A stretch of 64,000 nt of DNA from Methanobrevibacter ruminantium M1 (GTDB taxonomy: Archaea; Methanobacteriota; Methanobacteria; Methanobacteriales; Methanobacteriaceae), in the NCBI RefSeq assembly GCF_000024185.1, contig NC_013790.1, positions 248,001 to 312,000 of the forward strand, written 5' to 3'. How positions within the stretch are numbered: position 1 is the first letter of the stretch; each line of letters opens with the position of its first letter. Under the pieces are notes generated by a model. That model worked only from the letters and a program-made list of their open reading frames with translations, did not search any database and was not told the origin of the DNA. Positions 1-64,000 of this stretch are shown piece after piece. The position numbers and the translations under genes are program-made.

Positions 1-2
1 AC

Positions 3-98
3 TGCTACATAATCATTGATGAAAACCATGAAGGCATTGAGATAGGCGATATGGTAGACTTGATTTTCTTTAATGATATGGCTTGGCCTAGTCTTTAA
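3..98 (+). CDS. C-terminal fragment, MoeA-like molybdopterin molybdotransferase (partial)
   Basis: Only the last 31 codons are inside the window; the gene begins upstream. The readable tail is CYIIIDENHEGIEIGDMVDL followed by IFFNDMAWPSL and a TAA stop. The pattern 'hydrophobic strand - DENxEGIExGDxVDLIFF' resembles the last small beta-barrel domain (domain IV) of MoeA-family proteins, which insert molybdenum or tungsten into molybdopterin. Methanogens need such cofactors for formylmethanofuran dehydrogenase and formate dehydrogenase. The fragment is too short for certainty; other proteins with a terminal beta-barrel are possible. Confidence 0.45.
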   Translation, partial: CYIIIDENHEGIEIGDMVDLIFFNDMAWPSL

Positions 99-312
99 AA
101 AAAGAGTTTAGATAAGAATTATTAATTCTTATCCTTTAATTTTACTTATTTTTACTTATTACTTATTTTTTAAATTATCTTTATTTTACTTATTACTTTT
201 TTTTAAATTATCTTTATTTTTCTTTTATTTCTATTATTATTTTTTCTTAATTATCATTTTTCTATAATTCAAACATTTTTAATTTTATTGGCTTGTTAGT
301 TTACTTATTTAC
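99..312. other. AT-rich intergenic region between convergent genes
   Basis: About 210 bp of T-rich sequence separating the end of the moeA-like gene from the stop of the minus-strand gene that follows. It contains repeated tracts of the type TTTTACTTATTAC at 140-200 that look like slippage duplications. T-runs on both strands could end transcription from both sides. No gene seen. Confidence 0.5.
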
Positions 313-972
313 TTAATAACGACTCCTTTGACCTAATTTATAGAAGAAATAATAACCCAAGAGTTCGCCTCCTCTGCTATCGCTTCTTCCTTGATTATAT
401 CCCTCACGATATGCCTGTTCATATTGATAAGCCTCTTCTTGTTCTATTTGATCTTCAATATACTCCTCTTGAGCCTTATTTAGCTTTTCATTAAACTCTT
501 CCTTACTCAATTTGGATTTAGGACTATAAGATACGATTTTTTTCATAGAGGAATTAACGTCATCTCCATCATAGGACAATGCATAGAATGTTCCATTTGA
601 TTCAAAATATAAATAAGTTACAGTATGATTGACTATGCTTCTATTGCTGTAGTAGGCTACGGCATGATGTCCGTCGATTTCCATCTCTTCAACATCATAA
701 TTCTCTTCATTTGTCGCTTCATAGCCGTAATTATTTCTAAAACTTTTATTGTTTTCCAAAGCTACGAGTCCGAAGGTAAATACATTGTTAAAAAGATAAT
801 CTCCGCTTGCATTCCTTCCACCTCCATACTCTGGAGGAATTTGGAAGTTTATATCGTTTACAGTTATATTCACCCAATCAGAGGTGTCCACATCACTTTC
901 AGCACTAATGTAACTTACCGACAAAAGTGCTATCCCTATTACACATGCTAAAAAAATTATTTTTTTATTCAT
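313..972 (-). CDS. Secreted or membrane-anchored protein of unknown function
   Basis: A 219-residue protein that I do not recognise. Residues 1-24 form a signal peptide or N-terminal anchor (MNKKIIFLACVIGIALLSVS followed by YISAE), so the protein acts outside the membrane. The middle part has alternating beta-like segments (VNITVNDINFQIPPEYGGG; HHAVAYYSNRS; TYLYFESNGTFYALSYDGDD) with several N-x-S/T sites. Residues about 155-200 are a charged, Gln/Glu/Tyr-rich helical stretch, and the end is Gly/Arg-rich. Similar small exported proteins are common in Methanobrevibacter, but no catalytic motif is visible. It stands alone, transcribed away from the protease gene on the other side. Confidence 0.75.
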   Translation of the reverse strand: MNKKIIFLACVIGIALLSVSYISAESDVDTSDWVNITVNDINFQIPPEYGGGRNASGDYLFNNVFTFGLVALENNKSFRNNYGYEATNEENYDVEEMEIDGHHAVAYYSNRSIVNHTVTYLYFESNGTFYALSYDGDDVNSSMKKIVSYSPKSKLSKEEFNEKLNKAQEEYIEDQIEQEEAYQYEQAYREGYNQGRSDSRGGELLGYYFFYKLGQRSRY

Positions 973-1251
973 GTTTTATTCTATAGGTCTTTTTCTTTTT
1001 AAAAATTTCTTTTTAATTCTTTAAAGAACATTTTTCTTAAGAGTTTAAAAGCATCTTTTCTTAGCATTATCTTTTTATTTGCAAATTACAATTTTATTGC
1101 TAAAATGATTATCTTTTTATATTATGAAAACTTAATAATATTATTCAAATATTCTAAATGATTTTTATAATCTTATTAAATTTGACCTTAAATTTGTTTA
1201 GAAAATTAAATGGAAAATAATTAAAACTAATGATTATCAATAAGTGTTACT

Positions 1252-2409
1252 ATGAACGGAATATATTATTATGTAATAGCCTTTCTACTTATTTGGACTA
1301 TTGCAATTGTATTTAAGGGCAGACTTGAAAATTATGGCCTTGAAGTCAATTTTCCCCTTTTGATGTGGAAGACACAGAGATTGAGAGGATTTATAGACAG
1401 AATCGCCAATAGGGCTCCACGGTTTTGGAAATGGTACATGAATATAGGAATCGTCATCTCTACTGGATTTATGATTCTGATGGCTGTGGCCTTGGTATAT
1501 TCTCTTAAGACCCTGATGGACGCTCCTACAGTCAGCCTGGTTATTCCAGGGGTGGAAGTGCCAGGATCTCCAATATTCATTCCTTTCCTATCTGGTCTTA
1601 TAGCCCTTGCAACAGTTCTTATAGTTCATGAGTTCAGTCATGGAATATTGGCAAGGGTGGAGAAAATCAAGATTAATTCAATAGGTCTTCTATTATTTGC
1701 AATTCTTCCAGGAGCTTTTGTAGAGCCTGATGAAGAGGAATTGAAGGGATTGAACCGTCCTTCTAGAATGAGAATATATGTTGCAGGTTCCATGGCTAAT
1801 CTGACCTTGGCAGCTATTGCTCTTGTTATCATGATGCTCATATCCTCCTTTGTAGTCCCTGCAGTCTTTGAGGATGACGGCATTGTAATAAGCAGGCTCA
1901 CTGAAGACGGCAATGCAATCAATTATCTCTCTGAGGGAATGGTGATAAAGGGAATAAACAATTATTCCGTAAGCGATGGGGCATCCTATCAAAAGGCTGT
2001 AAGCACATTAAGGCCTAATCAAACGGTGACTGTTCTAACGGATCAGGGAGAGTATAGCTTCCAATTGAAGTCAAATCCTCAAAACAAGTCTTTAGGATAT
2101 ATGGGAGTTCAGGCACAGGTTAATCAAATAATTTCTCCGGATTTTGATAATAAGTTCTACACTCCTTTATTATGGGGAATAATGTCTTTGACAGACTTAT
2201 TGTTCTGGATATACTTCTTGAACTTTGCTGTCGGCACATTCAACCTGCTTCCAATGAAGCCATTGGATGGAGGTCATTTGTTTGAGGACCTTTTATCCTA
2301 TATTACATCAGAGAATATCTATAAGCCTGTTGTGACTTTCATGTCCTTCTTTATGGGAATAATTATTGTTGTTAGTTTGGTTGTTGGATTTGTTGGTGTT
2401 CCATTCTAA
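1252..2409 (+). CDS. Site-2-type intramembrane zinc metalloprotease (M50 family)
   Basis: A 385-residue polytopic membrane protein. The zinc-binding motif HEFSH is at residues 126-130 in a hydrophobic segment and the third metal ligand lies in KPLDGGHL (Asp339), the signature pair of site-2 proteases. A PDZ-like region lies between them (about residues 205-290: DGIVISRLTEDGNAINYLSE, then NQTVTVLTDQGEYSF). Family members cut transmembrane segments of regulators or signal-peptide remnants inside the membrane. There is no operon partner. ATG 1252 is the first good start after a 280-bp AT-rich leader and gives a full-length family N-terminus. The substrate is unknown. Confidence 0.9.
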   Translation: MNGIYYYVIAFLLIWTIAIVFKGRLENYGLEVNFPLLMWKTQRLRGFIDRIANRAPRFWKWYMNIGIVISTGFMILMAVALVYSLKTLMDAPTVSLVIPGVEVPGSPIFIPFLSGLIALATVLIVHEFSHGILARVEKIKINSIGLLLFAILPGAFVEPDEEELKGLNRPSRMRIYVAGSMANLTLAAIALVIMMLISSFVVPAVFEDDGIVISRLTEDGNAINYLSEGMVIKGINNYSVSDGASYQKAVSTLRPNQTVTVLTDQGEYSFQLKSNPQNKSLGYMGVQAQVNQIISPDFDNKFYTPLLWGIMSLTDLLFWIYFLNFAVGTFNLLPMKPLDGGHLFEDLLSYITSENIYKPVVTFMSFFMGIIIVVSLVVGFVGVPF

Positions 2410-2518
2410 ACTAACTTTAAAAGCTTTATTTTAACTTTTTTTCTTTATTTTTCTACTATTTTTTTTGAATTTTCATTGTTTTGTCTTCCTATAGTCTTTT
2501 TTATAATATTTTTATTTG

Positions 2519-2589
2519 TTCGTACATCATAAAACCAAAACTTTATATACATTAAAAACCATATAAATAAATGTTTAAGCATTTACGAA
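2519..2589 (+). promoter_or_regulatory. fprA promoter with inverted TTCGTA/TACGAA boxes
   Basis: GTTCGTACAT (2518-2527) and ATTTACGAAC (2581-2590) form inverted half-sites around a TATA-like element CTTTATATAC (2541-2550). The reverse complement of the second is GTTCGTAAAT, a 9/10 match to the first. The same TTCGTA core occurs upstream of msvR. MsvR of Methanothermobacter is known to control its own gene and the flavoprotein operon, so these are good candidates for its binding sites. A second TATA-like element (CTTATAAAG near 2654) would give a shorter leader. Confidence 0.6.
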
Positions 2590-2757
2590 CTAATAATACT
2601 TTTATTTTGTAGATGTTAAGATAGTAATACTTTAAGATTTGTTTTTAAAGAACTTATAAAGTAAATTAAGATAAATAATTCATATAATTTATTTTTAGCA
2701 ATTTAAAGATAAATTCAATCTAGCTTAAAGTATTAACAAACTTTATGAGGAATTAAA

Positions 2758-3984
2758 ATGAAAGCAAAAGCTGAAAAAATCGGTGATGGAGTATACTGGA
2801 TCGGTGTACTTGATTGGGACTTAAGAACTTACCACGGATATACCTTAGACGGAACCACTTACAATGCTTACATTGTATTCGGCGAAAAGGTAGCAATCAT
2901 TGACAATGCATATCCTGGAAAAACTGAAGAGATGATGGCACGTATCGATGACGCTTTCGAACAAGAAGGAAGGGAAATCAAAGTGGACTACATCGTTCAA
3001 AACCACGTAGAAAAGGACCACAGTGGTGTCTTATACGACTTATGGAAAAGATTCGATGCACCTATCTACTGCAGTAAGATCGCTCAAGGAGGATTGCTCA
3101 GACACTATCCTAAATTGGAAGGTGCAGAATTCAACATTGTCGGAACCGGCGACGCTCTTGACCTTGGAGGCAAAACTTTAGCATTCTTAGATGCATTCTT
3201 GCTCCACTGGCCTGACAGCATGTTCACCTTACTTGCAGAAGACGGAATCCTATTCCCTAACGATGCATTCGGTCAACACTTATGCTACTCCAAAAGATAT
3301 GATAAGGACATTCCAGAATATGTTCTTATGGATGCAGCACAAAAGTTCTATGGTAACTTAATCACTCCACTATCTAAAAAGGTTCTTAACAAGTTTGATG
3401 AAATCATTGAATTAGGCCTTTTAGAACAAGTTAAGATGATTGCTCCTTCCCACGGTCAAATCTGGACAGACCCAATGAAAATCATTGGCGCTTACAGTGA
3501 CTGGGCAACCGGTAAAAGAGCAGAAGACAAAGTTACCATTGTCTATGACACAATGCACTATTCCACCCAAAAGATGGCTCACGAAGTTGCTGAAGGAATC
3601 ATGGCAGAAGGATACGATGTGGAAATGTTCTTCTTGCACGAAGACGAAAGAAGTGAAATCGTAAAAAGCATATTAACCAGTAAGGCTGTTGCTTTCGGTA
3701 TTCCAACAATCAACGACTTCCCATTCCCAAGCATTGGAGACATTATCTACTACTTGAAAGGTCTTCACTTCAACAGAACAGGATTCAAGAGACCCGCTGT
3801 AACCTTTGGTTCCATGGGAGGAAGAGGTGGAGCTGTTGAATTCATTGCAAACGAGCTCACCGAATGTGGATTTGAAGTTCTCGACCAACAAGAAATCTAC
3901 TATGTACCTGCAGATGAAGACGATGAAGCTAGCTTCAAATTAGGTCAAAAATTAGTAGAAGAAGCTAAAAAGTTAGAACTTTAA
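2758..3984 (+). CDS. fprA: F420H2 oxidase, flavodiiron protein FprA
   Basis: A 408-residue A-type flavodiiron protein. In methanogens it reduces O2 to water with F420H2, a cytoplasmic oxygen defence. Residues 1-255 form the metallo-beta-lactamase-like diiron domain with HVEKDH at 83-88 (ligand pattern H-x-E-x-D-H), the FPNDAFGQH segment and a later APSHGQIW histidine. Residues about 259-405 form the flavodoxin FMN domain ([32 protein letters not shown]). The RBS GAGGAATTAAA precedes ATG 2758. The gene is followed by a strong hairpin and then by the msvR-type regulator, and its promoter has paired TTCGTA/TACGAA boxes, implying redox control. The codon choice is regular and C-ending, as in well-expressed genes. 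Confidence 0.95.
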
Positions 3985-4005
3985 GTTTAAAAGCTAAAAT
4001 AAAAT

Positions 4006-4027
4006 AGAACTTTAGTTTTAAAGTTCT
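4006..4027 (+). terminator. Hairpin terminator after fprA
   Basis: AGAACTTTA and TAAAGTTCT form a perfect 9-bp stem with a GTTT loop, followed directly by a run of T (TTTATTTTTTTC). Position, 22 bp after the fprA stop, fits a transcription terminator. Confidence 0.7.
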
Positions 4028-4073
4028 TTTATTTTTTTCTTTTTTTATTTAAATTTTTTAATAATCCTTTTTT

Positions 4074-4144
4074 TCATAATCATACTCACTATTTTTTTAG
4101 TTATTTTTATCATAATCATGCTCACTATTTTTAGTTATTTTTTT
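4074..4144. repeat. Two-copy tandem repeat, 36-bp period
   Basis: TCATAATCAT[A/G]CTCACTATT followed by TTTAGTTATTTTTA occurs at 4074 and again at 4110, nearly identical. It lies between the fprA terminator and the msvR promoter. Function not apparent; it resembles the other short intergenic duplications in the window. Confidence 0.75.
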
Positions 4145-4284
4145 TATTTAGAATATCATTATTTTTGTATTTTTTTCACTTTTCTCTCATTCAACATTAA
4201 ACATCTTCACTGAATTTTCACAATTTTTTAGTGAAATCATAAAAGTTTTTAAAAGTCGATAAAAATTTGTATTTTTACTAACTG

Positions 4285-4373
4285 TTCGTATTTTTTTCTT
4301 TATTTTTAACATTTTATACGAATTATTCCTATTTTTAACTTAAACTAGTTTAGACTTTATTAAACTGTTCGTA
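4285..4373 (+). promoter_or_regulatory. msvR promoter region with three TTCGTA/TACGAA half-sites
   Basis: TTCGTA at 4285-4290, TACGAA at 4317-4322 and TTCGTA at 4368-4373; two of them are in the context ACTGTTCGTA. The first two are inverted with 26 bp between them (32 bp centre to centre, about three helical turns). A TATA-like element GTATATATGC lies at 4418-4427, so all three sit upstream of it, a layout that fits autoregulation by the V4R regulator encoded downstream. Confidence 0.6.
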
Positions 4374-4538
4374 CTAAATTTTAAAAAAATAAAACATTTT
4401 GTATACATAAGAACAAGTATATATGCTATAAAGTTTATACTATAATTATAAAACAATTTTGTTTAATGTTTATACAACAAAATTTAACAATTCTTGTTAA
4501 ATTTTAGATTTTTCTTGAAATTTTTTTGAGGGGTTATA

Positions 4539-5333
4539 ATGGAAAATGAAGAGAATATTAGTCAACCAAAAGCAATTCAAATTTTTGCTAAGGCTCCAGG
4601 GGAGCTTGGCGTAAATGTTGTAAAGAGCCCAGTGAAATTAACTATCCTTTCCATGCTAAAGGACACTGATATGGAATTTGATGAAATCGTTAAAAACACT
4701 GGTAAGTCAAAATCAACTATTTCTGTACATTTAAAGTCTTTAAGGGAAGATGGAATCGTAAGCTACAGATTTGATGCAAACGACCACAGAAAGAAAATAT
4801 TCTACATCAGCTCCAAATTCTTAGGAGAAGTAGAATCTGGTGATGAGAAGGAATTGGAAGAAAGACAAGCCGAATTCTTGGTAAAGAATATTTTAGATGT
4901 AGACAACTTCAAGTTCTCTTTTCTATTGTTCCACACCTTAAGATCCAACTTGATTCAAGAGGGAATTAACATCAACCCAGTATTAAACCAAACAGGAAAG
5001 AATATTGGTGCAGCAATGTATGAAAAGCTTTATGACGATGACATTAAAGTCTTCTGTGACAATATTACTGAATTCTGGGCAGATAATGGATTAGGAAAAC
5101 TTGATATAGTTTTAGGAGATATCATTAATGTTACTGCATATGAGTGTTTTGAATGCAGTTTGCTTCCTAAGAAGGGTAAACCTGCTTGCTACTTAGATGC
5201 AGGTATATTTGAAGCTCTTTTCGCTAATTATCTTAAAAAAGACATAGCAGTAACTGAAGTTAAATGTTTCACAATGGGTGACGACTGCTGTCATTTCTTA
5301 GTTGAAGGCATTAATGGTGAATCTTTAACTTAA
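4539..5333 (+). CDS. msvR: MsvR-type redox-sensing transcription regulator (HTH + V4R domain)
   Basis: A 264-residue regulator. Residues about 25-100 are an ArsR-like winged helix (VKLTILSMLKDTDMEFDEIV; KSTISVHLKSLREDGIVSYR). The C-terminal half is a V4R domain with a cysteine cluster (YECFECSLLP, KPACYLD, VKCFTMGDDCCHF), typical of the methanogen-specific regulator MsvR, which senses redox state through cysteines. In Methanothermobacter thermautotrophicus MsvR is encoded next to, and regulates, the fpaA flavoprotein operon; here it lies directly downstream of fprA in the same direction. The start follows GAGGGGTTATA. The identity is inferred from domain order, Cys pattern and neighbour. Confidence 0.88.
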   Translation: MENEENISQPKAIQIFAKAPGELGVNVVKSPVKLTILSMLKDTDMEFDEIVKNTGKSKSTISVHLKSLREDGIVSYRFDANDHRKKIFYISSKFLGEVESGDEKELEERQAEFLVKNILDVDNFKFSFLLFHTLRSNLIQEGININPVLNQTGKNIGAAMYEKLYDDDIKVFCDNITEFWADNGLGKLDIVLGDIINVTAYECFECSLLPKKGKPACYLDAGIFEALFANYLKKDIAVTEVKCFTMGDDCCHFLVEGINGESLT

Positions 5334-5345
5334 TTCGACCAATTT

Positions 5346-5369
5346 GAAGTTTTTATTTTAAACAACTTC
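5346..5369 (+). terminator. Hairpin terminator after msvR
   Basis: GAAGTT (5346-5351) and AACTTC (5364-5369) pair across a T/A-rich loop and are followed by ATTTTTTTC. It sits just after the msvR stop codon. The stem is short, so this is a moderate call. Confidence 0.5.
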
Positions 5370-5513
5370 ATTTTTTTCTTTTTTACTCTTTTTATTATTT
5401 TTATTCTACTTTTTTTACTATTTTTTAATTATTATTCATTTATTATTGTTTCAATTCATTTTCATTTATTTTTATGGAATTTTATACATTCCTATTCATT
5501 AGTTCACGATTCC

Positions 5514-5700
5514 ATCAATTTCACATTTTTATGTCAATTTTGTTTTGATTTCGTAACAAGTTTATACTTTCACATCAATTTCACATTTTTAGTTTAATTT
5601 TGTTTTGATTTCGTAACAATTTTATATTATCATATCAATTTTACGAAATAAAATCAATTTCACATTTTCAAATCAATTTAACACTTTTAAATCAATTTTT
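5514..5700. repeat. 60-bp tandem repeat carrying TTCGTA boxes, upstream of the helicase
   Basis: Two copies with exact 60-bp period (from 5514 and 5574) share ATCAATTTCACATTTTT, then TCAATTTTGTTTTGATTTCG and TAACAA. A degenerate third part follows with three further ATCAATTT words. TTCGTA occurs in both copies (5550, 5610) and TACGAA at 5642. The 5610/5642 pair has the same 26-bp gap as the msvR pair. A TATA-like TTTATAT lies at 5741-5747, about 25 bp before the helicase ATG, suggesting a leaderless or nearly leaderless transcript. Confidence 0.65.
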
Positions 5701-5769
5701 TTAACAAATATTATTTTTCAACTGCTCTTTCTAAAAGATATTTATATCATTAAATCCAATATAACTGTA

Positions 5770-7752
5770 ATGTCAAATTCAATATTTTGTCCCGACTGCG
5801 GGATGCTTAAGGAAAACTGTGTATGTGGAAGGTACAAAGCAAATCGTGATAAGGTAAAGTACACCAAAGGTACTAGATCCAATCCACAGTATAAGAAACG
5901 AAAAACATTTAATTATTCTAATAAAAAAAGAGCGGAAAATATGAAAAATACATCATCAAACAAATCAAAAGGTTTATTCCAATATGAAGAGCCCAAAGGG
6001 CTCTATCAATATGAGGATCTTGAACCTGTTAAAGTAGAGGAAGAGGACGACTTTGGAAGTTCAAAGGTCTATGACATAGCTGAACATGACTTGCCTAAGG
6101 AGATAATAGATGGCTTAAAAGAGGACTATCCTGAAATTCCAGATAGCATTATAGAAAACTTCCCATTTGAAAGGCCAAGGGAAGGACAATTGGATATAAT
6201 TGCAGATATTGAGGAGGCCATATCAAAAGGATTCAAATACATCATCCTTGAGGCAGGAACAGGTACAGGAAAGTCAGCTGTAGCCACAACCCTTGCTAGA
6301 ATGTATGAGTCAGCATATATTCTTACAATGACCAAGCAGCTTCAAAGGCAGTATGCAGACGAGTTTGACTTTCCCCTTGTAAAGGGAAGAGGCAATTTTG
6401 ACTGTATAAAAGACGGATTTGAAGTCACCTGTGACATGGGGGCATGTAAGACAGCTCCAAAGAATTCCAAATTCTTCTGTCCATATGGAATTAGCAAAAA
6501 CCCAACACTTACAGGAGACTTGGCATTTCAGGACTCCTATGGTGGAGACATTTTCTTCCAGACAAATGACCACTGCCATTACTGGCAGCAGAAGGCAAAT
6601 GCAATAAACTCTCCAATCACCCTTATGAATTATGACTACGCTATTTTGGAGTTGAATTATGTAAAGCATTTCGGTAAAAGAACCCTTCTCATTCTTGACG
6701 AGGCTCATAACATTGAAGACAAGCTGATGAAAACCATGGAAATCAATCTTTATAATCGTCAGCTTGAAAAGGACATAAAGAAGGTCATAAGCCCTCAGAC
6801 TCTTAAAACAAGAGAGATGGGCGAATGGATAATGGAGATTGATGCAATTCAAGGCCATTATGCAGATATTGACATAAAGGACCTCCCTACAAACAAGGCA
6901 GACAGGATCCGTTCAACTTCAGCAAGGCTGAAGGACCTAAAGAACAAGCTTGAAACAGAGCCTGGAAACTGGGTAATCGACTCAAATGAAAATGGAGTTT
7001 CTTTCAAGCCACTTAAAGTCAATCATTATGCCAACGATTATTTATTCAAGCATGGTGATGTTGTAATATTCTTAAGTGCAACCATCCTTTCAGCTAAGAT
7101 GTTTTCAAAATGGCTAGGCTTAAATCCTCATGAAGTCTATCATATAAAGGTGGACAGCCCATTTTCAGTTGAAAAAAGACCAATTGAACTAAACCTTGCA
7201 GGCAAGATGTCAAAAAACAGGGTAAAGCAGTCTGCCCCTAAGTCTATCGAAATATTAAACAAGATTCTAAAAAGGCATGAAGGAGACAAAGGACTGATTC
7301 ACACCCATTCATACAAATGCCAGCAATATATAATAAACAACCTTTATAACTCCAGATTGATTGCACATGGCTCTAACAATAGGGAAAGGGTCTTAAAATA
7401 CTTTGAGGAAGATGATAACCCTCTTGTGCTGGTCAGTCCGTCAATGAGCGAAGGTGTTGACCTTCCATATGACAAGTGTAGGTTCCAAGTCATTTACAAA
7501 ATCCCGTTCCCTTATCTTGGAGACCCTCAGATAAATATGAGAAGGAAGAAGGACCAAAGATGGTATGCATATAAGACAGTAATGACATTGATGCAGGCCT
7601 ATGGAAGGGGAATGAGAGCAGAAGACGACTCCTGTGTAACTTATATATTGGATTCAGATATTCAAATGCTTTTAAAGAGCCCATTGTATAGGTCATTGAT
7701 TCCAGAGTTCTTTAAGGAAGCGATTATTGTTAATGATGATCGTATTATTTAA
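5770..7752 (+). CDS. ATP-dependent DNA helicase, XPD/DinG (Rad3-like) superfamily 2
   Basis: A 660-residue 5'-to-3' type SF2 helicase. N-terminal zinc-ribbon-like CPDCGMLKENCVCG (residues 8-21) and a charged linker come first. Walker A is AGTGTGKS with Lys168; the DEAH box is at 310-313 (LILDEAHN). Between them Cys212, Cys221, Cys226 and Cys237 (C-x8-C-x4-C-x10-C) are the expected iron-sulfur cluster ligands of this family. The C-terminal helicase half ends with the QAYGRGMRAEDD motif (motif VI). Such enzymes act in DNA repair or recombination intermediates. The N-terminal zinc finger extension is not part of classic XPD. The upstream repeat carries boxes like those of msvR, so an oxidative-stress link is possible. 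Confidence 0.9.
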   Translation: MSNSIFCPDCGMLKENCVCGRYKANRDKVKYTKGTRSNPQYKKRKTFNYSNKKRAENMKNTSSNKSKGLFQYEEPKGLYQYEDLEPVKVEEEDDFGSSKVYDIAEHDLPKEIIDGLKEDYPEIPDSIIENFPFERPREGQLDIIADIEEAISKGFKYIILEAGTGTGKSAVATTLARMYESAYILTMTKQLQRQYADEFDFPLVKGRGNFDCIKDGFEVTCDMGACKTAPKNSKFFCPYGISKNPTLTGDLAFQDSYGGDIFFQTNDHCHYWQQKANAINSPITLMNYDYAILELNYVKHFGKRTLLILDEAHNIEDKLMKTMEINLYNRQLEKDIKKVISPQTLKTREMGEWIMEIDAIQGHYADIDIKDLPTNKADRIRSTSARLKDLKNKLETEPGNWVIDSNENGVSFKPLKVNHYANDYLFKHGDVVIFLSATILSAKMFSKWLGLNPHEVYHIKVDSPFSVEKRPIELNLAGKMSKNRVKQSAPKSIEILNKILKRHEGDKGLIHTHSYKCQQYIINNLYNSRLIAHGSNNRERVLKYFEEDDNPLVLVSPSMSEGVDLPYDKCRFQVIYKIPFPYLGDPQINMRRKKDQRWYAYKTVMTLMQAYGRGMRAEDDSCVTYILDSDIQMLLKSPLYRSLIPEFFKEAIIVNDDRII

Positions 7753-7754
7753 AC

Positions 7755-7794
7755 CAAGCTTTTTTGGCCTTCGGCCAAAAAACCTTGACCAAAA
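7755..7794 (+). repeat. Dispersed hairpin element, copy 1
   Basis: CAAGCTTTTTTGGC and GCCAAAAAACCTTG form a 14-bp stem with one mismatch and a CTTCG loop, followed by ACCAAAA and a T-run. A 40-bp block here is identical to one at 21559-21598. Both begin 2-3 bp after a stop codon, so this is a mobile or duplicated terminator-like element. Confidence 0.8.
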
Positions 7795-7880
7795 TTTTTT
7801 TTACTACTATACTTAATCCCCTAATATTTTAAGTGAATTTTTTAATAATTTTTTCATACATTATTACTTGTGTTGTTATT

Positions 7881-8579
7881 ATGGTTATAAAAGAAAAGAT
7901 AGAAATTGAAGGAATTCCAGTGGAAGTCCATAGAAAAAGAATGAAAAATGTCTATCTGCGTGTATTGCCAGATGCCACCCTTCGTGTTTCCGCCCCAGAG
8001 AGGGTATCAAATGATTATATAATAGAATATGTCACTTCTAATTTGGATTGGGTTAAGCAGACTCAAGAGAGAATTCTTAAAAACCCTCCAAAGCCTAAAA
8101 TAATGTATAAGAATGGAGAGGTCCATAAGATTTGGGGAGAGGAATACAAGATACAACTAATTACCAATGACACAATAAAACATGCCTTTTATGATGCTGA
8201 CGAATCTATAGTTTATCTTCCCGTAAGAAGAAGATCCACAGTTAATGAAAGGGAGAAAGCACTATTTGAACTTTACCGCTCTGAAATGAAAAGAAACATT
8301 GATTGCTTTTTAAATAAGTGCGTTCCAATTGTTGGAGAGCAACCTAAGGAAATAAAATTCAGAAACATGAAAAACTGGGGAAACTGCAGAAGAAATAAGA
8401 CAATCACATTAAACATAAAGTTGGCTTCAAAGCCTCCAATCTGCACAGAATATGTTCTTATTCATGAGCTCTGCCATATACTTGAATTCAATCATAGCCC
8501 ACGGTTTAAGGCATTGATGGATGGCTTCTGTCCTAACTGGAGAGAGATTAAAAAACTTTTAAACGAATCTGATGATTAA
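7881..8579 (+). CDS. YgjP/SprT-like metal-dependent hydrolase
   Basis: A 232-residue protein of the M48-related YgjP (DUF45) family. The zinc motif is HELCH within VLIHELCHILEFNHSPRFKA near the C-terminus, preceded by the family segment MKNWGNCRRNKTITLNIKLA. The N-terminus GIPVEVHRKRMKNVYLRVLP also matches the family. A GTG at 7833 would add a hydrophobic 16-residue extension not expected in a cytosolic family, so I chose ATG 7881. It follows the helicase gene by 130 bp but is separated from it by the hairpin element. Substrate unknown; bacterial members are poorly characterised. Confidence 0.85.
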   Translation: MVIKEKIEIEGIPVEVHRKRMKNVYLRVLPDATLRVSAPERVSNDYIIEYVTSNLDWVKQTQERILKNPPKPKIMYKNGEVHKIWGEEYKIQLITNDTIKHAFYDADESIVYLPVRRRSTVNEREKALFELYRSEMKRNIDCFLNKCVPIVGEQPKEIKFRNMKNWGNCRRNKTITLNIKLASKPPICTEYVLIHELCHILEFNHSPRFKALMDGFCPNWREIKKLLNESDD

Positions 8580-8694
8580 AAAGAGTTTTATAAAATGAGA
8601 TTTATTAAAAAGCCATCTTAAAAAAAAATTTTTAAATTTAAGGATTTATTAAAGGAAATATCTTAAAAATAGTTTTATTTTTATGGAAATTTAC

Positions 8695-8772
<78 letters not shown>

Positions 8773-9044
8773 AAAATAAAATATAAAAAATATTAATTAA
8801 TTACTTATTATACTTTATCTCTTATCTTTTTTAAAATTTTACTTTTTTTAGATAAAAATATTAATAAAAATTAATATAAATAGATTTAGTTAAAATTTCA
8901 ATCAAATTTATTTTCATATTTGGAATAAAAAACAATTTAATAATTTATCTTCATTAGAATTTAAAATATATAAATATTTATCTTCCATTAAAGAACAAAT
9001 TAATACTTTATCTTAATTCAAATTTAAATAATTATGTGATTATC

Positions 9045-9878
9045 ATGCTTACAAAAAGAATTATTCCTTGCTTGGATTGTGACCTGCAAGTGCCTGAAGG
9101 CCGTGTGGTAAAGGGAGTTGAATTTAAACAGATCAGATATGCTGGAAACCCAGTTGAGCTTGCTACCAAATATTACGAAGATGGAGCAGATGAGATAGTC
9201 ATCCTAGACATTACAGCTTCCCACGAACGTAGAGGAACCATGGTGGATGTTATAGAAAGGCTTACTGAAAACGTTTTCATCCCAATATGTGTAGGTGGAG
9301 GAATAAGAAAGGTAGAAGATTATACCAGAATGCTAAAGGCAGGTGCAGACAAATGCTCCACAAATACTGCTGCAATCCATAACCCACAGCTTCTAACAGA
9401 CGCTTCTAAAGTGGTTGGATCCCAAGCTGTTGTAATCGGAATAGATGCAAAGAGAAGATATGTGGAAGAGGACCCAGAGCAAGCTAAAGGAAAAACCATA
9501 GTGGACACAGACGATGGAGAGGTATGGTTTGACTGCAGCATCTACGGAGGAAGAGAGTTCACTGGCATGGACGCCATTGCTTGGGCTCAGGAATGTCAGG
9601 ACAGAGGAGCAGGAGAAGTCCTTTTAACCTCTATGGATGGAGATGGAACAAAGGACGGCTATGACCTTATTCTAACAAAGGCAATAAATGACAATGTGGA
9701 CATTCCAGTAATAGCCTCTGGAGGAGTTGGAAACCCACACCACATACTCGAGGCATTTGAGATAGCAGATGCAAGTGCGGCCCTTGCTGCAAGCATATTC
9801 CACTTTGATGAGTATCCGGTTCCTGTGGTTAAAAAATACCTGAAGGAAAATGGTGTTCCAATTAGGGAGACTTTTTAA
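9045..9878 (+). CDS. hisF: Imidazole glycerol phosphate synthase cyclase subunit HisF
   Basis: A 277-residue (beta/alpha)8-barrel enzyme. With HisH it converts PRFAR and ammonia to imidazole glycerol phosphate and AICAR in histidine synthesis. The N-terminus [13 protein letters not shown] carries the first catalytic Asp, and [15 protein letters not shown] the second. Phosphate-binding segments CVGGGIRK and IASGGVG are present. An upstream in-frame GTG (9036) would add three residues; ATG 9045, nine bases behind a GTGAT ribosome-site, matches the family. The HisH partner lies far away at 58461 on the same strand, so the pair is not an operon here. Confidence 0.97.
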
Positions 9879-9978
9879 AATGCTAAAAGCTCTTAACTTT
9901 TTTTTATATAAGTTATGATATTTTTTTATAAAAACTCTGATACTTTTTTATTTTTTCTAATTCAGATTCGTGATAAAA

Positions 9979-11055
9979 ATGTCTAGTCAAAAAATCAATT
10001 CCTTAATCGATCTTAATCTTACCCAATATTCAGGCCAAACTTCACAGTCTCCATGGAGACATAATTCTATGGAAAATATTGATAAGTTTGATGAGCTAAT
10101 TTACTTAAAAGTTCCTTCAATTATTGATGGACTTGATGATAAAACTATCAATTTAAATGGACTTCCAGTTCTTTTAAACCTATCACAAGATAAAGATAAT
10201 ATAAATGGTTTTGAATATACATATAGTTTACCTCAAAAAGTAGAAAAACAAGCATTTTCTATAGGGCAAGACAATCTTTCAAAGAAGGAACTTCAATCCA
10301 TTGAAAGAGAAATAGACTCAAATCTAAATAACATCTATGACTTGGAATTTGACCTTGAAAAGTTCTATGAGTTTCTTTTAGAGGATGAGAAGCTGGCTCC
10401 TTCAGTTGATTTTTGTAAGGGATTGAGACTATTTATTGCAAAGGATCCTTTTGAATGCATAATATCCTCAATTTGTTCAGCTAACAATTCAATTGCTCGT
10501 TGGACTGCTTCAATAGATAAGATAAAGTTAAACTGGGGAGAAAAGGTGGAATTTGATGAAGGTATGTTTTATGGTTTTCCATCTCCTAAAGACTTTTTAG
10601 ACTTTTATGAAACTCCTATTGAACAGTCAGAGGCTGATGGACGTAGGTATGAGGTGGATTGCTACACAAAAAATCTTAAATCATGTGGAGTTGGATATAG
10701 GGCTCCATATATGAAAAAGGCAAGTCAGATGCTTATTGATGAGATAGATATGAATGATGTTTCAAAAATGGCTTATGATGAGGCATTTGATCTTATTTTA
10801 AGATTGCCGGGAGTTGGTCCTAAGGTGGCTGATTGCATATTGCTGTATGGATTTGGATTCCAGGAGGCTTTCCCATCTGATGTCTGGATAAAGAGGATAG
10901 TTTCTCATCTTTACTTTGATGGGGAAGATATCTCTGCAGATAAGACTAGGGAGTTTGGAATAGAGCGCTTTGGTGATTATGCAGGATATGCACAGCTTTA
11001 TCTATTCCATTATGCACGTAAATCTGGTTTAATGGATGAGATTAAGAATAAATAG
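9979..11055 (+). CDS. ogg: 8-oxoguanine DNA glycosylase/lyase, OGG1-type
   Basis: A 358-residue helix-hairpin-helix GPD-superfamily glycosylase. The HhH motif is LRLPGVGPKVADC with catalytic Lys282, and the catalytic Asp301 is in FPSDVWIKR; the 19-residue Lys-Asp spacing equals that of human OGG1. The N-terminal part (about residues 1-130) holds the beta-rich OGG_N-like fold. Role: excision of oxidised guanine from DNA and strand cleavage. An in-frame GTG at 9970 is an alternative start. It is flanked by hisF and the convergent dtd gene, with no evident operon. Being near fprA and msvR it adds to a small set of oxidative-damage genes in this region, though no shared control is visible. Confidence 0.88.
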   Translation: MSSQKINSLIDLNLTQYSGQTSQSPWRHNSMENIDKFDELIYLKVPSIIDGLDDKTINLNGLPVLLNLSQDKDNINGFEYTYSLPQKVEKQAFSIGQDNLSKKELQSIEREIDSNLNNIYDLEFDLEKFYEFLLEDEKLAPSVDFCKGLRLFIAKDPFECIISSICSANNSIARWTASIDKIKLNWGEKVEFDEGMFYGFPSPKDFLDFYETPIEQSEADGRRYEVDCYTKNLKSCGVGYRAPYMKKASQMLIDEIDMNDVSKMAYDEAFDLILRLPGVGPKVADCILLYGFGFQEAFPSDVWIKRIVSHLYFDGEDISADKTREFGIERFGDYAGYAQLYLFHYARKSGLMDEIKNK

Positions 11056-11134
11056 TCCTTATTATTTATTTTTTTCTTATCTTTTTTTAATCTCTTTTTT
11101 TTAAATCTCTTTTTTGCAATACTTCTTTATTTTT

Positions 11135-11578
11135 TTAGTCTTCAAACTCTTTTTCAAGCAGTATAGTTACAGGACCATTGTTTAACAAGCTCACTTTCAT
11201 GAATGCACCAAATACTCCTGTTTCACAGGGAACCTCTTCGCTGCACTTTTCTACAAAGTAGTCAAAGAGTTTGGTAGCCTCATTTGGGGCTAAGGCCTTA
11301 TGGAAGGAAGGTCTGTTCTTTTTGGTTCTGCCGTATAAGGTAAACTGGGGAACAAGCAAGAGTTTTCCTCCTATATCTTTTACTGAACGGTTCATTCTGC
11401 CCTCTTCATCTGGGAATATTCTAAGTTTTGTAAGCTTTCTAGCTAGGTAATCAACTTCTTTTTCTGTATCTGTCTGGCCAAAACCTACTAAAACCATTAA
11501 TCCTTCTTCTATTTGGCCTGTAATTTCTCCTTCAACTTCTACGCTGGCGTTTGTAACTCTTTGAATGACTAATTTCAT
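11135..11578 (-). CDS. dtd: D-aminoacyl-tRNA deacylase, bacterial/eukaryal DTD1 type
   Basis: A 147-residue protein co-linear with DTD1, which hydrolyses D-amino acids from mischarged tRNA. Family blocks: MKLVIQRVTNASVEV, GLMVLVGFGQTDTEKEVDYL, LRIFPDEEGRMNRSV, LVPQFTLYGRTKKNRPSF and the C-terminal NNGPVTILLE (cross-subunit Gly-cisPro motif). Two oddities: most archaea use the unrelated DTD2, and the first motif is PQFTL instead of the usual SQFTL. It is convergent with the glycosylase gene. Full-length and apparently intact. Confidence 0.9.
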   Translation of the reverse strand: MKLVIQRVTNASVEVEGEITGQIEEGLMVLVGFGQTDTEKEVDYLARKLTKLRIFPDEEGRMNRSVKDIGGKLLLVPQFTLYGRTKKNRPSFHKALAPNEATKLFDYFVEKCSEEVPCETGVFGAFMKVSLLNNGPVTILLEKEFED

Positions 11579-11689
11579 ATTTTTGCCTTTTATTTTTTTA
11601 ATCTTATATTATATTTATTTTTAGTTCTTAAAATATCTTTTTGGACTTTTTTAATCATAATTTTTTTAGATAATAGTTTCATTTTTAAC

Positions 11690-11705
11690 TGTTTCAAATG
11701 AAACA
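11690..11705 (+). promoter_or_regulatory. Palindromic operator overlapping the marR promoter
   Basis: TGTTTCA-AA-TGAAACA is a perfect palindrome with 7-bp arms, directly abutting the TATA-like TTTATATCAT. A further half-site (GTTTCA) lies 15 bp upstream at 11676. The placement over the TATA/BRE region is what an autorepressor such as MarR would need. Not tested; the regulator downstream is the obvious candidate. Confidence 0.6.
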
Positions 11706-11768
11706 TTTATATCATATGAATGCCAATATAATTTTGAAGAATACTTTTTTAATTTTAGGGGTGCATTT

Positions 11769-12218
11769 ATGAATGGTGAAAGCTTCCAGGGAATATGGGA
11801 TAATTCTCCCTTAATTGCATGGATTCATAATCTCTCTAAGAATCATTTCAAGTACCTAAAGGCAAAAATCAACGAGTTTGATTTAGGCCATGAGATAAGG
11901 TATATCATGATGATTTACGACAATCCAAATATTTCTCAAGATGATTTGGTGATAATGTCTGGTCAAAGCAAGGGAAACATTGCCAAGTCATTGAAGAAAC
12001 TGGAGGATGATGGATACATTAAAAGAGAGGTAAATCCGGAGAATAGGAGAAAGTACATGTTAAGAACCACTTCCAAAGGTGATGAGTTGGTTCCTAAGGT
12101 TAGGCAGATTTCTAAGGATTGGGAAAAGGAAGTTGGAATAACCGAAGATGATAAGGAAGTTATTGAAAGAATAAAAGAGATAGCTATTAATGGAATGAAA
12201 TTAACGGAGGATTTATGA
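11769..12218 (+). CDS. MarR-family transcriptional regulator
   Basis: A 149-residue winged-helix protein. The HTH is NISQDDLVIMSGQSKGNIAKSLKKL (about residues 55-80) followed by the wing EDDGYIKREVNPENRRKYML, the standard MarR layout with flanking dimerisation helices. It precedes two tandem MFS exporters in the same direction, so it likely represses itself and perhaps the exporters in response to a small molecule. A 14-3 bp RBS (AGGGGTGCATTT) precedes the ATG. A 16-bp palindrome covers its own promoter. Confidence 0.9.
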   Translation: MNGESFQGIWDNSPLIAWIHNLSKNHFKYLKAKINEFDLGHEIRYIMMIYDNPNISQDDLVIMSGQSKGNIAKSLKKLEDDGYIKREVNPENRRKYMLRTTSKGDELVPKVRQISKDWEKEVGITEDDKEVIERIKEIAINGMKLTEDL

Positions 12219-12335
12219 TTTTAGTTCCTTAGAATTATTAGATTTGATTTTTCTATTGACAGTTTAAGTCATGAATGGCTATTTCGGAGATTTTATTTTT
12301 ATGGGTTATTTTTATATATTGTCAAGAGTGATAAA

Positions 12336-13727
12336 ATGAAATTCGATTCAGAGACATCTGTATTGCTTGTATCATTCCTTACAGCATTCTTTGCAGTGTT
12401 TTTAGCTGCAGGTATAGTCATAGGAGTTCCAGCAATTGCAAATGAGTTTGGAATGAACAATGTAGTTCAAAATTGGATTATTACAATCGCATTGCTTGTT
12501 GTAGCTATGTTTACGCTTCCTGCTGGACAGTTGTCCGGTAAGTTCGGTGTCAAAAGGTCTTTGCTTGTTGGAGTATTAATCTTTATCGTCGGTTCAATAG
12601 GAGCATGCCTTGCTTTTTCTGCCGAATCATTCCTCTTCTTTAGGGTGATTCAAGGAATCGGAGGGGCATTTTCAAATGTGGCTTCTATGGCTATGGTCGT
12701 TCAGGCAATCAAGCCACAAAGCAGAGGAAAGGCCCTTGGGCTTACTGTAACTGGGGTTTACCTTGCAGGATCCCTTTCTCCTGTAATATGCGGATTCCTT
12801 GTTTATAACTTTGGATGGAGATCCATGTTTTACTTTACAATTCCATTCTTCCTTATTTGTATTGCGCTAATGCTTTGGAAGATTCCAGGGGATTGGAAAA
12901 CCTATGAAAATGATAAGATTGACTCTATAGGATACATGATTTATGCAGTGGGAATATTGCTCTTCATCTATGGATTTACAAACTTGATAAACGCTTGGGG
13001 TTTGATTTGTGTTGTTGTAGGCTTTATATTGCTTCTTGCCTTTGCATATTATGAAACAAGAGTGGACACTCCTGCATTTAACATGAGATTGTTTAAGAAT
13101 ACTAAGTTTGCATCCTCCAATGTTGCGGCATTATGCAGCTATCTTGCAGTTGCAGCACTCACTACCATATTGAATTATCATTTCCAGTATGTAAGGGGAT
13201 GGAACGCTCAAATGTCTGGGCTTATATTGATTGTTACCCCTATAATCATGGCATTTATGGCTCCAAACTCCGGTAAATTGTCTGATAGGATACATCCTCA
13301 AAAATTGGCAGCTATTGGAATGACCATTGCAACTGCAGCCCTAGTGATTTTGATATTCTTAGATGCAAACACTCCAATTTGGCTGATTATTGTTGCTATG
13401 GTACTTCAGGGGGTTGGTATGGGACTATTTACAACTCCAAATACAAATGCGATCATGAGCTCTGTTCCTCCTAAGGAGACTCCTAATGCTTCAGCAGCAC
13501 AGTCTGCAATGAGAACAATCGGTCAGACAATGAGTTTAGGGCTTCTTACCCTTGTATTTGCTTGGATTATGGGCAGTCTTAAGCTATCTTCACAGTATGC
13601 AGGAATGGTTGTTCAAGCATCTCAGATAGTTTGTATTATCTGTACAATAATTTGTGTAGTGGCTATATTTGCTTCATTGGTTGGTATAAAGTCTAAGGAT
13701 GAGTTTAATATTGAAAAGCCAAGTTAA
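12336..13727 (+). CDS. MFS multidrug exporter, DHA2-like (copy 1)
   Basis: A 463-residue membrane protein with about 14 hydrophobic segments. Seen: the MFS loop GQLSGKFGVKRSLLVGVLIF (residues about 65-84), LFFRVIQGIGGA (motif B-like with the conserved Arg), and the proton-antiport motif C-like stretch LGLTVTGVYLAGSLSPVICG. This points to drug/proton antiport of the 14-TM EmrB/QacA group. It lies 117 bp downstream of marR with its own TATA-like element (TTTTATATATT, 12305) and an RBS GAGTGATAAA. The next gene is a close paralogue of the same length. Confidence 0.9.
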   Translation: MKFDSETSVLLVSFLTAFFAVFLAAGIVIGVPAIANEFGMNNVVQNWIITIALLVVAMFTLPAGQLSGKFGVKRSLLVGVLIFIVGSIGACLAFSAESFLFFRVIQGIGGAFSNVASMAMVVQAIKPQSRGKALGLTVTGVYLAGSLSPVICGFLVYNFGWRSMFYFTIPFFLICIALMLWKIPGDWKTYENDKIDSIGYMIYAVGILLFIYGFTNLINAWGLICVVVGFILLLAFAYYETRVDTPAFNMRLFKNTKFASSNVAALCSYLAVAALTTILNYHFQYVRGWNAQMSGLILIVTPIIMAFMAPNSGKLSDRIHPQKLAAIGMTIATAALVILIFLDANTPIWLIIVAMVLQGVGMGLFTTPNTNAIMSSVPPKETPNASAAQSAMRTIGQTMSLGLLTLVFAWIMGSLKLSSQYAGMVVQASQIVCIICTIICVVAIFASLVGIKSKDEFNIEKPS

Positions 13728-13804
13728 TTTATTTATTGCTTGAAAAAAATTATTTATGGGTTTTAAATAGGGGGAATTAAGTTTTCATTATTTTAATTTT
13801 ATGA

Positions 13805-13871
13805 TTTTGTGTATTGATTAAAAACTAATTATAATTATTTTAATTGTCGTTTTGTGTATTGATTAAAAAAC
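13805..13871. repeat. Direct repeat between the two MFS genes
   Basis: TTTTGTGTATTGATTAAAAA occurs at 13805 and again at 13850, 45 bp apart, just upstream of the second exporter's ATG. It could be a pair of binding sites or another short intergenic duplication. Confidence 0.7.
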
Positions 13872-13889
13872 AAATATAAGAGGGATTTT

Positions 13890-15281
13890 ATGAAATTAGA
13901 TTTAGAAACAGTTGTAGTGGCGGTATCGTTTATTACTTCATTTTTTGCAGTATTTTTATCAAATGGAATTGTCATAGGGGTTCCAGCTATTGCACAAGAG
14001 TTTGCAATGAATAATGTTATTCAAAACTGGGTTCCTACAATATTCTTCCTTGTGGTAGCTATATTTACAGTTCCTGCAGGGCAGATATCAGGTAAGTTTG
14101 GTGTTAAGAAGTCTTTGCTTGGAGGAGTGCTTGTCTACCTCTTTGCTTCAATAGGGGCTGTGCTTTCATTCTCTACTGAGTCATTCCTCCTTTTCCGTAT
14201 CCTTCAGGGTGCAGGGGTTGCATTCTTGAATGTGTCTGCTATGGCTATGGTTGTACATGCAGTTAAGCCTCAAAATAGGGGAAAGGCACTTGGATTTACA
14301 GTGACTGGGGTTTATTTGGCTACATCATTGTCTCCTGTAATTTGCGGATTCCTTGTTCATAATCTCGGCTGGAGATCAATGTTCTACTTTGTAATTCCTT
14401 TCCTTGTTATTTGCGTTCTTCTTATGGCATTTAAAATACCTGGAGAATGGAAGACATATGAAAAGGACAAGATCGATATGATCGGATCCATTCTATATGG
14501 AATCGGAATATTGGCATTCATCTATGGATTTACAACCTTAACAACAAGCACAGGTCTTATCCTAACCATTGCAGGACTTGCCATGCTTGTTGTATTTGGA
14601 GCTTATGAGCTAAGACAGAAGTCTCCTGTATTCAATATGAACCTATTTAAAAATAAGAAGTTCACATCTTCAAATATAGCAGCATTGTGCAGCTATATTG
14701 CCGTTATGGTGGTTACAACAATCTTGAATTATCATTTCCAGTATGTAAGGGGATGGAATGCTCAGACTGCAGGTATGATATTGATTATCACTCCAATTAT
14801 CATGGCAATAATGGCTCCAAACTCTGGAAAGCTTTCAGATAAGATACATCCTCAGAAACTGGCTGCAATAGGCATGTCAATTGCTACTGTGGCTCTTCTT
14901 ATTCTCACATTCCTGGATGGAAACACTCCTATTTACTTTGTAATACTTGCTATGATCTTACAAGGTATTGGAATGGGACTATTCTCCTCTCCAAATATGA
15001 ATGCGATAATGAGTTCTGTTCCTCCAAAGGATGCTCCTACAGCATCAGCTTCACAGGCAACCATGAGAACAATAGGCCAGACTATGAGTCTTGGGCTTTT
15101 AACCCTTGTATTTGCATGGGTGATGGGCAGCTTGCCTCTTGCAACTAAATATGCAGGAATGGTGGTTCAAGCATCTCAAATAATCTGTGGAATCTGTACA
15201 GTGGCTTGTATCCTTGCAATATTCGCTTCATTGGTAGGTGTAAAGTCCAAGGATAAGTTTAATACAGATAGGCCAACATAG
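13890..15281 (+). CDS. MFS multidrug exporter, DHA2-like (copy 2)
   Basis: A 463-residue protein, same length as the upstream exporter and clearly homologous along the whole length (for example ILNYHFQYVRGWNAQ and GKLSDKIHPQKLAAIGM-type blocks, and both end in SLVGxKSKDxFN). This is a tandem gene duplication that has since diverged, especially in membrane helices facing the presumed substrate path. The RBS is AGAGGG. It probably exports a different set of compounds from copy 1; substrates are unknown. Confidence 0.9.
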   Translation: MKLDLETVVVAVSFITSFFAVFLSNGIVIGVPAIAQEFAMNNVIQNWVPTIFFLVVAIFTVPAGQISGKFGVKKSLLGGVLVYLFASIGAVLSFSTESFLLFRILQGAGVAFLNVSAMAMVVHAVKPQNRGKALGFTVTGVYLATSLSPVICGFLVHNLGWRSMFYFVIPFLVICVLLMAFKIPGEWKTYEKDKIDMIGSILYGIGILAFIYGFTTLTTSTGLILTIAGLAMLVVFGAYELRQKSPVFNMNLFKNKKFTSSNIAALCSYIAVMVVTTILNYHFQYVRGWNAQTAGMILIITPIIMAIMAPNSGKLSDKIHPQKLAAIGMSIATVALLILTFLDGNTPIYFVILAMILQGIGMGLFSSPNMNAIMSSVPPKDAPTASASQATMRTIGQTMSLGLLTLVFAWVMGSLPLATKYAGMVVQASQIICGICTVACILAIFASLVGVKSKDKFNTDRPT

Positions 15282-15404
15282 ATTGGAGGAAATGATTATT
15301 AATCATTTCTTTTTCTTTTTTTTAAACCAATTTTCTTCTTTTTTTATTTTTTTATTTTTTTCTATTTTTAAAACTTTATTAAATATAGTTTCTAAAATAA
15401 TATT

Positions 15405-16421
15405 ATGAATGACTTGACAGACAGACTTTTTCACTTTTTTAAGGAAGAAATAATATTCTCTATTTCTCTGATTTTAGCTATTATTTCTTGTTTTTTTGTT
15501 CCTCCCAGTGTAGATTATTTAAATTATATCAATTGGGAAACAATTATTCTTCTTTTTATAATTATGCTCTTTGTAGAGATTTTAAAGAATCTGTCTGTTT
15601 TTGAAATATTGGTTCGTAAGCTATTGAAAAAAGTAAAAAATACCAGAGGACTGGTTCTATTTTTAGTCTTCACCTGCTTTTTTAGCTCCATATTCATTAC
15701 AAATGATGTTTCATTGATTATATTTGTACCATTTACAATATTGGCCTTAAGAAAGGTTGATAGACTTGATTTGATAATATTTGCAGTGTCTATGGAGACA
15801 ATTGCAGCTAATGTTGGCTGTATGGTTCTTCCTATTGGGGCTCCACATAATATTGTAATGTATATGGTTTCTCATATTCCATTCCAGTCATTTTTCTTGA
15901 TTCTTTTGCCTTATATCGTTGTATCTGCAGTGTTTTTGATTATTCTATCCTTCTTTGTTCCAAGCGATGCAGTAAACTTGCCTAAATTTGGCAAAGTTGA
16001 GATTAATAAGGAAGGCTTCTTTAAAAGAGTCTTATTTGGTGTTGATTATTTCCTTCTTTTGACTTTCATAGCACTATTTGTATTGATAGGAAACTTGGAA
16101 AACATTACATTCTTTAATCTGTTGTTTAAAAAGTGGATAATAGGCAATGAGGTTATTTGGGGCGTAGTGGCATCTCAGTTTATTTCAAATGTTCCTGCTG
16201 CAATCTTGCTCAGTGGATTCAGCACTAATTATGAGGCGATAATTGTTGGAATCAATATTGGAGGGCTTGGAACTCTTATTGCGTCTATGGCAAATCTTAT
16301 TTCATATAAGATTCTTGTGAGGGAGCATGGGGAGTTTAAAATCAGATATTTGATTATATTTACATTTTTAAATGTGGTTCTGCTCTTTATCCTATTGGGA
16401 GTTTATGTTTTTATTCATTAA
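15405..16421 (+). CDS. Anion permease, SLC13/ArsB-like (ion transporter superfamily)
   Basis: A 338-residue membrane protein with about 9-10 hydrophobic segments. The two pseudo-symmetric signatures of the ion-transporter superfamily are present: FITNDVSLIIFVPFTI near residue 105 and QFISNVPAAILLSGF near residue 265. The GAPHNIVMY segment is also typical. Such proteins carry arsenite, dicarboxylates, sulfate or Na+/H+. At 338 residues it is shorter than the usual 400-450, perhaps lacking peripheral helices but keeping both core repeats. There is almost no leader before the ATG and no clear RBS. Substrate cannot be told from the sequence. Confidence 0.8.
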   Translation: MNDLTDRLFHFFKEEIIFSISLILAIISCFFVPPSVDYLNYINWETIILLFIIMLFVEILKNLSVFEILVRKLLKKVKNTRGLVLFLVFTCFFSSIFITNDVSLIIFVPFTILALRKVDRLDLIIFAVSMETIAANVGCMVLPIGAPHNIVMYMVSHIPFQSFFLILLPYIVVSAVFLIILSFFVPSDAVNLPKFGKVEINKEGFFKRVLFGVDYFLLLTFIALFVLIGNLENITFFNLLFKKWIIGNEVIWGVVASQFISNVPAAILLSGFSTNYEAIIVGINIGGLGTLIASMANLISYKILVREHGEFKIRYLIIFTFLNVVLLFILLGVYVFIH

Positions 16422-16948
16422 GTTCATTCATAGAAACGAGTAAGAATAATTCTTTATAAAAATAGATTTTTGCTTTAAAAATAGTTTTAAGTTTAATCTA
16501 AACCTTATTTAATAAAAAATAGAATTTAATCCATTTATATCTTGTGCGCTAATGTATCCACATCAAAGATGCAGAAACACTAGTTGCAACAAAGATATAA
16601 AAATTAAAACTAGAATTGTTTTAATATTTATCTTAAAATTTTTTAGGTATAATTACGAGGTTTAGTTTTTGTGAGTTTCTTCCACACTATAATATATAAA
16701 TACCTTATTATATAAAGTTTTTCGAATGCAAGTGTTTACTTACATATTTATTTGGGAGAAACAAAAAGAATATTTATTATTTTTAAAAAAGAAAAATAAT
16801 TAAAGATTATTTTTAATTTTAAATAGATTTTAGACTAATTTTTATTAGGGAAATTGAATAAAATAATTAGGATTATTGTCTTTATTTCCTTAAAATAGGT
16901 TTTAAAGAATCTATTCAAGGTTTATTCTCTTAAATAGTTTTAAAGAAC
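16422..16948. other. 527-bp gap between convergent genes
   Basis: No convincing gene. Near 16687-16697 there is a promoter-like ATAATATATAAATACC, unexpected between two converging genes. After it come GTTTTTCGAATGCAAGTG and a 24-codon open frame (ATG 16726) without an RBS. A patch at 16545-16600 is less AT-rich than its surroundings and could be a decayed gene or a small RNA. I cannot assign it. Confidence 0.4.
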
Positions 16949-17539
16949 CTATTGAACCTTAATTCCATTAAAAATTATATCTAAAAATTCATCTGCATAA
17001 TAGTCTGCAGCTAAATCTCCATCATTATATATCTGCCATAAGATAAGAGACTGGAATATTATGCTAAAGCACATTAGGGATACTGCTTTGGAATTAAGAT
17101 CCTTAATTGTTCCCTTTTCCAATTGCAATTTAAAGAACTCATCCAATTTGTTTATTATTGTGTCTGTAATTGTAGTGATAAGGAGCTTTTTGTCATCATC
17201 ATTCTTAACTTCCTGCATTGCAACTCTGATTATGTTGAAATCCTCTTCTGAAAATTCTAAAATCTTATTGAAGCTTCTTTTAAGATATTCTTCAATGCTG
17301 TCGGTTTCGTTAAATTCAAAGCTTTCCTCTAGTTTGGCGATGAGCTGATTGGTATAATATTCTTTAGTCTTTTTTATGAGGTTCTTTTTGTTTTCAAACT
17401 TTCTAAAAATAGTTACTTCATTTACACCTGCTTCAGCAGCTATCTTTTTAGTTGTTGCCTTTTGTAATCCTTCCCTTTGAACAATATCGAATGTGGCTCT
17501 TATAATCTTTTCCTCGGTATTTTCCTTTTCGAATAACAT
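16949..17539 (-). CDS. TetR-family transcriptional regulator
   Basis: A 196-residue regulator. The N-terminal HTH is typical: ATFDIVQREGLQKATTKKIA followed by AEAGVNEVTIFRKFENKKNL (residues about 14-52). The rest is an all-helical ligand-binding domain with no recognisable specificity. No target gene is divergently transcribed close by: the gene on its upstream side is the adhesin, more than 400 bp away and on the same strand. The promoter lies in the tandem-repeat region at 17540-17960. Confidence 0.9.
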   Translation of the reverse strand: MLFEKENTEEKIIRATFDIVQREGLQKATTKKIAAEAGVNEVTIFRKFENKKNLIKKTKEYYTNQLIAKLEESFEFNETDSIEEYLKRSFNKILEFSEEDFNIIRVAMQEVKNDDDKKLLITTITDTIINKLDEFFKLQLEKGTIKDLNSKAVSLMCFSIIFQSLILWQIYNDGDLAADYYADEFLDIIFNGIKVQ

Positions 17540-17710
17540 AATATTTGCTATATTCTTATTATTATATAATTTTTTTTAAATAATTCTTTGAATTTGCCAG
17601 TTTTTTAATCTAAAATTGGTGTTTTCTTGATAAAATAATATGAATTATGAAAAAAGAGTAATGAATATTTAAATTTTTTTAAGAATAAATAGTAGTTCTA
17701 GTTAAAAAAA

Positions 17711-17899
17711 GATATTGGTAGTATTTTTTATTTAAAAAAAGATAATTGGGTGTAGTTTCTATTTAGAAAAAGATATTTGGCAGTATTTTTTATTTAAAAA
17801 AAGATAATTGGGTGTAGTTTCTATTTAGAAAAAGATATTTGGCAGTATTTTTTATTTAAAAAAAAGATAATTGAGATTATTTTTTATTTAAAAAAATAA
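17711..17899. repeat. Three-copy tandem repeat, 61-62-bp period
   Basis: Copies start at 17711, 17772 and 17834; each contains GATATTTGGCAGTATTTTTT, a TTTAAAAAAAGATAATTGGG segment and GTGTAGTTTCTATTTAGAAA. The third is truncated and diverged. The block lies between the tetR start and the end of the papain-type adhesin, so it may affect ending of the adhesin transcript or the tetR promoter. The stretch 17540-17710 beside it holds only AT-rich sequence. Confidence 0.85.
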
Positions 17900-17961
17900 A
17901 AGTAAAGACTAAATTATCAAAAATAATTTAGCCTTTTTTTAACTTAAAAGGTTTATTGAAT

Positions 17962-20900
17962 CTATTTTAATGTCAATTTAGCCTTTGCACTAGAAGTAGC
18001 AAATGTATCGTCACCTGCAAACTTGACAGTAAAGCTATAAGTTCCCTTCTTGTTTAGGCTTACATTTACAGTAGCAGTTCCTTTGGAATTGGTTTTAGCT
18101 GAGTATGTTTTGCCATTAACTGTGAAACTTATCTTTTTACCGCTTACGGCCTTTCCGTTTGCTGTCTTGAAGCTTGCAGTAAGGCTTTTTGTCTTTGCAC
18201 TTACCTTATATGACTTATTTGGGGCAGTCAATTTAGGGGTCTGTACTTTTACAGTAATCTTAGCAACTTCAAATGCTCCAAGGTATTCCTCATCTCCTAA
18301 GAATCCTATTGCAAAGGTGTATGTGCCTTTGTAAGCAAGGTTTATCTGTAGCTTTGCACTGCCGTTTTCATCTGTTGTTCTATCATAGACCCTTCCATTG
18401 AAACCTATCTTTATTGGTTTATTGGCTAAAGCAGTTCCGTTTTCGTCTTTTAAAGTAACTTGGAAGTATTCTCCTATTCTGCCGTCTTCAGATGCCACTG
18501 CAGTGGTTGTCATGTTTTTACAGTCTATTCTTGTATTGATTCTAGAAGATTCCTTTTTCTTGTCTTCATCTGTAGTATATACCTTTATAGCACAGACTTT
18601 CCCGTCACTGGTAAGGTCTACCCATTCTCCATTTAGATTTGCAGCTGACTTGTTTTCTATATAATGCTGTCTTCCACTTTCTAAAATTGGAATGCAGTCT
18701 GATGTGATCTTAACGTCAAATTCATCCCCTTCCTTGATAGGGACATATGAATCCAATTGGATTGTATGGAATCCAAAAAATGGTGAAGTTCCATCTTGGC
18801 TGTATTTCAATTCATCATTGACATAGATCTCTATGTTGTAATCGACGCCAGCATCAATGAAGTATGTTCCGACTGCTGCAATGAAATCATCTTCCAAAGC
18901 CTCAAATTCATTGACGTATTCATTTCCCATATCAGTGAATTCCAATGTGCCTCCGATGTCATATTGATAGTTTTTATTGTAAATGACTGTATTCATTATT
19001 GGGAATCCGACAGAAGGCACTAGGGTTGCAAAACTTGCGTCATAATAGGATATGTAATAGTATCCCTTATCTCCTAATTCTTCTCCCCAGCTGTTTTTGA
19101 TTATCCAAGCTCCGTCTCCTGGAGGGGTCATATAGAAATTGTCCTTGGAATAGTCATCATCCCATCCCACTAAAAGAACGCGATGGTTACTATCATTTTT
19201 TAGGCTGTATTGTGATGAGGTATTCTCATTTAATCCAGGTTCATCGGTTTCGGCATAGTAGCTTACTGCTAAAGCGCCATATTTTAAAAGGGATTGCTTT
19301 AATTTATCCTTGTCAGTGGAATTCATAAGAGGAGGCACAAAGACTGCGTCCTGCAAATGGATGCTGTCATCTGTTGCGATTATTGCTGAAATCTTTCCAA
19401 GCTCATCGTAAACGTCATATTCTGAAGGGAATACTCCAAACCAACTTAATGCATAGGAAGGGCCTAGGTTATACTCTCCCCCTTCTTCTGCTCCTAGGGT
19501 TCCATAGCGATAATATTGCAATAAGCTGTCTTGCATGTTGTTTTCAGAGATGTCCATTTCAAGGCCTAAAAATCTTAATATTGAAGATTCTATAGCTCCT
19601 ACAGTTCCAAATGCCCAACATGAACCCATGTAGCCTTGGTTTTTAACTGGAGTCACCCATCCCCATTCACGTAGGTCAAATTTCCGAGGAGGGTTTGTCA
19701 CATTGATTTCATTTTCTATGAGGGTAAAGTTCATTCCAGAAACGGCGATTACTGATTCATACCTTTCGTTGTTCAGGCATATTGAATCCTCTCCGCTATA
19801 GCTATTGTTTTCAAGTGTGGCGATTTCCCCATCGAAGTCTGTGAAGATATCATCAAACTCACTCTCTTTGTTGGTATTGTCTTTGAAAGTGGAGTTTGCA
19901 ATGTAGTAGCCTGAATCATATGTATATAGGGCTCCTCCAGTTTGGGCGTTATTGTTGCTGAAGCTGCAATTCAATATAATCAATGCGCTAATGTCAGAGA
20001 ATATTGCCCCTCCAAAGGAACCTCTATCATCATCTAATTCTACAGAGTTATTGTCAAAGATTGTCTGTGAAATTGTAAGCTGTGAGAAGGAAGAATAGAT
20101 TGCTCCTCCGTCAAAGAATGCCCCATTGTTTGTGAAATTGTCTTCCTCCAATGTGATTTTTCCCCCTAAAGAGAGGATTGCTCCTCCGAATTCGCTGTAG
20201 CAATTAACAAAGGAGGATCTTGAAATCATTATTGGTACGTCTTCGCTATCTGAATATATGTCAAGGAATATTGCCCCTCCATTTTTTTGTGAACTCACAT
20301 TAATGAATGTGCAATTGTCAATTTCAGCCTCTTCAATTCTTTTTAATCCTATTGCTCCTGCAGTAAGGTTTGCATAGAGATTAATGAATTTAGAATCATG
20401 AATTACTGTTTCTCGATCTCCCTTGATTGCTGTAGCGTATTTGGAGGTGGTATTTGCAAATGTTGTGTTTAAAACGTAGATTGAGGAATTTCCCAAACTG
20501 TTGACGAAAGCCCAGTCCAATGGCTTGGAGCTTTCAAAATATCCGTTGTTGATAGTTATTTCACCAAGGTATGAGTTTATTACTCCATCATTGAGGGATG
20601 TGCAGTCTATAAACTTATCATTATTGCTTGTATATTTTGCTCCAAATGCAAATATTACTCTTTTGTCTGAGCTGTCGTTGATGAAGGTTACATTGTTTGT
20701 CTCAAGCTCAGAGCCTGGGTTGAGTAATAGGGCGCTGTCCTTTGTAGAGTTTGCATTTATTATATTGAGATTTTTTAGGGTTATGTTAGTTCCGTTGATT
20801 TGGAAAATGCCACATTGATTGTCTCCGTCTATTGTATGGCCATTTCCGTTAATTACGAAATTGCTTTTAGAGATTGTTAATGTGATATTGTCAGTTTCAT

Positions 20901-21246
20901 TGTTGTATTTATAGTCGTCTGTCAATTCTAAAAGGTCACTTGCATTTATTATTTCCATTTGTAAGTCTGTAAATGTCTTCGCAGGATCTTTTAGAGCTTT
21001 ATTATTATCATTATTATTTGTATCTTTTAAATTATCATGATCATTTTGGATGATTGTGCTTTCGCTTAAGCTTTTATCACTTAAAGTGTTGTCGCTTAAG
21101 GTATTTTCATTTAAGCTGTTGTCGCTTAATGTGTTATCGTTTAGTCCATTATCACTTAAATCATTATTAAAATTCTCTGTTGCTGAAACCGCTCCCAGAG
21201 ATATGATTAAAATAAGCATGATAATTGCTATCTTTAAGACCTTCAT
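17962..21246 (-). CDS. Secreted adhesin-like protein with papain-type (C1) cysteine protease domain
   Basis: A 1094-residue exported protein. Residues 1-23 are a signal peptide. Residues about 25-75 are a repetitive Asn/Asp/Ser/Leu spacer (SDNxLxxNTLSDN units). Residues about 90-490 form a right-handed beta-helix-like repeat region (INGTNITLKNLNI, GGAIFSD, GGALYTYD turns). Residues about 525-770 are a papain fold with GSCWAF (Cys543), SNHRVLLVGW (His688) and IKNSWGEE (Asn718), plus the oxyanion Gln in VKNQGYMG. The C-terminus (912-1094) has two Ig-like modules shared with the other adhesin in this window. It probably acts at the cell surface, cutting or cross-linking peptide material; host or pseudomurein peptides are possible targets. 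Confidence 0.9.
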   Translation of the reverse strand: MKVLKIAIIMLILIISLGAVSATENFNNDLSDNGLNDNTLSDNSLNENTLSDNTLSDKSLSESTIIQNDHDNLKDTNNNDNNKALKDPAKTFTDLQMEIINASDLLELTDDYKYNNETDNITLTISKSNFVINGNGHTIDGDNQCGIFQINGTNITLKNLNIINANSTKDSALLLNPGSELETNNVTFINDSSDKRVIFAFGAKYTSNNDKFIDCTSLNDGVINSYLGEITINNGYFESSKPLDWAFVNSLGNSSIYVLNTTFANTTSKYATAIKGDRETVIHDSKFINLYANLTAGAIGLKRIEEAEIDNCTFINVSSQKNGGAIFLDIYSDSEDVPIMISRSSFVNCYSEFGGAILSLGGKITLEEDNFTNNGAFFDGGAIYSSFSQLTISQTIFDNNSVELDDDRGSFGGAIFSDISALIILNCSFSNNNAQTGGALYTYDSGYYIANSTFKDNTNKESEFDDIFTDFDGEIATLENNSYSGEDSICLNNERYESVIAVSGMNFTLIENEINVTNPPRKFDLREWGWVTPVKNQGYMGSCWAFGTVGAIESSILRFLGLEMDISENNMQDSLLQYYRYGTLGAEEGGEYNLGPSYALSWFGVFPSEYDVYDELGKISAIIATDDSIHLQDAVFVPPLMNSTDKDKLKQSLLKYGALAVSYYAETDEPGLNENTSSQYSLKNDSNHRVLLVGWDDDYSKDNFYMTPPGDGAWIIKNSWGEELGDKGYYYISYYDASFATLVPSVGFPIMNTVIYNKNYQYDIGGTLEFTDMGNEYVNEFEALEDDFIAAVGTYFIDAGVDYNIEIYVNDELKYSQDGTSPFFGFHTIQLDSYVPIKEGDEFDVKITSDCIPILESGRQHYIENKSAANLNGEWVDLTSDGKVCAIKVYTTDEDKKKESSRINTRIDCKNMTTTAVASEDGRIGEYFQVTLKDENGTALANKPIKIGFNGRVYDRTTDENGSAKLQINLAYKGTYTFAIGFLGDEEYLGAFEVAKITVKVQTPKLTAPNKSYKVSAKTKSLTASFKTANGKAVSGKKISFTVNGKTYSAKTNSKGTATVNVSLNKKGTYSFTVKFAGDDTFATSSAKAKLTLK

Positions 21247-21418
21247 GATTAGAATTTATGTTGAAATTATTATATATTTTTAATTTTATTAACTTAATTA
21301 ATGAATTATTTAAAGAATTCTTTATGTTATTATCTTTTTTAAGATTAAAGAATCATTTAGAAAACTATTTAAATAACGCAAAATATAGGATAATTATTCA
21401 TTTAAAGGAGGGTGTACT

Positions 21419-21556
21419 ATGGCAAGATGTCCAAGATGTGGTTCCGAAGCACTTGAAGAGATCAATTTCAATACATATAAATGCCATGAATGCGGCTATA
21501 TGATTAGAAATCCGGATGACCTTGAATTGGTTGAAAGAGAAAATGGTGATTTATGA
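21419..21556 (+). CDS. Small zinc-ribbon protein, 45 residues
   Basis: An intact 45-codon gene: MARCPRCGSEALEEINFNTY then KCHECGYMIRNPDDLELVER and ENGDL. Two CxxC knuckles (CPRC, CHEC) form a rubredoxin/zinc-ribbon knot. A strong RBS (AAAGGAGGG) lies 5 bp upstream of ATG 21419, so it is surely translated. The function is unknown; such mini-ribbons often bind nucleic acid or a partner enzyme. It is followed within 3 bp by the second copy of the dispersed hairpin element, and is divergent from the papain-type adhesin gene with a shared 170-bp promoter region. Confidence 0.85.
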   Translation: MARCPRCGSEALEEINFNTYKCHECGYMIRNPDDLELVERENGDL

Positions 21557-21558
21557 CT

Positions 21559-21598
21559 CAAGCTTTTTTGGCCTTCGGCCAAAAAACCTTGACCAAAA
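21559..21598 (+). repeat. Dispersed hairpin element, copy 2
   Basis: Identical over 40 bp to the element at 7755-7794: a 14-bp stem with one mismatch (CAAGCTTTTTTGGC / GCCAAAAAACCTTG), loop CTTCG, then ACCAAAA. It starts 2 bp after the stop of the zinc-ribbon gene. It probably works as a terminator in both places. Confidence 0.8.
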
Positions 21599-21762
21599 AT
21601 TTTATTGGGGGTTGTGAGAAAGTCCCTTTTCTATTTTTTTACTTTTTATTATTGAATTTTTATTTTTTTGTTATTTTAATCTTATTTATCTTTTAATTTC
21701 TGTTTTTATTTTTATGAAGGACTTTTTTTATGAATTTTTATTTTTACAAATTTATATCTTTC

Positions 21763-21850
21763 TTATCTAGTTTACTGGATAGTCTTTTATATATTATTAT
21801 CTAGTTTACTGGATAGTCTTTTATATATTATTATCTAGTTTACTGGATAA
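21763..21850. repeat. Three copies of a palindrome plus TATA-like box, 34-bp period
   Basis: TTATCTAGTTTACTGGATA occurs at 21763, 21797 and 21831, exactly 34 bp apart. Each core ATCTAGT-TT-ACTGGAT is an inverted repeat with one mismatch. The first two copies are followed by CTTTTATATATTATT, a TATA-like box. The array lies between two convergent genes, where an operator/promoter array is unexpected. Downstream I see hairpins (GAGTTAAAAACTC, 21912-21924) but no gene. Confidence 0.8.
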
Positions 21851-21993
21851 ATATTATATTATATGATTTTTAATAAAAAAAGAGTAATTTAAATTTGTTA
21901 ATAAAAAGGATGAGTTAAAAACTCTTATATATAAAAAGAGTTAAAAACTTCCCAGATCTATTTAAAAATAAGTTAGAGTTAAACTGCTTGGAT

Positions 21994-22422
21994 TTATCCT
22001 TGAACAGTAACTTTTAGCATCTTATCTCCAGGACGGATAGCATTTACAACATCCATTCCTTCGATAACTTGTCCAAATACGGTGTGAACACCATCTAAAT
22101 GAGGTTGCGGACTGTGGGTAATAAAGAACTGGCTTCCTCCAGTGTCCTTACCTGCATGTGCCATGGATAATGCTCCGGTTCCATGTTTGTGTGGGTTTCC
22201 TTCGGTTTCACATTTGATGGTCCAGCCAGGTCCTCCGGTACCGTCTCCTCTTGGACATCCTCCTTGGATTACAAAGTCAGGAATTACACGGTGGAAGGTT
22301 AATCCGTCATAGAATCCGCTGTTTGCTAATTTTTCAAAGTTTGCTACAGTTCCAGGAGCTTCGTTAGGGAATAATTCCAATACGATATCTCCTTTTTCAG
22401 TTTCAATAATTGCCTTTTTCAT
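21994..22422 (-). CDS. Cyclophilin-type peptidyl-prolyl cis-trans isomerase
   Basis: A 142-residue single-domain cytosolic cyclophilin that speeds proline isomerisation during folding. Family blocks: [20 protein letters not shown] (with the catalytic Arg), [20 protein letters not shown], and [14 protein letters not shown]. An in-frame GTG at 22431 is really part of the GTGAT ribosome site of ATG 22422. Codon use is C-rich in the wobble position, as for a highly expressed gene. An 11-bp palindrome TGTTTGAAACA (22470-22480) lies 48 bp upstream. Confidence 0.95.
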
Positions 22423-22655
22423 TATAATCACTTTTCATTGTCTTTTAATGAATTAGTTATTTTTTTAGTTGTTTGAAACATAATATCTTGTTTAAAACAT
22501 ATTAAAAATACTATTTATATTTTATTTAACTTAATATTTAAAATTATTTTTTCCAGTCTTTTCATATTCAATTTAATTTTAGTTTTTTCTGTTTTATTCA
22601 GTGATTTATCGCTTTCTAAAAAATTTTAAATATAACTATTTATATATAAGAAAAT

Positions 22656-22931
22656 ATGTTAGAACAATATATGCAATTTATGTGGTTAATCATTTTTGGG
22701 AATATAGAGAACTTGATTTTATCTTCCCAAGGAGTTGTACAGGGAGTGGATCCTAAGATTTTAGGTGGATTAAGTATTCTTGTAGTTATTATGTGGTTTG
22801 TAATCGGTACAGTCATTACTGATGTTGCAATACAATATTCCAATCTTATTAATTTTATTGGCGGTCTTGCAATATTTCTTTTAGGTTTTCAAGCTGTTTA
22901 TGAGGCTGTTAGGAACATAAGGGGTGGATAA
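22656..22931 (+). CDS. Half-size integral membrane protein A (twin of the next gene)
   Basis: A 91-residue protein with three hydrophobic segments: LIIFGNIENLILSSQGV region (about 9-25), ILGGLSILVVIMWFVIGTVI (35-56) and INFIGGLAIFLLGFQAVYEA (64-84). Its key feature is the polar motif FGNIENLIL inside the first helix, repeated in the next gene. Three-helix halves with a polar or acidic motif in the first helix are the building plan of the LysE/TerC/CadD/Gdt1 transporter superfamily, where two halves are usually fused. Here they are separate, overlapping in operon style. TATA-like ATTTATATA lies only about 16 bp upstream. The function is unknown. Confidence 0.75.
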   Translation: MLEQYMQFMWLIIFGNIENLILSSQGVVQGVDPKILGGLSILVVIMWFVIGTVITDVAIQYSNLINFIGGLAIFLLGFQAVYEAVRNIRGG

Positions 22932-22932
22932 G

Positions 22933-23202
22933 ATGGATTGGAAACCTTATGCTCCATTCACTGCATTGCTTATTTTTGGAAACATTGAAAACCTTATTCT
23001 ATCATCTGAAGGTGTAATAGCAGGTGTTAATTCATTTGTTTTGCTTATATTGAGTTTGATAGCCGTTGTTGCTTGGCTTCTCTTAGGAACATATGGTACA
23101 AACTATGCAATCAAGTATGCTGATTATATTGAAATTATCGGCGGAATCGCTATTATTCTATTGGGTTTAGAATCAATGCTTGAAGCCTTTGGAATTCTTT
23201 AA
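22933..23202 (+). CDS. Half-size integral membrane protein B (twin of the previous gene)
   Basis: An 89-residue paralogue of the preceding protein: LLIFGNIENLILSSEGVIAGV is nearly the same as LIIFGNIENLILSSQGVVQGV, and the second and third helices and GGIAIILLG ending also align. ATG 22933 lies one base after the neighbour's stop; an in-frame GTG at 22924 would overlap it. The two probably assemble as a heterodimer to make one complete carrier or channel. I cannot name the substrate; a metal ion or small cation exporter is an inference from the superfamily plan only. Confidence 0.75.
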   Translation: MDWKPYAPFTALLIFGNIENLILSSEGVIAGVNSFVLLILSLIAVVAWLLLGTYGTNYAIKYADYIEIIGGIAIILLGLESMLEAFGIL

Positions 23203-23310
23203 TTCCTTACTTTACTTAAAATTCGCAGAATTCTTTAATTCCATTTTTTATTCTTTTTTTTAGACCTTTCACTCTTTTTTAATATTTTTTTAATTCTAGT
23301 TTTTATTTAT

Positions 23311-23386
23311 TTTTCACTATTTATTCCTAAAAGTTAAGTTTTTTCTTTATCTATTTAATTTTCACTATTTATTCCTAAAAGTTAAG
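23311..23386. repeat. Two-copy direct repeat, 48-bp period
   Basis: TTTTCACTATTTATTCCTAA plus AAGTTAAG occurs at 23311 and 23359. It lies between convergent genes, after the membrane protein pair and before the reductase stop. Probably an intergenic slippage duplication with terminator character. Confidence 0.75.
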
Positions 23387-23426
23387 GTTTTTTCTTTTTC
23401 ACTATTTTAAACCTAATTTAATAAAT

Positions 23427-24467
23427 TTAAACCTTAATTTCTCCAGATAGGATCTTTTTATAATCCTCATAGTTCTTCTTTAAAAGCTCTGGAATGTCAA
23501 GTTCATATGGACATTTCATGACACATTGCCTGCATTCTGTGCAGTCCTCTATCTTTCTCATCTTCTCTTGAGTCTCTTCATTTAGGTTTGGTTCAGCTGG
23601 GAACCTTCTAATCCATAATGACATTCTTGCGCAGATGAATATTTGAATGTCTTCAGGGCATGGCATGCAGTATCCGCAGCCTCTGCAGAAGTCTCCCTGC
23701 AATTCTTCTCTTTCCTTTGCAATTATCTCTTCAAGTTGCTTATCTAATTTGGTGTCGTCTGCCATATATGATAGGAATTCGTCAAGTTCGCTTAGTTTTT
23801 GAACTCCCCATATTGGAACAACATTATCAAAATGATTGATGTATGCAAATGCTGCCTTAGAGCTTCTGATAAGCCCTCCGCTCATTGCCTTCATTGCAAT
23901 GAATCCTATATTGTTTGCCCTTGCCATCTCCACAATTGCAAGCTCCTTTGGCCCTGTAAGGTAAGAGAAAGGAAACTGTATGGTTTCGTATAATCCGCTG
24001 TGGATTGCTTCTTCTGCAAGTTCATATTTGTGGGAGGTGAATCCTATATGTCTTATTGTTCCCTCATCGTAGAGGTCGAACAATGCATCGTATGCTCCGC
24101 TTCCGTCCCCTTCTGTAGGGCAGAATGATGGGTTGTGTATCTGATAAAGGTCTATATAGTCGGTTCCTAGATTGTCAAGACTAGTCTTGATATCCTTTTC
24201 AATGTCTCTTCTGTTTTCCCCTTGGGTCTTGCTTGCAATAATGATGCTTTCTCGTGGAAACTCTTTATCGAATCCTTTAAATGCATAGTTAAGTTTTTCT
24301 TCACTATCTGTATATGCTCTTGCAGTGTCGAAGAAGTTTATTCCGTTATTGTAAGCCTTTCGAACAATCTCTGCACTTTCATTAAAGTCAACACGTTGAA
24401 TAGGGAGTGCTCCAAATCCGTTTTTCTCTATTTCAAGTCCAGTCTTGCCAAGTATTATTCTAGCCAT
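23427..24467 (-). CDS. Aldo/keto reductase with C-terminal ferredoxin-like [4Fe-4S] domain
   Basis: A 346-residue fusion. Residues 1-245 are an aldo/keto reductase barrel: FDTARAYTDSEEKL with the catalytic Asp and Tyr, Lys in IIASKTQG, and NLGTDYIDLYQIHNP. Residues about 265-325 hold two cysteine clusters: CRGCGYCMPCP and CTECRQCVMKCP, sufficient for two [4Fe-4S] clusters. Such oxidoreductases occur widely in anaerobes, probably moving electrons between ferredoxin and a carbonyl substrate or NADPH; the physiological substrate is unknown. It is divergent from argD. The start follows a GGTGATAGG site. Confidence 0.88.
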   Translation of the reverse strand: MARIILGKTGLEIEKNGFGALPIQRVDFNESAEIVRKAYNNGINFFDTARAYTDSEEKLNYAFKGFDKEFPRESIIIASKTQGENRRDIEKDIKTSLDNLGTDYIDLYQIHNPSFCPTEGDGSGAYDALFDLYDEGTIRHIGFTSHKYELAEEAIHSGLYETIQFPFSYLTGPKELAIVEMARANNIGFIAMKAMSGGLIRSSKAAFAYINHFDNVVPIWGVQKLSELDEFLSYMADDTKLDKQLEEIIAKEREELQGDFCRGCGYCMPCPEDIQIFICARMSLWIRRFPAEPNLNEETQEKMRKIEDCTECRQCVMKCPYELDIPELLKKNYEDYKKILSGEIKV

Positions 24468-24694
24468 CCTATCACCAAATCAATCAACACAATTAGTTGT
24501 TTAAATTTTTTTATCCTCAAATTATTGCTTATATTTATCATCTTATGAAAAGTATTACAAAACATTATCTTTAATTATTTTTTTATATTATAAACTATAA
24601 ATATAATTGTGTTAAACTCTTATTTTAATCAATAAATTAACTTAATTCAATTAATTTAATCAATTAAAAAAAAAAATTTAAGGAGTTATTATTT

Positions 24695-25870
24695 ATGAAT
24701 ACACAGGAAATCATTGATATTGAAGATAAATATTTCATTAATACATTTAACAGGGTCCCAATAGTCCTTGACCATGGAGAAGGAGTAAAAGTATGGGACA
24801 TAGATGGAAACGAGTATTTGGACTTTTTAGCAGGTATTGCTGTAAACTGCTTAGGTCACAACCATCCTAAGCTTGTAAGCGCAATTCAAGAGCAAGCAGG
24901 AAAGCTTATTCACGTATCAAGCATCTATTATAACGAACCTGCAACAGTTTATGCCAAAAGATTGGTGGATGCAACTGGCTTTGATAGAATATTCTTTGCA
25001 AACTCTGGAGCTGAAGCCAATGAGGGAGCAATCAAGCTTGCAATCAAATACAGCGGCAAGCATGAGGTCCTATACTGTGGAGACTCTTTCCACGGAAGAA
25101 CAATCCTTACCCTTTCTGTAACTGATCACCCTGAATACAGCGCACCTTATGTTGAAAACCTGCCAAAAGGATTTAAGAAAGTTGAATTCGGCAATTTGGA
25201 CAGCGTTAAGGAAGCAATCACAGATCAAACTGCAGCAATCATCATTGAACCTGTTCAAGGTGAAGGTGGAGTTCATGTTGCTTCAGAAGAGTTCTACAAA
25301 GGATTGAATGACTTATGCAAGGAAAAAGGAATCCTAATCATTGCAGATGAGGTCCAATCAGGATTTGGAAGATGCGGAGCATTGTTTGCACATGAATTAT
25401 TTGGCCTTGAGCCAGATATAATGACTGTTGCAAAAGGAATCGGCGGAGGATTCCCAATGGCTGCATTTCTGGCCAAAGAGGATGTAGCTGGCGGATTTGT
25501 ACCGGGAGACCACGGTACAACCTTTGCAGGTAGCCCTCTTGCAGGTGCAGCTGCAAATGCAGTATTTGATGCATTCGAAGAAGAGAATATTGTAGAAAAC
25601 AGTAAAAAGATGGGAGAATACTTTAAGGAAAAATTAGCTCCTCTTAAAGACAAATACGACTTCATAACTGATGTAAGAGGTTCCGGTCTTTTAGTAGGGC
25701 TTGAATTAAACTTTGAAGGAGCAGATATAGTTGGAAAGATGCTTGAAGAAGGATTCTTAATCAACTGTACAGCAGGTAATGTATTAAGGTTTGCACCTCC
25801 TCTTGTAGTTAAAGAGGAAGAGATTGATGCACTTGTTGAAGCTCTTGATAAGGTTTTTTCTTCCTTATAA
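24695..25870 (+). CDS. argD: Acetylornithine aminotransferase ArgD
   Basis: A 391-residue class III PLP aminotransferase that makes N-acetylornithine in arginine synthesis; in organisms of this type it may also serve in lysine synthesis. The PLP lysine is Lys247 in MTVAKGIGGGFPM; the PLP-phosphate region is ANSGAEANEGAIKLA and the Asp ligand is in IADEVQSGFGR. The N-terminus NTFNRVPIVLDHGEGVKVWD is typical of ArgD. RBS AAGGAG. It is monocistronic, ended by two hairpins. LysA and DapF are 2-4 kb downstream on the same strand. Confidence 0.93.
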   Translation: MNTQEIIDIEDKYFINTFNRVPIVLDHGEGVKVWDIDGNEYLDFLAGIAVNCLGHNHPKLVSAIQEQAGKLIHVSSIYYNEPATVYAKRLVDATGFDRIFFANSGAEANEGAIKLAIKYSGKHEVLYCGDSFHGRTILTLSVTDHPEYSAPYVENLPKGFKKVEFGNLDSVKEAITDQTAAIIIEPVQGEGGVHVASEEFYKGLNDLCKEKGILIIADEVQSGFGRCGALFAHELFGLEPDIMTVAKGIGGGFPMAAFLAKEDVAGGFVPGDHGTTFAGSPLAGAAANAVFDAFEEENIVENSKKMGEYFKEKLAPLKDKYDFITDVRGSGLLVGLELNFEGADIVGKMLEEGFLINCTAGNVLRFAPPLVVKEEEIDALVEALDKVFSSL

Positions 25871-25884
25871 TTTAATTTTAAGTT

Positions 25885-25955
25885 CTAGTTTCTTTTGAAA
25901 CTAGATTTTCTTCTTTTTTATTTATTTTTTTTGTTCCAGTTTCTTTTGAAACTAG
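25885..25955 (+). terminator. Duplicated hairpin terminator after argD
   Basis: CTAGTTTCTTTTGAAACTAG (25885-25904) is a perfect 8-bp stem with a TTTT loop, followed by ATTTTCTTCTTTTTTA. A second copy with one changed base, CCAGTTTCTTTTGAAACTAG (25936-25955), follows 51 bp later with its own T-run. Two successive terminators made by duplication. Confidence 0.8.
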
Positions 25956-26075
25956 ATTTTTTTCTTTTTATTCTTTTTATTCTTTTTAAAAAATTCTTTA
26001 CCAATTTTACTTTTTGCTTCTTTTATTTAAATTTTTTAAAAAATTATTTAAAGACTTCCAAATAAATTAATTAAC

Positions 26076-26720
26076 ATGGAAATAAAAAGAATCAACAGGT
26101 ATGTCATTTACCTATTTTCACTGTTTTTAATATCATTAGGGGCCTCAATATCAATCAAGGCAAATCTGGGAACATCTCCAATCATCTGCCTTCCATATGT
26201 TTCAAGCCTTATCTTGAATATGAGCGTTGGAACAGTCTGTTTGATATTTAATGTTATATTCATACTTGTTCAGATAATCCTCCTTAGGGGAGACTTTGAA
26301 AGGAGACAGTATCTTCAGATAATTGTAGGAACAATCTTCTCCCTTTCAATTGACTTTTCAATGACGCTTGTAACTTTTTTAAATCCTACAAACTACATTA
26401 GCCAGTTTGCCGTCCTTATGCTAAGTTGTGTGGTTGTTGCATTTGGCGTATTGCTTGAGGTTCAAACAGAGGTGGTCTTTCTTCCTCCCGATGGAATCAT
26501 TGTGGCTATTTCAAAGGTTCTAAATAAGGAGTTTCCTAAGGTAAAACCTTTCTTTGATACATCATTAGTGCTTACAGCAGCTATTCTTTCAATAGTTTTC
26601 CTAGGCTACCTTGCAGGAGTCCGTGAAGGAACCATAATTTCAGCTGTAATAATTGGGCCTATCGTTAAAGTGCTTCAGAAGTTCTTTAATCCTTATATCG
26701 AGGCTGTAATTGAAAAATAA
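26076..26720 (+). CDS. YczE/YyaS/YitT-type integral membrane protein
   Basis: A 214-residue protein with five to six membrane helices. The start RYVIYLFSLFLISLGASISI followed by KANLGTSPI is the hallmark of the YczE-like (DUF6198) family, and the QTEVVFLPPDGIIVAIS segment also fits. The role is undefined; members often sit beside regulators or transporters. Here it is monocistronic with no clear RBS and a very short leader after a poly-A/T promoter. Function not claimed. Confidence 0.75.
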   Translation: MEIKRINRYVIYLFSLFLISLGASISIKANLGTSPIICLPYVSSLILNMSVGTVCLIFNVIFILVQIILLRGDFERRQYLQIIVGTIFSLSIDFSMTLVTFLNPTNYISQFAVLMLSCVVVAFGVLLEVQTEVVFLPPDGIIVAISKVLNKEFPKVKPFFDTSLVLTAAILSIVFLGYLAGVREGTIISAVIIGPIVKVLQKFFNPYIEAVIEK

Positions 26721-26856
26721 TGCTTTTTTTATATATTTGCTCCATTCAGATGAAGTTCTTTAGTTGGGTGAAGTTATTTACTTAGATAAAGTTCTTTCAT
26801 TCTCTAAATCTTTTGTTAAAAGTTCATTAAAAATAAAATTAATAAATTTAAGATAT

Positions 26857-27294
26857 TTAAATCTTAAAATCTCTTTTTTCTAAAGTCAATCTTAATGTAG
26901 GTGTAACCATATCATTTTTATAAAGCTCCTTCAACTCTTCTATGCTCACCCACTTAAAATCATCATGCTCTGAACTTATTTCCACTTCTCCGCCCATTAT
27001 CTCAAGATTCATCATTAACTGAACAGTGCTTATCGGCTGATTGGTTCTTCTACTTATGAATTCATCTTGTACTGTCTCAAATAAGCTCACTATATTTACA
27101 TCAAGATTGGTTTCTTCCTTGAATTCCCTAATCAATGCTTCATCAAAGAATTCTCCGGGATCCACTTTTCCTCCTGGAAGCTCGTATTTATTAGGATTGT
27201 TTCTTGACTTGGGATGTCTTCTAAGGATTAATATCTTATCTTCCTGTTGAACTATCCCTCTTACTGTCAATCCCCAGTCTTTTCTATTTGTCAT
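26857..27294 (-). CDS. Nudix hydrolase (8-oxo-dGTP/NTP type uncertain)
   Basis: A 145-residue Nudix enzyme. The Nudix box reads GGKVDPGEFFDEALIREFKE followed by ETNLDV, matching G-x5-E-x7-R-E-x2-E-E with all metal-binding glutamates. The N-terminus WGLTVRGIVQQEDKILILRR is as in MutT-like pyrophosphohydrolases that cleave nucleoside diphosphates linked to another group. Substrate is unknown. It is divergent from lysA and probably monocistronic; start follows GTGATAATATG. Confidence 0.88.
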   Translation of the reverse strand: MTNRKDWGLTVRGIVQQEDKILILRRHPKSRNNPNKYELPGGKVDPGEFFDEALIREFKEETNLDVNIVSLFETVQDEFISRRTNQPISTVQLMMNLEIMGGEVEISSEHDDFKWVSIEELKELYKNDMVTPTLRLTLEKRDFKI

Positions 27295-27574
27295 ATTATC
27301 ACATTTCTATTGTTTTAATTAAGTTTTTTCTAAAAAAGCTGAAACCTTTATTAAGTTTATTATAAAAAATTTAAACCTTTAATTAATTTATTCTAGAAAA
27401 CTTTAAACCTAATAGTTATTTTATTTGGATTTCATTAATAAAATATTTAGTTTTTTCTAGTCGGATATTCAAGTTCCTTAAATAATTTTATATATTAGTT
27501 TAAATAGACATTTATTGAAAACTTATTTTTAAGATTATTGCAGTATAATTTTAATATTTTCATGGAGGCTAATT

Positions 27575-28858
27575 ATGGATTTAAACATAAAGACAAACGA
27601 CAAAGGCCATTTAGATATTGGCGGTGCTGATGCTTGTGAACTTGTAGAAGAGTATGGCACTCCTATCTATGTAATAGACGAAGAAAGAGTTAGAGACAAC
27701 TACAACAGATTTTATAATGCTTTTACTAAATTTTATCCTAAATTTAAAGTATTCTATGCATGCAAAGCAAATACAAACATTGCAGTGCTCAAAATCCTCG
27801 AAGAGGAAGGATGCTGTATCGATGCAGTTTCCCCTGGAGAAGTCTATATCTGTAAAAAGATGGGATTTTCCGGAGACAGGATACTCTTTACAGGAAACAA
27901 CATTAGAAACGATGAGATGGACTATGTAAACAGCGAAGACGTTATCCTAAACATCGATTCCGTCTCTGCCCTTAAAAGGTTAGCTGAAAGCATCGATCCA
28001 CAAGGTAAAAAGATCTCTTTCAGAGTAAACCCTATGGTAGGTGCAGGCCACCACGGTCATTGTATCACTGGTGGGGAAATGAGTAAATTCGGTATTATGG
28101 AAACCGAAGCTGTAGAGATTTACAAATTAGCTAAGGAATTAGGATTCGAGCCTGTAGGTATGCACTCTCACATCGGTTCAGGCATTCTTGACCCGGAACC
28201 ATTCAAATTAGCTATAGAATCTACAATGAACATTGCAGGTAAGGTCCACCAAGAAGCTGGAATTGACTTTGAGTTTATTGACTTCGGTGGAGGAGTCGGT
28301 ATTCCTTACACTCCAGAAGAAGAGCTTTTAGACTTAGAGCACTTTGCAGAGGAAAATATAAAATTATTCAAAGAAAAATTAGAAGAGTTTGACATGGGAG
28401 AACCTATTTTATACCTTGAACCTGGAAGATACATTGTAGGTGACGCTTCTGTAATACTTGTTGAAGTAAACAGCGTAAAGGAAAGTTATAGAAAATTCAT
28501 CGGAGTCGATGCAGGATTCAACACTCTTCTTAGACCTGCCATGTATGATTCCTACCATCACATTGTAGTTGCAAACAAGATGAATGAAGAGCCTACCCAA
28601 ACTGTAGACGTTGCTGGTAATGTCTGTGAATCAGGAGACCTCTTTGCAAGGGACAGACCACTTCCAGATATTGAGGAAGGTGACATATTAGGAATATTGA
28701 ATGCTGGCGCATACGGTTATACCATGGCTTCCAACTACAATTCAAGACCGCTTCCAGCAGAGATCCTTGTTAAAAACGGAGAATCCTTTGTTATTCGTGA
28801 AGCACAGACCTTTGATGACATATTTGAAAAGCAATCCATTCCAGAACACTTGAAATAG
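27575..28858 (+). CDS. lysA: Diaminopimelate decarboxylase LysA
   Basis: A 427-residue fold-III PLP decarboxylase, last step of lysine synthesis (meso-diaminopimelate to lysine). The PLP lysine is Lys64 in FYACKANTN; the family motifs [16 protein letters not shown]-like [22 protein letters not shown] and [11 protein letters not shown] are present (the last holds the catalytic Cys and its active-site loop). The RBS is GGAGG before ATG 27575. DapF follows after 61 bp, so both probably form a lysine operon. This genus has pseudomurein, so lysine is also a cell-wall component. Confidence 0.96.
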
Positions 28859-28919
28859 ATGGATTATTTAAAATAGGTGCTTGTAAATAGAAAAGTACAT
28901 TATCAAATTAGGTGTTATT

Positions 28920-29783
28920 ATGGTAGATTTAAAAGGTTTAAAATTCTCTAAAATGCATGGAATCGGTAATGATTTCCCTATAATTGATGAAAGTAAAGGA
29001 GAACAAATCAAAGAAGCAGATAAGCCAGAAGCATGCAGACAGTTATGTCATAGGAACTTTGGTGTAGGGGGAGACGGAGTATTGTTCGTTGTCCCATCAG
29101 ACGTCGCTGACATTGGATACAGAATGTTCAATCCTGACGGATCTGAAGCTGAAATGTGCGGAAACGGCATTCGCTGCTTTGGAGACTTTGTCTACAGAAA
29201 CAAGATTGTGGAAAAGGAAACAATGACTGTTGAAACCAAATCAGGTATCAAAACCATTGAGATAACTGTAGAGGACGGAGAGCCTGTTCTCTTTAAGGTA
29301 AATATGGGCAAATCCACATTCAAGGTCCCTGAAATTCCTATGATTGCTGATACAGATGAATTCGTTGATGGGGATTTGGATGTGATAGATACCACTTTCA
29401 AGGCAACTTGCGTAAATGTGGGAAACCCTCATGCCATTTTGTTTGTAGACAATGTAGATGATATTGATATTGACAAATACGGACCGGCCATTGAATGCCA
29501 TGAAGTTTTCCCTGAAAAGATCAATGTTCATTTTGTTGAGGTTTTAAGCAAAAATGAAGGAAAAATGAGAACTTGGGAAAGAGGAGCTGGCGTTACCCTT
29601 GCATGTGGTACCGGTGCAACTTCAACAGCCCTTGCCGGTGTAAAATTAGGTCTTTTTGATAAGAATGTACTTCTCCACTTACCTGGAGGAGACCTTGAAT
29701 TTGAGGTCTATGAGGAAGATGGTGAGCTTGGTGCATTTATGAAAGGCCCTGCAGCATTAGTATTCAATGCTGAAATCCAATAG
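28920..29783 (+). CDS. dapF: Diaminopimelate epimerase DapF
   Basis: A 287-residue two-domain epimerase, LL- to meso-diaminopimelate, the step before LysA. Both catalytic cysteines are visible: MCGNGIRCF in the first half and LACGTGATST in the second. Other signatures: KMHGIGNDF at the N-terminus and the ERGAGVT stretch. The gene is in tandem with lysA (61-bp gap, RBS TAGGTG). It ends in a long T-rich repeat region. Intact and of normal length. Confidence 0.96.
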   Translation: MVDLKGLKFSKMHGIGNDFPIIDESKGEQIKEADKPEACRQLCHRNFGVGGDGVLFVVPSDVADIGYRMFNPDGSEAEMCGNGIRCFGDFVYRNKIVEKETMTVETKSGIKTIEITVEDGEPVLFKVNMGKSTFKVPEIPMIADTDEFVDGDLDVIDTTFKATCVNVGNPHAILFVDNVDDIDIDKYGPAIECHEVFPEKINVHFVEVLSKNEGKMRTWERGAGVTLACGTGATSTALAGVKLGLFDKNVLLHLPGGDLEFEVYEEDGELGAFMKGPAALVFNAEIQ

Positions 29784-29811
29784 AATTTATTATTCTTTAA
29801 TAATAAATTTT

Positions 29812-29940
29812 CTTTTCTTCTTTTTTTTAAATTCTTTTTTTTCTTTAAATTTTATTTCTTCTTTTTTTTAAATTCTTTTTTTCTTTAAATTTTATTTCTT
29901 CTTTTTTTTAAATTCTTTTTATTTTCTTAAAATTTTATTT
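29812..29940. repeat. Pyrimidine-rich tandem repeat after dapF
   Basis: About three copies of a roughly 50-bp unit built from TTTCTTCTTTTTTTTAAATTC and TTTTTTTCTTTAAATTTTA words. The strand asymmetry (nearly all pyrimidine on the plus strand) would make a strong U-rich terminator for dapF. Confidence 0.6.
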
Positions 29941-29999
29941 TTAATTATTTTTTCAAATTGCATTTTTTCAGACATTTATAAAATAGGATTCTGGAAAAA

Positions 30000-30242
30000 T
30001 CATCTATAATTTTCAATTTCTCTAAAGAAATCTTTATAGGGCTGCAAACCTTTATCCGCCCAAAGCTTCCAAATATTCAGCTCATTTTGAACAACACCTG
30101 CCTTGGCACAAGCTTCTTCAAGTGTTTTTCCTTCTTTCAAATAATTCAAAATGTTTCTTGATAAAATCATGAATCTTGGCAGTTCTTCTTTGTAAAAATC
30201 TAATGGACTTCCATTAAAAATAGTAAAACCCCCTAAAAACTC
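30000..30242 (-). pseudogene. Fragment of a small helix-turn-helix-like protein
   Basis: The minus strand stays open for 81 codons and looks coding: FTIFNGSPLDFYKEELPRFM, ILSRNILNYLKEGKTLEEAC, AKAGVVQNELNIWKLWADKG, LQPYKDFFREIENYR. The KEGKTLEEACAKAGVVQNEL part has the spacing of an HTH and the WxxxG...F..I tail seen in DNA-binding tails of some phage or zinc-ribbon proteins. No start codon precedes the coding-like part: the only ATG in frame is at 30170 (56 residues), and an ATG at the right place upstream (30212) is in another frame. So it is either a frameshifted remnant or a truncated gene starting at 30170. Confidence 0.6.
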
Positions 30243-30281
30243 CTATTTAAAGAATTAAATAAATTTTAATTAAATTTTAAA

Positions 30282-31010
30282 TCATATTTCCTTAATTAGA
30301 TTCCTGTCGGTTTCTATTCCTAAGTATTCTTTAGTGTAAGGGCAAGCCAGACCACATTTGGCGCATAAGCTCTTGCCGTTTGTTCTTTTCATTTCCTTCT
30401 TTATGAACTCAAAGCACTTTTCCGCATCGAAGTACTCTTCCCTTTCTCGCCTTGAGTTCCATTTCACTTCATTTATCGCATCTACAGGACATGCATCCTG
30501 GCAGTCTGTGCAATCTTCACATAAGGAGTCATCTATAGGTGTTCCCACTTTAATGGGCATGTCTGTAAGCAATGTAGAGAGTCTAAGTGCGGCACCATAT
30601 TCCGGACTGATGAGCAATGCACATCTTCCTATCCATCCAAGTCCAGATCTTGTTCCGGTTGTCTTATGGGGAATCTTGCTGGCAAGGTCTTTCAATTCCC
30701 CCGCCACCCTTTCTCTTGAAATGGCCAAGGCATTGTAATTCATGGTGTTTTTGATGTAATCCTCACCTTCAAGGATAATGTCATTCAGTTTTTGAGCCAC
30801 TTCCTTCATGGATTCAACATACAATGATTGGTCATTGGTATAGATGGTTTTCAATGCTTCCTTTTCAATTGGAATCCCTATTAAAATGCTGTTTGGATAC
30901 TCCTTAGGAACATTTCTAATGTTTTCAAGACTAGCAAAACCTACCACTTTCACTCCTTTTGATTTGAAGAACTCCTCTATTTCCCTTGAATTTCTCTCTT
31001 CCAAATTCAT
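30282..31010 (-). CDS. Double-cluster [4Fe-4S] protein related to epoxyqueuosine reductase
   Basis: A 242-residue iron-sulfur protein. Two cluster motifs are at the C-terminus: CEDCTDCQDACPVDAI and, about 45 residues later, CAKCGLACPYTKEYL. The middle holds GTRSGLGWIGRCALLISPEYG, the conserved QueG-like block. It is shorter than QueG (about 380 residues) and lacks its cobalamin-site and HEAT-repeat parts, so it is not expected to do that reaction; archaeal members of this group are uncharacterised redox proteins. The gene is followed downstream by the HTH fragment and preceded by the SAP/DUF6434 gene on the same strand. Confidence 0.85.
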   Translation of the reverse strand: MNLEERNSREIEEFFKSKGVKVVGFASLENIRNVPKEYPNSILIGIPIEKEALKTIYTNDQSLYVESMKEVAQKLNDIILEGEDYIKNTMNYNALAISRERVAGELKDLASKIPHKTTGTRSGLGWIGRCALLISPEYGAALRLSTLLTDMPIKVGTPIDDSLCEDCTDCQDACPVDAINEVKWNSRREREEYFDAEKCFEFIKKEMKRTNGKSLCAKCGLACPYTKEYLGIETDRNLIKEI

Positions 31011-31082
31011 CCTATCCTCTCAATTTGCTGATTTTGTTAGATTATATGATTAAATATGATTTTCAAATTTTTAAATATTTTC

Positions 31083-31733
31083 TTATGATTTCAATATTTT
31101 CAAATCAGAGTCTTCATACCGGTTATGGCCTTTAAGACTTTTCTTGTATTTCCAACATTTAATTGCATCATCCAGGGATCTGCCCTCATTGTCTTCAAAG
31201 AAATCCCGTATGTATTGGTTGTATTGGAATTGCCTGTCTATTTTGGTTTTCTCGTTGGAGTTCTGCAATTCATAGTAGGCATTGATTGCATCCTGATATG
31301 TTTTATCAGGATTTGCCTTCAGCCATCTTTGGAATTTTACCTTGAATTTAAATCCTTTTCCTATTTCCCTTTCAAAGAATTCCCGTTTATCTTCACTGCA
31401 TCTGAAGTTCTCACCTAAAATGGAATCCAATGTGATTTCTTGAGAATCAGAATTACTGATTTTATGATTGCAATTTTTAGTTTTATTATCATCTTTGACA
31501 GATTTGTGATTTTTGGTTTTATTTCCATCTTTGACAGATTCATCTAATGATTTGCCAGTATCCAGATAGTAAATGATTCTTTCCTCTAACTGATTTTTAC
31601 TACCGCCAATCTTCAATCCTTCTCTTCTACAGAATTCCTTTAACTCTTCCTTTAAAAAATAGTATTCCATGAAGTCTTCACTTTTCAGGTCTTTTGTTAA
31701 TTGTGGTCTTGTTTTGGTGTTTTTAGTTTTCAT
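31083..31733 (-). CDS. SAP-domain protein with DUF6434-like C-terminal domain
   Basis: A 216-residue basic protein. Residues about 14-58 form a SAP-like helix-extended-loop-helix (MEYYFLKEELKEFCRREGLK then IGGSKNQLEERIIYYLDTGK). A polar linker has a duplicated unit, SVKDGNKTKNHKSVKDDNKT, of about 12 residues. Residues about 95-155 (LDSILGENFRCSEDKREFFE; GKGFKFKVKFQRWLKANPDK; TYQDAINAYYEL) match the DUF6434 type domain found with SAP domains. It probably binds nucleic acid; the role is unknown. A short leader and no clear RBS. Confidence 0.78.
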   Translation of the reverse strand: MKTKNTKTRPQLTKDLKSEDFMEYYFLKEELKEFCRREGLKIGGSKNQLEERIIYYLDTGKSLDESVKDGNKTKNHKSVKDDNKTKNCNHKISNSDSQEITLDSILGENFRCSEDKREFFEREIGKGFKFKVKFQRWLKANPDKTYQDAINAYYELQNSNEKTKIDRQFQYNQYIRDFFEDNEGRSLDDAIKCWKYKKSLKGHNRYEDSDLKILKS

Positions 31734-31774
31734 ATTATCATAAAAATAATAATCAGTCTGAAAATTGAAATGGT

Positions 31775-32365
31775 TTAAATCTTATAGGCATTAATCAGAA
31801 CAATCTCTTCAAAGAAAAAGCTTTCGCTTTTAGCTATTTCTGCAATAAATCCATTCCTATCAAACATATCCAATGTCTTATCATTATTGGATAATGAGGA
31901 CTGAATTATCTGGACAATTCCTCCATCATTTAAATAATGTGACACTTCATTAATGAATCTATCTATGACTTTTCTTCCATCTATTCCACCGTCAAATGCA
32001 TAATTCAAATCATCATCAATAATGTCATCAGTATCGGTAGGCAGATATGGGGTATTAAATAGAATTACATCAAACTTCTCATTTTTTACAGGCTCAAATA
32101 GGTCTCCGAACTCAAGCCTTATTGTGTTGATATCGTTTAGCTTGAAGTTCTTCTCAGCAAGCTCAAGGGCATTGTAGTTGATGTCTGTTGCTGTTACATC
32201 ATCTGTTAGTAGACTTGCATACATAGAGACAAGCCCTGATCCTGTTCCTATTTCAAGGACACTTTGGCCTTCCTTTATCTCAAGGTTTTCAGCTAATAGA
32301 AAAGTGTCATCTGAAGGGATGTATACTAAATCATCTGTTTCTATTTCAAATTTCCCCATTCTCAT
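31775..32365 (-). CDS. HemK2-type glutamine methyltransferase (release factor)
   Basis: A 196-residue Rossmann-fold SAM methyltransferase of the archaeal/eukaryal HemK2/Mtq2 group, which modifies the GGQ glutamine of release factor aRF1. SAM-binding motif I is VLEIGTGSGLVSMYA and the acidic motif II follows (VTATDINYNALELA). The catalytic motif reads FNTPYLPTD, with Thr in place of the first Pro of the usual NPPY. It is the last gene of the srp54-to-hemK2 block, directly behind rsmA. An alternative ATG two codons in (32359) is possible. Confidence 0.88.
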   Translation of the reverse strand: MRMGKFEIETDDLVYIPSDDTFLLAENLEIKEGQSVLEIGTGSGLVSMYASLLTDDVTATDINYNALELAEKNFKLNDINTIRLEFGDLFEPVKNEKFDVILFNTPYLPTDTDDIIDDDLNYAFDGGIDGRKVIDRFINEVSHYLNDGGIVQIIQSSLSNNDKTLDMFDRNGFIAEIAKSESFFFEEIVLINAYKI

Positions 32366-32447
32366 AATTTTGCCTGTAAATTTGTTTGATAAGATATTTA
32401 GAGTAGTTAGATTAATTAGAATTTTTAATCAATATTCAATTAATTAT

Positions 32448-33344
32448 TTATAATTGGTCTTTTAAGAGTATAGTTAGTTCCATAATCTCTTCTGGAGCTA
32501 AATTAATGGTTCGCTCTAATAGTATTTCTTTTATTCTTGGATTTTCATCTTCCAAATCGTTTAAAATGCTTTTTAATTCCTTTTTATCTTTAAAGCCAAT
32601 TATATGTCTGGAATCAATCAATGCATTTCTTGCCTTCTTGTTTCTGTGTTGGAACAATGCCTTAACCACTTTCGAATATGTCTTATATGTTTCTTTATCT
32701 ATTTCATATTCCTTATCATTGATTCTTATTGAATCAATATTCTTTGGCTTAAGTTGGATAACCGCCGAATCTACCTTTGGAGATGGAATGAATGACTCTG
32801 GAGATACCTTTGTTAAGAACTTGACATCTGCCTTAAAGTATAGCATTGCGCTAAGTCTTGAATATTGCTTTGTTCCCACCTTTCCATTCATTCTGTCTGC
32901 AAATTCCTTCTGATACATGAGTATAGCAAGGTCAAAGTCGTGATTAAGGAACTTGAAGCTGATAGGTGAGGATATCTGATAAGGGAGGTTTGAGACTATC
33001 TTATTAAACTCTGGAAAGTCTACTTTAACTGCATCGCCGTTTATAAGCTCAACATTATTGATTTTTTCCTTTTCTAGACGTTTTTTAAGGATATTAAAAA
33101 TAGTCTCGTCTTGCTCTATGGCAATTACTTTTTTTGCTCTTTTAGCAAGCTCTATTGTAAGAGTTCCTATTCCGGGGCCAATCTCTAGGACTGTATCCTC
33201 CTTTGTTAGATTTGCATAATTGATTATTTTCTTTCTTTTAAAGTCGTCGATAAGGTAATTCTGTCCAAGGTTCTTGTTTAACTTAATATCATTTTCCTGA
33301 AGTATCCTTTTGGTTTGCTTTGCTAATGATATTTCTTCCTTCAA
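32448..33344 (-). CDS. rsmA: 16S rRNA dimethyladenosine transferase RsmA/KsgA
   Basis: A 298-residue methyltransferase that dimethylates two adjacent adenines in the 3' hairpin of 16S rRNA during small-subunit maturation. The start LNKNLGQNYLIDDFKRKKII, SAM motif VLEIGPGIGTLTIELA and the catalytic SNLPYQISSPI (NLPY) are all present. The C-terminal helical domain is complete (about residues 210-298). It lies between the DUF655 gene and hemK2 on the same strand, a common archaeal arrangement. Confidence 0.96.
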   Translation of the reverse strand: MKEEISLAKQTKRILQENDIKLNKNLGQNYLIDDFKRKKIINYANLTKEDTVLEIGPGIGTLTIELAKRAKKVIAIEQDETIFNILKKRLEKEKINNVELINGDAVKVDFPEFNKIVSNLPYQISSPISFKFLNHDFDLAILMYQKEFADRMNGKVGTKQYSRLSAMLYFKADVKFLTKVSPESFIPSPKVDSAVIQLKPKNIDSIRINDKEYEIDKETYKTYSKVVKALFQHRNKKARNALIDSRHIIGFKDKKELKSILNDLEDENPRIKEILLERTINLAPEEIMELTILLKDQL

Positions 33345-33497
33345 TTAATCACCTTAAAATTAGAATTTTAATTAATCCCCTTATTTAAAAAGAGTCAGAC
33401 GGTTTTTAAGACTTTAAGATATTTCAATAATTATAAGATATTTCAAAATTTTTTTAAAATAATGATTGTAAAAAAAGAAAAGTTAGAATGAGCAAGC

Positions 33498-34247
33498 TCA
33501 TTCTGTTTTTGGTTTATTAGTTGCTTTATTATTAGCCTTATTATTAGGTTTTTTATTCCTATTTTTATTTGGCTTTCTGTTTCTGTTGTTCCTGTTTCTG
33601 TTGTTTCTTCCTCTTCTATATCTCTTTTTATTGGAAGGATGTTTGCTTGGAACTTGAGTAAACATATAGTATTTTTTCTTGCCTCTTTTCACTTGTGTGG
33701 TGTCGAGTTCAAGGCTTACTCTTTTTGCAAGCATGTCAACAGGATCTCCAAGAAGAGGGACTCTCTTCTTTAGGTCTTCAAAGTCTTTGAAAGGCTCTTT
33801 CTTACGCTCTTCAAGAATCATTTGAGTATGTTTCTTGCCGATTCCTGGAATAAGCTCTAGCTTGTGCATCTTGATGTTTAAGGAATCTATTTCATTAAAG
33901 AACTTAATGTAAATCTCCTCTTTTGATTGGATGATTTCCTTAATTGCATATTCCAATTCGATTCTGCTTGTAGCAGTAAGCTTTTCATAATCAAGCAATC
34001 CCTTTACTCGGTTGATCTTGTCTCTTTTTCCAGAACCTATGTAAACTTTTTCATGAATTTCCAAATCAATTCCTTGTTTTGGTGTGACTTCGATTAATGT
34101 GAATTTATCAACGCCAAGAGCTTGTGCAATTGGCTTTCCACGAGCAGTTGGTCTTTCGGGATTTATATATCCAAATTTAAGATAATCTAATATAATCACA
34201 TTTTCTTCTTTCTTTGGAGCAGGATTATCAATGTTTGGATTATCCAT
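33498..34247 (-). CDS. DUF655 family protein with basic RNA-binding-like tail
   Basis: A 249-residue conserved archaeal protein. Residues about 18-180 are DUF655: IILDYLKFGYINPERPTARG, then KIHEKVYIGSGKRDKI-like residues and a helix-hairpin-helix-like MHKLELIPGIGKKHTQMILE. The last 55 residues are almost purely Lys/Arg/Asn (NRNRNNRNRKPNKNRNKKPN), a low-complexity basic tail likely to contact RNA. The start at 34247 is chosen because AGAGGTGAAAA lies 5 bp upstream; the longer frame from 34274 has no RBS. It is the head of the rsmA-hemK2 unit. Confidence 0.85.
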   Translation of the reverse strand: MDNPNIDNPAPKKEENVIILDYLKFGYINPERPTARGKPIAQALGVDKFTLIEVTPKQGIDLEIHEKVYIGSGKRDKINRVKGLLDYEKLTATSRIELEYAIKEIIQSKEEIYIKFFNEIDSLNIKMHKLELIPGIGKKHTQMILEERKKEPFKDFEDLKKRVPLLGDPVDMLAKRVSLELDTTQVKRGKKKYYMFTQVPSKHPSNKKRYRRGRNNRNRNNRNRKPNKNRNKKPNNKANNKATNKPKTE

Positions 34248-34274
34248 ATTTTCACCTCTAATAATTGTCCTCAA

Positions 34275-34731
34275 TTTTTTTTAATCTAATAATATTTTTC
34301 TCTTTTTATATTAATTTGTTAAACATTTGTTATTAATCTTTTTGTATTCTTATTAATTTTTTTAAATTATATTTATTTCGAGTATTTAACAAATCATTTT
34401 TTTATTAATATAATAAGTATTAGTTTAATAGTATAAGTATTTTAAGTGTAAATTTACTTATTTTTAATCAAATTTGATTATAATTTTCTAATTTTATTAA
34501 TTTTTTAATTAATTTTTCAGCGAATATTTGTTCTAATTTTATGAAATTAATTTAAATTAATCTAATAATTTGGTCTTAGAAAAATTGCTTCATTAAATTA
34601 ATTTAAATTAACTTATAATGAGTTGTTTTCACTTGTTTTTAAATTAAAAAAATTAAAAATGAATCTTAGAAATAATTCTAAGACTCAATTAAATCTATTT
34701 CTTGTTTCTATTCGGATTAACAAAACTATTT
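34275..34731. other. AT-rich gap between the inserted adhesin and DUF655
   Basis: No gene seen. It includes the DUF655 promoter region and AAATTAATTTAAATTAA at 34544 and again near 34595, 51 bp apart. The latter word is itself palindromic (TTAATTTAAATTAA). These flank the downstream end of the adhesin gene. Confidence 0.5.
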
Positions 34732-37700
34732 TTATTTAATGGTCAATTTTCCACTCTTTGTTACAGATGCAAATTGATCATTACCTGCCCATTTTACAGT
34801 AAAGCTATAAGTTCCTTTCTTGGATAGGCTTACATTTACGCTGGCTATACCTTTTGAATTGGTAGTTCCGCTGTATGTCTTTCCGTTTACTGTAAAGCTT
34901 ATCTTTTTGCCACTTACTGTATTTCCATGTTCGCTCTTGAAGGTGGCAGTCAATGTCTTTGTCTTTGCACTTGCCTTATATGTTTTGCTTGCAGTGCTTA
35001 ACTGTGGCTTTTGAAGTTTTACAGTTATCTTAGCTACTTCAAATGCTCCAGTGTAATTGTCATCTCCAAGGAATCCTATTGCAAAGGTGTAATCTCCCTT
35101 ATAACCGAGGTTTATTTGAAGTTTTGCTCTTCCGTCTGCATCGGTTGTACGGTCGTATACGACTCCATTGAATCCTATTTTAATAGGCTTGTAGGCTAAT
35201 GGCTTACCGGTTGCGTCTATTAGTCTGACATTGAAGTATTCTCCTGTTCTGCCATCTGCAGATGCCACTGCAGTTGTAACCATGTTTTCGTATTCGAATG
35301 CAGTGTCTGTTCTGTTTGGAATGACATATACAATTTTTTCAACCTCAACAGGGACTTCCACGGTTTGGTTTACATAGACAATCTTCTCTATTTCAACCGG
35401 AACCTCTACTGTTTGGTTTACAATCTTTTCAGTAACATTGTTTATGATAATTATTTCCATAGATGCCTTTGCAGTTGTGTTATTTGCATCAGTATAGCTT
35501 ACCTTGATTGATGAATTTCCGCTGAAGCTAATGTTGGCCATTCCATTATTGTCTGTTTTTGCTTTGGATTCTACTCCATTCACTTTTACTGTTAGCTCTG
35601 CATTTGCAACAGGCTTTGAATCGGAGTCCTTAAGGCTTGCAATTACTGTGTTGTCATTTACCTTGGTCAATTCAAGGTCATATTCGGTTTTTTCGCTTTT
35701 CCCTTCAGCTATTCTAATGAATCCATAAGCTTCGCTGCTTAAATAATGATTGCTAGGTCCTATTTCTATTTTGCTTGTATCCAATCCATAGTAGCGTCCA
35801 TAGATGATATAATCCTTAGTGATGTTTTTGAGTTCAATGCTTTTTACTCCATTTGTTGTGTTGAAGTCTCCATTTATTAGATATTTTCCGGTATTGTCGT
35901 AAATGCGAACTGTAATGATTCCGTTTATTCCTTCATCATCAGGGCCTGTCAAGCTTATGTTGACAGTCAGGTCGCTTCCGGAGGTGACGTCTCCATCTTC
36001 AATGCTCATGAAGCTTGGATAGATTACTAGGAATTCTGCATTGTTGTAGCTTGGAAGCCATCCTTCGCTATCGTCTCCTGTGTAGTTTAGTTCAATATTG
36101 TGGAGGCCATAGCCTAACTTTCCAAGGTCCAATTCCACAGGATGTTGGATGTCATCGGTAGTGTTTACTTGGTAACTTGTCTTGTTGTCAAGGACAACAT
36201 TTACAGTGCCTTTTATGGCTTTTCCAGATAGGTCAGCTAATTCTATGCCTACAATAACATTCTCTTCAGTTGAATAGGTTCTTGCGACAGCGTCAACTCT
36301 TGTTTCCTTAGGGAATACTTCAAGGGTGCTTTCTTCTTCAGTTGCTAGGTATTTGTAGTTTTTACCATTGTATACAGCTGAAATGTAGTATGTTCCTTCC
36401 TCTAGGTCGCTAAGAGTTATTGTTTCGCTTCCTTTTATGGTAAACTCTTCATCATAGACAAATTCGACCTCATCTTCATCCTCAACGTAGTTTTTGATAT
36501 AAAGCTTGAAGTTTTCGTTGATTGGCTTTTTGACGATTCCGTCAAGGTAACTTAGGCTGGCCTTGATCTTTGCATCGTCACCGATAATGATATCTGAGCT
36601 TTCAAGGTCTATGATGGACTCGGTTTCGTATCTGATTAGGTTTACTGATTCGCTTACGTTTACTCCATCTCTGATTTGGTATAGGAATGTGGCATTGTTA
36701 GGGCCAAGCTGAAGGCCTTCTACAATGTGGTGGGAGTAACCATCTTCATCATAGTTAAGTTCTAATGTTTTTACAAAGTTTCCATTTAGGTATAAGTCAA
36801 TGCTTCCTTCTTCTGCTTCTTCAGATGGATTTAGTAGTTTTACACCCATTTCATATGAGTCTCCTACAAGTTTTTTCTCATCTTCTGGATTGAGGATGAT
36901 TTGGTAGTTGTCTGGGTCATAGTTGCTTTTGACTGTGAAGTTGACTGCTTTTGTTATGATGTTAGTGTATTTTGGAACGCTGTCAATGCTTGCAACTTCC
37001 AATGAATAGTTTCCTTCCTGAAGGTTTTCAAAGATGATGTTGTTATTTTGGCCCTCTACAACGTTTACCTTTTTAGAATCATAGTTTTCTCCATTCCTGT
37101 AAATCTCTAGGTTAACCTTTTCAGTCATTTTGTTATTGAATTCATCCATTAAGCTTATTTTTGCAGTTATATCGTCTCCTTCCACTAGATTTTCAAGTTC
37201 TGCTACACTGTAGTCTATGGTAAGATTTGCATATACCTTTTTGTTGTAGTTGGTTCTGATAGAGAATTCCGGATTATCTAATTGGTTTCCTTCTGCATCT
37301 TCAAAAGTTACATCTAATTGAGTTCCTTCATCTTCTATTCCACCAAAATCATCAAAAACCACGCCTTCATAAAAGAATATGACATAGTCTCCTGGAGGCA
37401 AATAAATTGGAACGACATAGTCGGTGAGCCCGGTTGCTTCAAATGGATGATATATGTCGACATCTGTACTTTCACCATAAAAATTAATAAACCAGTCTCC
37501 GGAAACAGGCTCATAGTCTTGATCTGTAAAATTAAATATTATTTGTATTCTTTCTCCTTCAACAAAGATAGTTCCATTTTCAGACGGTGTAATTGTATAA
37601 TCTGCATAGATTCCATCAATTCTATAATTTTCATCATCATCGTCATTTGTTATGCCGCCTTCCTCTTCTTCTCCTTCATCATATAGTTTGTCCTTGGATT

Positions 37701-37908
37701 TATTTGCAATTTCATAGTTAGGCAAACTATCCTCAGATGCTATCTGTTCATCATTTAAACTTACATCAGACACATCAATGCTATCAGATTGATAATCCGT
37801 GTCTATATCTGTATTTATATCTTCGGATGCTGATGCCATTCCAATACCTATTATTAAAATGAAAAGTAATGAAATAAGAATCAAGCTTCCTTTTGTTTTA
37901 AAATTCAT
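34732..37908 (-). CDS. Large secreted adhesin-like protein with Ig-like repeats
   Basis: A 1058-residue exported protein. Residues 1-27 are a signal peptide; residues about 30-110 are acidic (EEGEEEEGGITNDDDDEN). Then come many beta-sandwich repeats of roughly 90-110 residues (pattern: strand, EGxYxLEV or LxxGTYYISAVYNG, KxxxxTLEV). Near residues 835-870 a Val-rich duplicated segment occurs (VNQTVEVPVEIEKIVYVNQT). The C-terminus (876-1058) is two Ig-like modules about 70% identical to those of the papain-type adhesin. No catalytic motif is seen, so binding or surface structure is likely. It splits a conserved information-gene cluster between rpo4 and DUF655. Confidence 0.88.
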   Translation of the reverse strand: MNFKTKGSLILISLLFILIIGIGMASASEDINTDIDTDYQSDSIDVSDVSLNDEQIASEDSLPNYEIANKSKDKLYDEGEEEEGGITNDDDDENYRIDGIYADYTITPSENGTIFVEGERIQIIFNFTDQDYEPVSGDWFINFYGESTDVDIYHPFEATGLTDYVVPIYLPPGDYVIFFYEGVVFDDFGGIEDEGTQLDVTFEDAEGNQLDNPEFSIRTNYNKKVYANLTIDYSVAELENLVEGDDITAKISLMDEFNNKMTEKVNLEIYRNGENYDSKKVNVVEGQNNNIIFENLQEGNYSLEVASIDSVPKYTNIITKAVNFTVKSNYDPDNYQIILNPEDEKKLVGDSYEMGVKLLNPSEEAEEGSIDLYLNGNFVKTLELNYDEDGYSHHIVEGLQLGPNNATFLYQIRDGVNVSESVNLIRYETESIIDLESSDIIIGDDAKIKASLSYLDGIVKKPINENFKLYIKNYVEDEDEVEFVYDEEFTIKGSETITLSDLEEGTYYISAVYNGKNYKYLATEEESTLEVFPKETRVDAVARTYSTEENVIVGIELADLSGKAIKGTVNVVLDNKTSYQVNTTDDIQHPVELDLGKLGYGLHNIELNYTGDDSEGWLPSYNNAEFLVIYPSFMSIEDGDVTSGSDLTVNISLTGPDDEGINGIITVRIYDNTGKYLINGDFNTTNGVKSIELKNITKDYIIYGRYYGLDTSKIEIGPSNHYLSSEAYGFIRIAEGKSEKTEYDLELTKVNDNTVIASLKDSDSKPVANAELTVKVNGVESKAKTDNNGMANISFSGNSSIKVSYTDANNTTAKASMEIIIINNVTEKIVNQTVEVPVEIEKIVYVNQTVEVPVEVEKIVYVIPNRTDTAFEYENMVTTAVASADGRTGEYFNVRLIDATGKPLAYKPIKIGFNGVVYDRTTDADGRAKLQINLGYKGDYTFAIGFLGDDNYTGAFEVAKITVKLQKPQLSTASKTYKASAKTKTLTATFKSEHGNTVSGKKISFTVNGKTYSGTTNSKGIASVNVSLSKKGTYSFTVKWAGNDQFASVTKSGKLTIK

Positions 37909-38316
37909 GTTTTTCCTCTATTTGTTTAATATTTGAATAATAATTCTTTAAACTTTGTTTTAAAAGTTGTAATTATTATTTAAATGTTTTTTTCAATACT
38001 TAAAATTCATATGAATTTGATTAAAAGTATTAAAATTCTTATTTAAGAATTTTTTTTTAATATTATATTAATCTTATTATATTTTTTTAAAAATGAATTT
38101 TAAGTTAAACAGGAAAATGATTGTTAAAAATAGTTTGTTGGGCATAATAAGTTTAAATTAATAAAATTCGTAGAAAAGGAGTTAAAGTTAGAAAATCAGT
38201 TTAAAAGTGTTAGAATTTAATAAAATAAGTTTAAATAAGTAAAAATAAGAAAATTAGTTAAAAAAAGTAAAAAAAGTAGAAAAATATAATATGAAAAAGG
38301 TGTTGATTAATAAAAA
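37909..38316. other. AT-rich gap upstream of the inserted adhesin
   Basis: No gene seen. It contains the adhesin promoter (minus strand; several TATA-like words around 38050-38090) and repeated GTAAAAA/AGTTTAAA words at 38220-38270. One TTCGTA occurs at 38167 on the plus strand, without a partner half-site. Confidence 0.5.
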
Positions 38317-38661
38317 TTATTCCTCAACATAAATTTCATATTTTTCAATAATTTCAAGAATTTGCTCCATATCTTCTTTAGAAGGAGCGTTTCTTTCTTT
38401 TGCAAAAATTAATCTTAAGTCTGCCATGTCTCTTGGAAGCAAGTCCGCTACACGGATTGCTTGTTTATGGGTCATGAATGCTTCAAGCTCTTCGATTAAT
38501 TTTTCAGCATCTTCTAGGGAAAGTTTATTTAGATTAGTCACATGAGCTAAGGTCAAGTTCTGTTCATAGTTGAGCTCATATTTTTCTGAAAACTCTTCTA
38601 ATATTTCTTTAACTTTAGCTGCTGGTATCGGTTCACTTTCTAATGTTTTTTTCCCAATCAT
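38317..38661 (-). CDS. rpo4: RNA polymerase subunit Rpo4 (RpoF)
   Basis: A 114-residue homologue of eukaryal Rpb4. With Rpo7 it forms the stalk of RNA polymerase that binds emerging RNA. The family-typical start IGKKTLESEPIPAAKVKEIL, the helical middle LAHVTNLNKLSLEDAEKLIE and the HRDC-like ending are seen. An in-frame GTG at 38670 sits in GAGTGAGT and probably serves as RBS for ATG 38661. It follows rpl21e by 40 bp on the same strand, the usual archaeal order. Confidence 0.93.
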   Translation of the reverse strand: MIGKKTLESEPIPAAKVKEILEEFSEKYELNYEQNLTLAHVTNLNKLSLEDAEKLIEELEAFMTHKQAIRVADLLPRDMADLRLIFAKERNAPSKEDMEQILEIIEKYEIYVEE

Positions 38662-38701
38662 TGTACTCACTCTTTATTTTAAATTTTTTGGAGTATTGTA
38701 A

Positions 38702-38992
38702 TTACTCTTGTAATTTTAAATGTTCTGGAGTAACTATTAATTCTTTTGCTTTATTACCATCTTTTAATGCAAGTATGTAAGCTTTACCTTTTTTATCTAC
38801 TACTTTAGCAGTTTTTCCATGGAATCTGGAATGAGGTTGGCCTTTTTGAATACTTGGGTCGATGATAATGTGTACCATATCACCGTTTTCAAATTGCTGA
38901 ATTCTTCTGGTGATCGGATTAGCACGACCAGGTCTAACTTTCTTGGTCAATTTTTTTCTACTTCTACTTTTAAATCCTCTGGATCTTTGCAT
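38702..38992 (-). CDS. rpl21e: Large ribosomal subunit protein eL21
   Basis: A 96-residue highly basic protein of the archaeal/eukaryal eL21 family. Signatures: [20 protein letters not shown] at the N-terminus, [20 protein letters not shown] and the [20 protein letters not shown] beta core. It is cotranscribed with rpo4 downstream. The RBS AGAGG lies upstream of ATG 38992. Confidence 0.97.
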
Positions 38993-39414
38993 TTTTATAC
39001 CTCTTTAAAATTAATTAATTGTGTATTAAAATATAAAACCCATCATTTTATATCTTTTTAAATAGCTAGTAGCCAATAATAGTTATTTTTTTATTATTTT
39101 AGCCCTTCGGTTTAGCTATTCATGTAAAAGCCAATATATAGTTGTTAATTTAGACTTAGCCCTAATCGTAGGTTTAATTGACTAGAACATATCCAAATTT
39201 TATATATTGAAAGAAAAAAATATCAAAAATATAATAAAATTCTCATATATTTTAGTGACTAGATTTCAGCATTAATCTAATCTTCTATTTTTGATAGTAA
39301 TAAAGTATATATTTTAAGATGTTAATAAACTTATTGTTTTTTAAAAATAGTTTGTCCTTAGGCGAACACTTATGAAGAATTATTATTTAATATAAAAGAA
39401 CATTTTAGGGATTA
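38993..39414. other. 422-bp gap upstream of rpl21e with an unexplained GC-richer patch
   Basis: No protein gene. Around 39090-39185 the sequence is less AT-rich and contains TTAGCCCTTCGGTTTAGCTA (a weak stem capped by a TTCG loop) and TTAGCCCTAATCG. This might be a structured small RNA or 5' leader of rpl21e, but I cannot identify it. A TATA-like TTTTATATATT lies at 39198-39208 on the plus strand. The rest is AT-rich promoter and terminator sequence. Confidence 0.4.
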
Positions 39415-40683
39415 TTATTTAATCCCCACTTCAATCACATCAAGCTCTGCACATATGGCTTGAGTGCCTAAAACTTCACTTACGCTTGGATTGGACCTTC
39501 CCTCATCTGAAGAGATAAGCTCTTTTATGTACAATCCACCTTCGGTTTTAATGATCATTTCAAAGGTCTTAGAGTCAATGAATTCTGCCTTTATTTCCTT
39601 GACTTCCTTTTGTCTTATCTTATCTGCCCTTCTGTGGGAGACTCTTATAGGAGTTCTTTGCTGGATTATGTGAAGTGTTTGAAGCTTTTCAAGGTCTTCT
39701 TCCTTGATGTAATCTTCGCATTTTACAAGAGCTCTGTAGACCTTATAGGTATCTGGAGATGACTCCTTTATTTCTGCCTTTCTTCTTCTTTCTGTAAACT
39801 TGAGATTAAGGTATTCTGTCTTTCCTTTTGCAGAGATTGCAACTTCTTCTTCTATCTTTTTAAGGTCTATCTTTCTTATCTTTGGCTCTTTTATCTCAAG
39901 AACAAATGGCCTGCCTGTTCCAAGCATTCTAACATCTATATCTTCCCTTCCGGCACCATGGAACTTGGCTTCGTATCCGTTGGTGTGCTTTAGAACCACT
40001 TCAGAGAGCAGCTCTTCAACAGATTCTGGGTACTGCTTGCCTGTGAAATTGCATTCCTCGCATCCTTTTCCTTTGCATTTTCTGCAAGGCCATTTGGTTT
40101 GAGGAATTGTTCTGATAAGCTTTCTATATCTTCCTTCTATGAAGATTGGGTTTATCTGAAGGCGGACCTTGATTGGATTTTCAATGTCTTCCTTTAATAT
40201 TCTTCTAAAGTCAACCATTACAAGGACATCCTCTCCATCAAAGTCTACATTCTGCTCTAGATTTGATTCAAGGAGCTTGCCGATTTCTCTGTTGACTTCC
40301 TTTTTGATTATCTCAACATTGAAATCAAATTCGTCACTTATCTCTTGGTCCTTTTCCACTATTTCCTTTGGAAGCTTGCATCCCACTACAAAGGTGTCAA
40401 ATTCCACCTTAAGGAGATCTATTTTTTCATTCACCAAATCAAGGACAGTGTTGAGGTCTTCAAATAAATCATTGCAGATTAGGCATTTTTCATCATTTGC
40501 AGGATTATCTTCATTTGCTTTGTAAGGCTCTAGATTAAGTGCTTGTCTTATTTTAGCACCTCTATCTTCATTTCCATCTCCTTCAACACAGTCTGAGAAT
40601 TTACGTCCTAAACAGTGATTACAGATATTTCCATTTGTATGATTTATTAATTCTTCTGCTTTATTTAGTATTTCTTGATTCAA
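39415..40683 (-). CDS. pus10: tRNA pseudouridine synthase Pus10
   Basis: A 422-residue archaeal Pus10, which makes pseudouridine 54 and/or 55 in the T-loop of tRNAs. The N-terminal zinc part has CNHCLGRKFSDC and a later CLICNDLF; a THUMP-like region follows. A second zinc knuckle, CRKCKGKGCEEC, precedes the catalytic domain with the motif GREDIDVRMLGTGRPFVLEI (active-site Asp) and the C-terminal GGLYIKELISSDEGRSNPSV. It lies between srp54 and rpl21e on the same strand, the standard order. Confidence 0.95.
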   Translation of the reverse strand: MNQEILNKAEELINHTNGNICNHCLGRKFSDCVEGDGNEDRGAKIRQALNLEPYKANEDNPANDEKCLICNDLFEDLNTVLDLVNEKIDLLKVEFDTFVVGCKLPKEIVEKDQEISDEFDFNVEIIKKEVNREIGKLLESNLEQNVDFDGEDVLVMVDFRRILKEDIENPIKVRLQINPIFIEGRYRKLIRTIPQTKWPCRKCKGKGCEECNFTGKQYPESVEELLSEVVLKHTNGYEAKFHGAGREDIDVRMLGTGRPFVLEIKEPKIRKIDLKKIEEEVAISAKGKTEYLNLKFTERRRKAEIKESSPDTYKVYRALVKCEDYIKEEDLEKLQTLHIIQQRTPIRVSHRRADKIRQKEVKEIKAEFIDSKTFEMIIKTEGGLYIKELISSDEGRSNPSVSEVLGTQAICAELDVIEVGIK

Positions 40684-40908
40684 TTGAATTCCTCTCTAAT
40701 AAATATGATTAAATAATTAAAATAAGATTATATCTAAAATGGCTATGTTTTTAAATATATAAAAACAAGAATGATTTTATTTTTATAAAAAAAGAAAATT
40801 TAGGACCTATTGGTCCTTAATTCTATTATTATTGGTCTTTTTAAGGGTATTTGGATTTTCTTATTATGGTCTTTTAAAGGATATCTATGATTTCTATTAT
40901 TATGGAGC

Positions 40909-42249
40909 CTATTTCATAAATTGACCCATAATCCTATTCATAGCTCCTCCACCCATTCCTCTTCGTCCAATACCTTTCATAGCCTTTTTGGTATTGTTAT
41001 AATATCTCAATAGCTCTTTTACATCGCTTTCCTCTACGCCAGCGCCTCTAGCTATCCTTTGAATCCTGGATTGCTTGATTATCTTAGGATTGAGCATTTC
41101 CTCTTCAGTCATAGAGGACATGATTATCTTAAATCCATTGATCTTATCCTCGGTCATCTGGCTTGCCTCTTTTGGGATCTTTCCTCCAAGCCCTGGAATC
41201 ATGTTCATGACCTGTTGCATAGGTCCCATGCTGTTCATCATCTCAAACTGGCTTCTCATATCCACTAGAGTGAACTTTCCGCTGAGCATATTGTTCATGG
41301 TCTTGGTGGCTTCATCCTCATCAATCACTTCTTCAGCCTTTTCGATAAGGCTTCTGATGTCTCCCATTCCAAGGAGTCTTGAAATGAATCTTTCAGGGTC
41401 AAATGCTTCAAAATCATCTATTCCTTCTCCGGTACCAATGAATTTGATTGGCGCACCAGTTTCAGCTACTGCTGAGAGAGCGCCCCCACCCTTAGCTGTA
41501 CCGTCTAATTTTGAAATGATGATTGAACCGATGTCAGTTGCTTGGGAGAATGCTTTAGCCTGTTCCCCTGCTTGCTGACCGATAGTTGCGTCAATTACAA
41601 GCATGGATTCGCTTGGATTAATGATCTTGTCTAACTTGTTCATCTCTTCGATGAGGTCTTCCTCATTCTTATGCCTACCTGCAGTATCGAAGATGATGAT
41701 TTTTTGATTTTTAAAGTGTTTAAGACCTTTTTCAGCTAAATCAAGTGCATCTTTATTGTCTGGGTCTCCGTAAAGTTGAATTTGCATTTCTTCAGTAAGC
41801 TGCTTTAACTGCTCATATGCTGCAGGTCTCCAAGTGTCTGTACATACGACAGCTGGTGAGAAACCTTTTCTTTGCAAGTATCTGCATAATTTGCCTATGG
41901 TGGTGGTTTTACCACTACCTTGCAATCCTAAGAAAAGGATTTTAAATGGCTTTTCTGTAATCTTAAGCTCTTGAGCTTCGCTTCCGAGGAGATTGACCAT
42001 CTCTTCATAGATGATTGTGATTACATGTTCCCTTGGGGTTATTCCCTTTGGAGGCTCCTCTTCAAGTGCTCGCTTTTCGATTGTCTTTGATAATTTTAAT
42101 ACAAGCTGAATGTTTACGTCTGATTGAATTAAAGCCCTTTGAATGTCTTTAACAACTTCTTTAATAACCTTCTTATCTATAACACTCATTCCAGCTAGCT
42201 TTTTCATGGTGTTTGTAAGGTTTTCTCCTAAACTTCCTAACATGGACAT
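40909..42249 (-). CDS. srp54: Signal recognition particle protein Srp54
   Basis: A 446-residue SRP GTPase. Order: helical N domain (1-90), G domain with Walker [20 protein letters not shown], and TKLDG-like [14 protein letters not shown], then the Met-rich M domain (about 300-440; [34 protein letters not shown] for RNA binding). It delivers ribosome-nascent chains with signal sequences to the membrane, so it handles exported proteins such as the adhesins here. It heads the minus-strand block. A 16-bp palindrome lies in its leader. Confidence 0.98.
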
Positions 42250-42598
42250 AATATCTGCTCCGATATTGTTTTAAATGATAATTTTAATTAATTTAATTTT
42301 TTTCTAAATTTATTGTTCCAAGTGGAACATTTAATAGTTTATCTTATTAACTATTTTGTATAAATTAATATTATATAAAAGTTTATTTATCTTTTGTTAT
42401 AAAATTATTGAATATAGGATATTTAAATTTATTCATTGGATTTTTGAAATTATAAAAATTTTTGAATTATTTATTTTATTCATGGGTTTTTGAATTTAAA
42501 AAAATTTATTGAATTATTTAATTTATCATTGGATTTTAAAATAAGAAATTATTAAAATTTTTATTTAAAATCTTTAATTTTTATTTAGGGGTTTAAAA
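42250..42598. other. Divergent promoter region srp54/hpt
   Basis: No gene seen; about 350 bp. It contains the srp54 leader palindrome, a minus-strand TATA-like TTTATATAATATT near 42370-42385, and AT-rich near-repeats (TTCATTGGATTTTTGAA, TTCATGGGTTTTTGAA, TCATTGGATTTT at about 42432, 42480 and 42528, spaced roughly 48-49 bp) upstream of hpt. Confidence 0.55.
42314..42329 (-). promoter_or_regulatory. 16-bp palindrome in the srp54 leader
   Basis: TGTTCCA-AG-TGGAACA: perfect 7-bp arms, 2-bp spacer. It lies 65 bp upstream of the srp54 ATG and just downstream of a likely TATA box. It has the same layout as the marR operator TGTTTCA-AA-TGAAACA, differing by one base per arm and the spacer. Confidence 0.5.
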
Positions 42599-43165
42599 AT
42601 GCTTGAAAATTTAGTTGAATCATTAAGAAATGCACCTGTTGTTAAAAAAGGAGATTACGATTACTTCGTTCATGGAATAAGTGATGGAATACCTGCCCTT
42701 AATCCATGTGTTCTAAAAGAGATTTCTGAAGTTCTCGCTGAAAGGATTGATTTGGATAAAGTCGATAAGATTGTTGGGGTTGAAGCTATGGGAATTCACA
42801 TTGCCACTGCTTTATCCTTAGAAACAGGCCTTCCATTGCTTGTTATCCGTAAAAGGGAATATGGATTGGAAGGAGAGCATGAAATCTTAAAGCACACAGG
42901 ATATGCAACTTCCAAATTATACATCAATGACTTAAATGAAGGAGACAATATTGTCTTGGTGGATGATGTTGTAAGTACTGGAGGAACTCTTTCTGTTGTA
43001 ATAAATGAATTAAAGGCTATTGGTGTGAATATCCTTGATACATTTGTTGTAGTTGAAAAGGGAGAAGGAAAAAAGATAGTTGAAGATAAAACTGGAGAAA
43101 ATATTGTAACTCTTGTAAAATTGGATGTAGTGGATGGAAAGGTTGTAGCTGATTCTTTAATCTAA
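42599..43165 (+). CDS. hpt: Hypoxanthine/guanine phosphoribosyltransferase (archaeal Hpt)
   Basis: A 188-residue type I phosphoribosyltransferase for purine salvage. The PRPP-binding motif is NIVLVDDVVSTGGTLSVVIN (about residues 118-137) and the PPi loop lies in VGVEAMGIHIATALS. The KREYGLEGEHEILKHTGYAT part is typical of the archaeal Hpt/apt-like group. RBS GGGG upstream of ATG 42599. Probably monocistronic; stop is followed by a small duplicated end piece (GTGGATGG...TTGTAGTTAATTCTTT AATC) copied from the gene's own 3' end. Confidence 0.92.
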   Translation: MLENLVESLRNAPVVKKGDYDYFVHGISDGIPALNPCVLKEISEVLAERIDLDKVDKIVGVEAMGIHIATALSLETGLPLLVIRKREYGLEGEHEILKHTGYATSKLYINDLNEGDNIVLVDDVVSTGGTLSVVINELKAIGVNILDTFVVVEKGEGKKIVEDKTGENIVTLVKLDVVDGKVVADSLI

Positions 43166-43205
43166 TAGTGGATGGATAGGTTGTAGTTAATTCTTTAATC
43201 TAATC
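43166..43205. repeat. Duplicated 3' end of hpt
   Basis: The sequence after the hpt stop (TAGTGGATGGATAGGTTGTA then GTTAATTCTTTAATCTAATC) nearly repeats the last codons of hpt and its stop (AGTGGATGGAAAGGTTGTAG, CTGATTCTTTAATCTAA). It is a tandem duplication of about 38 bp that left the gene's reading frame ending at the first copy. Confidence 0.75.
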
Positions 43206-43369
43206 ATTGCTTGTTTAAAAGTTATAACTATTTATTTATCCATTTATCTTTTATCCAGTTATCTTTTATCAATTTATTCATTTATTTATTATTTATTTTT
43301 CATTGAATAGATTTAACTTCTATTCAAAAATATTTATTACTTTTTTTAATAATTAGCTTGTCTGATAAA

Positions 43370-44377
43370 ATGTCAATATACGATATGGAATTAAAGAAGG
43401 TTATTCGAAAGATTAACTCCTTAAATGTAAAGAATGTAGGTTTGCAGTTTCCGGAAGGTCTCAAGATGCAGGCGGTAGCTATTGCTCGAGAGATTGAAAA
43501 GAACACAGAGGCAAATGTAATTATATCTGCGGATCCCTGCTTTGGGGCATGTGATGTGTCAGATAGGAAAATGAATGGAATAGTTGACTTTATTGTTCAT
43601 TATGGCCATACCCCCCTCCCACTTAGATATAGCATTCCTACAATGTTTATTGAGGCAAAGGCCAATGTGAATATAAAGCAATATTTAGAAGATGCCTTGG
43701 AAATGCTTGAGGACTATTCTAAAGTGGCCATTGCAACAACAGCACAGCACCTACACTTGCTTGATGAGATCGTTGACTTTTTAGAAGACCATGGAAAGGA
43801 AGTTGTAATAGGCTCTTCAAGAAGCACAAGGAAAGGACAAGTATTGGGATGCAATTTCTCTTCAATCAAGAATCTGGGGGCAGATGTTTATCTGTTTATT
43901 GGAAGCGGAAATTTCCATCCTTTAGGGATTTATATGTTTACAAATTCTCCTGTTTTGGCAATTGATCCTTATAGTGGCGACATTCGTGAAATGAGCGGAT
44001 ATGCAGATAGGATTCTTAGGATAAGGTTTGCTAGAATCGTCAAGGCAAGGGAAGTTAAGAAATGGGGAATAATCGTTTCCTCAAAGGAAGGCCAATATCG
44101 GATGGCCTTGGCTAAAGAGCTGAAAAAACTTCTTGAAGATGAGGGAATGGAAGCATTCATCCTTCTTATGGATCATATCAATCCAGATGTTCTTCTTCCG
44201 TATATGGAACTTGAAGGATTTGTTGTTACAGCATGCCCAAGGATAGCAATCGATGACTCTCAGATGTATAAGAAGCCTGTAATAACTCCAAAGGAGTTGG
44301 AGATAGTTCTAAATAAAAGGGAATGGGAAAAGTATCAATTAGATGAGATATTATTTGAGGATCGTTATTATCAGTAA
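43370..44377 (+). CDS. dph2: Diphthamide biosynthesis enzyme Dph2
   Basis: A 335-residue archaeal Dph2, the non-classical radical-SAM enzyme that transfers the aminocarboxypropyl group from SAM to a histidine of elongation factor 2, first step of diphthamide. The three cluster cysteines are visible: Cys57 (DPCFGACD), Cys161 (LGCNFSS) and Cys289 ([10 protein letters not shown]). The N-terminus [14 protein letters not shown] is characteristic. A TTG at 43358 would add four residues; ATG 43370 follows a TGTCTGATAAA site and fits the family. Confidence 0.95.
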
Positions 44378-44506
44378 TTCTCAATAATTTTTGATTTTTT
44401 TTCGATAATAATTAATCATTATTAGTTATTTATTTATTCTCAGTTATTTTCAATTATTCTCAATTTTCTTATTTTTTTTTAAATATCTTTTTTAATCAGT
44501 GATATT

Positions 44507-44968
44507 ATGAATTTCGAATTCTCCATTCTTGGATTGTTTTTATTATTGCTCCTATTTGTTCCAAACATAATCTGGACTAAATTTATCCCTAAAGATTATG
44601 AAAATTATTCAAAGAGAGAAAATAAGATATTGTTAATCCTTGAACGTATTGGTGAAGTGGCAACTGTTGTATTTGCCTTGTTTTGCGGTGCTAAATTTAG
44701 CTGGTCATTATTATTAATTATTATTTTTATTCTAATGGCTTTGTATGAGGTTTATTGGATTAGATACTTTATGTCAAGCCATACAATGAAGGATATGTGT
44801 GATAGTCTTTTAATGATTCCCCTTCCAGGTGCCACATTGCCTGTAATTGCATTCTTTTTGTTTGGAATCTATTCAAATAGCATATTTTTAGTTATATCTT
44901 CAATTATTTTGGCAATTGGACATATTGGTATTCATTATAATCATAAAAAGCAGTGTAATCTTAATTAA
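44507..44968 (+). CDS. Small integral membrane protein of unknown function
   Basis: A 153-residue protein with four to five membrane segments: about 5-24 (ILGLFLLLLLFVPNIIW), 50-66, 68-88 (WSLLLIIIFILMALYEVYWI), 108-125 and 126-145. No catalytic motif; the conserved-looking part is IIWTKFIPKDYENYSKRENK near the N-terminus. It lies between dph2 and csl4. Start follows a TCAGTGATATT site. Similar short membrane proteins of unknown role exist in bacteria and archaea, but I cannot name a family. Confidence 0.75.
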   Translation: MNFEFSILGLFLLLLLFVPNIIWTKFIPKDYENYSKRENKILLILERIGEVATVVFALFCGAKFSWSLLLIIIFILMALYEVYWIRYFMSSHTMKDMCDSLLMIPLPGATLPVIAFFLFGIYSNSIFLVISSIILAIGHIGIHYNHKKQCNLN

Positions 44969-45310
44969 GGCTTTTAATCTTCCAATATAAAAAACATTAT
45001 TTTATTTAAAATTTTCTAAAAACCGAATTTTTTATATATTACTAAAAAACATAAATAATTTACATATAAATAATTTAATTTTATGGATGATAAGTTATTT
45101 CAAATCAATTTCATAAATTTAATGCTTTTATGAATGTGAATTTACTTAATTTAATTTCATATAATTTATAAAAATTTTATAAATGGAATTATAAAATTTG
45201 CTTGGATGGATTGTCCCTATTTTATAAACGGAGTTATGAAATTTATTTTTGGAGAATCTATCTATTAACAAACTAAAATTTAGGGCAATGCCCTATCATG
45301 AGGTGTTTAG
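44969..45310. other. 342-bp gap upstream of csl4
   Basis: No gene seen. Contains repeated TAAATAATTTA words around 45050-45080 and two similar segments (TTTATAAATGGAATTATAAAATTTG and TTTATAAACGGAGTTATGAA at about 45175 and 45221). A TTTATATATT box is near 45030. The leader of csl4 ends with a GC-rich hairpin at 45281-45295. Confidence 0.5.
45281..45295 (+). promoter_or_regulatory. GC-rich hairpin just before the csl4 ribosome binding site
   Basis: TAGGGCAATGCCCTA forms a perfect 6-bp stem with an AAT loop, five bases before the RBS GAGGTG and 15 bases before the csl4 ATG. In this AT-rich gap it stands out. It could act as a translational or autogenous control element of the exosome gene, or as a DNA operator. 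Confidence 0.5.
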
Positions 45311-45877
45311 ATGAAAGTAGAATCTGGAGATTTTGTAATGCCTGGCGACTTTTTAAGTGTAAGTGAAGAATTCCTGCCAGGTCCTGGAGCATATGAAGAT
45401 GATGGAAGTGTTAAATCAGGTGTTCCTGGAAATGTATTTGTTGATAATGGTGAAAAGGAAATCTCTGTAATTTCAAAATCCGGCGGTCCAAACTTATTGA
45501 AGGTTGGAGATATTGTATATGGTGAAGTGAAGGACGTTCGTGGCCAAAGAGCCTTGATTAGTGTATACGCTAAAAAGGGAACCGATCGTCAATTGGCTCT
45601 TCCTTATATGGCAGCTATTCACATTTCTCAAGTGACTCCTGGATATATTGACAAGCTTACTGACGCTTTTAGAATCGGAGATTTGATTGAAGCAAAAGTA
45701 GTTAAGATTATGGGAGATAATTTGGACTTGAATACTGAAGACATTACTTCTGGTGTTGTTAAGGCTATGTGTACAAGATGCAGAGCATTTATGGAGCCTC
45801 GTACAGAGTCTGAAGTATACTGTCCGGTATGCAATAGAAAGGAAAAAAGAAAGGTTTCAAAGAATTATGATTATTAA
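45311..45877 (+). CDS. csl4: Exosome cap protein Csl4
   Basis: A 188-residue RNA-binding cap subunit of the archaeal exosome, which degrades RNA 3'-to-5'. Order: N-terminal beta-hammerhead (MPGDFLSVSEEFLPGPGAYE), S1 domain (about 65-145; VGDIVYGEVKDVRGQRALIS) and a C-terminal zinc ribbon (CTRCRAFMEP and YCPVCNRKEKR). RBS GAGGTG. The next gene is rpo11, 111 bp downstream, as in many archaea. Confidence 0.95.
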   Translation: MKVESGDFVMPGDFLSVSEEFLPGPGAYEDDGSVKSGVPGNVFVDNGEKEISVISKSGGPNLLKVGDIVYGEVKDVRGQRALISVYAKKGTDRQLALPYMAAIHISQVTPGYIDKLTDAFRIGDLIEAKVVKIMGDNLDLNTEDITSGVVKAMCTRCRAFMEPRTESEVYCPVCNRKEKRKVSKNYDY

Positions 45878-45987
45878 TTTCAATAATGGTTGTTTGAATT
45901 ATTGAATTAACTTTCATATTTTTATATTTATTTGTAATTTATTTGCAATTTAACTGTTAATCTATTTATTTTAAAGGAAAAGGTATT

Positions 45988-46266
45988 ATGGAAATTGAAG
46001 TTATTAAAGAATCAAAATTAGAACTTGAAATGATTATTCATGGTGAAAACCACTCTCTTTGTAATGTCTTAAGAAAATATCTTATGGAAGATGATGATGT
46101 GGAATATGCGGTTTACGGAATCGATCACCCTCTTACAGGTGCAGGTAAGCCGGTTATGACCATCAAGACCAAAAGATCAAAAAGACCTAGAAACTCTCTT
46201 TTAAAAGCAGCTACAAGATTAAAAGAAGAAACTGCTGAATTTAAAGAGTTAATTGAAGAATTATAA
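45988..46266 (+). CDS. rpo11: RNA polymerase subunit Rpo11 (RpoL)
   Basis: A 92-residue alpha-motif subunit, homologue of Rpb11, partner of Rpo3 in polymerase assembly. Signature: GENHSLCNVLRKYLMEDDDV followed by YAVYGIDHPLTGAGKPVM. RBS AAAGG. It lies behind csl4 in the same direction. Intact and of normal length. Confidence 0.97.
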   Translation: MEIEVIKESKLELEMIIHGENHSLCNVLRKYLMEDDDVEYAVYGIDHPLTGAGKPVMTIKTKRSKRPRNSLLKAATRLKEETAEFKELIEEL

Positions 46267-46411
46267 TTCTTCATTTTTTTCTATCTTTTTTTATATATTT
46301 TTTTATAAATTTTATTATTATCAAGTTACTTATTTTATTTAAGATTTAATTTATCAATATTTATTTATTTAAGGTTTAATTTATTAATTTATATTAATTT
46401 GGGGTGTGATT

Positions 46412-46828
46412 ATGGCTTATAAGATTCCATCTTTAACTGTAGACATATTTATTTTTAACGATGAGAAAGAGTTTATACTAATTAAACGTAAAAATGACCC
46501 TTATAAGGATTTCTGGGCATTGCCTGGTGGTTTTGTCGATTATGGTGAGACAACAGAGCATGCAGCTGTCCGTGAAGCTAAAGAAGAGACAAGCATTGAT
46601 GTTGAATTGATTAAACTCTTCAATGTCTATTCAGACCCTGATAGAGATCCAAGAAGACACACAGTAAGCGTATTCTATTTAGCTCATGGAGATATGAATG
46701 ATGCCAAGGCAGATGATGATGCAAAGGACATTGGCATTTTCTCATTTGATGACTTGGATAATTTAGATCTTGCCTTTGATCATAGGATGATTTTAAATCA
46801 GGTCAAAGAGTATTTTGATAAGGAATAA
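46412..46828 (+). CDS. Nudix hydrolase, ADP-ribose/NADH pyrophosphatase-like
   Basis: A 138-residue Nudix enzyme. Nudix box GGFVDYGETTEHAAVREAKE then ETSIDVEL holds all metal-binding glutamates. The start KIPSLTVDIFIFNDEKEFIL and the LIKRKNDPYKDFWALPGGFV block resemble archaeal ADP-ribose pyrophosphatases, which split ADP-ribose to AMP and ribose 5-phosphate. The start is ATG 46412 behind GGGGTGTGATT; an in-frame GTG (46406) is part of that site. Confidence 0.88.
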   Translation: MAYKIPSLTVDIFIFNDEKEFILIKRKNDPYKDFWALPGGFVDYGETTEHAAVREAKEETSIDVELIKLFNVYSDPDRDPRRHTVSVFYLAHGDMNDAKADDDAKDIGIFSFDDLDNLDLAFDHRMILNQVKEYFDKE

Positions 46829-47415
46829 TCGATTCATAAAAGTTTGATAAATATTATCAATTCACAAAGTATTATTTTAACTATTTTTTTCCAAATTTAT
46901 TTTTTATATTTTTTTAATTTTTATAAATTTTTATAAATCTCATCAAGTTTTTCATTGAAAAATTTATTTATTTTTTATAAATTTTTATAAATCTCATCAA
47001 GTTTTTCATTGAAAAATTTATTTATTTTTTATTCTAGTTTCAAGAAGAATTTCATTAATTTTTCAATCAAATATTTTAAATTTTTTACCATTTATCCATT
47101 GACTTAATCAAATGATTTATTATAATTTTTTACTAAATTTTTACTATTTTTTATAATTTTTACCCATTTTTTACCCTATTTTTAAATTAAGTTTATATAC
47201 TATGAAATAAAAAACCTTAATTATTATATAATTAGTTAGATTAAGTCATCTGCAATTAATTTAGATTTTTTTAGCAAAAACAATTTGAAATCTTTGCTAA
47301 TTTTTTAAAATTCAAAATCTTTCAGGATTAATTTTTTATTATTCTGATTTGGTAGATGGCAATAAGAAAAATACTTATAATTAATTCTATTCTATTTGGT
47401 AGAGGAGGTTAATTG
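46829..47415. other. 587-bp AT-rich gap upstream of tfs
   Basis: No gene seen. It has a tandem duplication with 55-bp period (see the repeat entry), a promoter-like GTTTATATACTATGAAAT at 47190-47207, and a second possible TATA (TACTTATAATT, 47371) near the tfs start. Between them a less simple segment (47220-47350: AATCTTTGCTAATTTTTTAA and two similar CAAAATCTTT words) could be a leader or a small transcript; nothing identifiable. Confidence 0.5.
46921..47030. repeat. Two-copy tandem repeat, 55-bp period
   Basis: TTATAAATCTCATCAAGTTT followed by TTCATTGAAAAATTTATTTA occurs at 46931 and 46986 with no visible change. Intergenic, downstream of the Nudix gene. Confidence 0.85.
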
Positions 47416-47811
47416 ATGGAGTTCTGTCCAAAGTGTAATGGTATGATGATGAACACAACTGTCAAGGTTAAAAAAGAAGACCTTGAAGAAAAAGTTGATG
47501 AAGAAAATCAATCAAACCAAGAAACAGAAGAAGAAAAAGTTGTTTTTAAATGCATGACTTGTGGCTATGAAAAAGACCCTTCTGAAGTTGATCAGGACCA
47601 ATATAAAGTTAAGGAAACAGTAGAATCCAGTGATAGTGTTATTATGAGAGGAGATGAAAGCGGAATGCGCTCTACTGTAAGAGAGATTTGTCCTAAATGC
47701 GGTCACGATCGTGCTTCCTATGAATTGTTACAAACCCGTAGTGCTGATGAGGCACCAACCAGGTTCTTTACTTGTGAAAAATGTCATCACAAGTGGAGAG
47801 GATATGATTAA
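47416..47811 (+). CDS. tfs: Transcript cleavage factor TFS with acidic insertion
   Basis: A 131-residue TFIIS-like factor that rescues backtracked RNA polymerase by stimulating RNA cleavage. N-terminal ribbon: CPKCNGMMM...CMTCGYE. C-terminal ribbon: CPKCGHDRASYELLQTRSAD followed by EAPTRFFTCEKCHHKW, with the essential Asp-Glu of the catalytic loop. Between the first CxxC and the second lies an insertion rich in Glu/Lys (KKEDLEEKVDEENQSNQETE), making it longer than the usual 100-110 residues. RBS GAGGAGG before ATG 47416; the TTG at 47413 is not needed. Confidence 0.93.
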   Translation: MEFCPKCNGMMMNTTVKVKKEDLEEKVDEENQSNQETEEEKVVFKCMTCGYEKDPSEVDQDQYKVKETVESSDSVIMRGDESGMRSTVREICPKCGHDRASYELLQTRSADEAPTRFFTCEKCHHKWRGYD

Positions 47812-48054
47812 GTAATTAAACGGCTTTAATTATTAGGTCTTATCCATTAAAATTTATTTTTAAACTAAAATTACTATTAGTTTATATTCAAATAATTTAT
47901 AATTAATTTATCAATTAAGATTAATTAAATCAATTAAAATCAATTAAATCAATTTAATCCTTTTAAGGATTTAATTCATATTTATTATTCATTTTAAGTA
48001 AATTGTGATTTTCTAGAAAGTATTAATTCTAGATTTTTTAAGTAAGGAGATAAA

Positions 48055-49674
48055 ATGTCTAATTCGCAAAATGATGGTTTAGAAGATGTTTCCAAGGGAA
48101 ACAATGAATCTGCTGGTGAAAATACAGATTCAACTTCTAATAAAAAAACTAGATTTACTAAATCTAAATCTATTTCAGAGGTTTTTAAGGAATTAGATTC
48201 TCAGGAAACCAATGATTCCATCTTAGATTCTGAAGATGCTGCTTCTGAATTAGAATCTGAAGATAAATATTCTAATATAGAAAATTATCTTTCCGAGGCA
48301 GAATCTGAAGAAGAAATTTTAGATGCTTCTTCTGAGGCAGAATCTTTAGATGCTAGTTCTGATGTAGAATTTGAAGAGGATATTATTATCGATTCTACTG
48401 CAGAAGAAGAAATAGATGAAATTATTCCTATTCATAATGAATATAAGGATTTAGATGAATCTGAAGCTTTCAATACAGAATCTATTGATGAAGAAGAAAT
48501 TTCAGAATCTTCTGAATTGGATAATTATGTTGAAAGCATTGTTAATGAAAAAGATGACTTAAGCTCTGATGAACTTGTCGATTCTAAAGAAAACTTAGAT
48601 GCTGTCGGTGGAGATGAAGGCTCTATGAGCGTTAAAGATATCGAAAACGCTTCATTTGAAGCTGAAGATACCTCATTAGATGCTGAAGATTACGAAGATG
48701 ACTCTATTGACAGTGAGGATATCGATCAATCTTATGAAGAAGAGCTTCTTGATGAGAATATGAAAGTTATAAAGGTAAATAATGCTTCTTCAGAGGATGT
48801 TTTATCAAAGAAAAATAAAGGATTCCTTAGCTCTTTCGGGTCTATAAAAATGGATTCTTCCTTTATTATCACAGTTCTTAGTTTCATTGTTGGACTGGGA
48901 ATTTTAATCATGGGTATATTCTATCTCAACTCCAGTTCTGATAGAGTTGTAGATAATGTTTTATCTGGTGAAACTGCAGGTCTTGCAGTCTTTTTAATTA
49001 TCATTGGTCTTTTAATTATCGGTTTCAGTATTTTAAGATTCCTTTCTTCTACAAAGGCCGATCAGTCTTCTTCTATGCTGGATATGTTTAAAAGCATAAG
49101 GGACATCGACTATGATGATGTTAAAGATGATAATATAAGTCGCGATGACTTTGATTCTGTATTTTCTAGCGTTTTTGGCAAAGAAAAACGCTCTGATTTT
49201 TCCAACGACGATGGCGATAAAAGCTCTGTTGATAAAAACCTTTTTGATGAGGATGACGAAATATCCGATGAAGATATTGATGCCTTATATTCCGACTCAA
49301 ATTTAAATAAAACTGCTTCTTCTACTAAAAATTCAACAGGCATTCAAGACACTGACAATATAATTGAAGAGGATCTTGATGACGATTTTGATATGATTGA
49401 TTCCGATAATTCCGAGGATTTTGATAACGATACTGATTTAGAGGATGATAATGTGTCTGATTTAAAAGATAAATATTCTAAATACAATTTCGATGATGAT
49501 GATGCTCCATCCAAACCTCAGTTTAAAAAATCAGTGGACATTTCAAAATTCGATGATGATGGTTTATCTGAAGAGGAATTGGAAGCTGAAAGAAGAAGAA
49601 AAGCGGAAGAATTGGAAGAAAAGAAAAGAAGAATCATCCAAGGAACTAATTTTGATAATAGCTTAAGAAAATAA
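48055..49674 (+). CDS. Very acidic two-TM protein of unknown function, next to pcn
   Basis: A 539-residue protein that I do not recognise. Residues 1-260 are low-complexity Asp/Glu/Ser (for example LESEDKYSNIENYLSEAESE, SLDASSDVEFEEDIIIDSTA). Two adjacent membrane helices follow: about 272-295 (SFIITVLSFIVGLGILIMGI) and 306-328 (AGLAVFLIIIGLLIIGFSIL). Residues 330-539 are again acidic, with SKYNFDDDDAPSKPQFKKSV and a charged helix EEELEAERRRKAEELEEKKR at the end. Both acidic arms would be on the same side of the membrane. It sits between tfs and pcn with RBS AAGGAG, in the middle of a conserved information-gene run. Confidence 0.8.
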   Translation: MSNSQNDGLEDVSKGNNESAGENTDSTSNKKTRFTKSKSISEVFKELDSQETNDSILDSEDAASELESEDKYSNIENYLSEAESEEEILDASSEAESLDASSDVEFEEDIIIDSTAEEEIDEIIPIHNEYKDLDESEAFNTESIDEEEISESSELDNYVESIVNEKDDLSSDELVDSKENLDAVGGDEGSMSVKDIENASFEAEDTSLDAEDYEDDSIDSEDIDQSYEEELLDENMKVIKVNNASSEDVLSKKNKGFLSSFGSIKMDSSFIITVLSFIVGLGILIMGIFYLNSSSDRVVDNVLSGETAGLAVFLIIIGLLIIGFSILRFLSSTKADQSSSMLDMFKSIRDIDYDDVKDDNISRDDFDSVFSSVFGKEKRSDFSNDDGDKSSVDKNLFDEDDEISDEDIDALYSDSNLNKTASSTKNSTGIQDTDNIIEEDLDDDFDMIDSDNSEDFDNDTDLEDDNVSDLKDKYSKYNFDDDDAPSKPQFKKSVDISKFDDDGLSEEELEAERRRKAEELEEKKRRIIQGTNFDNSLRK

Positions 49675-49689
49675 GAGTTTTCTCTTATT
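49670..49689 (+). terminator. Hairpin terminator after the acidic protein gene
   Basis: AATAAGAG-TTTT-CTCTTATT is a perfect 8-bp stem with a TTTT loop that includes the stop codon, followed by TTCATTTATTTT. It separates the acidic-protein gene from pcn. Confidence 0.7.
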
Positions 49690-50071
49690 TTCATTTATTT
49701 TGGATTTCTTAGTTATTTTAGATACCTTCGGATTCTATTGGCTTTTTGTAGTCTGTTTTAGGTATCTCTAGTCTATTTTATCTAAATTTTATAAGTTTTT
49801 TTTACTATTTTTAACAATATTTTCCAAAAAGGAAAATCTTTTTATACTATCAAATTCCATAAATTATTTGTTTTTCATAAAATTTTTTCATAGCTAAAGT
49901 TAAATATTTTGCCATATTATAAAATTTTATAAATGATGAATTACTAAATTTTAATTATAATAAAAATATGAAAAACATATTTTTAAAAAATTATTATTAA
50001 GGCATTAATTAATTATATTTATAATTTATAAGATATAGCAATGCTTAAATTAAATCAAGAGATGATTTATA
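49675..50071. other. 397-bp AT-rich gap with the pcn promoter
   Basis: After the terminator, T-rich sequence with several similar TTTATAAATTT/AATTTTATAA words. The pcn promoter is probably the TATTTATAATTTATAAG stretch at 50015-50031, about 40 bp before the ATG. GATGATTTATA precedes the start. No gene seen. Confidence 0.5.
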
Positions 50072-50806
50072 ATGTTTAAAGCTGAGTTAAGTGATTCTAG
50101 TATTTTAAAAAGCAGTTTTGATGCTATTTCATCTATTGTAGATGAAGTGCAGATTCAAACTGACAGTGAAGGTTTTCGTTTAGATGCCTTAGACCGTAGT
50201 CATATTACATTTGTTCATTTAGAACTTAAAGCAAGTTTATTTGATGAATTTGTTTGTGATGAACCTGAAAAAATTAATATTGACACTGATGAATTGATGA
50301 AAGTATTAAAACGTTCCAAATCCGATGATCGCGTATTGATGTCATTGGATGAAGGTAACTTTATCCTTACCTTTGAAGGAGAAGCTACCAGGACTTTTAA
50401 AATCAGATTGATTGATATTGAATATGACTCTCCAGCACCTCCATCCTTGAACTATCCTACTGAATTTGAGATTCCATTCTCTCTTTTAAAGGATTCCATT
50501 CAAGATATGGATATTTTCTCTGATAAAATCACTTTAATGGTAGATCCAGAGTACTTTAAAGCATTTGCTCAAGGTGAATTCGGAGATGCAAATATTGAAT
50601 ATCTTCACGGTGAAAAGATAGATGCAAGCGCTAAATCCATTTTCTCTTTAGAAAAGATAAGAGAAATGCTTAAGGCAGATAAATTTTCTGATATCGTTAA
50701 CATCAGCCTTGGAGATGACATGCCTGTAACCTTAACCTTAAGAAGAGTTGCAAATGATGGTGAGCTTAGTTTTTTGCTTGCTCCAAGGATAGAATCAGAA
50801 GAATAG
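50072..50806 (+). CDS. pcn: DNA polymerase sliding clamp PCNA
   Basis: A 244-residue sliding clamp, a homotrimeric ring that tethers polymerases, ligase and nucleases to DNA. Two similar domains: 1-120 ([39 protein letters not shown]) and 130-244 (ADVFSDK-like [17 protein letters not shown]; ending [13 protein letters not shown]). The acidic Asp/Glu tail end is short. It is followed, 200 bp later, by gins51, so two replisome components are neighbours. Confidence 0.97.
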
Positions 50807-51015
50807 ATTGTTTAATTCATTTAGTTTATTTAAATCGATTATGATTAGATTTTAAAAGATGTTTTAAACAAAGGATTTAGTTGAATAAATTAATTTTAAA
50901 TTAATTTATTCTTTTTTTTTATTTTATTAATTACTTTAATTTACATTTATGCACATACACATAAAACTTTATTATTATTAAGATTTATTAATACTTTATT
51001 TTTAAGATGATTTCT

Positions 51016-52629
51016 ATGGATGGAGACTTTTTTCAATTATTGCGAAGGGTTCAAAAGGAGGAACGGACTAAATCCACTTTAGCAAGAGTGGATAAAGATT
51101 TCTATAAACAACTCTATTCCTATATTAGAGATTTAGAACGTTCTGTTGCTCAAAATCCTTTCGATACTGCTCAATCAAATCTATTGAACAATGCTCAAAG
51201 GATTGCTACTGAGATTTGTCAATGGAGAGAATCAAAGATCAGTACGGCTGCAAACAATAATATTTATAGGTCTTTCCATCTTTTCAAAAAAGGAAACCCT
51301 CAGTTTGATTTGATTGATACAACTCCATTGCATCTTACACCTGAAGAGGAAACTTTATATTTCGCCTTGATGGACGCTCTTAAGACTCATAGATATAATA
51401 TTTCATTGGACAAATTCGGGGATGAAAAAGCCGATTGGGGTGCTGATGATTATGAGGACGAAGAAGAGGATGATTTTGAAGAAGTCGCTTCCGTTGTAAA
51501 AAGCCGTGTTAATAAAGGGGTTGTTTCTGATGAAGAGTTCTTCAATGAGGGGGGTTCTTCTAATGAGTCCGTTACTGATGGATTCAGTGGAGAGTCTATT
51601 TCCATTGAAGAGTCCGGTGCTGATCCTGTAGTTCAAGAGCCTGCTGTAGAAACTCCTGTTGAAGAAAGTTCTGGCAGTGGTTTTAAGCAAGAAGTTCAAG
51701 AGTCTGCTGTAGAAACTACTAATACCAATGTAGGTGGATCTGATGAGGTTTTAGATAGGTTAAATCAAATTAAAAATTCAACTGTTGTTACAGATGAAAA
51801 ATACGAACCTATTGAAAAGCAAATCAATAATCAGGCTAAAGTAGTTCCAAATGTCTCCATGTCTAATAATCTTAATTATGAAAGTAAAAATTATAATGGT
51901 CAAGATAATGAGTTTGATTCTAAACTTAAACCAGATTATGAATCTGATGTAGAATCAGAACCTAAAATAGAGTCTAAACCTAAGGTAGAATCTGCACCTA
52001 GAATTGAGTCTAAACCTAAGGTAGAATCTGCACCTAAAATAGAGTCTGAACCTAGATTAGAGTCTAAACCTAAAGTAGGATCCGAACCTAGAGTGGAGTC
52101 TAAACCTAAAGTAGAGCCTAAAACTATCGAAGATAGGCCTAAAAGGAAAAGTTCATCAACATTAGACTTTGACAGCATCTTTGCAAATCCAGACAGTCAA
52201 TTTGATAGCATACACAATTTTGAACCTGATTATGAAGCGGATTTAGCAAACATTCAAGCAAGTTCCAGTTTTGCAGAGCCTAGCGAAGCAGATTTAATGT
52301 TTTCAACAAAACCTAGGCCTAAAAAAGAGCCTAAACCTAAATCTCAAGTTGGATCTAAAGAAGAGTTCGAATCTAGACCTAAAGTAGAAGAACCAAGTCA
52401 TGCTCCAACTGCTAAAGCAGAAAGACCAAGATCTCAATCTATAAAAGCTTTTGCTAAAAAGGAAGAATTGGAAAACACTACAGTTGTAATATACAAAAAT
52501 ATTGATTCATTTATGGGAATTGATGAAAAGATTTATGGTCCTTTTATAGCAAATGATGTGGTTATTTTACCAAATATAACTGCACAAATACTTATAGACA
52601 ATAATAAGGCAGGTCTAATTGATATTTAA
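51016..52629 (+). CDS. gins51: GINS complex subunit Gins51 with giant low-complexity linker
   Basis: A 537-residue Gins51, part of the MCM-GINS replicative helicase. Residues about 1-135 are the helical A domain (FFQLLRRVQKEERTKSTLAR; VDKDFYKQLYSYIRDLERSV; LTPEEETLYFALMDALKTHR). Residues about 485-537 are the B domain (VVIYKNIDSFMGIDEKIYGP; FIANDVVILPNITAQILIDN). Between them lie about 345 residues of disordered, acidic then Pro/Lys-rich sequence with hexapeptide repeats. Normal archaeal Gins51 is 150-220 residues. ATG 51007 is an alternative start; I prefer 51016 because ATGATTTCT before it looks like an RBS. Frame and stop are intact. Confidence 0.9.
   Translation: MDGDFFQLLRRVQKEERTKSTLARVDKDFYKQLYSYIRDLERSVAQNPFDTAQSNLLNNAQRIATEICQWRESKISTAANNNIYRSFHLFKKGNPQFDLIDTTPLHLTPEEETLYFALMDALKTHRYNISLDKFGDEKADWGADDYEDEEEDDFEEVASVVKSRVNKGVVSDEEFFNEGGSSNESVTDGFSGESISIEESGADPVVQEPAVETPVEESSGSGFKQEVQESAVETTNTNVGGSDEVLDRLNQIKNSTVVTDEKYEPIEKQINNQAKVVPNVSMSNNLNYESKNYNGQDNEFDSKLKPDYESDVESEPKIESKPKVESAPRIESKPKVESAPKIESEPRLESKPKVGSEPRVESKPKVEPKTIEDRPKRKSSSTLDFDSIFANPDSQFDSIHNFEPDYEADLANIQASSSFAEPSEADLMFSTKPRPKKEPKPKSQVGSKEEFESRPKVEEPSHAPTAKAERPRSQSIKAFAKKEELENTTVVIYKNIDSFMGIDEKIYGPFIANDVVILPNITAQILIDNNKAGLIDI
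51955..52122 (+). repeat. 18-bp coding repeats in the gins51 linker
   Basis: About nine tandem copies of a hexapeptide of the form (E/G)S(K/A/E)P(K/R)(V/I/L): SKPKVE SAPRIE SKPKVE SAPKIE SEPRLE and so on. The DNA repeats as GAGTCTAAACCTAAGGTA and GAATCTGCACCTAGAATT types. Imperfect copies continue near 52310-52390 (PRPKKEPKPK, SRPKVEEP). Confidence 0.9.
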
Positions 52630-53052
52630 ATAAATATTAATTCTTTATATTTTTTATCAAAAAGACTCTTTTAAACTATTTTTTCTATTTTAATACCAAA
52701 GGTTTAAATATAGTTATTAAACATATATAATTAATGTATCTATAATAAAGATATTTTCTTATTTTAAAATATTTATTAATAGATTAGATTTTTATTAATC
52801 TTATAAGATTTTTAATCTTAGTTCAATTAGATAAGATTTACAATCTTTTTTTTATTAGTTTAACAAAAAACTAATAACTCTATGTATGAATAAGGAAATA
52901 ATAGATGCTCTCTTGCTTTTGAGATACTTAAAAGGTTCTTAAAGGTTTGCAGGATTATCCTCATGCAATTTAGAAACCTAAACAGTTCTAAGTGGTATGT
53001 TGTAATTATATATTATAAAAATCCGTTTGGATTATCAGATAAGGTGATATTT
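52630..53052. other. 423-bp gap with a tandem-stem terminator and the rpl44e promoter
   Basis: AAGATT-TAC-AATCTT (52833-52847) followed by TTTTTT, and TTATTAGTTT pairing with AAACTAATAA just after, form two consecutive hairpins. Between 52880 and 52990 is mixed sequence that includes open codons in frame with rpl44e but no fitting N-terminus. ATTATATATTATAAAA (53000-53015) is a good TATA region about 40 bp before the rpl44e ATG. No other gene seen. Confidence 0.55.
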
Positions 53053-53331
53053 ATGAAGATGCCTAAAGAAAAAAGAACATACTGTCCACATTGTAAAAGA
53101 CACACTATTCACGAAGTACACACTTCCAAAAAGAGAAAAGCTAGTGAATTAAAATGGGGACAAAGACAATTCAGAAGAGTTACCGCAGGGTACAGAGGTT
53201 ATCCAAGACCATTGCCAGGTGGTAACAAGCCGGTTAAGAAATTAGATTTAAGATACAAATGTAAAGAATGTGGAAAATCCCACATCAGAAAATCTTTCAG
53301 AGTAGGAAAACCTGAATGGGTATCTAACTAA
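53053..53331 (+). CDS. rpl44e: Large ribosomal subunit protein eL42 (L44e)
   Basis: A 92-residue basic zinc-binding ribosomal protein. Signatures: [20 protein letters not shown] at the N-terminus, [20 protein letters not shown] in the middle, and [20 protein letters not shown] at the end; the two CxxC pairs form the zinc site. The start is ATG 53053 with AAGGTGATATTT upstream; the long open frame before it has no family homology. It is followed after 10 bp by rps27e. Confidence 0.96.
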
Positions 53332-53341
53332 GGTGATTTGT

Positions 53342-53521
53342 ATGGCTAGTAATGGTAGAGGAAACTTTTTAAGAGTTAAATGTTTAGATTGTGACAACGA
53401 ACAAATCATTTTCGATCGTGCAGCTTCTGATGTAAAATGTATCATCTGCGGTAAAACCATTGTTAAATCCCGTGGAGGAAAAGCTAAAATCATGGCTCAC
53501 ATCGATGAAGTTTTAGATTAA
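53342..53521 (+). CDS. rps27e: Small ribosomal subunit protein eS27
   Basis: A 59-residue zinc-ribbon ribosomal protein: [20 protein letters not shown] with CLDC and [20 protein letters not shown] with CIIC. The start is ATG 53342, behind AAGGTGATTTGT; a GTG at 53333 belongs to that site. It forms an operon with rpl44e. Confidence 0.96.
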
Positions 53522-53640
53522 GTTCAAGGTTATTTCTAATTAATCAATTAAAAGCAAGAATTTATTCATTTAATTTAAATCTAATGATTAAATTACTGCT
53601 TGTTTTTTAATTTCGATTAATTATTATGTGATTTATAAAT

Positions 53641-53659
53641 TAAGACTCTAGAAGTCTTA
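53641..53659. terminator. Palindromic stem between rps27e and aIF2-alpha
   Basis: TAAGACT-CTAGA-AGTCTTA: perfect 7-bp stem (8 with the flanking T/A). It is followed by ACTATTTTTATATTTC, so it may end the rps27e transcript. It also lies next to the TATTTTTATAT promoter element of aIF2-alpha and could be an operator. Confidence 0.5.
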
Positions 53660-53685
53660 ACTATTTTTATATTTCGGTGTTTTAA

Positions 53686-54468
53686 TTGGTAAGAAAAAGT
53701 CAAGAATGGCCAAATGAAGGAGAACTTATTGTAGGAACTGTATATAAAGTTCTTAACTATGGTGCATTCGCTAATTTAGAAGAATACGCAGGTAAAGAAG
53801 CTTTTATTCATATTTCTGAAGTTTCTTCTGGTTGGGTTAAAAATATCCGAGATCATGTAAGAGAAAATCAAAAGATTGTAGCTCGTGTTTTAAGGGTTAA
53901 TCCTAAAAAGGGTCATGTAGACGCTTCCTTAAAAAGAATCAGGGAAGACCAAAGGACCAAAAAGATTCAGCAATGGAAAATTGAACAGAAAGCTGAAAAA
54001 TTCTTGGAACTTGCTGCTAAATCTTTAGATAAGGACTTAGATACTGCTTATGATGAAGTAGGCTATGAGCTTATGGATATCTTTGGAGATATCTATGGCG
54101 CTTTTGAAAGTGCAGCTGAAGAAGGAGCTGAAACTCTTACTGAAGAGGGCATTAGCCAAGAGTGGGCTGATGCAATCACTGAAGTGGCTGTCAAGAACAT
54201 TCAACCTCCTGAAGTTCACATTACAGGATATGTTGACATTGAAAGCTATGCTCCACATGGAGTGGAAATCATTAGGGAAGCCCTTTTAGCAGCTGAAGAC
54301 GAAAATATTGAAGTTCAATGTGTTGGAGCTCCTCGTTACAGAATCACTGTAACTTCCACTGACTATAAGCTTGCAGAAGGTCAATTGAAAGAGGCCGCCA
54401 ATAAGGCTATTGACATTGTCATTGAAAACGGTGGAAAAGGAGAATTCTTACGTGAAATTGATAATTAA
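53686..54468 (+). CDS. Translation initiation factor aIF2 alpha subunit
   Basis: A 260-residue subunit of the aIF2 heterotrimer that brings initiator tRNA to the ribosome. S1 domain at residues 8-85 ([40 protein letters not shown]), helical middle, and a C-terminal alpha/beta domain ([20 protein letters not shown]). The start is a TTG at 53686 ([17 protein letters not shown]), since the family start is kept and the RBS CGGTG lies upstream. nop10 follows 11 bp after the stop. Confidence 0.95.
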
Positions 54469-54479
54469 TTGTGAATCAG

Positions 54480-54650
54480 ATGAAAATGAAAATGAAAAAG
54501 TGTCCTGTTTGCAATATTTACACACTAAAGCCTCAATGCCCTAATTGCGGCGGAGAGTTAAGGGTGATTTATCCTCCTAAATTCTCAGTTGAGGACAAGT
54601 ACGGTAAATATAGAAGACAATTAAAAAAAGAGATGCTTAATAAGGAATAA
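54480..54650 (+). CDS. nop10: Nop10, H/ACA ribonucleoprotein subunit
   Basis: A 56-residue protein: MKMKMKKCPVCNIYTLKPQC then PNCGGELRVIYPPKFSVEDK and YGKYRRQLKKEMLNKE. The zinc ribbon (CPVC, CPNC) plus the PPKFSxxDKYGKYR motif identify archaeal Nop10, which with Cbf5, Gar1 and L7Ae makes H/ACA RNA-guided pseudouridine. Start ambiguity: ATGs at 54480, 54486 and 54492 are all in frame; GTGAATC upstream favours the first. It follows aIF2-alpha by 11 bp, the usual archaeal order. Confidence 0.95.
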   Translation: MKMKMKKCPVCNIYTLKPQCPNCGGELRVIYPPKFSVEDKYGKYRRQLKKEMLNKE

Positions 54651-54670
54651 TAATAGGCTTGATGAAATGA

Positions 54671-54802
54671 TCTTTTCAATAGATTCATTGAATTGATATC
54701 TCTCAAGATTATTGGTCTTTTCAATAGTTTCATTGAATTGATATCTCTCAAGATTATTGGTCTTTTCAATAGTTTCATTGAATTGATTCTCTCAAGATTA
54801 TT
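54671..54802. repeat. Three-copy tandem repeat, 45-bp period
   Basis: TCTTTTCAATAGTTTCATTG followed by AATTGATATCTCTCAAGATT ATTGG occurs at 54671, 54716 and 54761; the third lacks a few bases. Each unit has TCAAT...ATTGA inverted words. It lies between nop10 and the PAC2 gene. The minus strand happens to be open here, but the predicted peptide is just the repeat translated. Confidence 0.9.
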
Positions 54803-54877
54803 ATCCTATTTTTATTTTTTTCTATTTTTATCTATTTTTATCTATTATGCTTAATTTTATCCTAATGGGGTGATTTT

Positions 54878-55666
54878 ATGAGAACAACCCAATTTAAAGT
54901 ATTAGAAGAAGTTAAATTAAACAATCCAATATTTATTGAAGCACTTCCTGGTGTCGGTCATGTAGGAAAATTAGCTATTGACCATGTAATTGATGAATTG
55001 GAAGCCACTAAATTTGTAGAGATTTATTCTCCATACTTCCCTCCTCAAGTTCTTGTTGGAGAAGGCGGAATTGTTGAAGATATGAAGAATGAATTATACT
55101 ACTTGAAATCTGCTGGCGGAGACGAAAGGGATTTCATTTTCCTTGTTGGAAACTGTCAAGGATTAAATCCTGAAGGTCAATACGAACTCTGTGGTTCCAT
55201 ACTTGATTTTGTAGAGTCTCTTGGAGCAAAAGAGTTTTACACATTAGGAGGCCTTGCTACCGGTCAGCCTTTAGAAGGTGTAGAAGACCGTGTTTTAGGT
55301 GCTGCTACTGATGAGGAACGTATTGAAATGCTCAAAGAAGCAGATATTGAAATCAGATCTGCTGATGGCGGTATTGTAGGTGCTTCTGGTTTATTCTTAG
55401 GATTAGGAAGACTTAGAGGTATGAAAGGCGCTTGCTTAATGGGCAAAACCCCTGGCTATTTCATTGATGCTGAAGCTGCTGAAGCCATTTTGGCAAAATT
55501 AGCTATCCTTGTAAAGCTTGAGGTCAGCACTGACGAGTTAGAGGAAAGAGCTAATGAGATTCGTGAAATGATCAATAAGGCTCAAGAGATGGAGCAGGAA
55601 ATGATCAATAGGGCTATGGGCCAACAGCAAGCACAAACTCAAGACGACCTTAGATATATCGGTTAA
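54878..55666 (+). CDS. PAC2-family proteasome-assembly-chaperone-like protein
   Basis: A 262-residue protein of the PAC2 fold, related to the eukaryal proteasome assembly chaperones and to archaeal PbaB-type proteins. Signatures: [20 protein letters not shown] near the N-terminus, [20 protein letters not shown], and [20 protein letters not shown]. The C-terminal 40 residues are a Glu/Gln-rich helix ([20 protein letters not shown]). RBS GGGGTGATTTT before the ATG. It follows the information-gene run (aIF2-alpha, nop10), as in related archaea. The molecular role is not certain. Confidence 0.9.
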
Positions 55667-55959
55667 ACTTTTAGAAAAAGTTTAATCAAAATATTTTTTT
55701 TATAAACTGCTTAAAACTTTTATTTTAAACAAATAGCTATTCAGCTATTTTCTTTTTTTATTTTTCTACTTTTTTTAATCTTTTTAAGATTCTTTATATT
55801 CAATAAGATTTTCATAATTTTCACAATTGTTCTATAACAATAAAACTACTTTTTAAATAATTTTTTATACTTTTAAAATCAAATATTATACAGTATTATA
55901 ATAATAAACAAAACAATTCAATTTAATAATAATTAATTTAAACAATTAGGAATGATATT

Positions 55960-57147
55960 ATGCTTCAAATTGCAGTAACAGGTAAACCAAATGTAGGAAA
56001 GTCTTCTTTTTTTAATTCAGCCACTGCATCTCAAGTAGAAATGGCTAACTATCCATTCACAACCATAGATGCAAATAAGGCTGTAGGTCATGTCATCAGT
56101 GAATGCCCATGTAAGGAATTAGGGGTCACATGCAATCCAAACAACTCCCAATGTATAGATGGAACAAGATTGATTCCAATAGAGCTTATAGATGTAGCAG
56201 GACTTGTTCCAGGGGCTCATGAAGGTAAAGGTTTAGGAAACAAGTTCTTGGATGACTTGATGCAAGCTAAGGTATTCATCCATGTAATAGATGCCTCAGG
56301 AGGTACCGATGCAGAGGGAAACCCAGTGGAACTAGGCTCCCACGACCCATTGGAAGACATTGAATTCCTTGAGCATGAGATAGTCATGTGGATGTATGGA
56401 ATCGTCAGCAAAAACTGGGTAAGGCTTATCCGTAAGGTTGAAGCAGAGCACTTAGACTTTTCTAAGGTCATATTTGAGCAACTGTCAGGTACAGGTATCC
56501 TAATTGAAGATGTAATAGAAGCTTTAAGAACTGTAAGTCCTGATTATGGAAAATGGGAAGATGAAGACCTTATAGAATTTGTAAGAAACCTTTTAAACAT
56601 TGCAAAGCCATCAATCGTCATTGCAAATAAGGCAGATCTTCCTGGAGCAAAGGAAAACATTGAAAGGATGAAGGAAAAGTATCCTCGTGTCATTGCAACA
56701 TCTGCTGAATCTGAGCTTGCATTGGTAAATGCAACAAGGGCCGGGCTCATCTCATACATCTCAGGAGACAACAGCTTTGAAATCCTAGAGAAGGACAAGC
56801 TAAACCCTAATCAAATCAAGGCATTGGAATACATTCAAACAAACATTCTTGACGTTTATGGAAGCACTGGAATTCAAGAGGCATTAAACACTGCTGTATT
56901 TGAGCTTTTAAATATGATAGTGGTTTATCCGGTTGGGGATGAGCATAAGTTCACTGACCAAAAGGGAAATGTGTTGCCTGATGCTTTCCTAGTTCCTAAA
57001 GGTTCCACACCACGTGAATTTGCATATATCATTCACACAGACATTGGTGATAAGTTTATGCATGCAGTGGACGCTAGGAAGAATATGAGAATTGCAAGCG
57101 ATTATGAAATCCAAGATAGAGACATTATTAAGATTGTAACTAGATAA
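55960..57147 (+). CDS. ychF: Obg-like ATPase YchF (archaeal type)
   Basis: A 395-residue P-loop protein. G1 is [13 protein letters not shown]3 is [21 protein letters not shown]4 is the NKAD type (VIANKADLP). The C-terminal TGS domain covers about residues 310-395 ([40 protein letters not shown]). Archaeal YchF differs from bacterial by an insertion with cysteines, here [20 protein letters not shown]. Role: translation-associated and redox-linked ATPase. RBS GGAATGATATT. Confidence 0.93.
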
Positions 57148-57220
57148 TTTGATAATTAAAATACTTTAGAATTTATTTAGAGGATATTAGGATACAATTT
57201 ATTTAAGGAAGGTTATTATT

Positions 57221-58339
57221 ATGATGCATCCACGTCCAAGTCCAATTGCCGCTTCTTTATACACTTTAAGAGATTTAAATGCAGATGTAATTATTATGCA
57301 CGGTCCTCATGGCTGCTGCTTTAGAACAGGAAGGCTCCTTGAAAGCGATGGGGTAAGAGTTGTCACAACTGCTATGGCTGAGAATGATTTCATATTAGGA
57401 GCTGCAGACAAGCTAGAGGAAACATTGCAGGAGGCTTATGACACATTCAATCCTAAATTGATAGGAATTGTAGGAACATGTGCAAGCATGATCATCGGCG
57501 AAGACCTGAAGGAGCCGATTGAAAACTTAAATCTTGATGCTGTTGTCATACCTGTAGAGTCTCACGGAGGCTTTGGAGAGGGAGACAATACAGAAGGTGC
57601 TATTGCAGTGCTTAACGCTGCTGTAGAATGTGGTGTCATTCCTCAAGAGGAAGCAGACAGGCAAAATGAGATGCTTCGTTTAGCAACTGTGGTTGAAAAA
57701 ACAAGAGGCATGGCTCAGGGAAAGTATATAAAGCCTAATTTTGGAGACAATAAGGAAAAAGTTGCAAAGATTGTTGTAAAAGCAGTAAAAGAAGGAAAAA
57801 ATGTTGCATTTGTATTAAATGCGAAAAAAGAAACTTCATATCTTTTTGCAGACATTTTAAATTGCGATTTCTCTAAACTTTTCCAAGATACTGATTCAAA
57901 TATAAAGTCCAATAAAGATATAGAAAACCTTCATTTCATTGCAAATCTGGATGAGAACATCGGCCTTCCAAGAATAAGGCAGCATGCAGTAAATATTACA
58001 AAAGAACTGAATGAAACAGGAATAGATATTGAATGCATCACAGGTGGCCTTGATGAGTATCCAATCACTCCAAGAAAGGCAGAAGAGTATCTTAACGAGC
58101 TAAATCCTGATCTTGTTATCGTTGCAGGAGTTCCACATGCATTGTATGTAGAGGAGCTTGACTGTGAAACCATTGCAGTTACAGATGGTCCTAGACTTGT
58201 TCAGCCACTTAATGAATTAGGCTATTCTCATGTAATAGCAGAACTTGATGCCCATTCTAAGACATTAGGTGTAGATGAGATAGTTGATTCAGACTTTGGT
58301 ATGATGATACGTTCAGCTATTGAATGGGAGCTTGAATAA
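57221..58339 (+). CDS. cfbD: Ni-sirohydrochlorin a,c-diamide cyclase catalytic subunit CfbD
   Basis: A 372-residue NifD/BchN-like protein. With CfbC it carries out the 6-electron reduction and gamma-lactam closure in coenzyme F430 synthesis, essential for methyl-CoM reductase and thus methanogenesis. Features: [20 protein letters not shown] at the start, [16 protein letters not shown] (cluster cysteine) and [20 protein letters not shown] (second cluster cysteine), plus HSH-like [11 protein letters not shown]. No cfbC gene is adjacent. It stands between ychF and hisH in the same direction. RBS GGAAGG. Confidence 0.95.
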
Positions 58340-58460
58340 AATGGATAGTTATATGTAAATCTATCATTTTAATCAATCGTTATTTTAATTAAAATATAAT
58401 TAATTTTTTTTATAAAAGTTATATATGGTAAACCAAATAAAAAAGTTTTAGGTAATTTTC

Positions 58461-59054
58461 ATGATTACAATTATTGATTATAAAAGCGGAAATCTTAGAA
58501 GCATTTCCAATAGTTTTAAAAAGATAGGTTCAAAAGCAGTCATAACAAGCAATCCCGAGGACATTGCAAATGCTAATCATTTAGTTCTTCCAGGGGTAGG
58601 TGCCTTTGGAACAGCTATGGAAAACATTGAGCCATACAAGGATTTGATTTATGAGCATATCGATGATGGAAAGCCATTTTTAGGAATCTGTTTAGGGCTT
58701 CAAGTGCTCTTGTCCTCAAGCGATGAGACTCCTGGAGTCAAAGGCCTTGATATATTTAAGGGGCATGTTGAAAAGATTCCCGAAGGCAGGAAGATTCCTC
58801 ATATGGGTTGGAATCAGTTAAAACAAGTCAAGCCATGTCCTATACTTGATGGTGTGGATGGCAAGGACTTTTACTTTGTACATTCCTATTATGCAGTTCT
58901 TGATGATGAAAGCAATTTGTCTGGAATCTGTGATTATGGTGTTGACTTGACTGCATCAGTTTCAAGGGATAATGTATTTGCTACCCAGTTCCACCCTGAA
59001 AAAAGTGGAGTTCCAGGCTTAAAAATCCTTAAAAACTTTGTAAATTTAGAATAA
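58461..59054 (+). CDS. hisH: Imidazole glycerol phosphate synthase glutaminase subunit HisH
   Basis: A 197-residue class I glutamine amidotransferase giving ammonia to HisF. Catalytic triad: Cys77 in GICLGLQ, His178 and Glu180 in FHPEKSG. Start MITIIDYKSGNLRSISNSFK and GIPHMGWNQL-like IPHMGWNQLK confirm HisH. The HisF gene is 49 kb upstream in the window, so the two subunits must be balanced without shared transcription. Confidence 0.97.
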   Translation: MITIIDYKSGNLRSISNSFKKIGSKAVITSNPEDIANANHLVLPGVGAFGTAMENIEPYKDLIYEHIDDGKPFLGICLGLQVLLSSSDETPGVKGLDIFKGHVEKIPEGRKIPHMGWNQLKQVKPCPILDGVDGKDFYFVHSYYAVLDDESNLSGICDYGVDLTASVSRDNVFATQFHPEKSGVPGLKILKNFVNLE

Positions 59055-59119
59055 TTTTATTCTACTTTTTTTAAATCCTTTTTTTCTTTATTTTTTCAAT
59101 CTCGAATCAATTTTCTAAT

Positions 59120-59140
59120 GTTCAATCTTTTTGATTGAAC
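59120..59140 (+). terminator. Hairpin terminator after hisH
   Basis: GTTCAATC-TTTTT-GATTGAAC: perfect 8-bp stem, 5-base T loop, followed by TTAGATTATTTTTT. It lies 66 bp after the hisH stop and before the promoter of the exported thioredoxin gene. Confidence 0.7.
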
Positions 59141-59246
59141 TTAGATTATTTTTTAATTTTTATTATTTTATCTGATTTTAATTTCTCATAATTATTTAGT
59201 AAATTTTATAAATAACTGTGCACATACTAGTTTTGGGGGAGATAAT

Positions 59247-59867
59247 ATGGGAAAATTTAAATTTATATTTATTCTAGTTTTAGCTCTATTTTTAATATGT
59301 GGAATTGCTGCAGTTGTAGATGCGCCTGATTCCTTTGATGGCTCTTTAAATCTTATACCTGTTTCTGATTCTAGTGTAAGTCAGTCTGATTCATCAGTAA
59401 ATCAGTCTGATTGTGAAAATGGGACTTGTTCAGTTGACTTAAACAAATCTGAGGATAATTCTTCTAAAGAAACTTCAGATGATGAAATTGATTATGATTC
59501 AAAGTATTATGACGATTCTTTGATTGATGGATTGTATTTCTGCAATGACCTAGAGCATGCATTTAAGGATGCTAAACAACATCATAAGAATGTGATGATC
59601 ATTTTTGACGGAGCAGCCTGCATTTACTGCGAATATCTTAAGGATGAAGGATTGACAGATTCAGATATTCAAAAGGAAATAAATGAGAATGATATCCTAC
59701 TTATGACTTATACCAGCGATAGCCCAGAGCTTTCTCAAAAATTGGAGATTTATGGAACTCCAACAACTGTAATATTTGATGAAAATGGAACTGAGTTAGG
59801 AAGAATCGAGGGCTATGAGTCTCCAGAGCAATTCTTAAGTGAACTGAAAGAGTATAATGGCAAATAA
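59247..59867 (+). CDS. Exported thioredoxin-like protein (CxxC)
   Basis: A 206-residue protein. Residues 1-23 are a signal peptide or N-terminal anchor. A Ser/Asp/Asn-rich spacer (residues 30-95) contains two further cysteines (SDCENGTCSVD). Residues 96-206 are a thioredoxin fold with active site Cys125-Ile-Tyr-Cys128 (FDGAACIYCEYLKDEGL) and cis-Pro loop GTPTTVIFD. A strong RBS (GGGGGAG) precedes the ATG. The next gene, 53 bp downstream, encodes a CcdA-like membrane protein, which would feed it electrons from the cytosol. Confidence 0.9.
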   Translation: MGKFKFIFILVLALFLICGIAAVVDAPDSFDGSLNLIPVSDSSVSQSDSSVNQSDCENGTCSVDLNKSEDNSSKETSDDEIDYDSKYYDDSLIDGLYFCNDLEHAFKDAKQHHKNVMIIFDGAACIYCEYLKDEGLTDSDIQKEINENDILLMTYTSDSPELSQKLEIYGTPTTVIFDENGTELGRIEGYESPEQFLSELKEYNGK

Positions 59868-59920
59868 TCAGATTTAGTGGACTTTAAAAAATAAATTTAT
59901 TTATAGTAGGGAGAGTTAAA

Positions 59921-60538
59921 ATGGAGATAATGCCTATTATTTCATTTTTTATAGGGGTAATTTCAATATTATCTCCTTGCATTCTGCCTACCTTGCCAAT
60001 AATTGCAGGATTTAGCCTAAAAGCCGAATCAAAAGCAGAAATAGTGGCCTTCATATTAGGGCTATTTAGCATATTCACAATCATTATATTCCTGACAGGA
60101 TTCTTTACAACTATTCTTTTTAGGTATATTGTTTATGTAAGGGTCATTGCCGCATTTCTTTTGCTCATTATGGGAATATTGATGTTTTTTGACTATAATC
60201 TATCTTTTGGATCGGTTAAGTCTCGTAGTGGTGAGGGAATAGTCAATTCATTTATTTTAGGATTTCTTACATCAGTGGCTTGGGCAGATTGCTATAGCGG
60301 ATATCTCATTTCTCTTATAACTATGCTTGTATCAAGCAGTCCTTTATATGCAGTTTTTAATATTTTCATTTATGTTTTTGGCTTTGCATTGACCTTGCTT
60401 GTATTGTGCTTGGCCATTTCAAAAATAGATCTAGAGAAGCTGATTTATAAGTCAGGCTATATTCCTAAGATATTTGCTGTTTTAATTATTATTGGGGCTT
60501 TTTATATGTTTTACACTTCAATTCAAGTGTTTTTATAA
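59921..60538 (+). CDS. CcdA/DsbD-like membrane thiol-electron carrier
   Basis: A 205-residue protein with six membrane helices. The CcdA signature SPCILPTLPIIAG gives Cys20, and the second half has Cys124 (SVAWADCYSGYLISLI), the two membrane cysteines that relay electrons across the membrane. It lies in an apparent operon with the exported thioredoxin-like gene. Together they could reduce or isomerise disulfides of exported proteins such as the papain-type adhesin. RBS GGGAGAG before ATG. Confidence 0.9.
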   Translation: MEIMPIISFFIGVISILSPCILPTLPIIAGFSLKAESKAEIVAFILGLFSIFTIIIFLTGFFTTILFRYIVYVRVIAAFLLLIMGILMFFDYNLSFGSVKSRSGEGIVNSFILGFLTSVAWADCYSGYLISLITMLVSSSPLYAVFNIFIYVFGFALTLLVLCLAISKIDLEKLIYKSGYIPKIFAVLIIIGAFYMFYTSIQVFL

Positions 60539-60757
60539 TTAATTAACTATTTTTTATTTTTTTAATTCTTTTTCTCTTTCTTTTTTAATCTTTTTATATT
60601 TCATTTCAATATCTATTTTTAAATGTTTTGTTCCACAATCTAAAGTCAAATAATATATACTGAATAAAACAAATATATTTACATAAAGATTATAAAATTA
60701 TTAAATTCTCATTCTTTAATAATTTAAAATAATTCTAATTTTTAAGTGGAGATTCAA

Positions 60758-61450
60758 ATGATTTACTCAAAAGAAATTGAAAATATGTGTCCTGTTCATA
60801 AGGGAGCAGACCACGGTCCTGCACCAATTCCTGAAGAGGGAAGATGGGTAAAATCCAAGGAGATCTCAGACATTTCCGGACTAACCCATGGTATAGGATG
60901 GTGTGCGCCTCAACAAGGATGCTGCAAATTGACTTTAAACGTTAAGGATGGAATAATCGAAGAGGCATTGGTAGAAACTCTTGGATGCTCTGGAATGACC
61001 CATTCTGCAGCTATGGCTGGAGAGATCCTTGTTGGAAAGACAATCCTTGAGGCTTTGAATACAGATCTTGTATGCGATGCAATAAACACTGCAATGAGGG
61101 AGCTCTTCCTCCAGATTGTATACGGAAGAACCCAATCTGCATTTTCCGAAGGAGGCCTTCCGATTGGAGCTGGACTTGAAGACTTAGGAAAAGGTCACAG
61201 GTCCCAGGTTGGAACAATCTATTCAACCAAAGTGAAAGGCCCAAGATATTTAGAGCTTACAGAAGGTTATATCACTGAAATAGGTCTTGATGAAGATGAT
61301 GAAATCATTGGATACAAATACATTAATATGGGGGTCATGCTTGACCTTATAAAGGATGGAACAGATCCAATGGAAGCGATTGAAAAGGCAAGCGGGCAAT
61401 ACGGCAGATTTGAAGATGCCGTTAAGAAAATTGACCCAAGGAAGGAATAA
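60758..61450 (+). CDS. IscU/NifU-like iron-sulfur scaffold protein, paired with GGGtGRT gene
   Basis: A 230-residue protein. Residues about 55-110 resemble the core of IscU/NifU: CAPQQGCCKLTLNVKDGIIE followed by EALVETLGCSGMTHSAAMAG EILVGKTILEAL, where the two cysteine regions line up with Cys ligands of IscU. The N-terminus (SKEIENMCPVHKGADHGPAP) and the C-terminal 110 residues (GGLPIGAGLEDLGKGHRSQV; LELTEGYITEIGLDEDDEII) are not part of IscU. ATG 60758 has GTGGAG upstream; a GTG at 60746 belongs to that site. It forms an operon with the GGGtGRT gene (24 bp gap). No other Fe-S assembly gene is near. Confidence 0.88.
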   Translation: MIYSKEIENMCPVHKGADHGPAPIPEEGRWVKSKEISDISGLTHGIGWCAPQQGCCKLTLNVKDGIIEEALVETLGCSGMTHSAAMAGEILVGKTILEALNTDLVCDAINTAMRELFLQIVYGRTQSAFSEGGLPIGAGLEDLGKGHRSQVGTIYSTKVKGPRYLELTEGYITEIGLDEDDEIIGYKYINMGVMLDLIKDGTDPMEAIEKASGQYGRFEDAVKKIDPRKE

Positions 61451-61474
61451 AAAATCTATTAGGAAAGGGATAAA

Positions 61475-62473
61475 ATGAGTTTATTTGAAAGTTATGAAAG
61501 AAGAATAGATCAAATTGTTCCAGTGCTTGAAAAATACGGCATTAAAGACCTTGAGGAAGCAAAAGCAATCTGCAATGAAAAAGGATTCAATCCATATGAC
61601 ATTGTAAAAAGCGTACAGCCAATTTGTTTTGAAAACGCTTGTTGGGCATACACTCTTGGAGCAGCTATCGCAATCAAGAAAGACTGTAAAAAGGCTAGTG
61701 ATGCTGCAACTGCAATAGGAGAAGCTTTACAGGCATTCTGCATTCCAGGAAGCGTTGCAGATGACAGAAAAGTAGGTCTCGGCCATGGAAACCTTGCTTC
61801 AATGTTACTTAGTGATGAAACCGAGTGTTTTGCATTCCTTGCAGGTCACGAAAGCTTTGCAGCAGCAGAAGGTGCAATTGGAATTGCAAATTCAGCTAAT
61901 AAGGTTAGAAAGGAGCCACTTAGAGTCATCTTAAATGGTTTAGGAAAAGATGCTGCACTTATCATCTCAAGAATCAATGGATTCACCTATGTTCAAACAG
62001 AGTTTGACTACTTTACAGGAGAGGTTAAGGTAGTTAGGGAAAAGGCCTACAGCGATGGCGAAAGAGCAAAGGTAAGATGCTACGGCGCTGATGATGTAAG
62101 GGAAGGTGTAGCTATCATGCACCTTGAAGGTGTAGATGTGTCAATTACCGGTAACTCAACAAACCCTACAAGATTCCAGCATCCGGTAGCGGGAACCTAT
62201 AAGAAGGAATGTGTCCTTCAAGGCAAGAAATACTTCTCTGTTGCTTCAGGCGGAGGAACTGGAAGAACCTTGCACCCTGACAATATGGCAGCAGGCCCTG
62301 CTTCCTATGGTATGACTGACACTTTAGGAAGAATGCATTCTGATGCTCAATTTGCTGGGTCCAGCTCTGTACCTGCCCACGTGGAAATGATGGGGCTTAT
62401 TGGTATGGGGAATAATCCTATGGTAGGTGCTACAGTGGCTGTAGCAGTTGCCGTTGAAGAAGCTTTAAAATAG
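61475..62473 (+). CDS. GGGtGRT protein (uncharacterised family)
   Basis: A 332-residue protein whose name-giving motif is SGGGTGRTLHPDNMAAGPAS (about residues 261-280). Other conserved parts: PICFENACWAYTLGAAIAIK (two cysteines nearby), GSVADDRKVGLGHGNLASML, and the C-terminal HVEMMGLIGMGNNPMVGATV. No fold or reaction is known to me. It always or nearly always sits with the IscU/NifU-like partner, here 24 bp upstream, so a joint role in Fe-S or thiol chemistry is likely. RBS AAAGGG. Confidence 0.85.
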   Translation: MSLFESYERRIDQIVPVLEKYGIKDLEEAKAICNEKGFNPYDIVKSVQPICFENACWAYTLGAAIAIKKDCKKASDAATAIGEALQAFCIPGSVADDRKVGLGHGNLASMLLSDETECFAFLAGHESFAAAEGAIGIANSANKVRKEPLRVILNGLGKDAALIISRINGFTYVQTEFDYFTGEVKVVREKAYSDGERAKVRCYGADDVREGVAIMHLEGVDVSITGNSTNPTRFQHPVAGTYKKECVLQGKKYFSVASGGGTGRTLHPDNMAAGPASYGMTDTLGRMHSDAQFAGSSSVPAHVEMMGLIGMGNNPMVGATVAVAVAVEEALK

Positions 62474-62680
62474 TTTAAATCATATTTAAACTATTATTTT
62501 TTCTTTTTTATATTTTAATTAGTTATTTCTCTTTTTTCTATTAATTCTTTTTAATTTCCTATAAAGTCTATATATTATTTTTTTATATTAAACAGCTTAA
62601 ATATAGGCTTATATAACTTATTTTTCATATTAAACCACTCAAATATAAACTATATTAAATATTAAATCCAATATAAGATT

Positions 62681-64000
62681 ATGTATACATTTTTAATTTG
62701 TTTATTTGCATTAATATTATCTTATTTTGTATATGGTAAGTTCTTGGAACGTATCATCGGAGTTGATGAAACTGCCAAAACGCCAGCATATGAATTAGAG
62801 GATGGGGTCGATTATGTCCCTATGAATAAATACAGGGCATTATTGGTTCATTTTCTTAATATTGCAGGTTTAGGTCCTATTTTCGGAGCTATTCAAGGCG
62901 CATTATTCGGACCTTCTGCATTCTTATGGATCGTTTTAGGTACTATCTTTGCTGGTGGAGTCCACGATTTCTTCGAAGGGGCAATGTCTGTTCGAAATGA
63001 CGGTCTATCCATGCCTGGAATAATAAGCAAATATTTGGGAGATAGGGTTCGCAAGTTCTTTGCCGTTTTAATAATTATAACATGCATTCTTGTGGCATCT
63101 GTTTTTGCATCTGGCTCAGCAGATTTGCTTTCAAGTTTAACAAATATAGATATTCATATTTGGCTCGTTGCAATATTCATATATTTCCTCATAGCCACAT
63201 TATTCCCAGTTGATAAGATTATAGGTAAGATTTATCCAATTTTCGGAGCTTTGTTTTTTATAATGGCTGTTTTGCTTATTTCTGCATTGATATTAAATCC
63301 AAATTATTCATTGCCAGAATTTACAACTGCAGGGCTTTATTTAACTGACAAAGCCATTTTCCCATTCCTATTTGTAACCATTGCTTGCGGTGCAATCTCC
63401 GGATTCCATGCATCCCAAGCGCCAATTGTTGCAAGATGCGTTAAAAATGAAAAGGATATGCATATGGTATTCTATGGTGCAATGGTTATTGAAGGAATAC
63501 TTGCATTAATTTGGGCAACTATTGCCATGTCATTTTTCCATGGACAGCCTCAATTAGCCAGTATTTATGGATCCAGCCCTTCCATTGCAGTTAAAGAAAT
63601 GTCAATAGCATTGATTGGTACTGTAGGATTGGTTTTGGCAATCATTGGTGTTGTAATATGTCCAATCACATCAGGGGACACTTCCCTTCGTAGTGCAAGA
63701 ATAACAATTGCAGATGAATTAGGTTTAAATCAGGATAAACTAAAGACTAGACTTAAGATATCCATTCCTTTATTCCTTGTGTCTTTTGGATTGACTTTCA
63801 TTGATTTTTCCTTGGTCTGGAGATATTTCGCTTGGTCTCAATTGATTGTAGCTATTGCAGTTCTGCTTGCTGCAACTGTTTATCTGATTGATAATAAGAA
63901 GCATTTCATTGTTACATTTGCTCCAGCCATTTTCTGTACGGTGGTTGCTATAGCTTATATATTGCAGGCTTCTGAAGGTCTTAGATTGGATCCTTTCATA
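62681..64000 (+). CDS. CstA-type carbon starvation/peptide-pyruvate carrier (3' end outside window)
   Basis: 440 codons are visible, open to the last base. A membrane protein with many helices. Family features: YGKFLERIIGVDETAKTPAY near the N-terminus, VDYVPMNKYRALLVHFLNIA followed by GLGPIFGAIQGALFGPSAFL (the CstA signature GPI/AxxxAxx), then HDFFEGAMSVRNDGLSMPGI and CGAISGFHASQAPIVARCVK. CstA-type carriers take up peptides or pyruvate. The gene has a very short leader and no clear RBS. The stop lies beyond 64000, so length is not known. Confidence 0.88.
   Translation, partial: MYTFLICLFALILSYFVYGKFLERIIGVDETAKTPAYELEDGVDYVPMNKYRALLVHFLNIAGLGPIFGAIQGALFGPSAFLWIVLGTIFAGGVHDFFEGAMSVRNDGLSMPGIISKYLGDRVRKFFAVLIIITCILVASVFASGSADLLSSLTNIDIHIWLVAIFIYFLIATLFPVDKIIGKIYPIFGALFFIMAVLLISALILNPNYSLPEFTTAGLYLTDKAIFPFLFVTIACGAISGFHASQAPIVARCVKNEKDMHMVFYGAMVIEGILALIWATIAMSFFHGQPQLASIYGSSPSIAVKEMSIALIGTVGLVLAIIGVVICPITSGDTSLRSARITIADELGLNQDKLKTRLKISIPLFLVSFGLTFIDFSLVWRYFAWSQLIVAIAVLLAATVYLIDNKKHFIVTFAPAIFCTVVAIAYILQASEGLRLDPFI

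Follow-up and report, generated by a model that had tools for sequence, protein, structure and literature searches.

Two adjacent half-size membrane proteins of Methanobrevibacter ruminantium M1 as a candidate unfused carrier of the LysE superfamily

Introduction

Two adjacent genes of Methanobrevibacter ruminantium M1, here called A and B, encode similar half-size membrane proteins and raise the question of whether such proteins could together form one carrier and, if so, of what kind and for which substrate. Inverted-repeat carriers are thought to arise when a half-size gene duplicates, the two products fix opposite topologies and the genes fuse. The unfused stage is kept by few families, two of which were known to the 2014 paper on GDT1 (PMC4067407). 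The pair considered here lies in a 64,000-nucleotide stretch of the genome (contig NC_013790.1, positions 248,001 to 312,000; hereafter the window, within which coordinates are counted). A sequence-only reading of the window had likened each protein to one half of LysE/TerC/Gdt1-type carriers, and had proposed either an unfused, ancestor-like state or a new family of small transporters forming heterodimers.

The A-B gene pair

As that reading had it, the genes lie one base apart and encode three-helix proteins of about 90 residues: both open reading frames were recovered on the forward strand, gene A (22656..22931) with 91 aa and gene B (22933..23202) with 89 aa from its ATG, and the three helices of each are predicted on a homologous pair, that of locus L048. 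The single base G22932 separates the stop codon of A from the start codon of B (TAA-G-ATG, 22929..22935, forward strand), a junction that suggests coupled translation. An in-frame GTG start of B at 22924 was dropped, and the ATG at 22933, which agrees with the relatives, was kept. By sequence comparison A and B are homologous three-helix proteins, with 49% identity over 61 aa (E = 6e-19) and the first segments LIIFGNIENLILSSQGV in A and LLIFGNIENLILSSEGV in B. Changes between the window pair and the pair of locus L008 are mostly synonymous (dN 0.13/dS 0.97 for A; dN 0.16/dS 1.20 for B), which indicates purifying selection on both genes.

In the window A and B form a transcription unit of their own: a cyclophilin-type gene on one side (21994-22431, reverse strand) is transcribed away from them, and an aldo/keto reductase gene on the other (23427-24467, reverse strand) towards them. 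The M1 genome contains a second A-B pair at 2,130,757-2,131,268. Other features of the window include three head-to-tail copies of an AT-rich unit of ~37 bp (TATCTAGTTTACTGGATAGTCTTTTATATATTAT...) at 21764-21850, downstream of the cyclophilin-type gene; a gene for a secreted adhesin-like protein of 1094 aa with the papain-type stretch NQGYMGSCWAF (17962-21246, reverse strand); and a gene for a DUF6198 membrane protein (PF19700, E 3e-13; 26076-26720, forward strand) between argD-like and NUDIX-type genes.

Distribution, pairing and duplication of the family

A search with a profile of 16 members (A2) was positive in 104 of 152 genomes from the phylum, representing 4 of 20 genera, all Methanobacteriaceae; relatives in a species-wide scan likewise belonged to Methanobrevibacter, Methanosphaera and further Methanobacteriaceae. 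Searches of 29 genomes from a second archaeal phylum, of viral contigs and of plasmids yielded no member outside the Methanobacteriaceae. In Pfam and NCBIfam searches A, B, 16 relatives and a natural A-B fusion described below were all without a significant match, as were the pair proteins in a search of PDB sequences.

Members of the family almost always occur in pairs. We collected 107 unique tandem pairs, and copy number is even in 99 of the 104 positive genomes, as counted from the genome table. The spacing between A and B is one base in 38 of the 107 pairs and mostly between -14 and +22 in the others. This set was chosen by the pattern FGN.E, a bias that was lifted for the motif count by an HMM recheck in which the motif was not a selection criterion, and GNIENL was present in 226 of 226 distinct domains so collected. 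The shared motif of the twin proteins is therefore an invariant feature of the family, and the 107 tandem pairs exclude chance. In the window FGNIENL occupies residues 14-20 of A (22695..22715, forward strand), where helix 1 breaks at GNI and E18 is the sole acidic residue of that helix, and residues 15-21 of B (22975..22995, forward strand).

In a tree of 212 halves, which is built on a short alignment and leaves most forks unresolved, A and B are parted by one branch (support 89), and the A/B state changes once, compared with about 71 times in shuffles. This split on one branch points to a single duplication before the radiation of the family. A triple array, A-B-B', was seen in L239 (minus strand, 1054-2099 in reverse-complement coordinates); its B has an acidic N-terminal extension, and a similarly extended B is found in L120.

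Opposite charge bias and a natural fusion

With A and B defined by gene order alone, the K+R count of N-tail, loop 1, loop 2 and C-tail is 0.1/0.9/0.1/2.4 for A and 1.1/0.0/2.4/0.1 for B. The K+R bias of A is below that of B in all 107 FGN.E-selected pairs that the count covers, a few LGN-type pairs being left out; its sign is positive for B in 107 of 107 and, for A, negative in 100 and zero in 7. Together with the positive-inside rule, this opposite bias predicts that A is N-out/C-in and B N-in/C-out, which bears out the opposed topologies that the sequence-only reading had proposed to look for by this rule. Homologous genes in tandem with opposite K+R bias are thus found here, as in other fixed dual-topology gene pairs.

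One genome, a rabbit-gut Methanobrevibacter MAG, contains A and B fused in a single open frame of 243 codons with an acidic linker (L238, minus strand, 1402-2133 in reverse-complement coordinates; the same contig as L080, where it is 3851-4579). This is the single case of fusion, seen in a MAG only; its nearest relatives are unfused, with an A that has the same acidic C-tail. The fusion connects the two ends that are assigned to the cytosol by the charge rule, so the linker is predicted to be cytosolic.

Predicted fold

The in-frame pair of L048 was modelled with AlphaFold2 from an alignment of 17 homologous pairs, after the two proteins had been joined by reading the intervening stop codon as Gly, which serves as a linker only. 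The model (pLDDT 80.7, pTM 0.75) has helices at 2-15/19-29, 34-58 and 60-90 in its A part and at 100-112/116-127, 131-155 and 157-182 in its B part, so that each half consists of a broken helix, with the break of helix 1 at G-N-I, plus two further helices. The organism's own MntP, modelled as a folding control, has helices at 3-27, 33-89 (two spans), 104-114/116-127, 133-157 and 163-184, a spacing nearly equal to that of the joined pair. The 3+3 transmembrane inverted repeat of the LysE superfamily is therefore predicted here, as the sum of two genes only. A Foldseek search of the PDB and viral models with the joined-pair model gave nothing at E<=1e-3. The MntP control likewise had no significant match (best CcdA 5vkv, E 0.15), so this negative result carries no weight.

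Relationship to MntP and the LysE superfamily

MntP (PF02659, DUF204, TC 2.A.107) is a Mn2+ exporter of the LysE superfamily. Compared singly by hhalign, A scored 17% against the N-half of MntP and B 84% against its C-half; joined in gene order, A+B scored 95.8% (E 7.6e-9) in a full-length, collinear alignment that did not depend on the natural fusion (E 6.8e-9 without it). The swapped order, B+A, gave E 1.5e-5 with one half alone aligned, and controls with reversed MntP and with 31 unrelated membrane families scored 0.2% and at most 0.9%, respectively. For comparison, the accepted superfamily relatives GDT1, LysE and TerC scored 42%, 1.3% and 0.3% against MntP. The proposed likeness to LysE/TerC/Gdt1-type halves accordingly stands as regards a LysE-superfamily inverted-repeat half, and the nearest relative of A+B by profile is MntP rather than GDT1 (0.2%). 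TerC, for which, as for CadD, the sequence set was too small, scored 0.1% against an alignment of only five enterobacterial sequences. Against LysE (PF01810), A alone scored 74% and A+B 31%.

The similarity of A+B to MntP, a member family of the LysE superfamily, is significant and has its weight in helix 3: in pairwise comparison of B with MntP, z is 9.9 for helix 3, 1.8 for helix 2 and 0.1 for helix 1. Invariant glycines of MntP line up with the GG-x6-G of helix 3, and B is nearer to archaeal MntP than to E. coli MntP. Neither A, B, 16 relatives nor the fusion reached the Pfam gathering cut-off of PF02659, and the invariant MntP Asp (MDAF in TM1, SIDAF in TM4) is absent from the pair, which has the Glu of GNIEN instead; this Glu is in register with the Asp in B (that of TM4) and is one-off and gapped in A. 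Because both the cut-off and the Asp motif are missed, the family is filed as not an MntP. It is probably, as judged from these profiles, a distant member of the LysE superfamily whose nearest relative is MntP.

Gene context

Eighteen loci of one orthologous group place the pair after rmlA/C/B, with rmlD further upstream. In the 17 of these in which the contig continues, a gene for a PF04464 CDP-glycerol glycerophosphotransferase follows 0-32 bp downstream, and GT2 genes come next. In five further loci, that of the natural fusion included, the pair lies among other glycosyltransferase-type genes. Since the loci are orthologous, this association with glycopolymer synthesis counts once or twice, not 23 times, and the conserved context is a feature of one subgroup only; other subgroups, including that of the window, are without conserved neighbours. 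No metal-responsive RNA element or riboswitch was found. A gene for a secreted-looking ribonuclease (PF00545, E 8e-17) lies within the dTDP-rhamnose cluster, between rmlD and rmlA, in L113 (624-1082) and 15 other loci, and one for an ABC-2-type membrane protein (612-771 aa, PF12698) adjoins the pair, on either strand, in L050, L052, L057, L059, L067, L070 and others.

Discussion

We give a probability of about 0.6 to the reading that the pair is a carrier of the LysE superfamily, nearest to MntP, in the form of an unfused, antiparallel heterodimer. A and B would be half-size, co-translated subunits of one small secondary carrier, and, inserted in opposite orientations, would pack as an antiparallel heterodimer that yields the 3+3 inverted repeat built from a single chain in MntP and other LysE-superfamily carriers. 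The heterodimer of the sequence-only reading is thereby predicted from the opposite charge bias, the natural fusion and the collinear match of A+B to MntP. The broken first helices could bring two Glu and four Asn face to face close to the middle of the membrane, to form a site for substrate or protons; the proposed cation path through the pair is plausible by homology.

Against this reading speak the concentration of MntP similarity in helix 3 and the unlike signature motifs (GNIEN versus MDA/SIDA), and also the absence of a curated family match and of a metal-responsive RNA element, the presence of MntP beside the pair in one genome, the restriction of a glycopolymer context to one subgroup and the occurrence of a single fusion, in a MAG. 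The first of these points, with the lack of a curated family match and of a fold match at E<=1e-3, would also fit a new small-transporter family with its own, non-LysE fold, in which the match to MntP reflects a convergent glycine-rich third helix. However, the profile score depends on the order of A and B, the whole length aligns when they are in order, the helix spacing is MntP-like and the GG-x6-G register extends to invariant glycines, and we regard a separate fold as improbable. Still less probable are membrane subunits without a transport function, which would serve envelope enzymes, such as those of surface polymers, as a scaffold or assembly factor. Their small size and the glycan clusters around some members would suit this, but a carrier is suggested by the charged residue and Asn buried without variation in broken helices, by the inverted-repeat arrangement of the pair and by the match to MntP.

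What the putative heterodimeric carrier transports can be proposed more tentatively. A relative of MntP within a glycopolymer cluster favours export of a divalent cation to enzymes that work beyond the membrane, as the sole idea that unites both observations, and TerC proteins and GDT1 offer analogies: the former support the Mn-dependent LtaS (PMC10550928), and the latter provides Mn2+ for glycosylation by Golgi glycosyltransferases (PMC7380456). The likeliest substrate, though far from assured, is a divalent cation such as Mn2+, which would leave the cell by exchange and might serve extracytoplasmic enzymes of glycopolymer synthesis. Because part of the family lies in glycopolymer clusters, a lipid-linked substrate is also allowed, and the main rival to cation export is that the same antiparallel heterodimer, as a small flippase or exporter, moves building blocks of wall glycopolymers: a lipid-linked sugar, polyprenyl phosphate or a precursor of a glycerol-phosphate polymer. 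It draws on the rml and glycerophosphotransferase neighbours at 17 loci and the glycosyltransferase neighbours at five (the fusion among them), on the rhamnose and abundant phosphate of M. ruminantium M1 walls (PMC2812497) and on GAP, a peptidoglycolipid exporter that belongs to the LysE superfamily (PMC4608589). Yet the profiles place a metal exporter nearest to the pair, three helices per half leave scant room for a large headgroup, and the glycan context is missing from other subgroups, the window pair included, so that a flippase seems rather unlikely.

The same data bear on the origin of the pair. Fission of the organism's own MntP would explain the ordered correspondence of A to the N-half and of B to the C-half, and why B is nearer to archaeal than to E. 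coli MntP. However, the genome also has an intact mntP, which the pair thus does not replace, and A and B resemble each other (hhalign E 2e-47) much more closely than the halves of MntP do (E 1e-6); simple fission is therefore highly unlikely, and a direct split of MntP was rejected. The same comparison also tells somewhat against the ancestor-like state proposed from the sequence. The pair instead looks, from these similarities, like the product of its own later duplication and not a relic or split of a fused MntP; the better account is renewed duplication of a half-size gene, provided that the likeness of A and B is not maintained by gene conversion. A more speculative and, as a whole, doubtful scenario is that a half-size LysE-type unit was re-duplicated in an ancestor of host-associated Methanobacteriaceae, persists as pair, A-B-B' triple and fusion, and now forms a heterodimer whose export of Mn2+ or a similar cation furnishes extracytoplasmic enzymes of an archaeal teichoic-acid-like polymer with their metal. 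If true, such re-duplication would re-run the origin of the inverted-repeat carrier fold.

One narrow archaeal family thus displays paired, tripled and fused genes, a motif conserved between the halves and a very clean segregation of charge. Its 180-residue, two-subunit system opens assembly, topology and symmetry of an MntP-like carrier to subunit-wise study, and it is a candidate for an envelope or metal function in rumen methanogens.

Comparison with known systems

Like MntP, the pair has a predicted 3+3 inverted repeat with a summed size of about 180-190 aa, similar helix spacing, GG-x6-G in helix 3 and, in both halves, a helix 1 with an acidic residue. Unlike MntP, it is encoded by two genes, has GNIEN in place of MDA/SIDA and halves that are far more alike, and falls below the Pfam cut-off in a genome that also has a true MntP. 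With TerC (PF03741) it shares an acidic-Asn motif in a first helix and, probably, the LysE superfamily, and the natural fusion gives a weak whole-length Pfam alignment to TerC (E 0.08); no TerC was found in genomes of the phylum.

The closest precedent is provided by the UPF0016/GDT1 gene pairs of cyanobacteria, in which the products of adjacent three-helix half genes are set in opposite topologies by a K+R bias that follows gene order; fused forms exist elsewhere, and pairs and fusions are also known for DUF606 (PMC4067407). In contrast to GDT1 (PF01169), the present pair is archaeal, lacks the motif E-x-G-D-(K/R)-(S/T) and, as its hhalign score indicates, is not detectably related in sequence. 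GDT1 itself occurs as a single half-size ORF of 91-106 aa, with one match per genome, in L209, L212 and L213 (G205, G243 and G053), each possibly a dual-topology singleton. Paired SMR transporters form antiparallel heterodimers from tandem genes, with a membrane-buried Glu in each subunit. The A-B pair resembles these and the DUF606 pairs in this proposed arrangement; SMR and DUF606 subunits differ in having 4 or 5 helices, and Pfam and NCBIfam searches found no sequence match between either and the A-B family. Paired, oppositely oriented half-genes are therefore already known as a kind, and what is new is the family itself, its archaeal and apparently gut-lineage restriction, its affinity to the MntP side of the superfamily and the coexistence of pair, triple and fusion.
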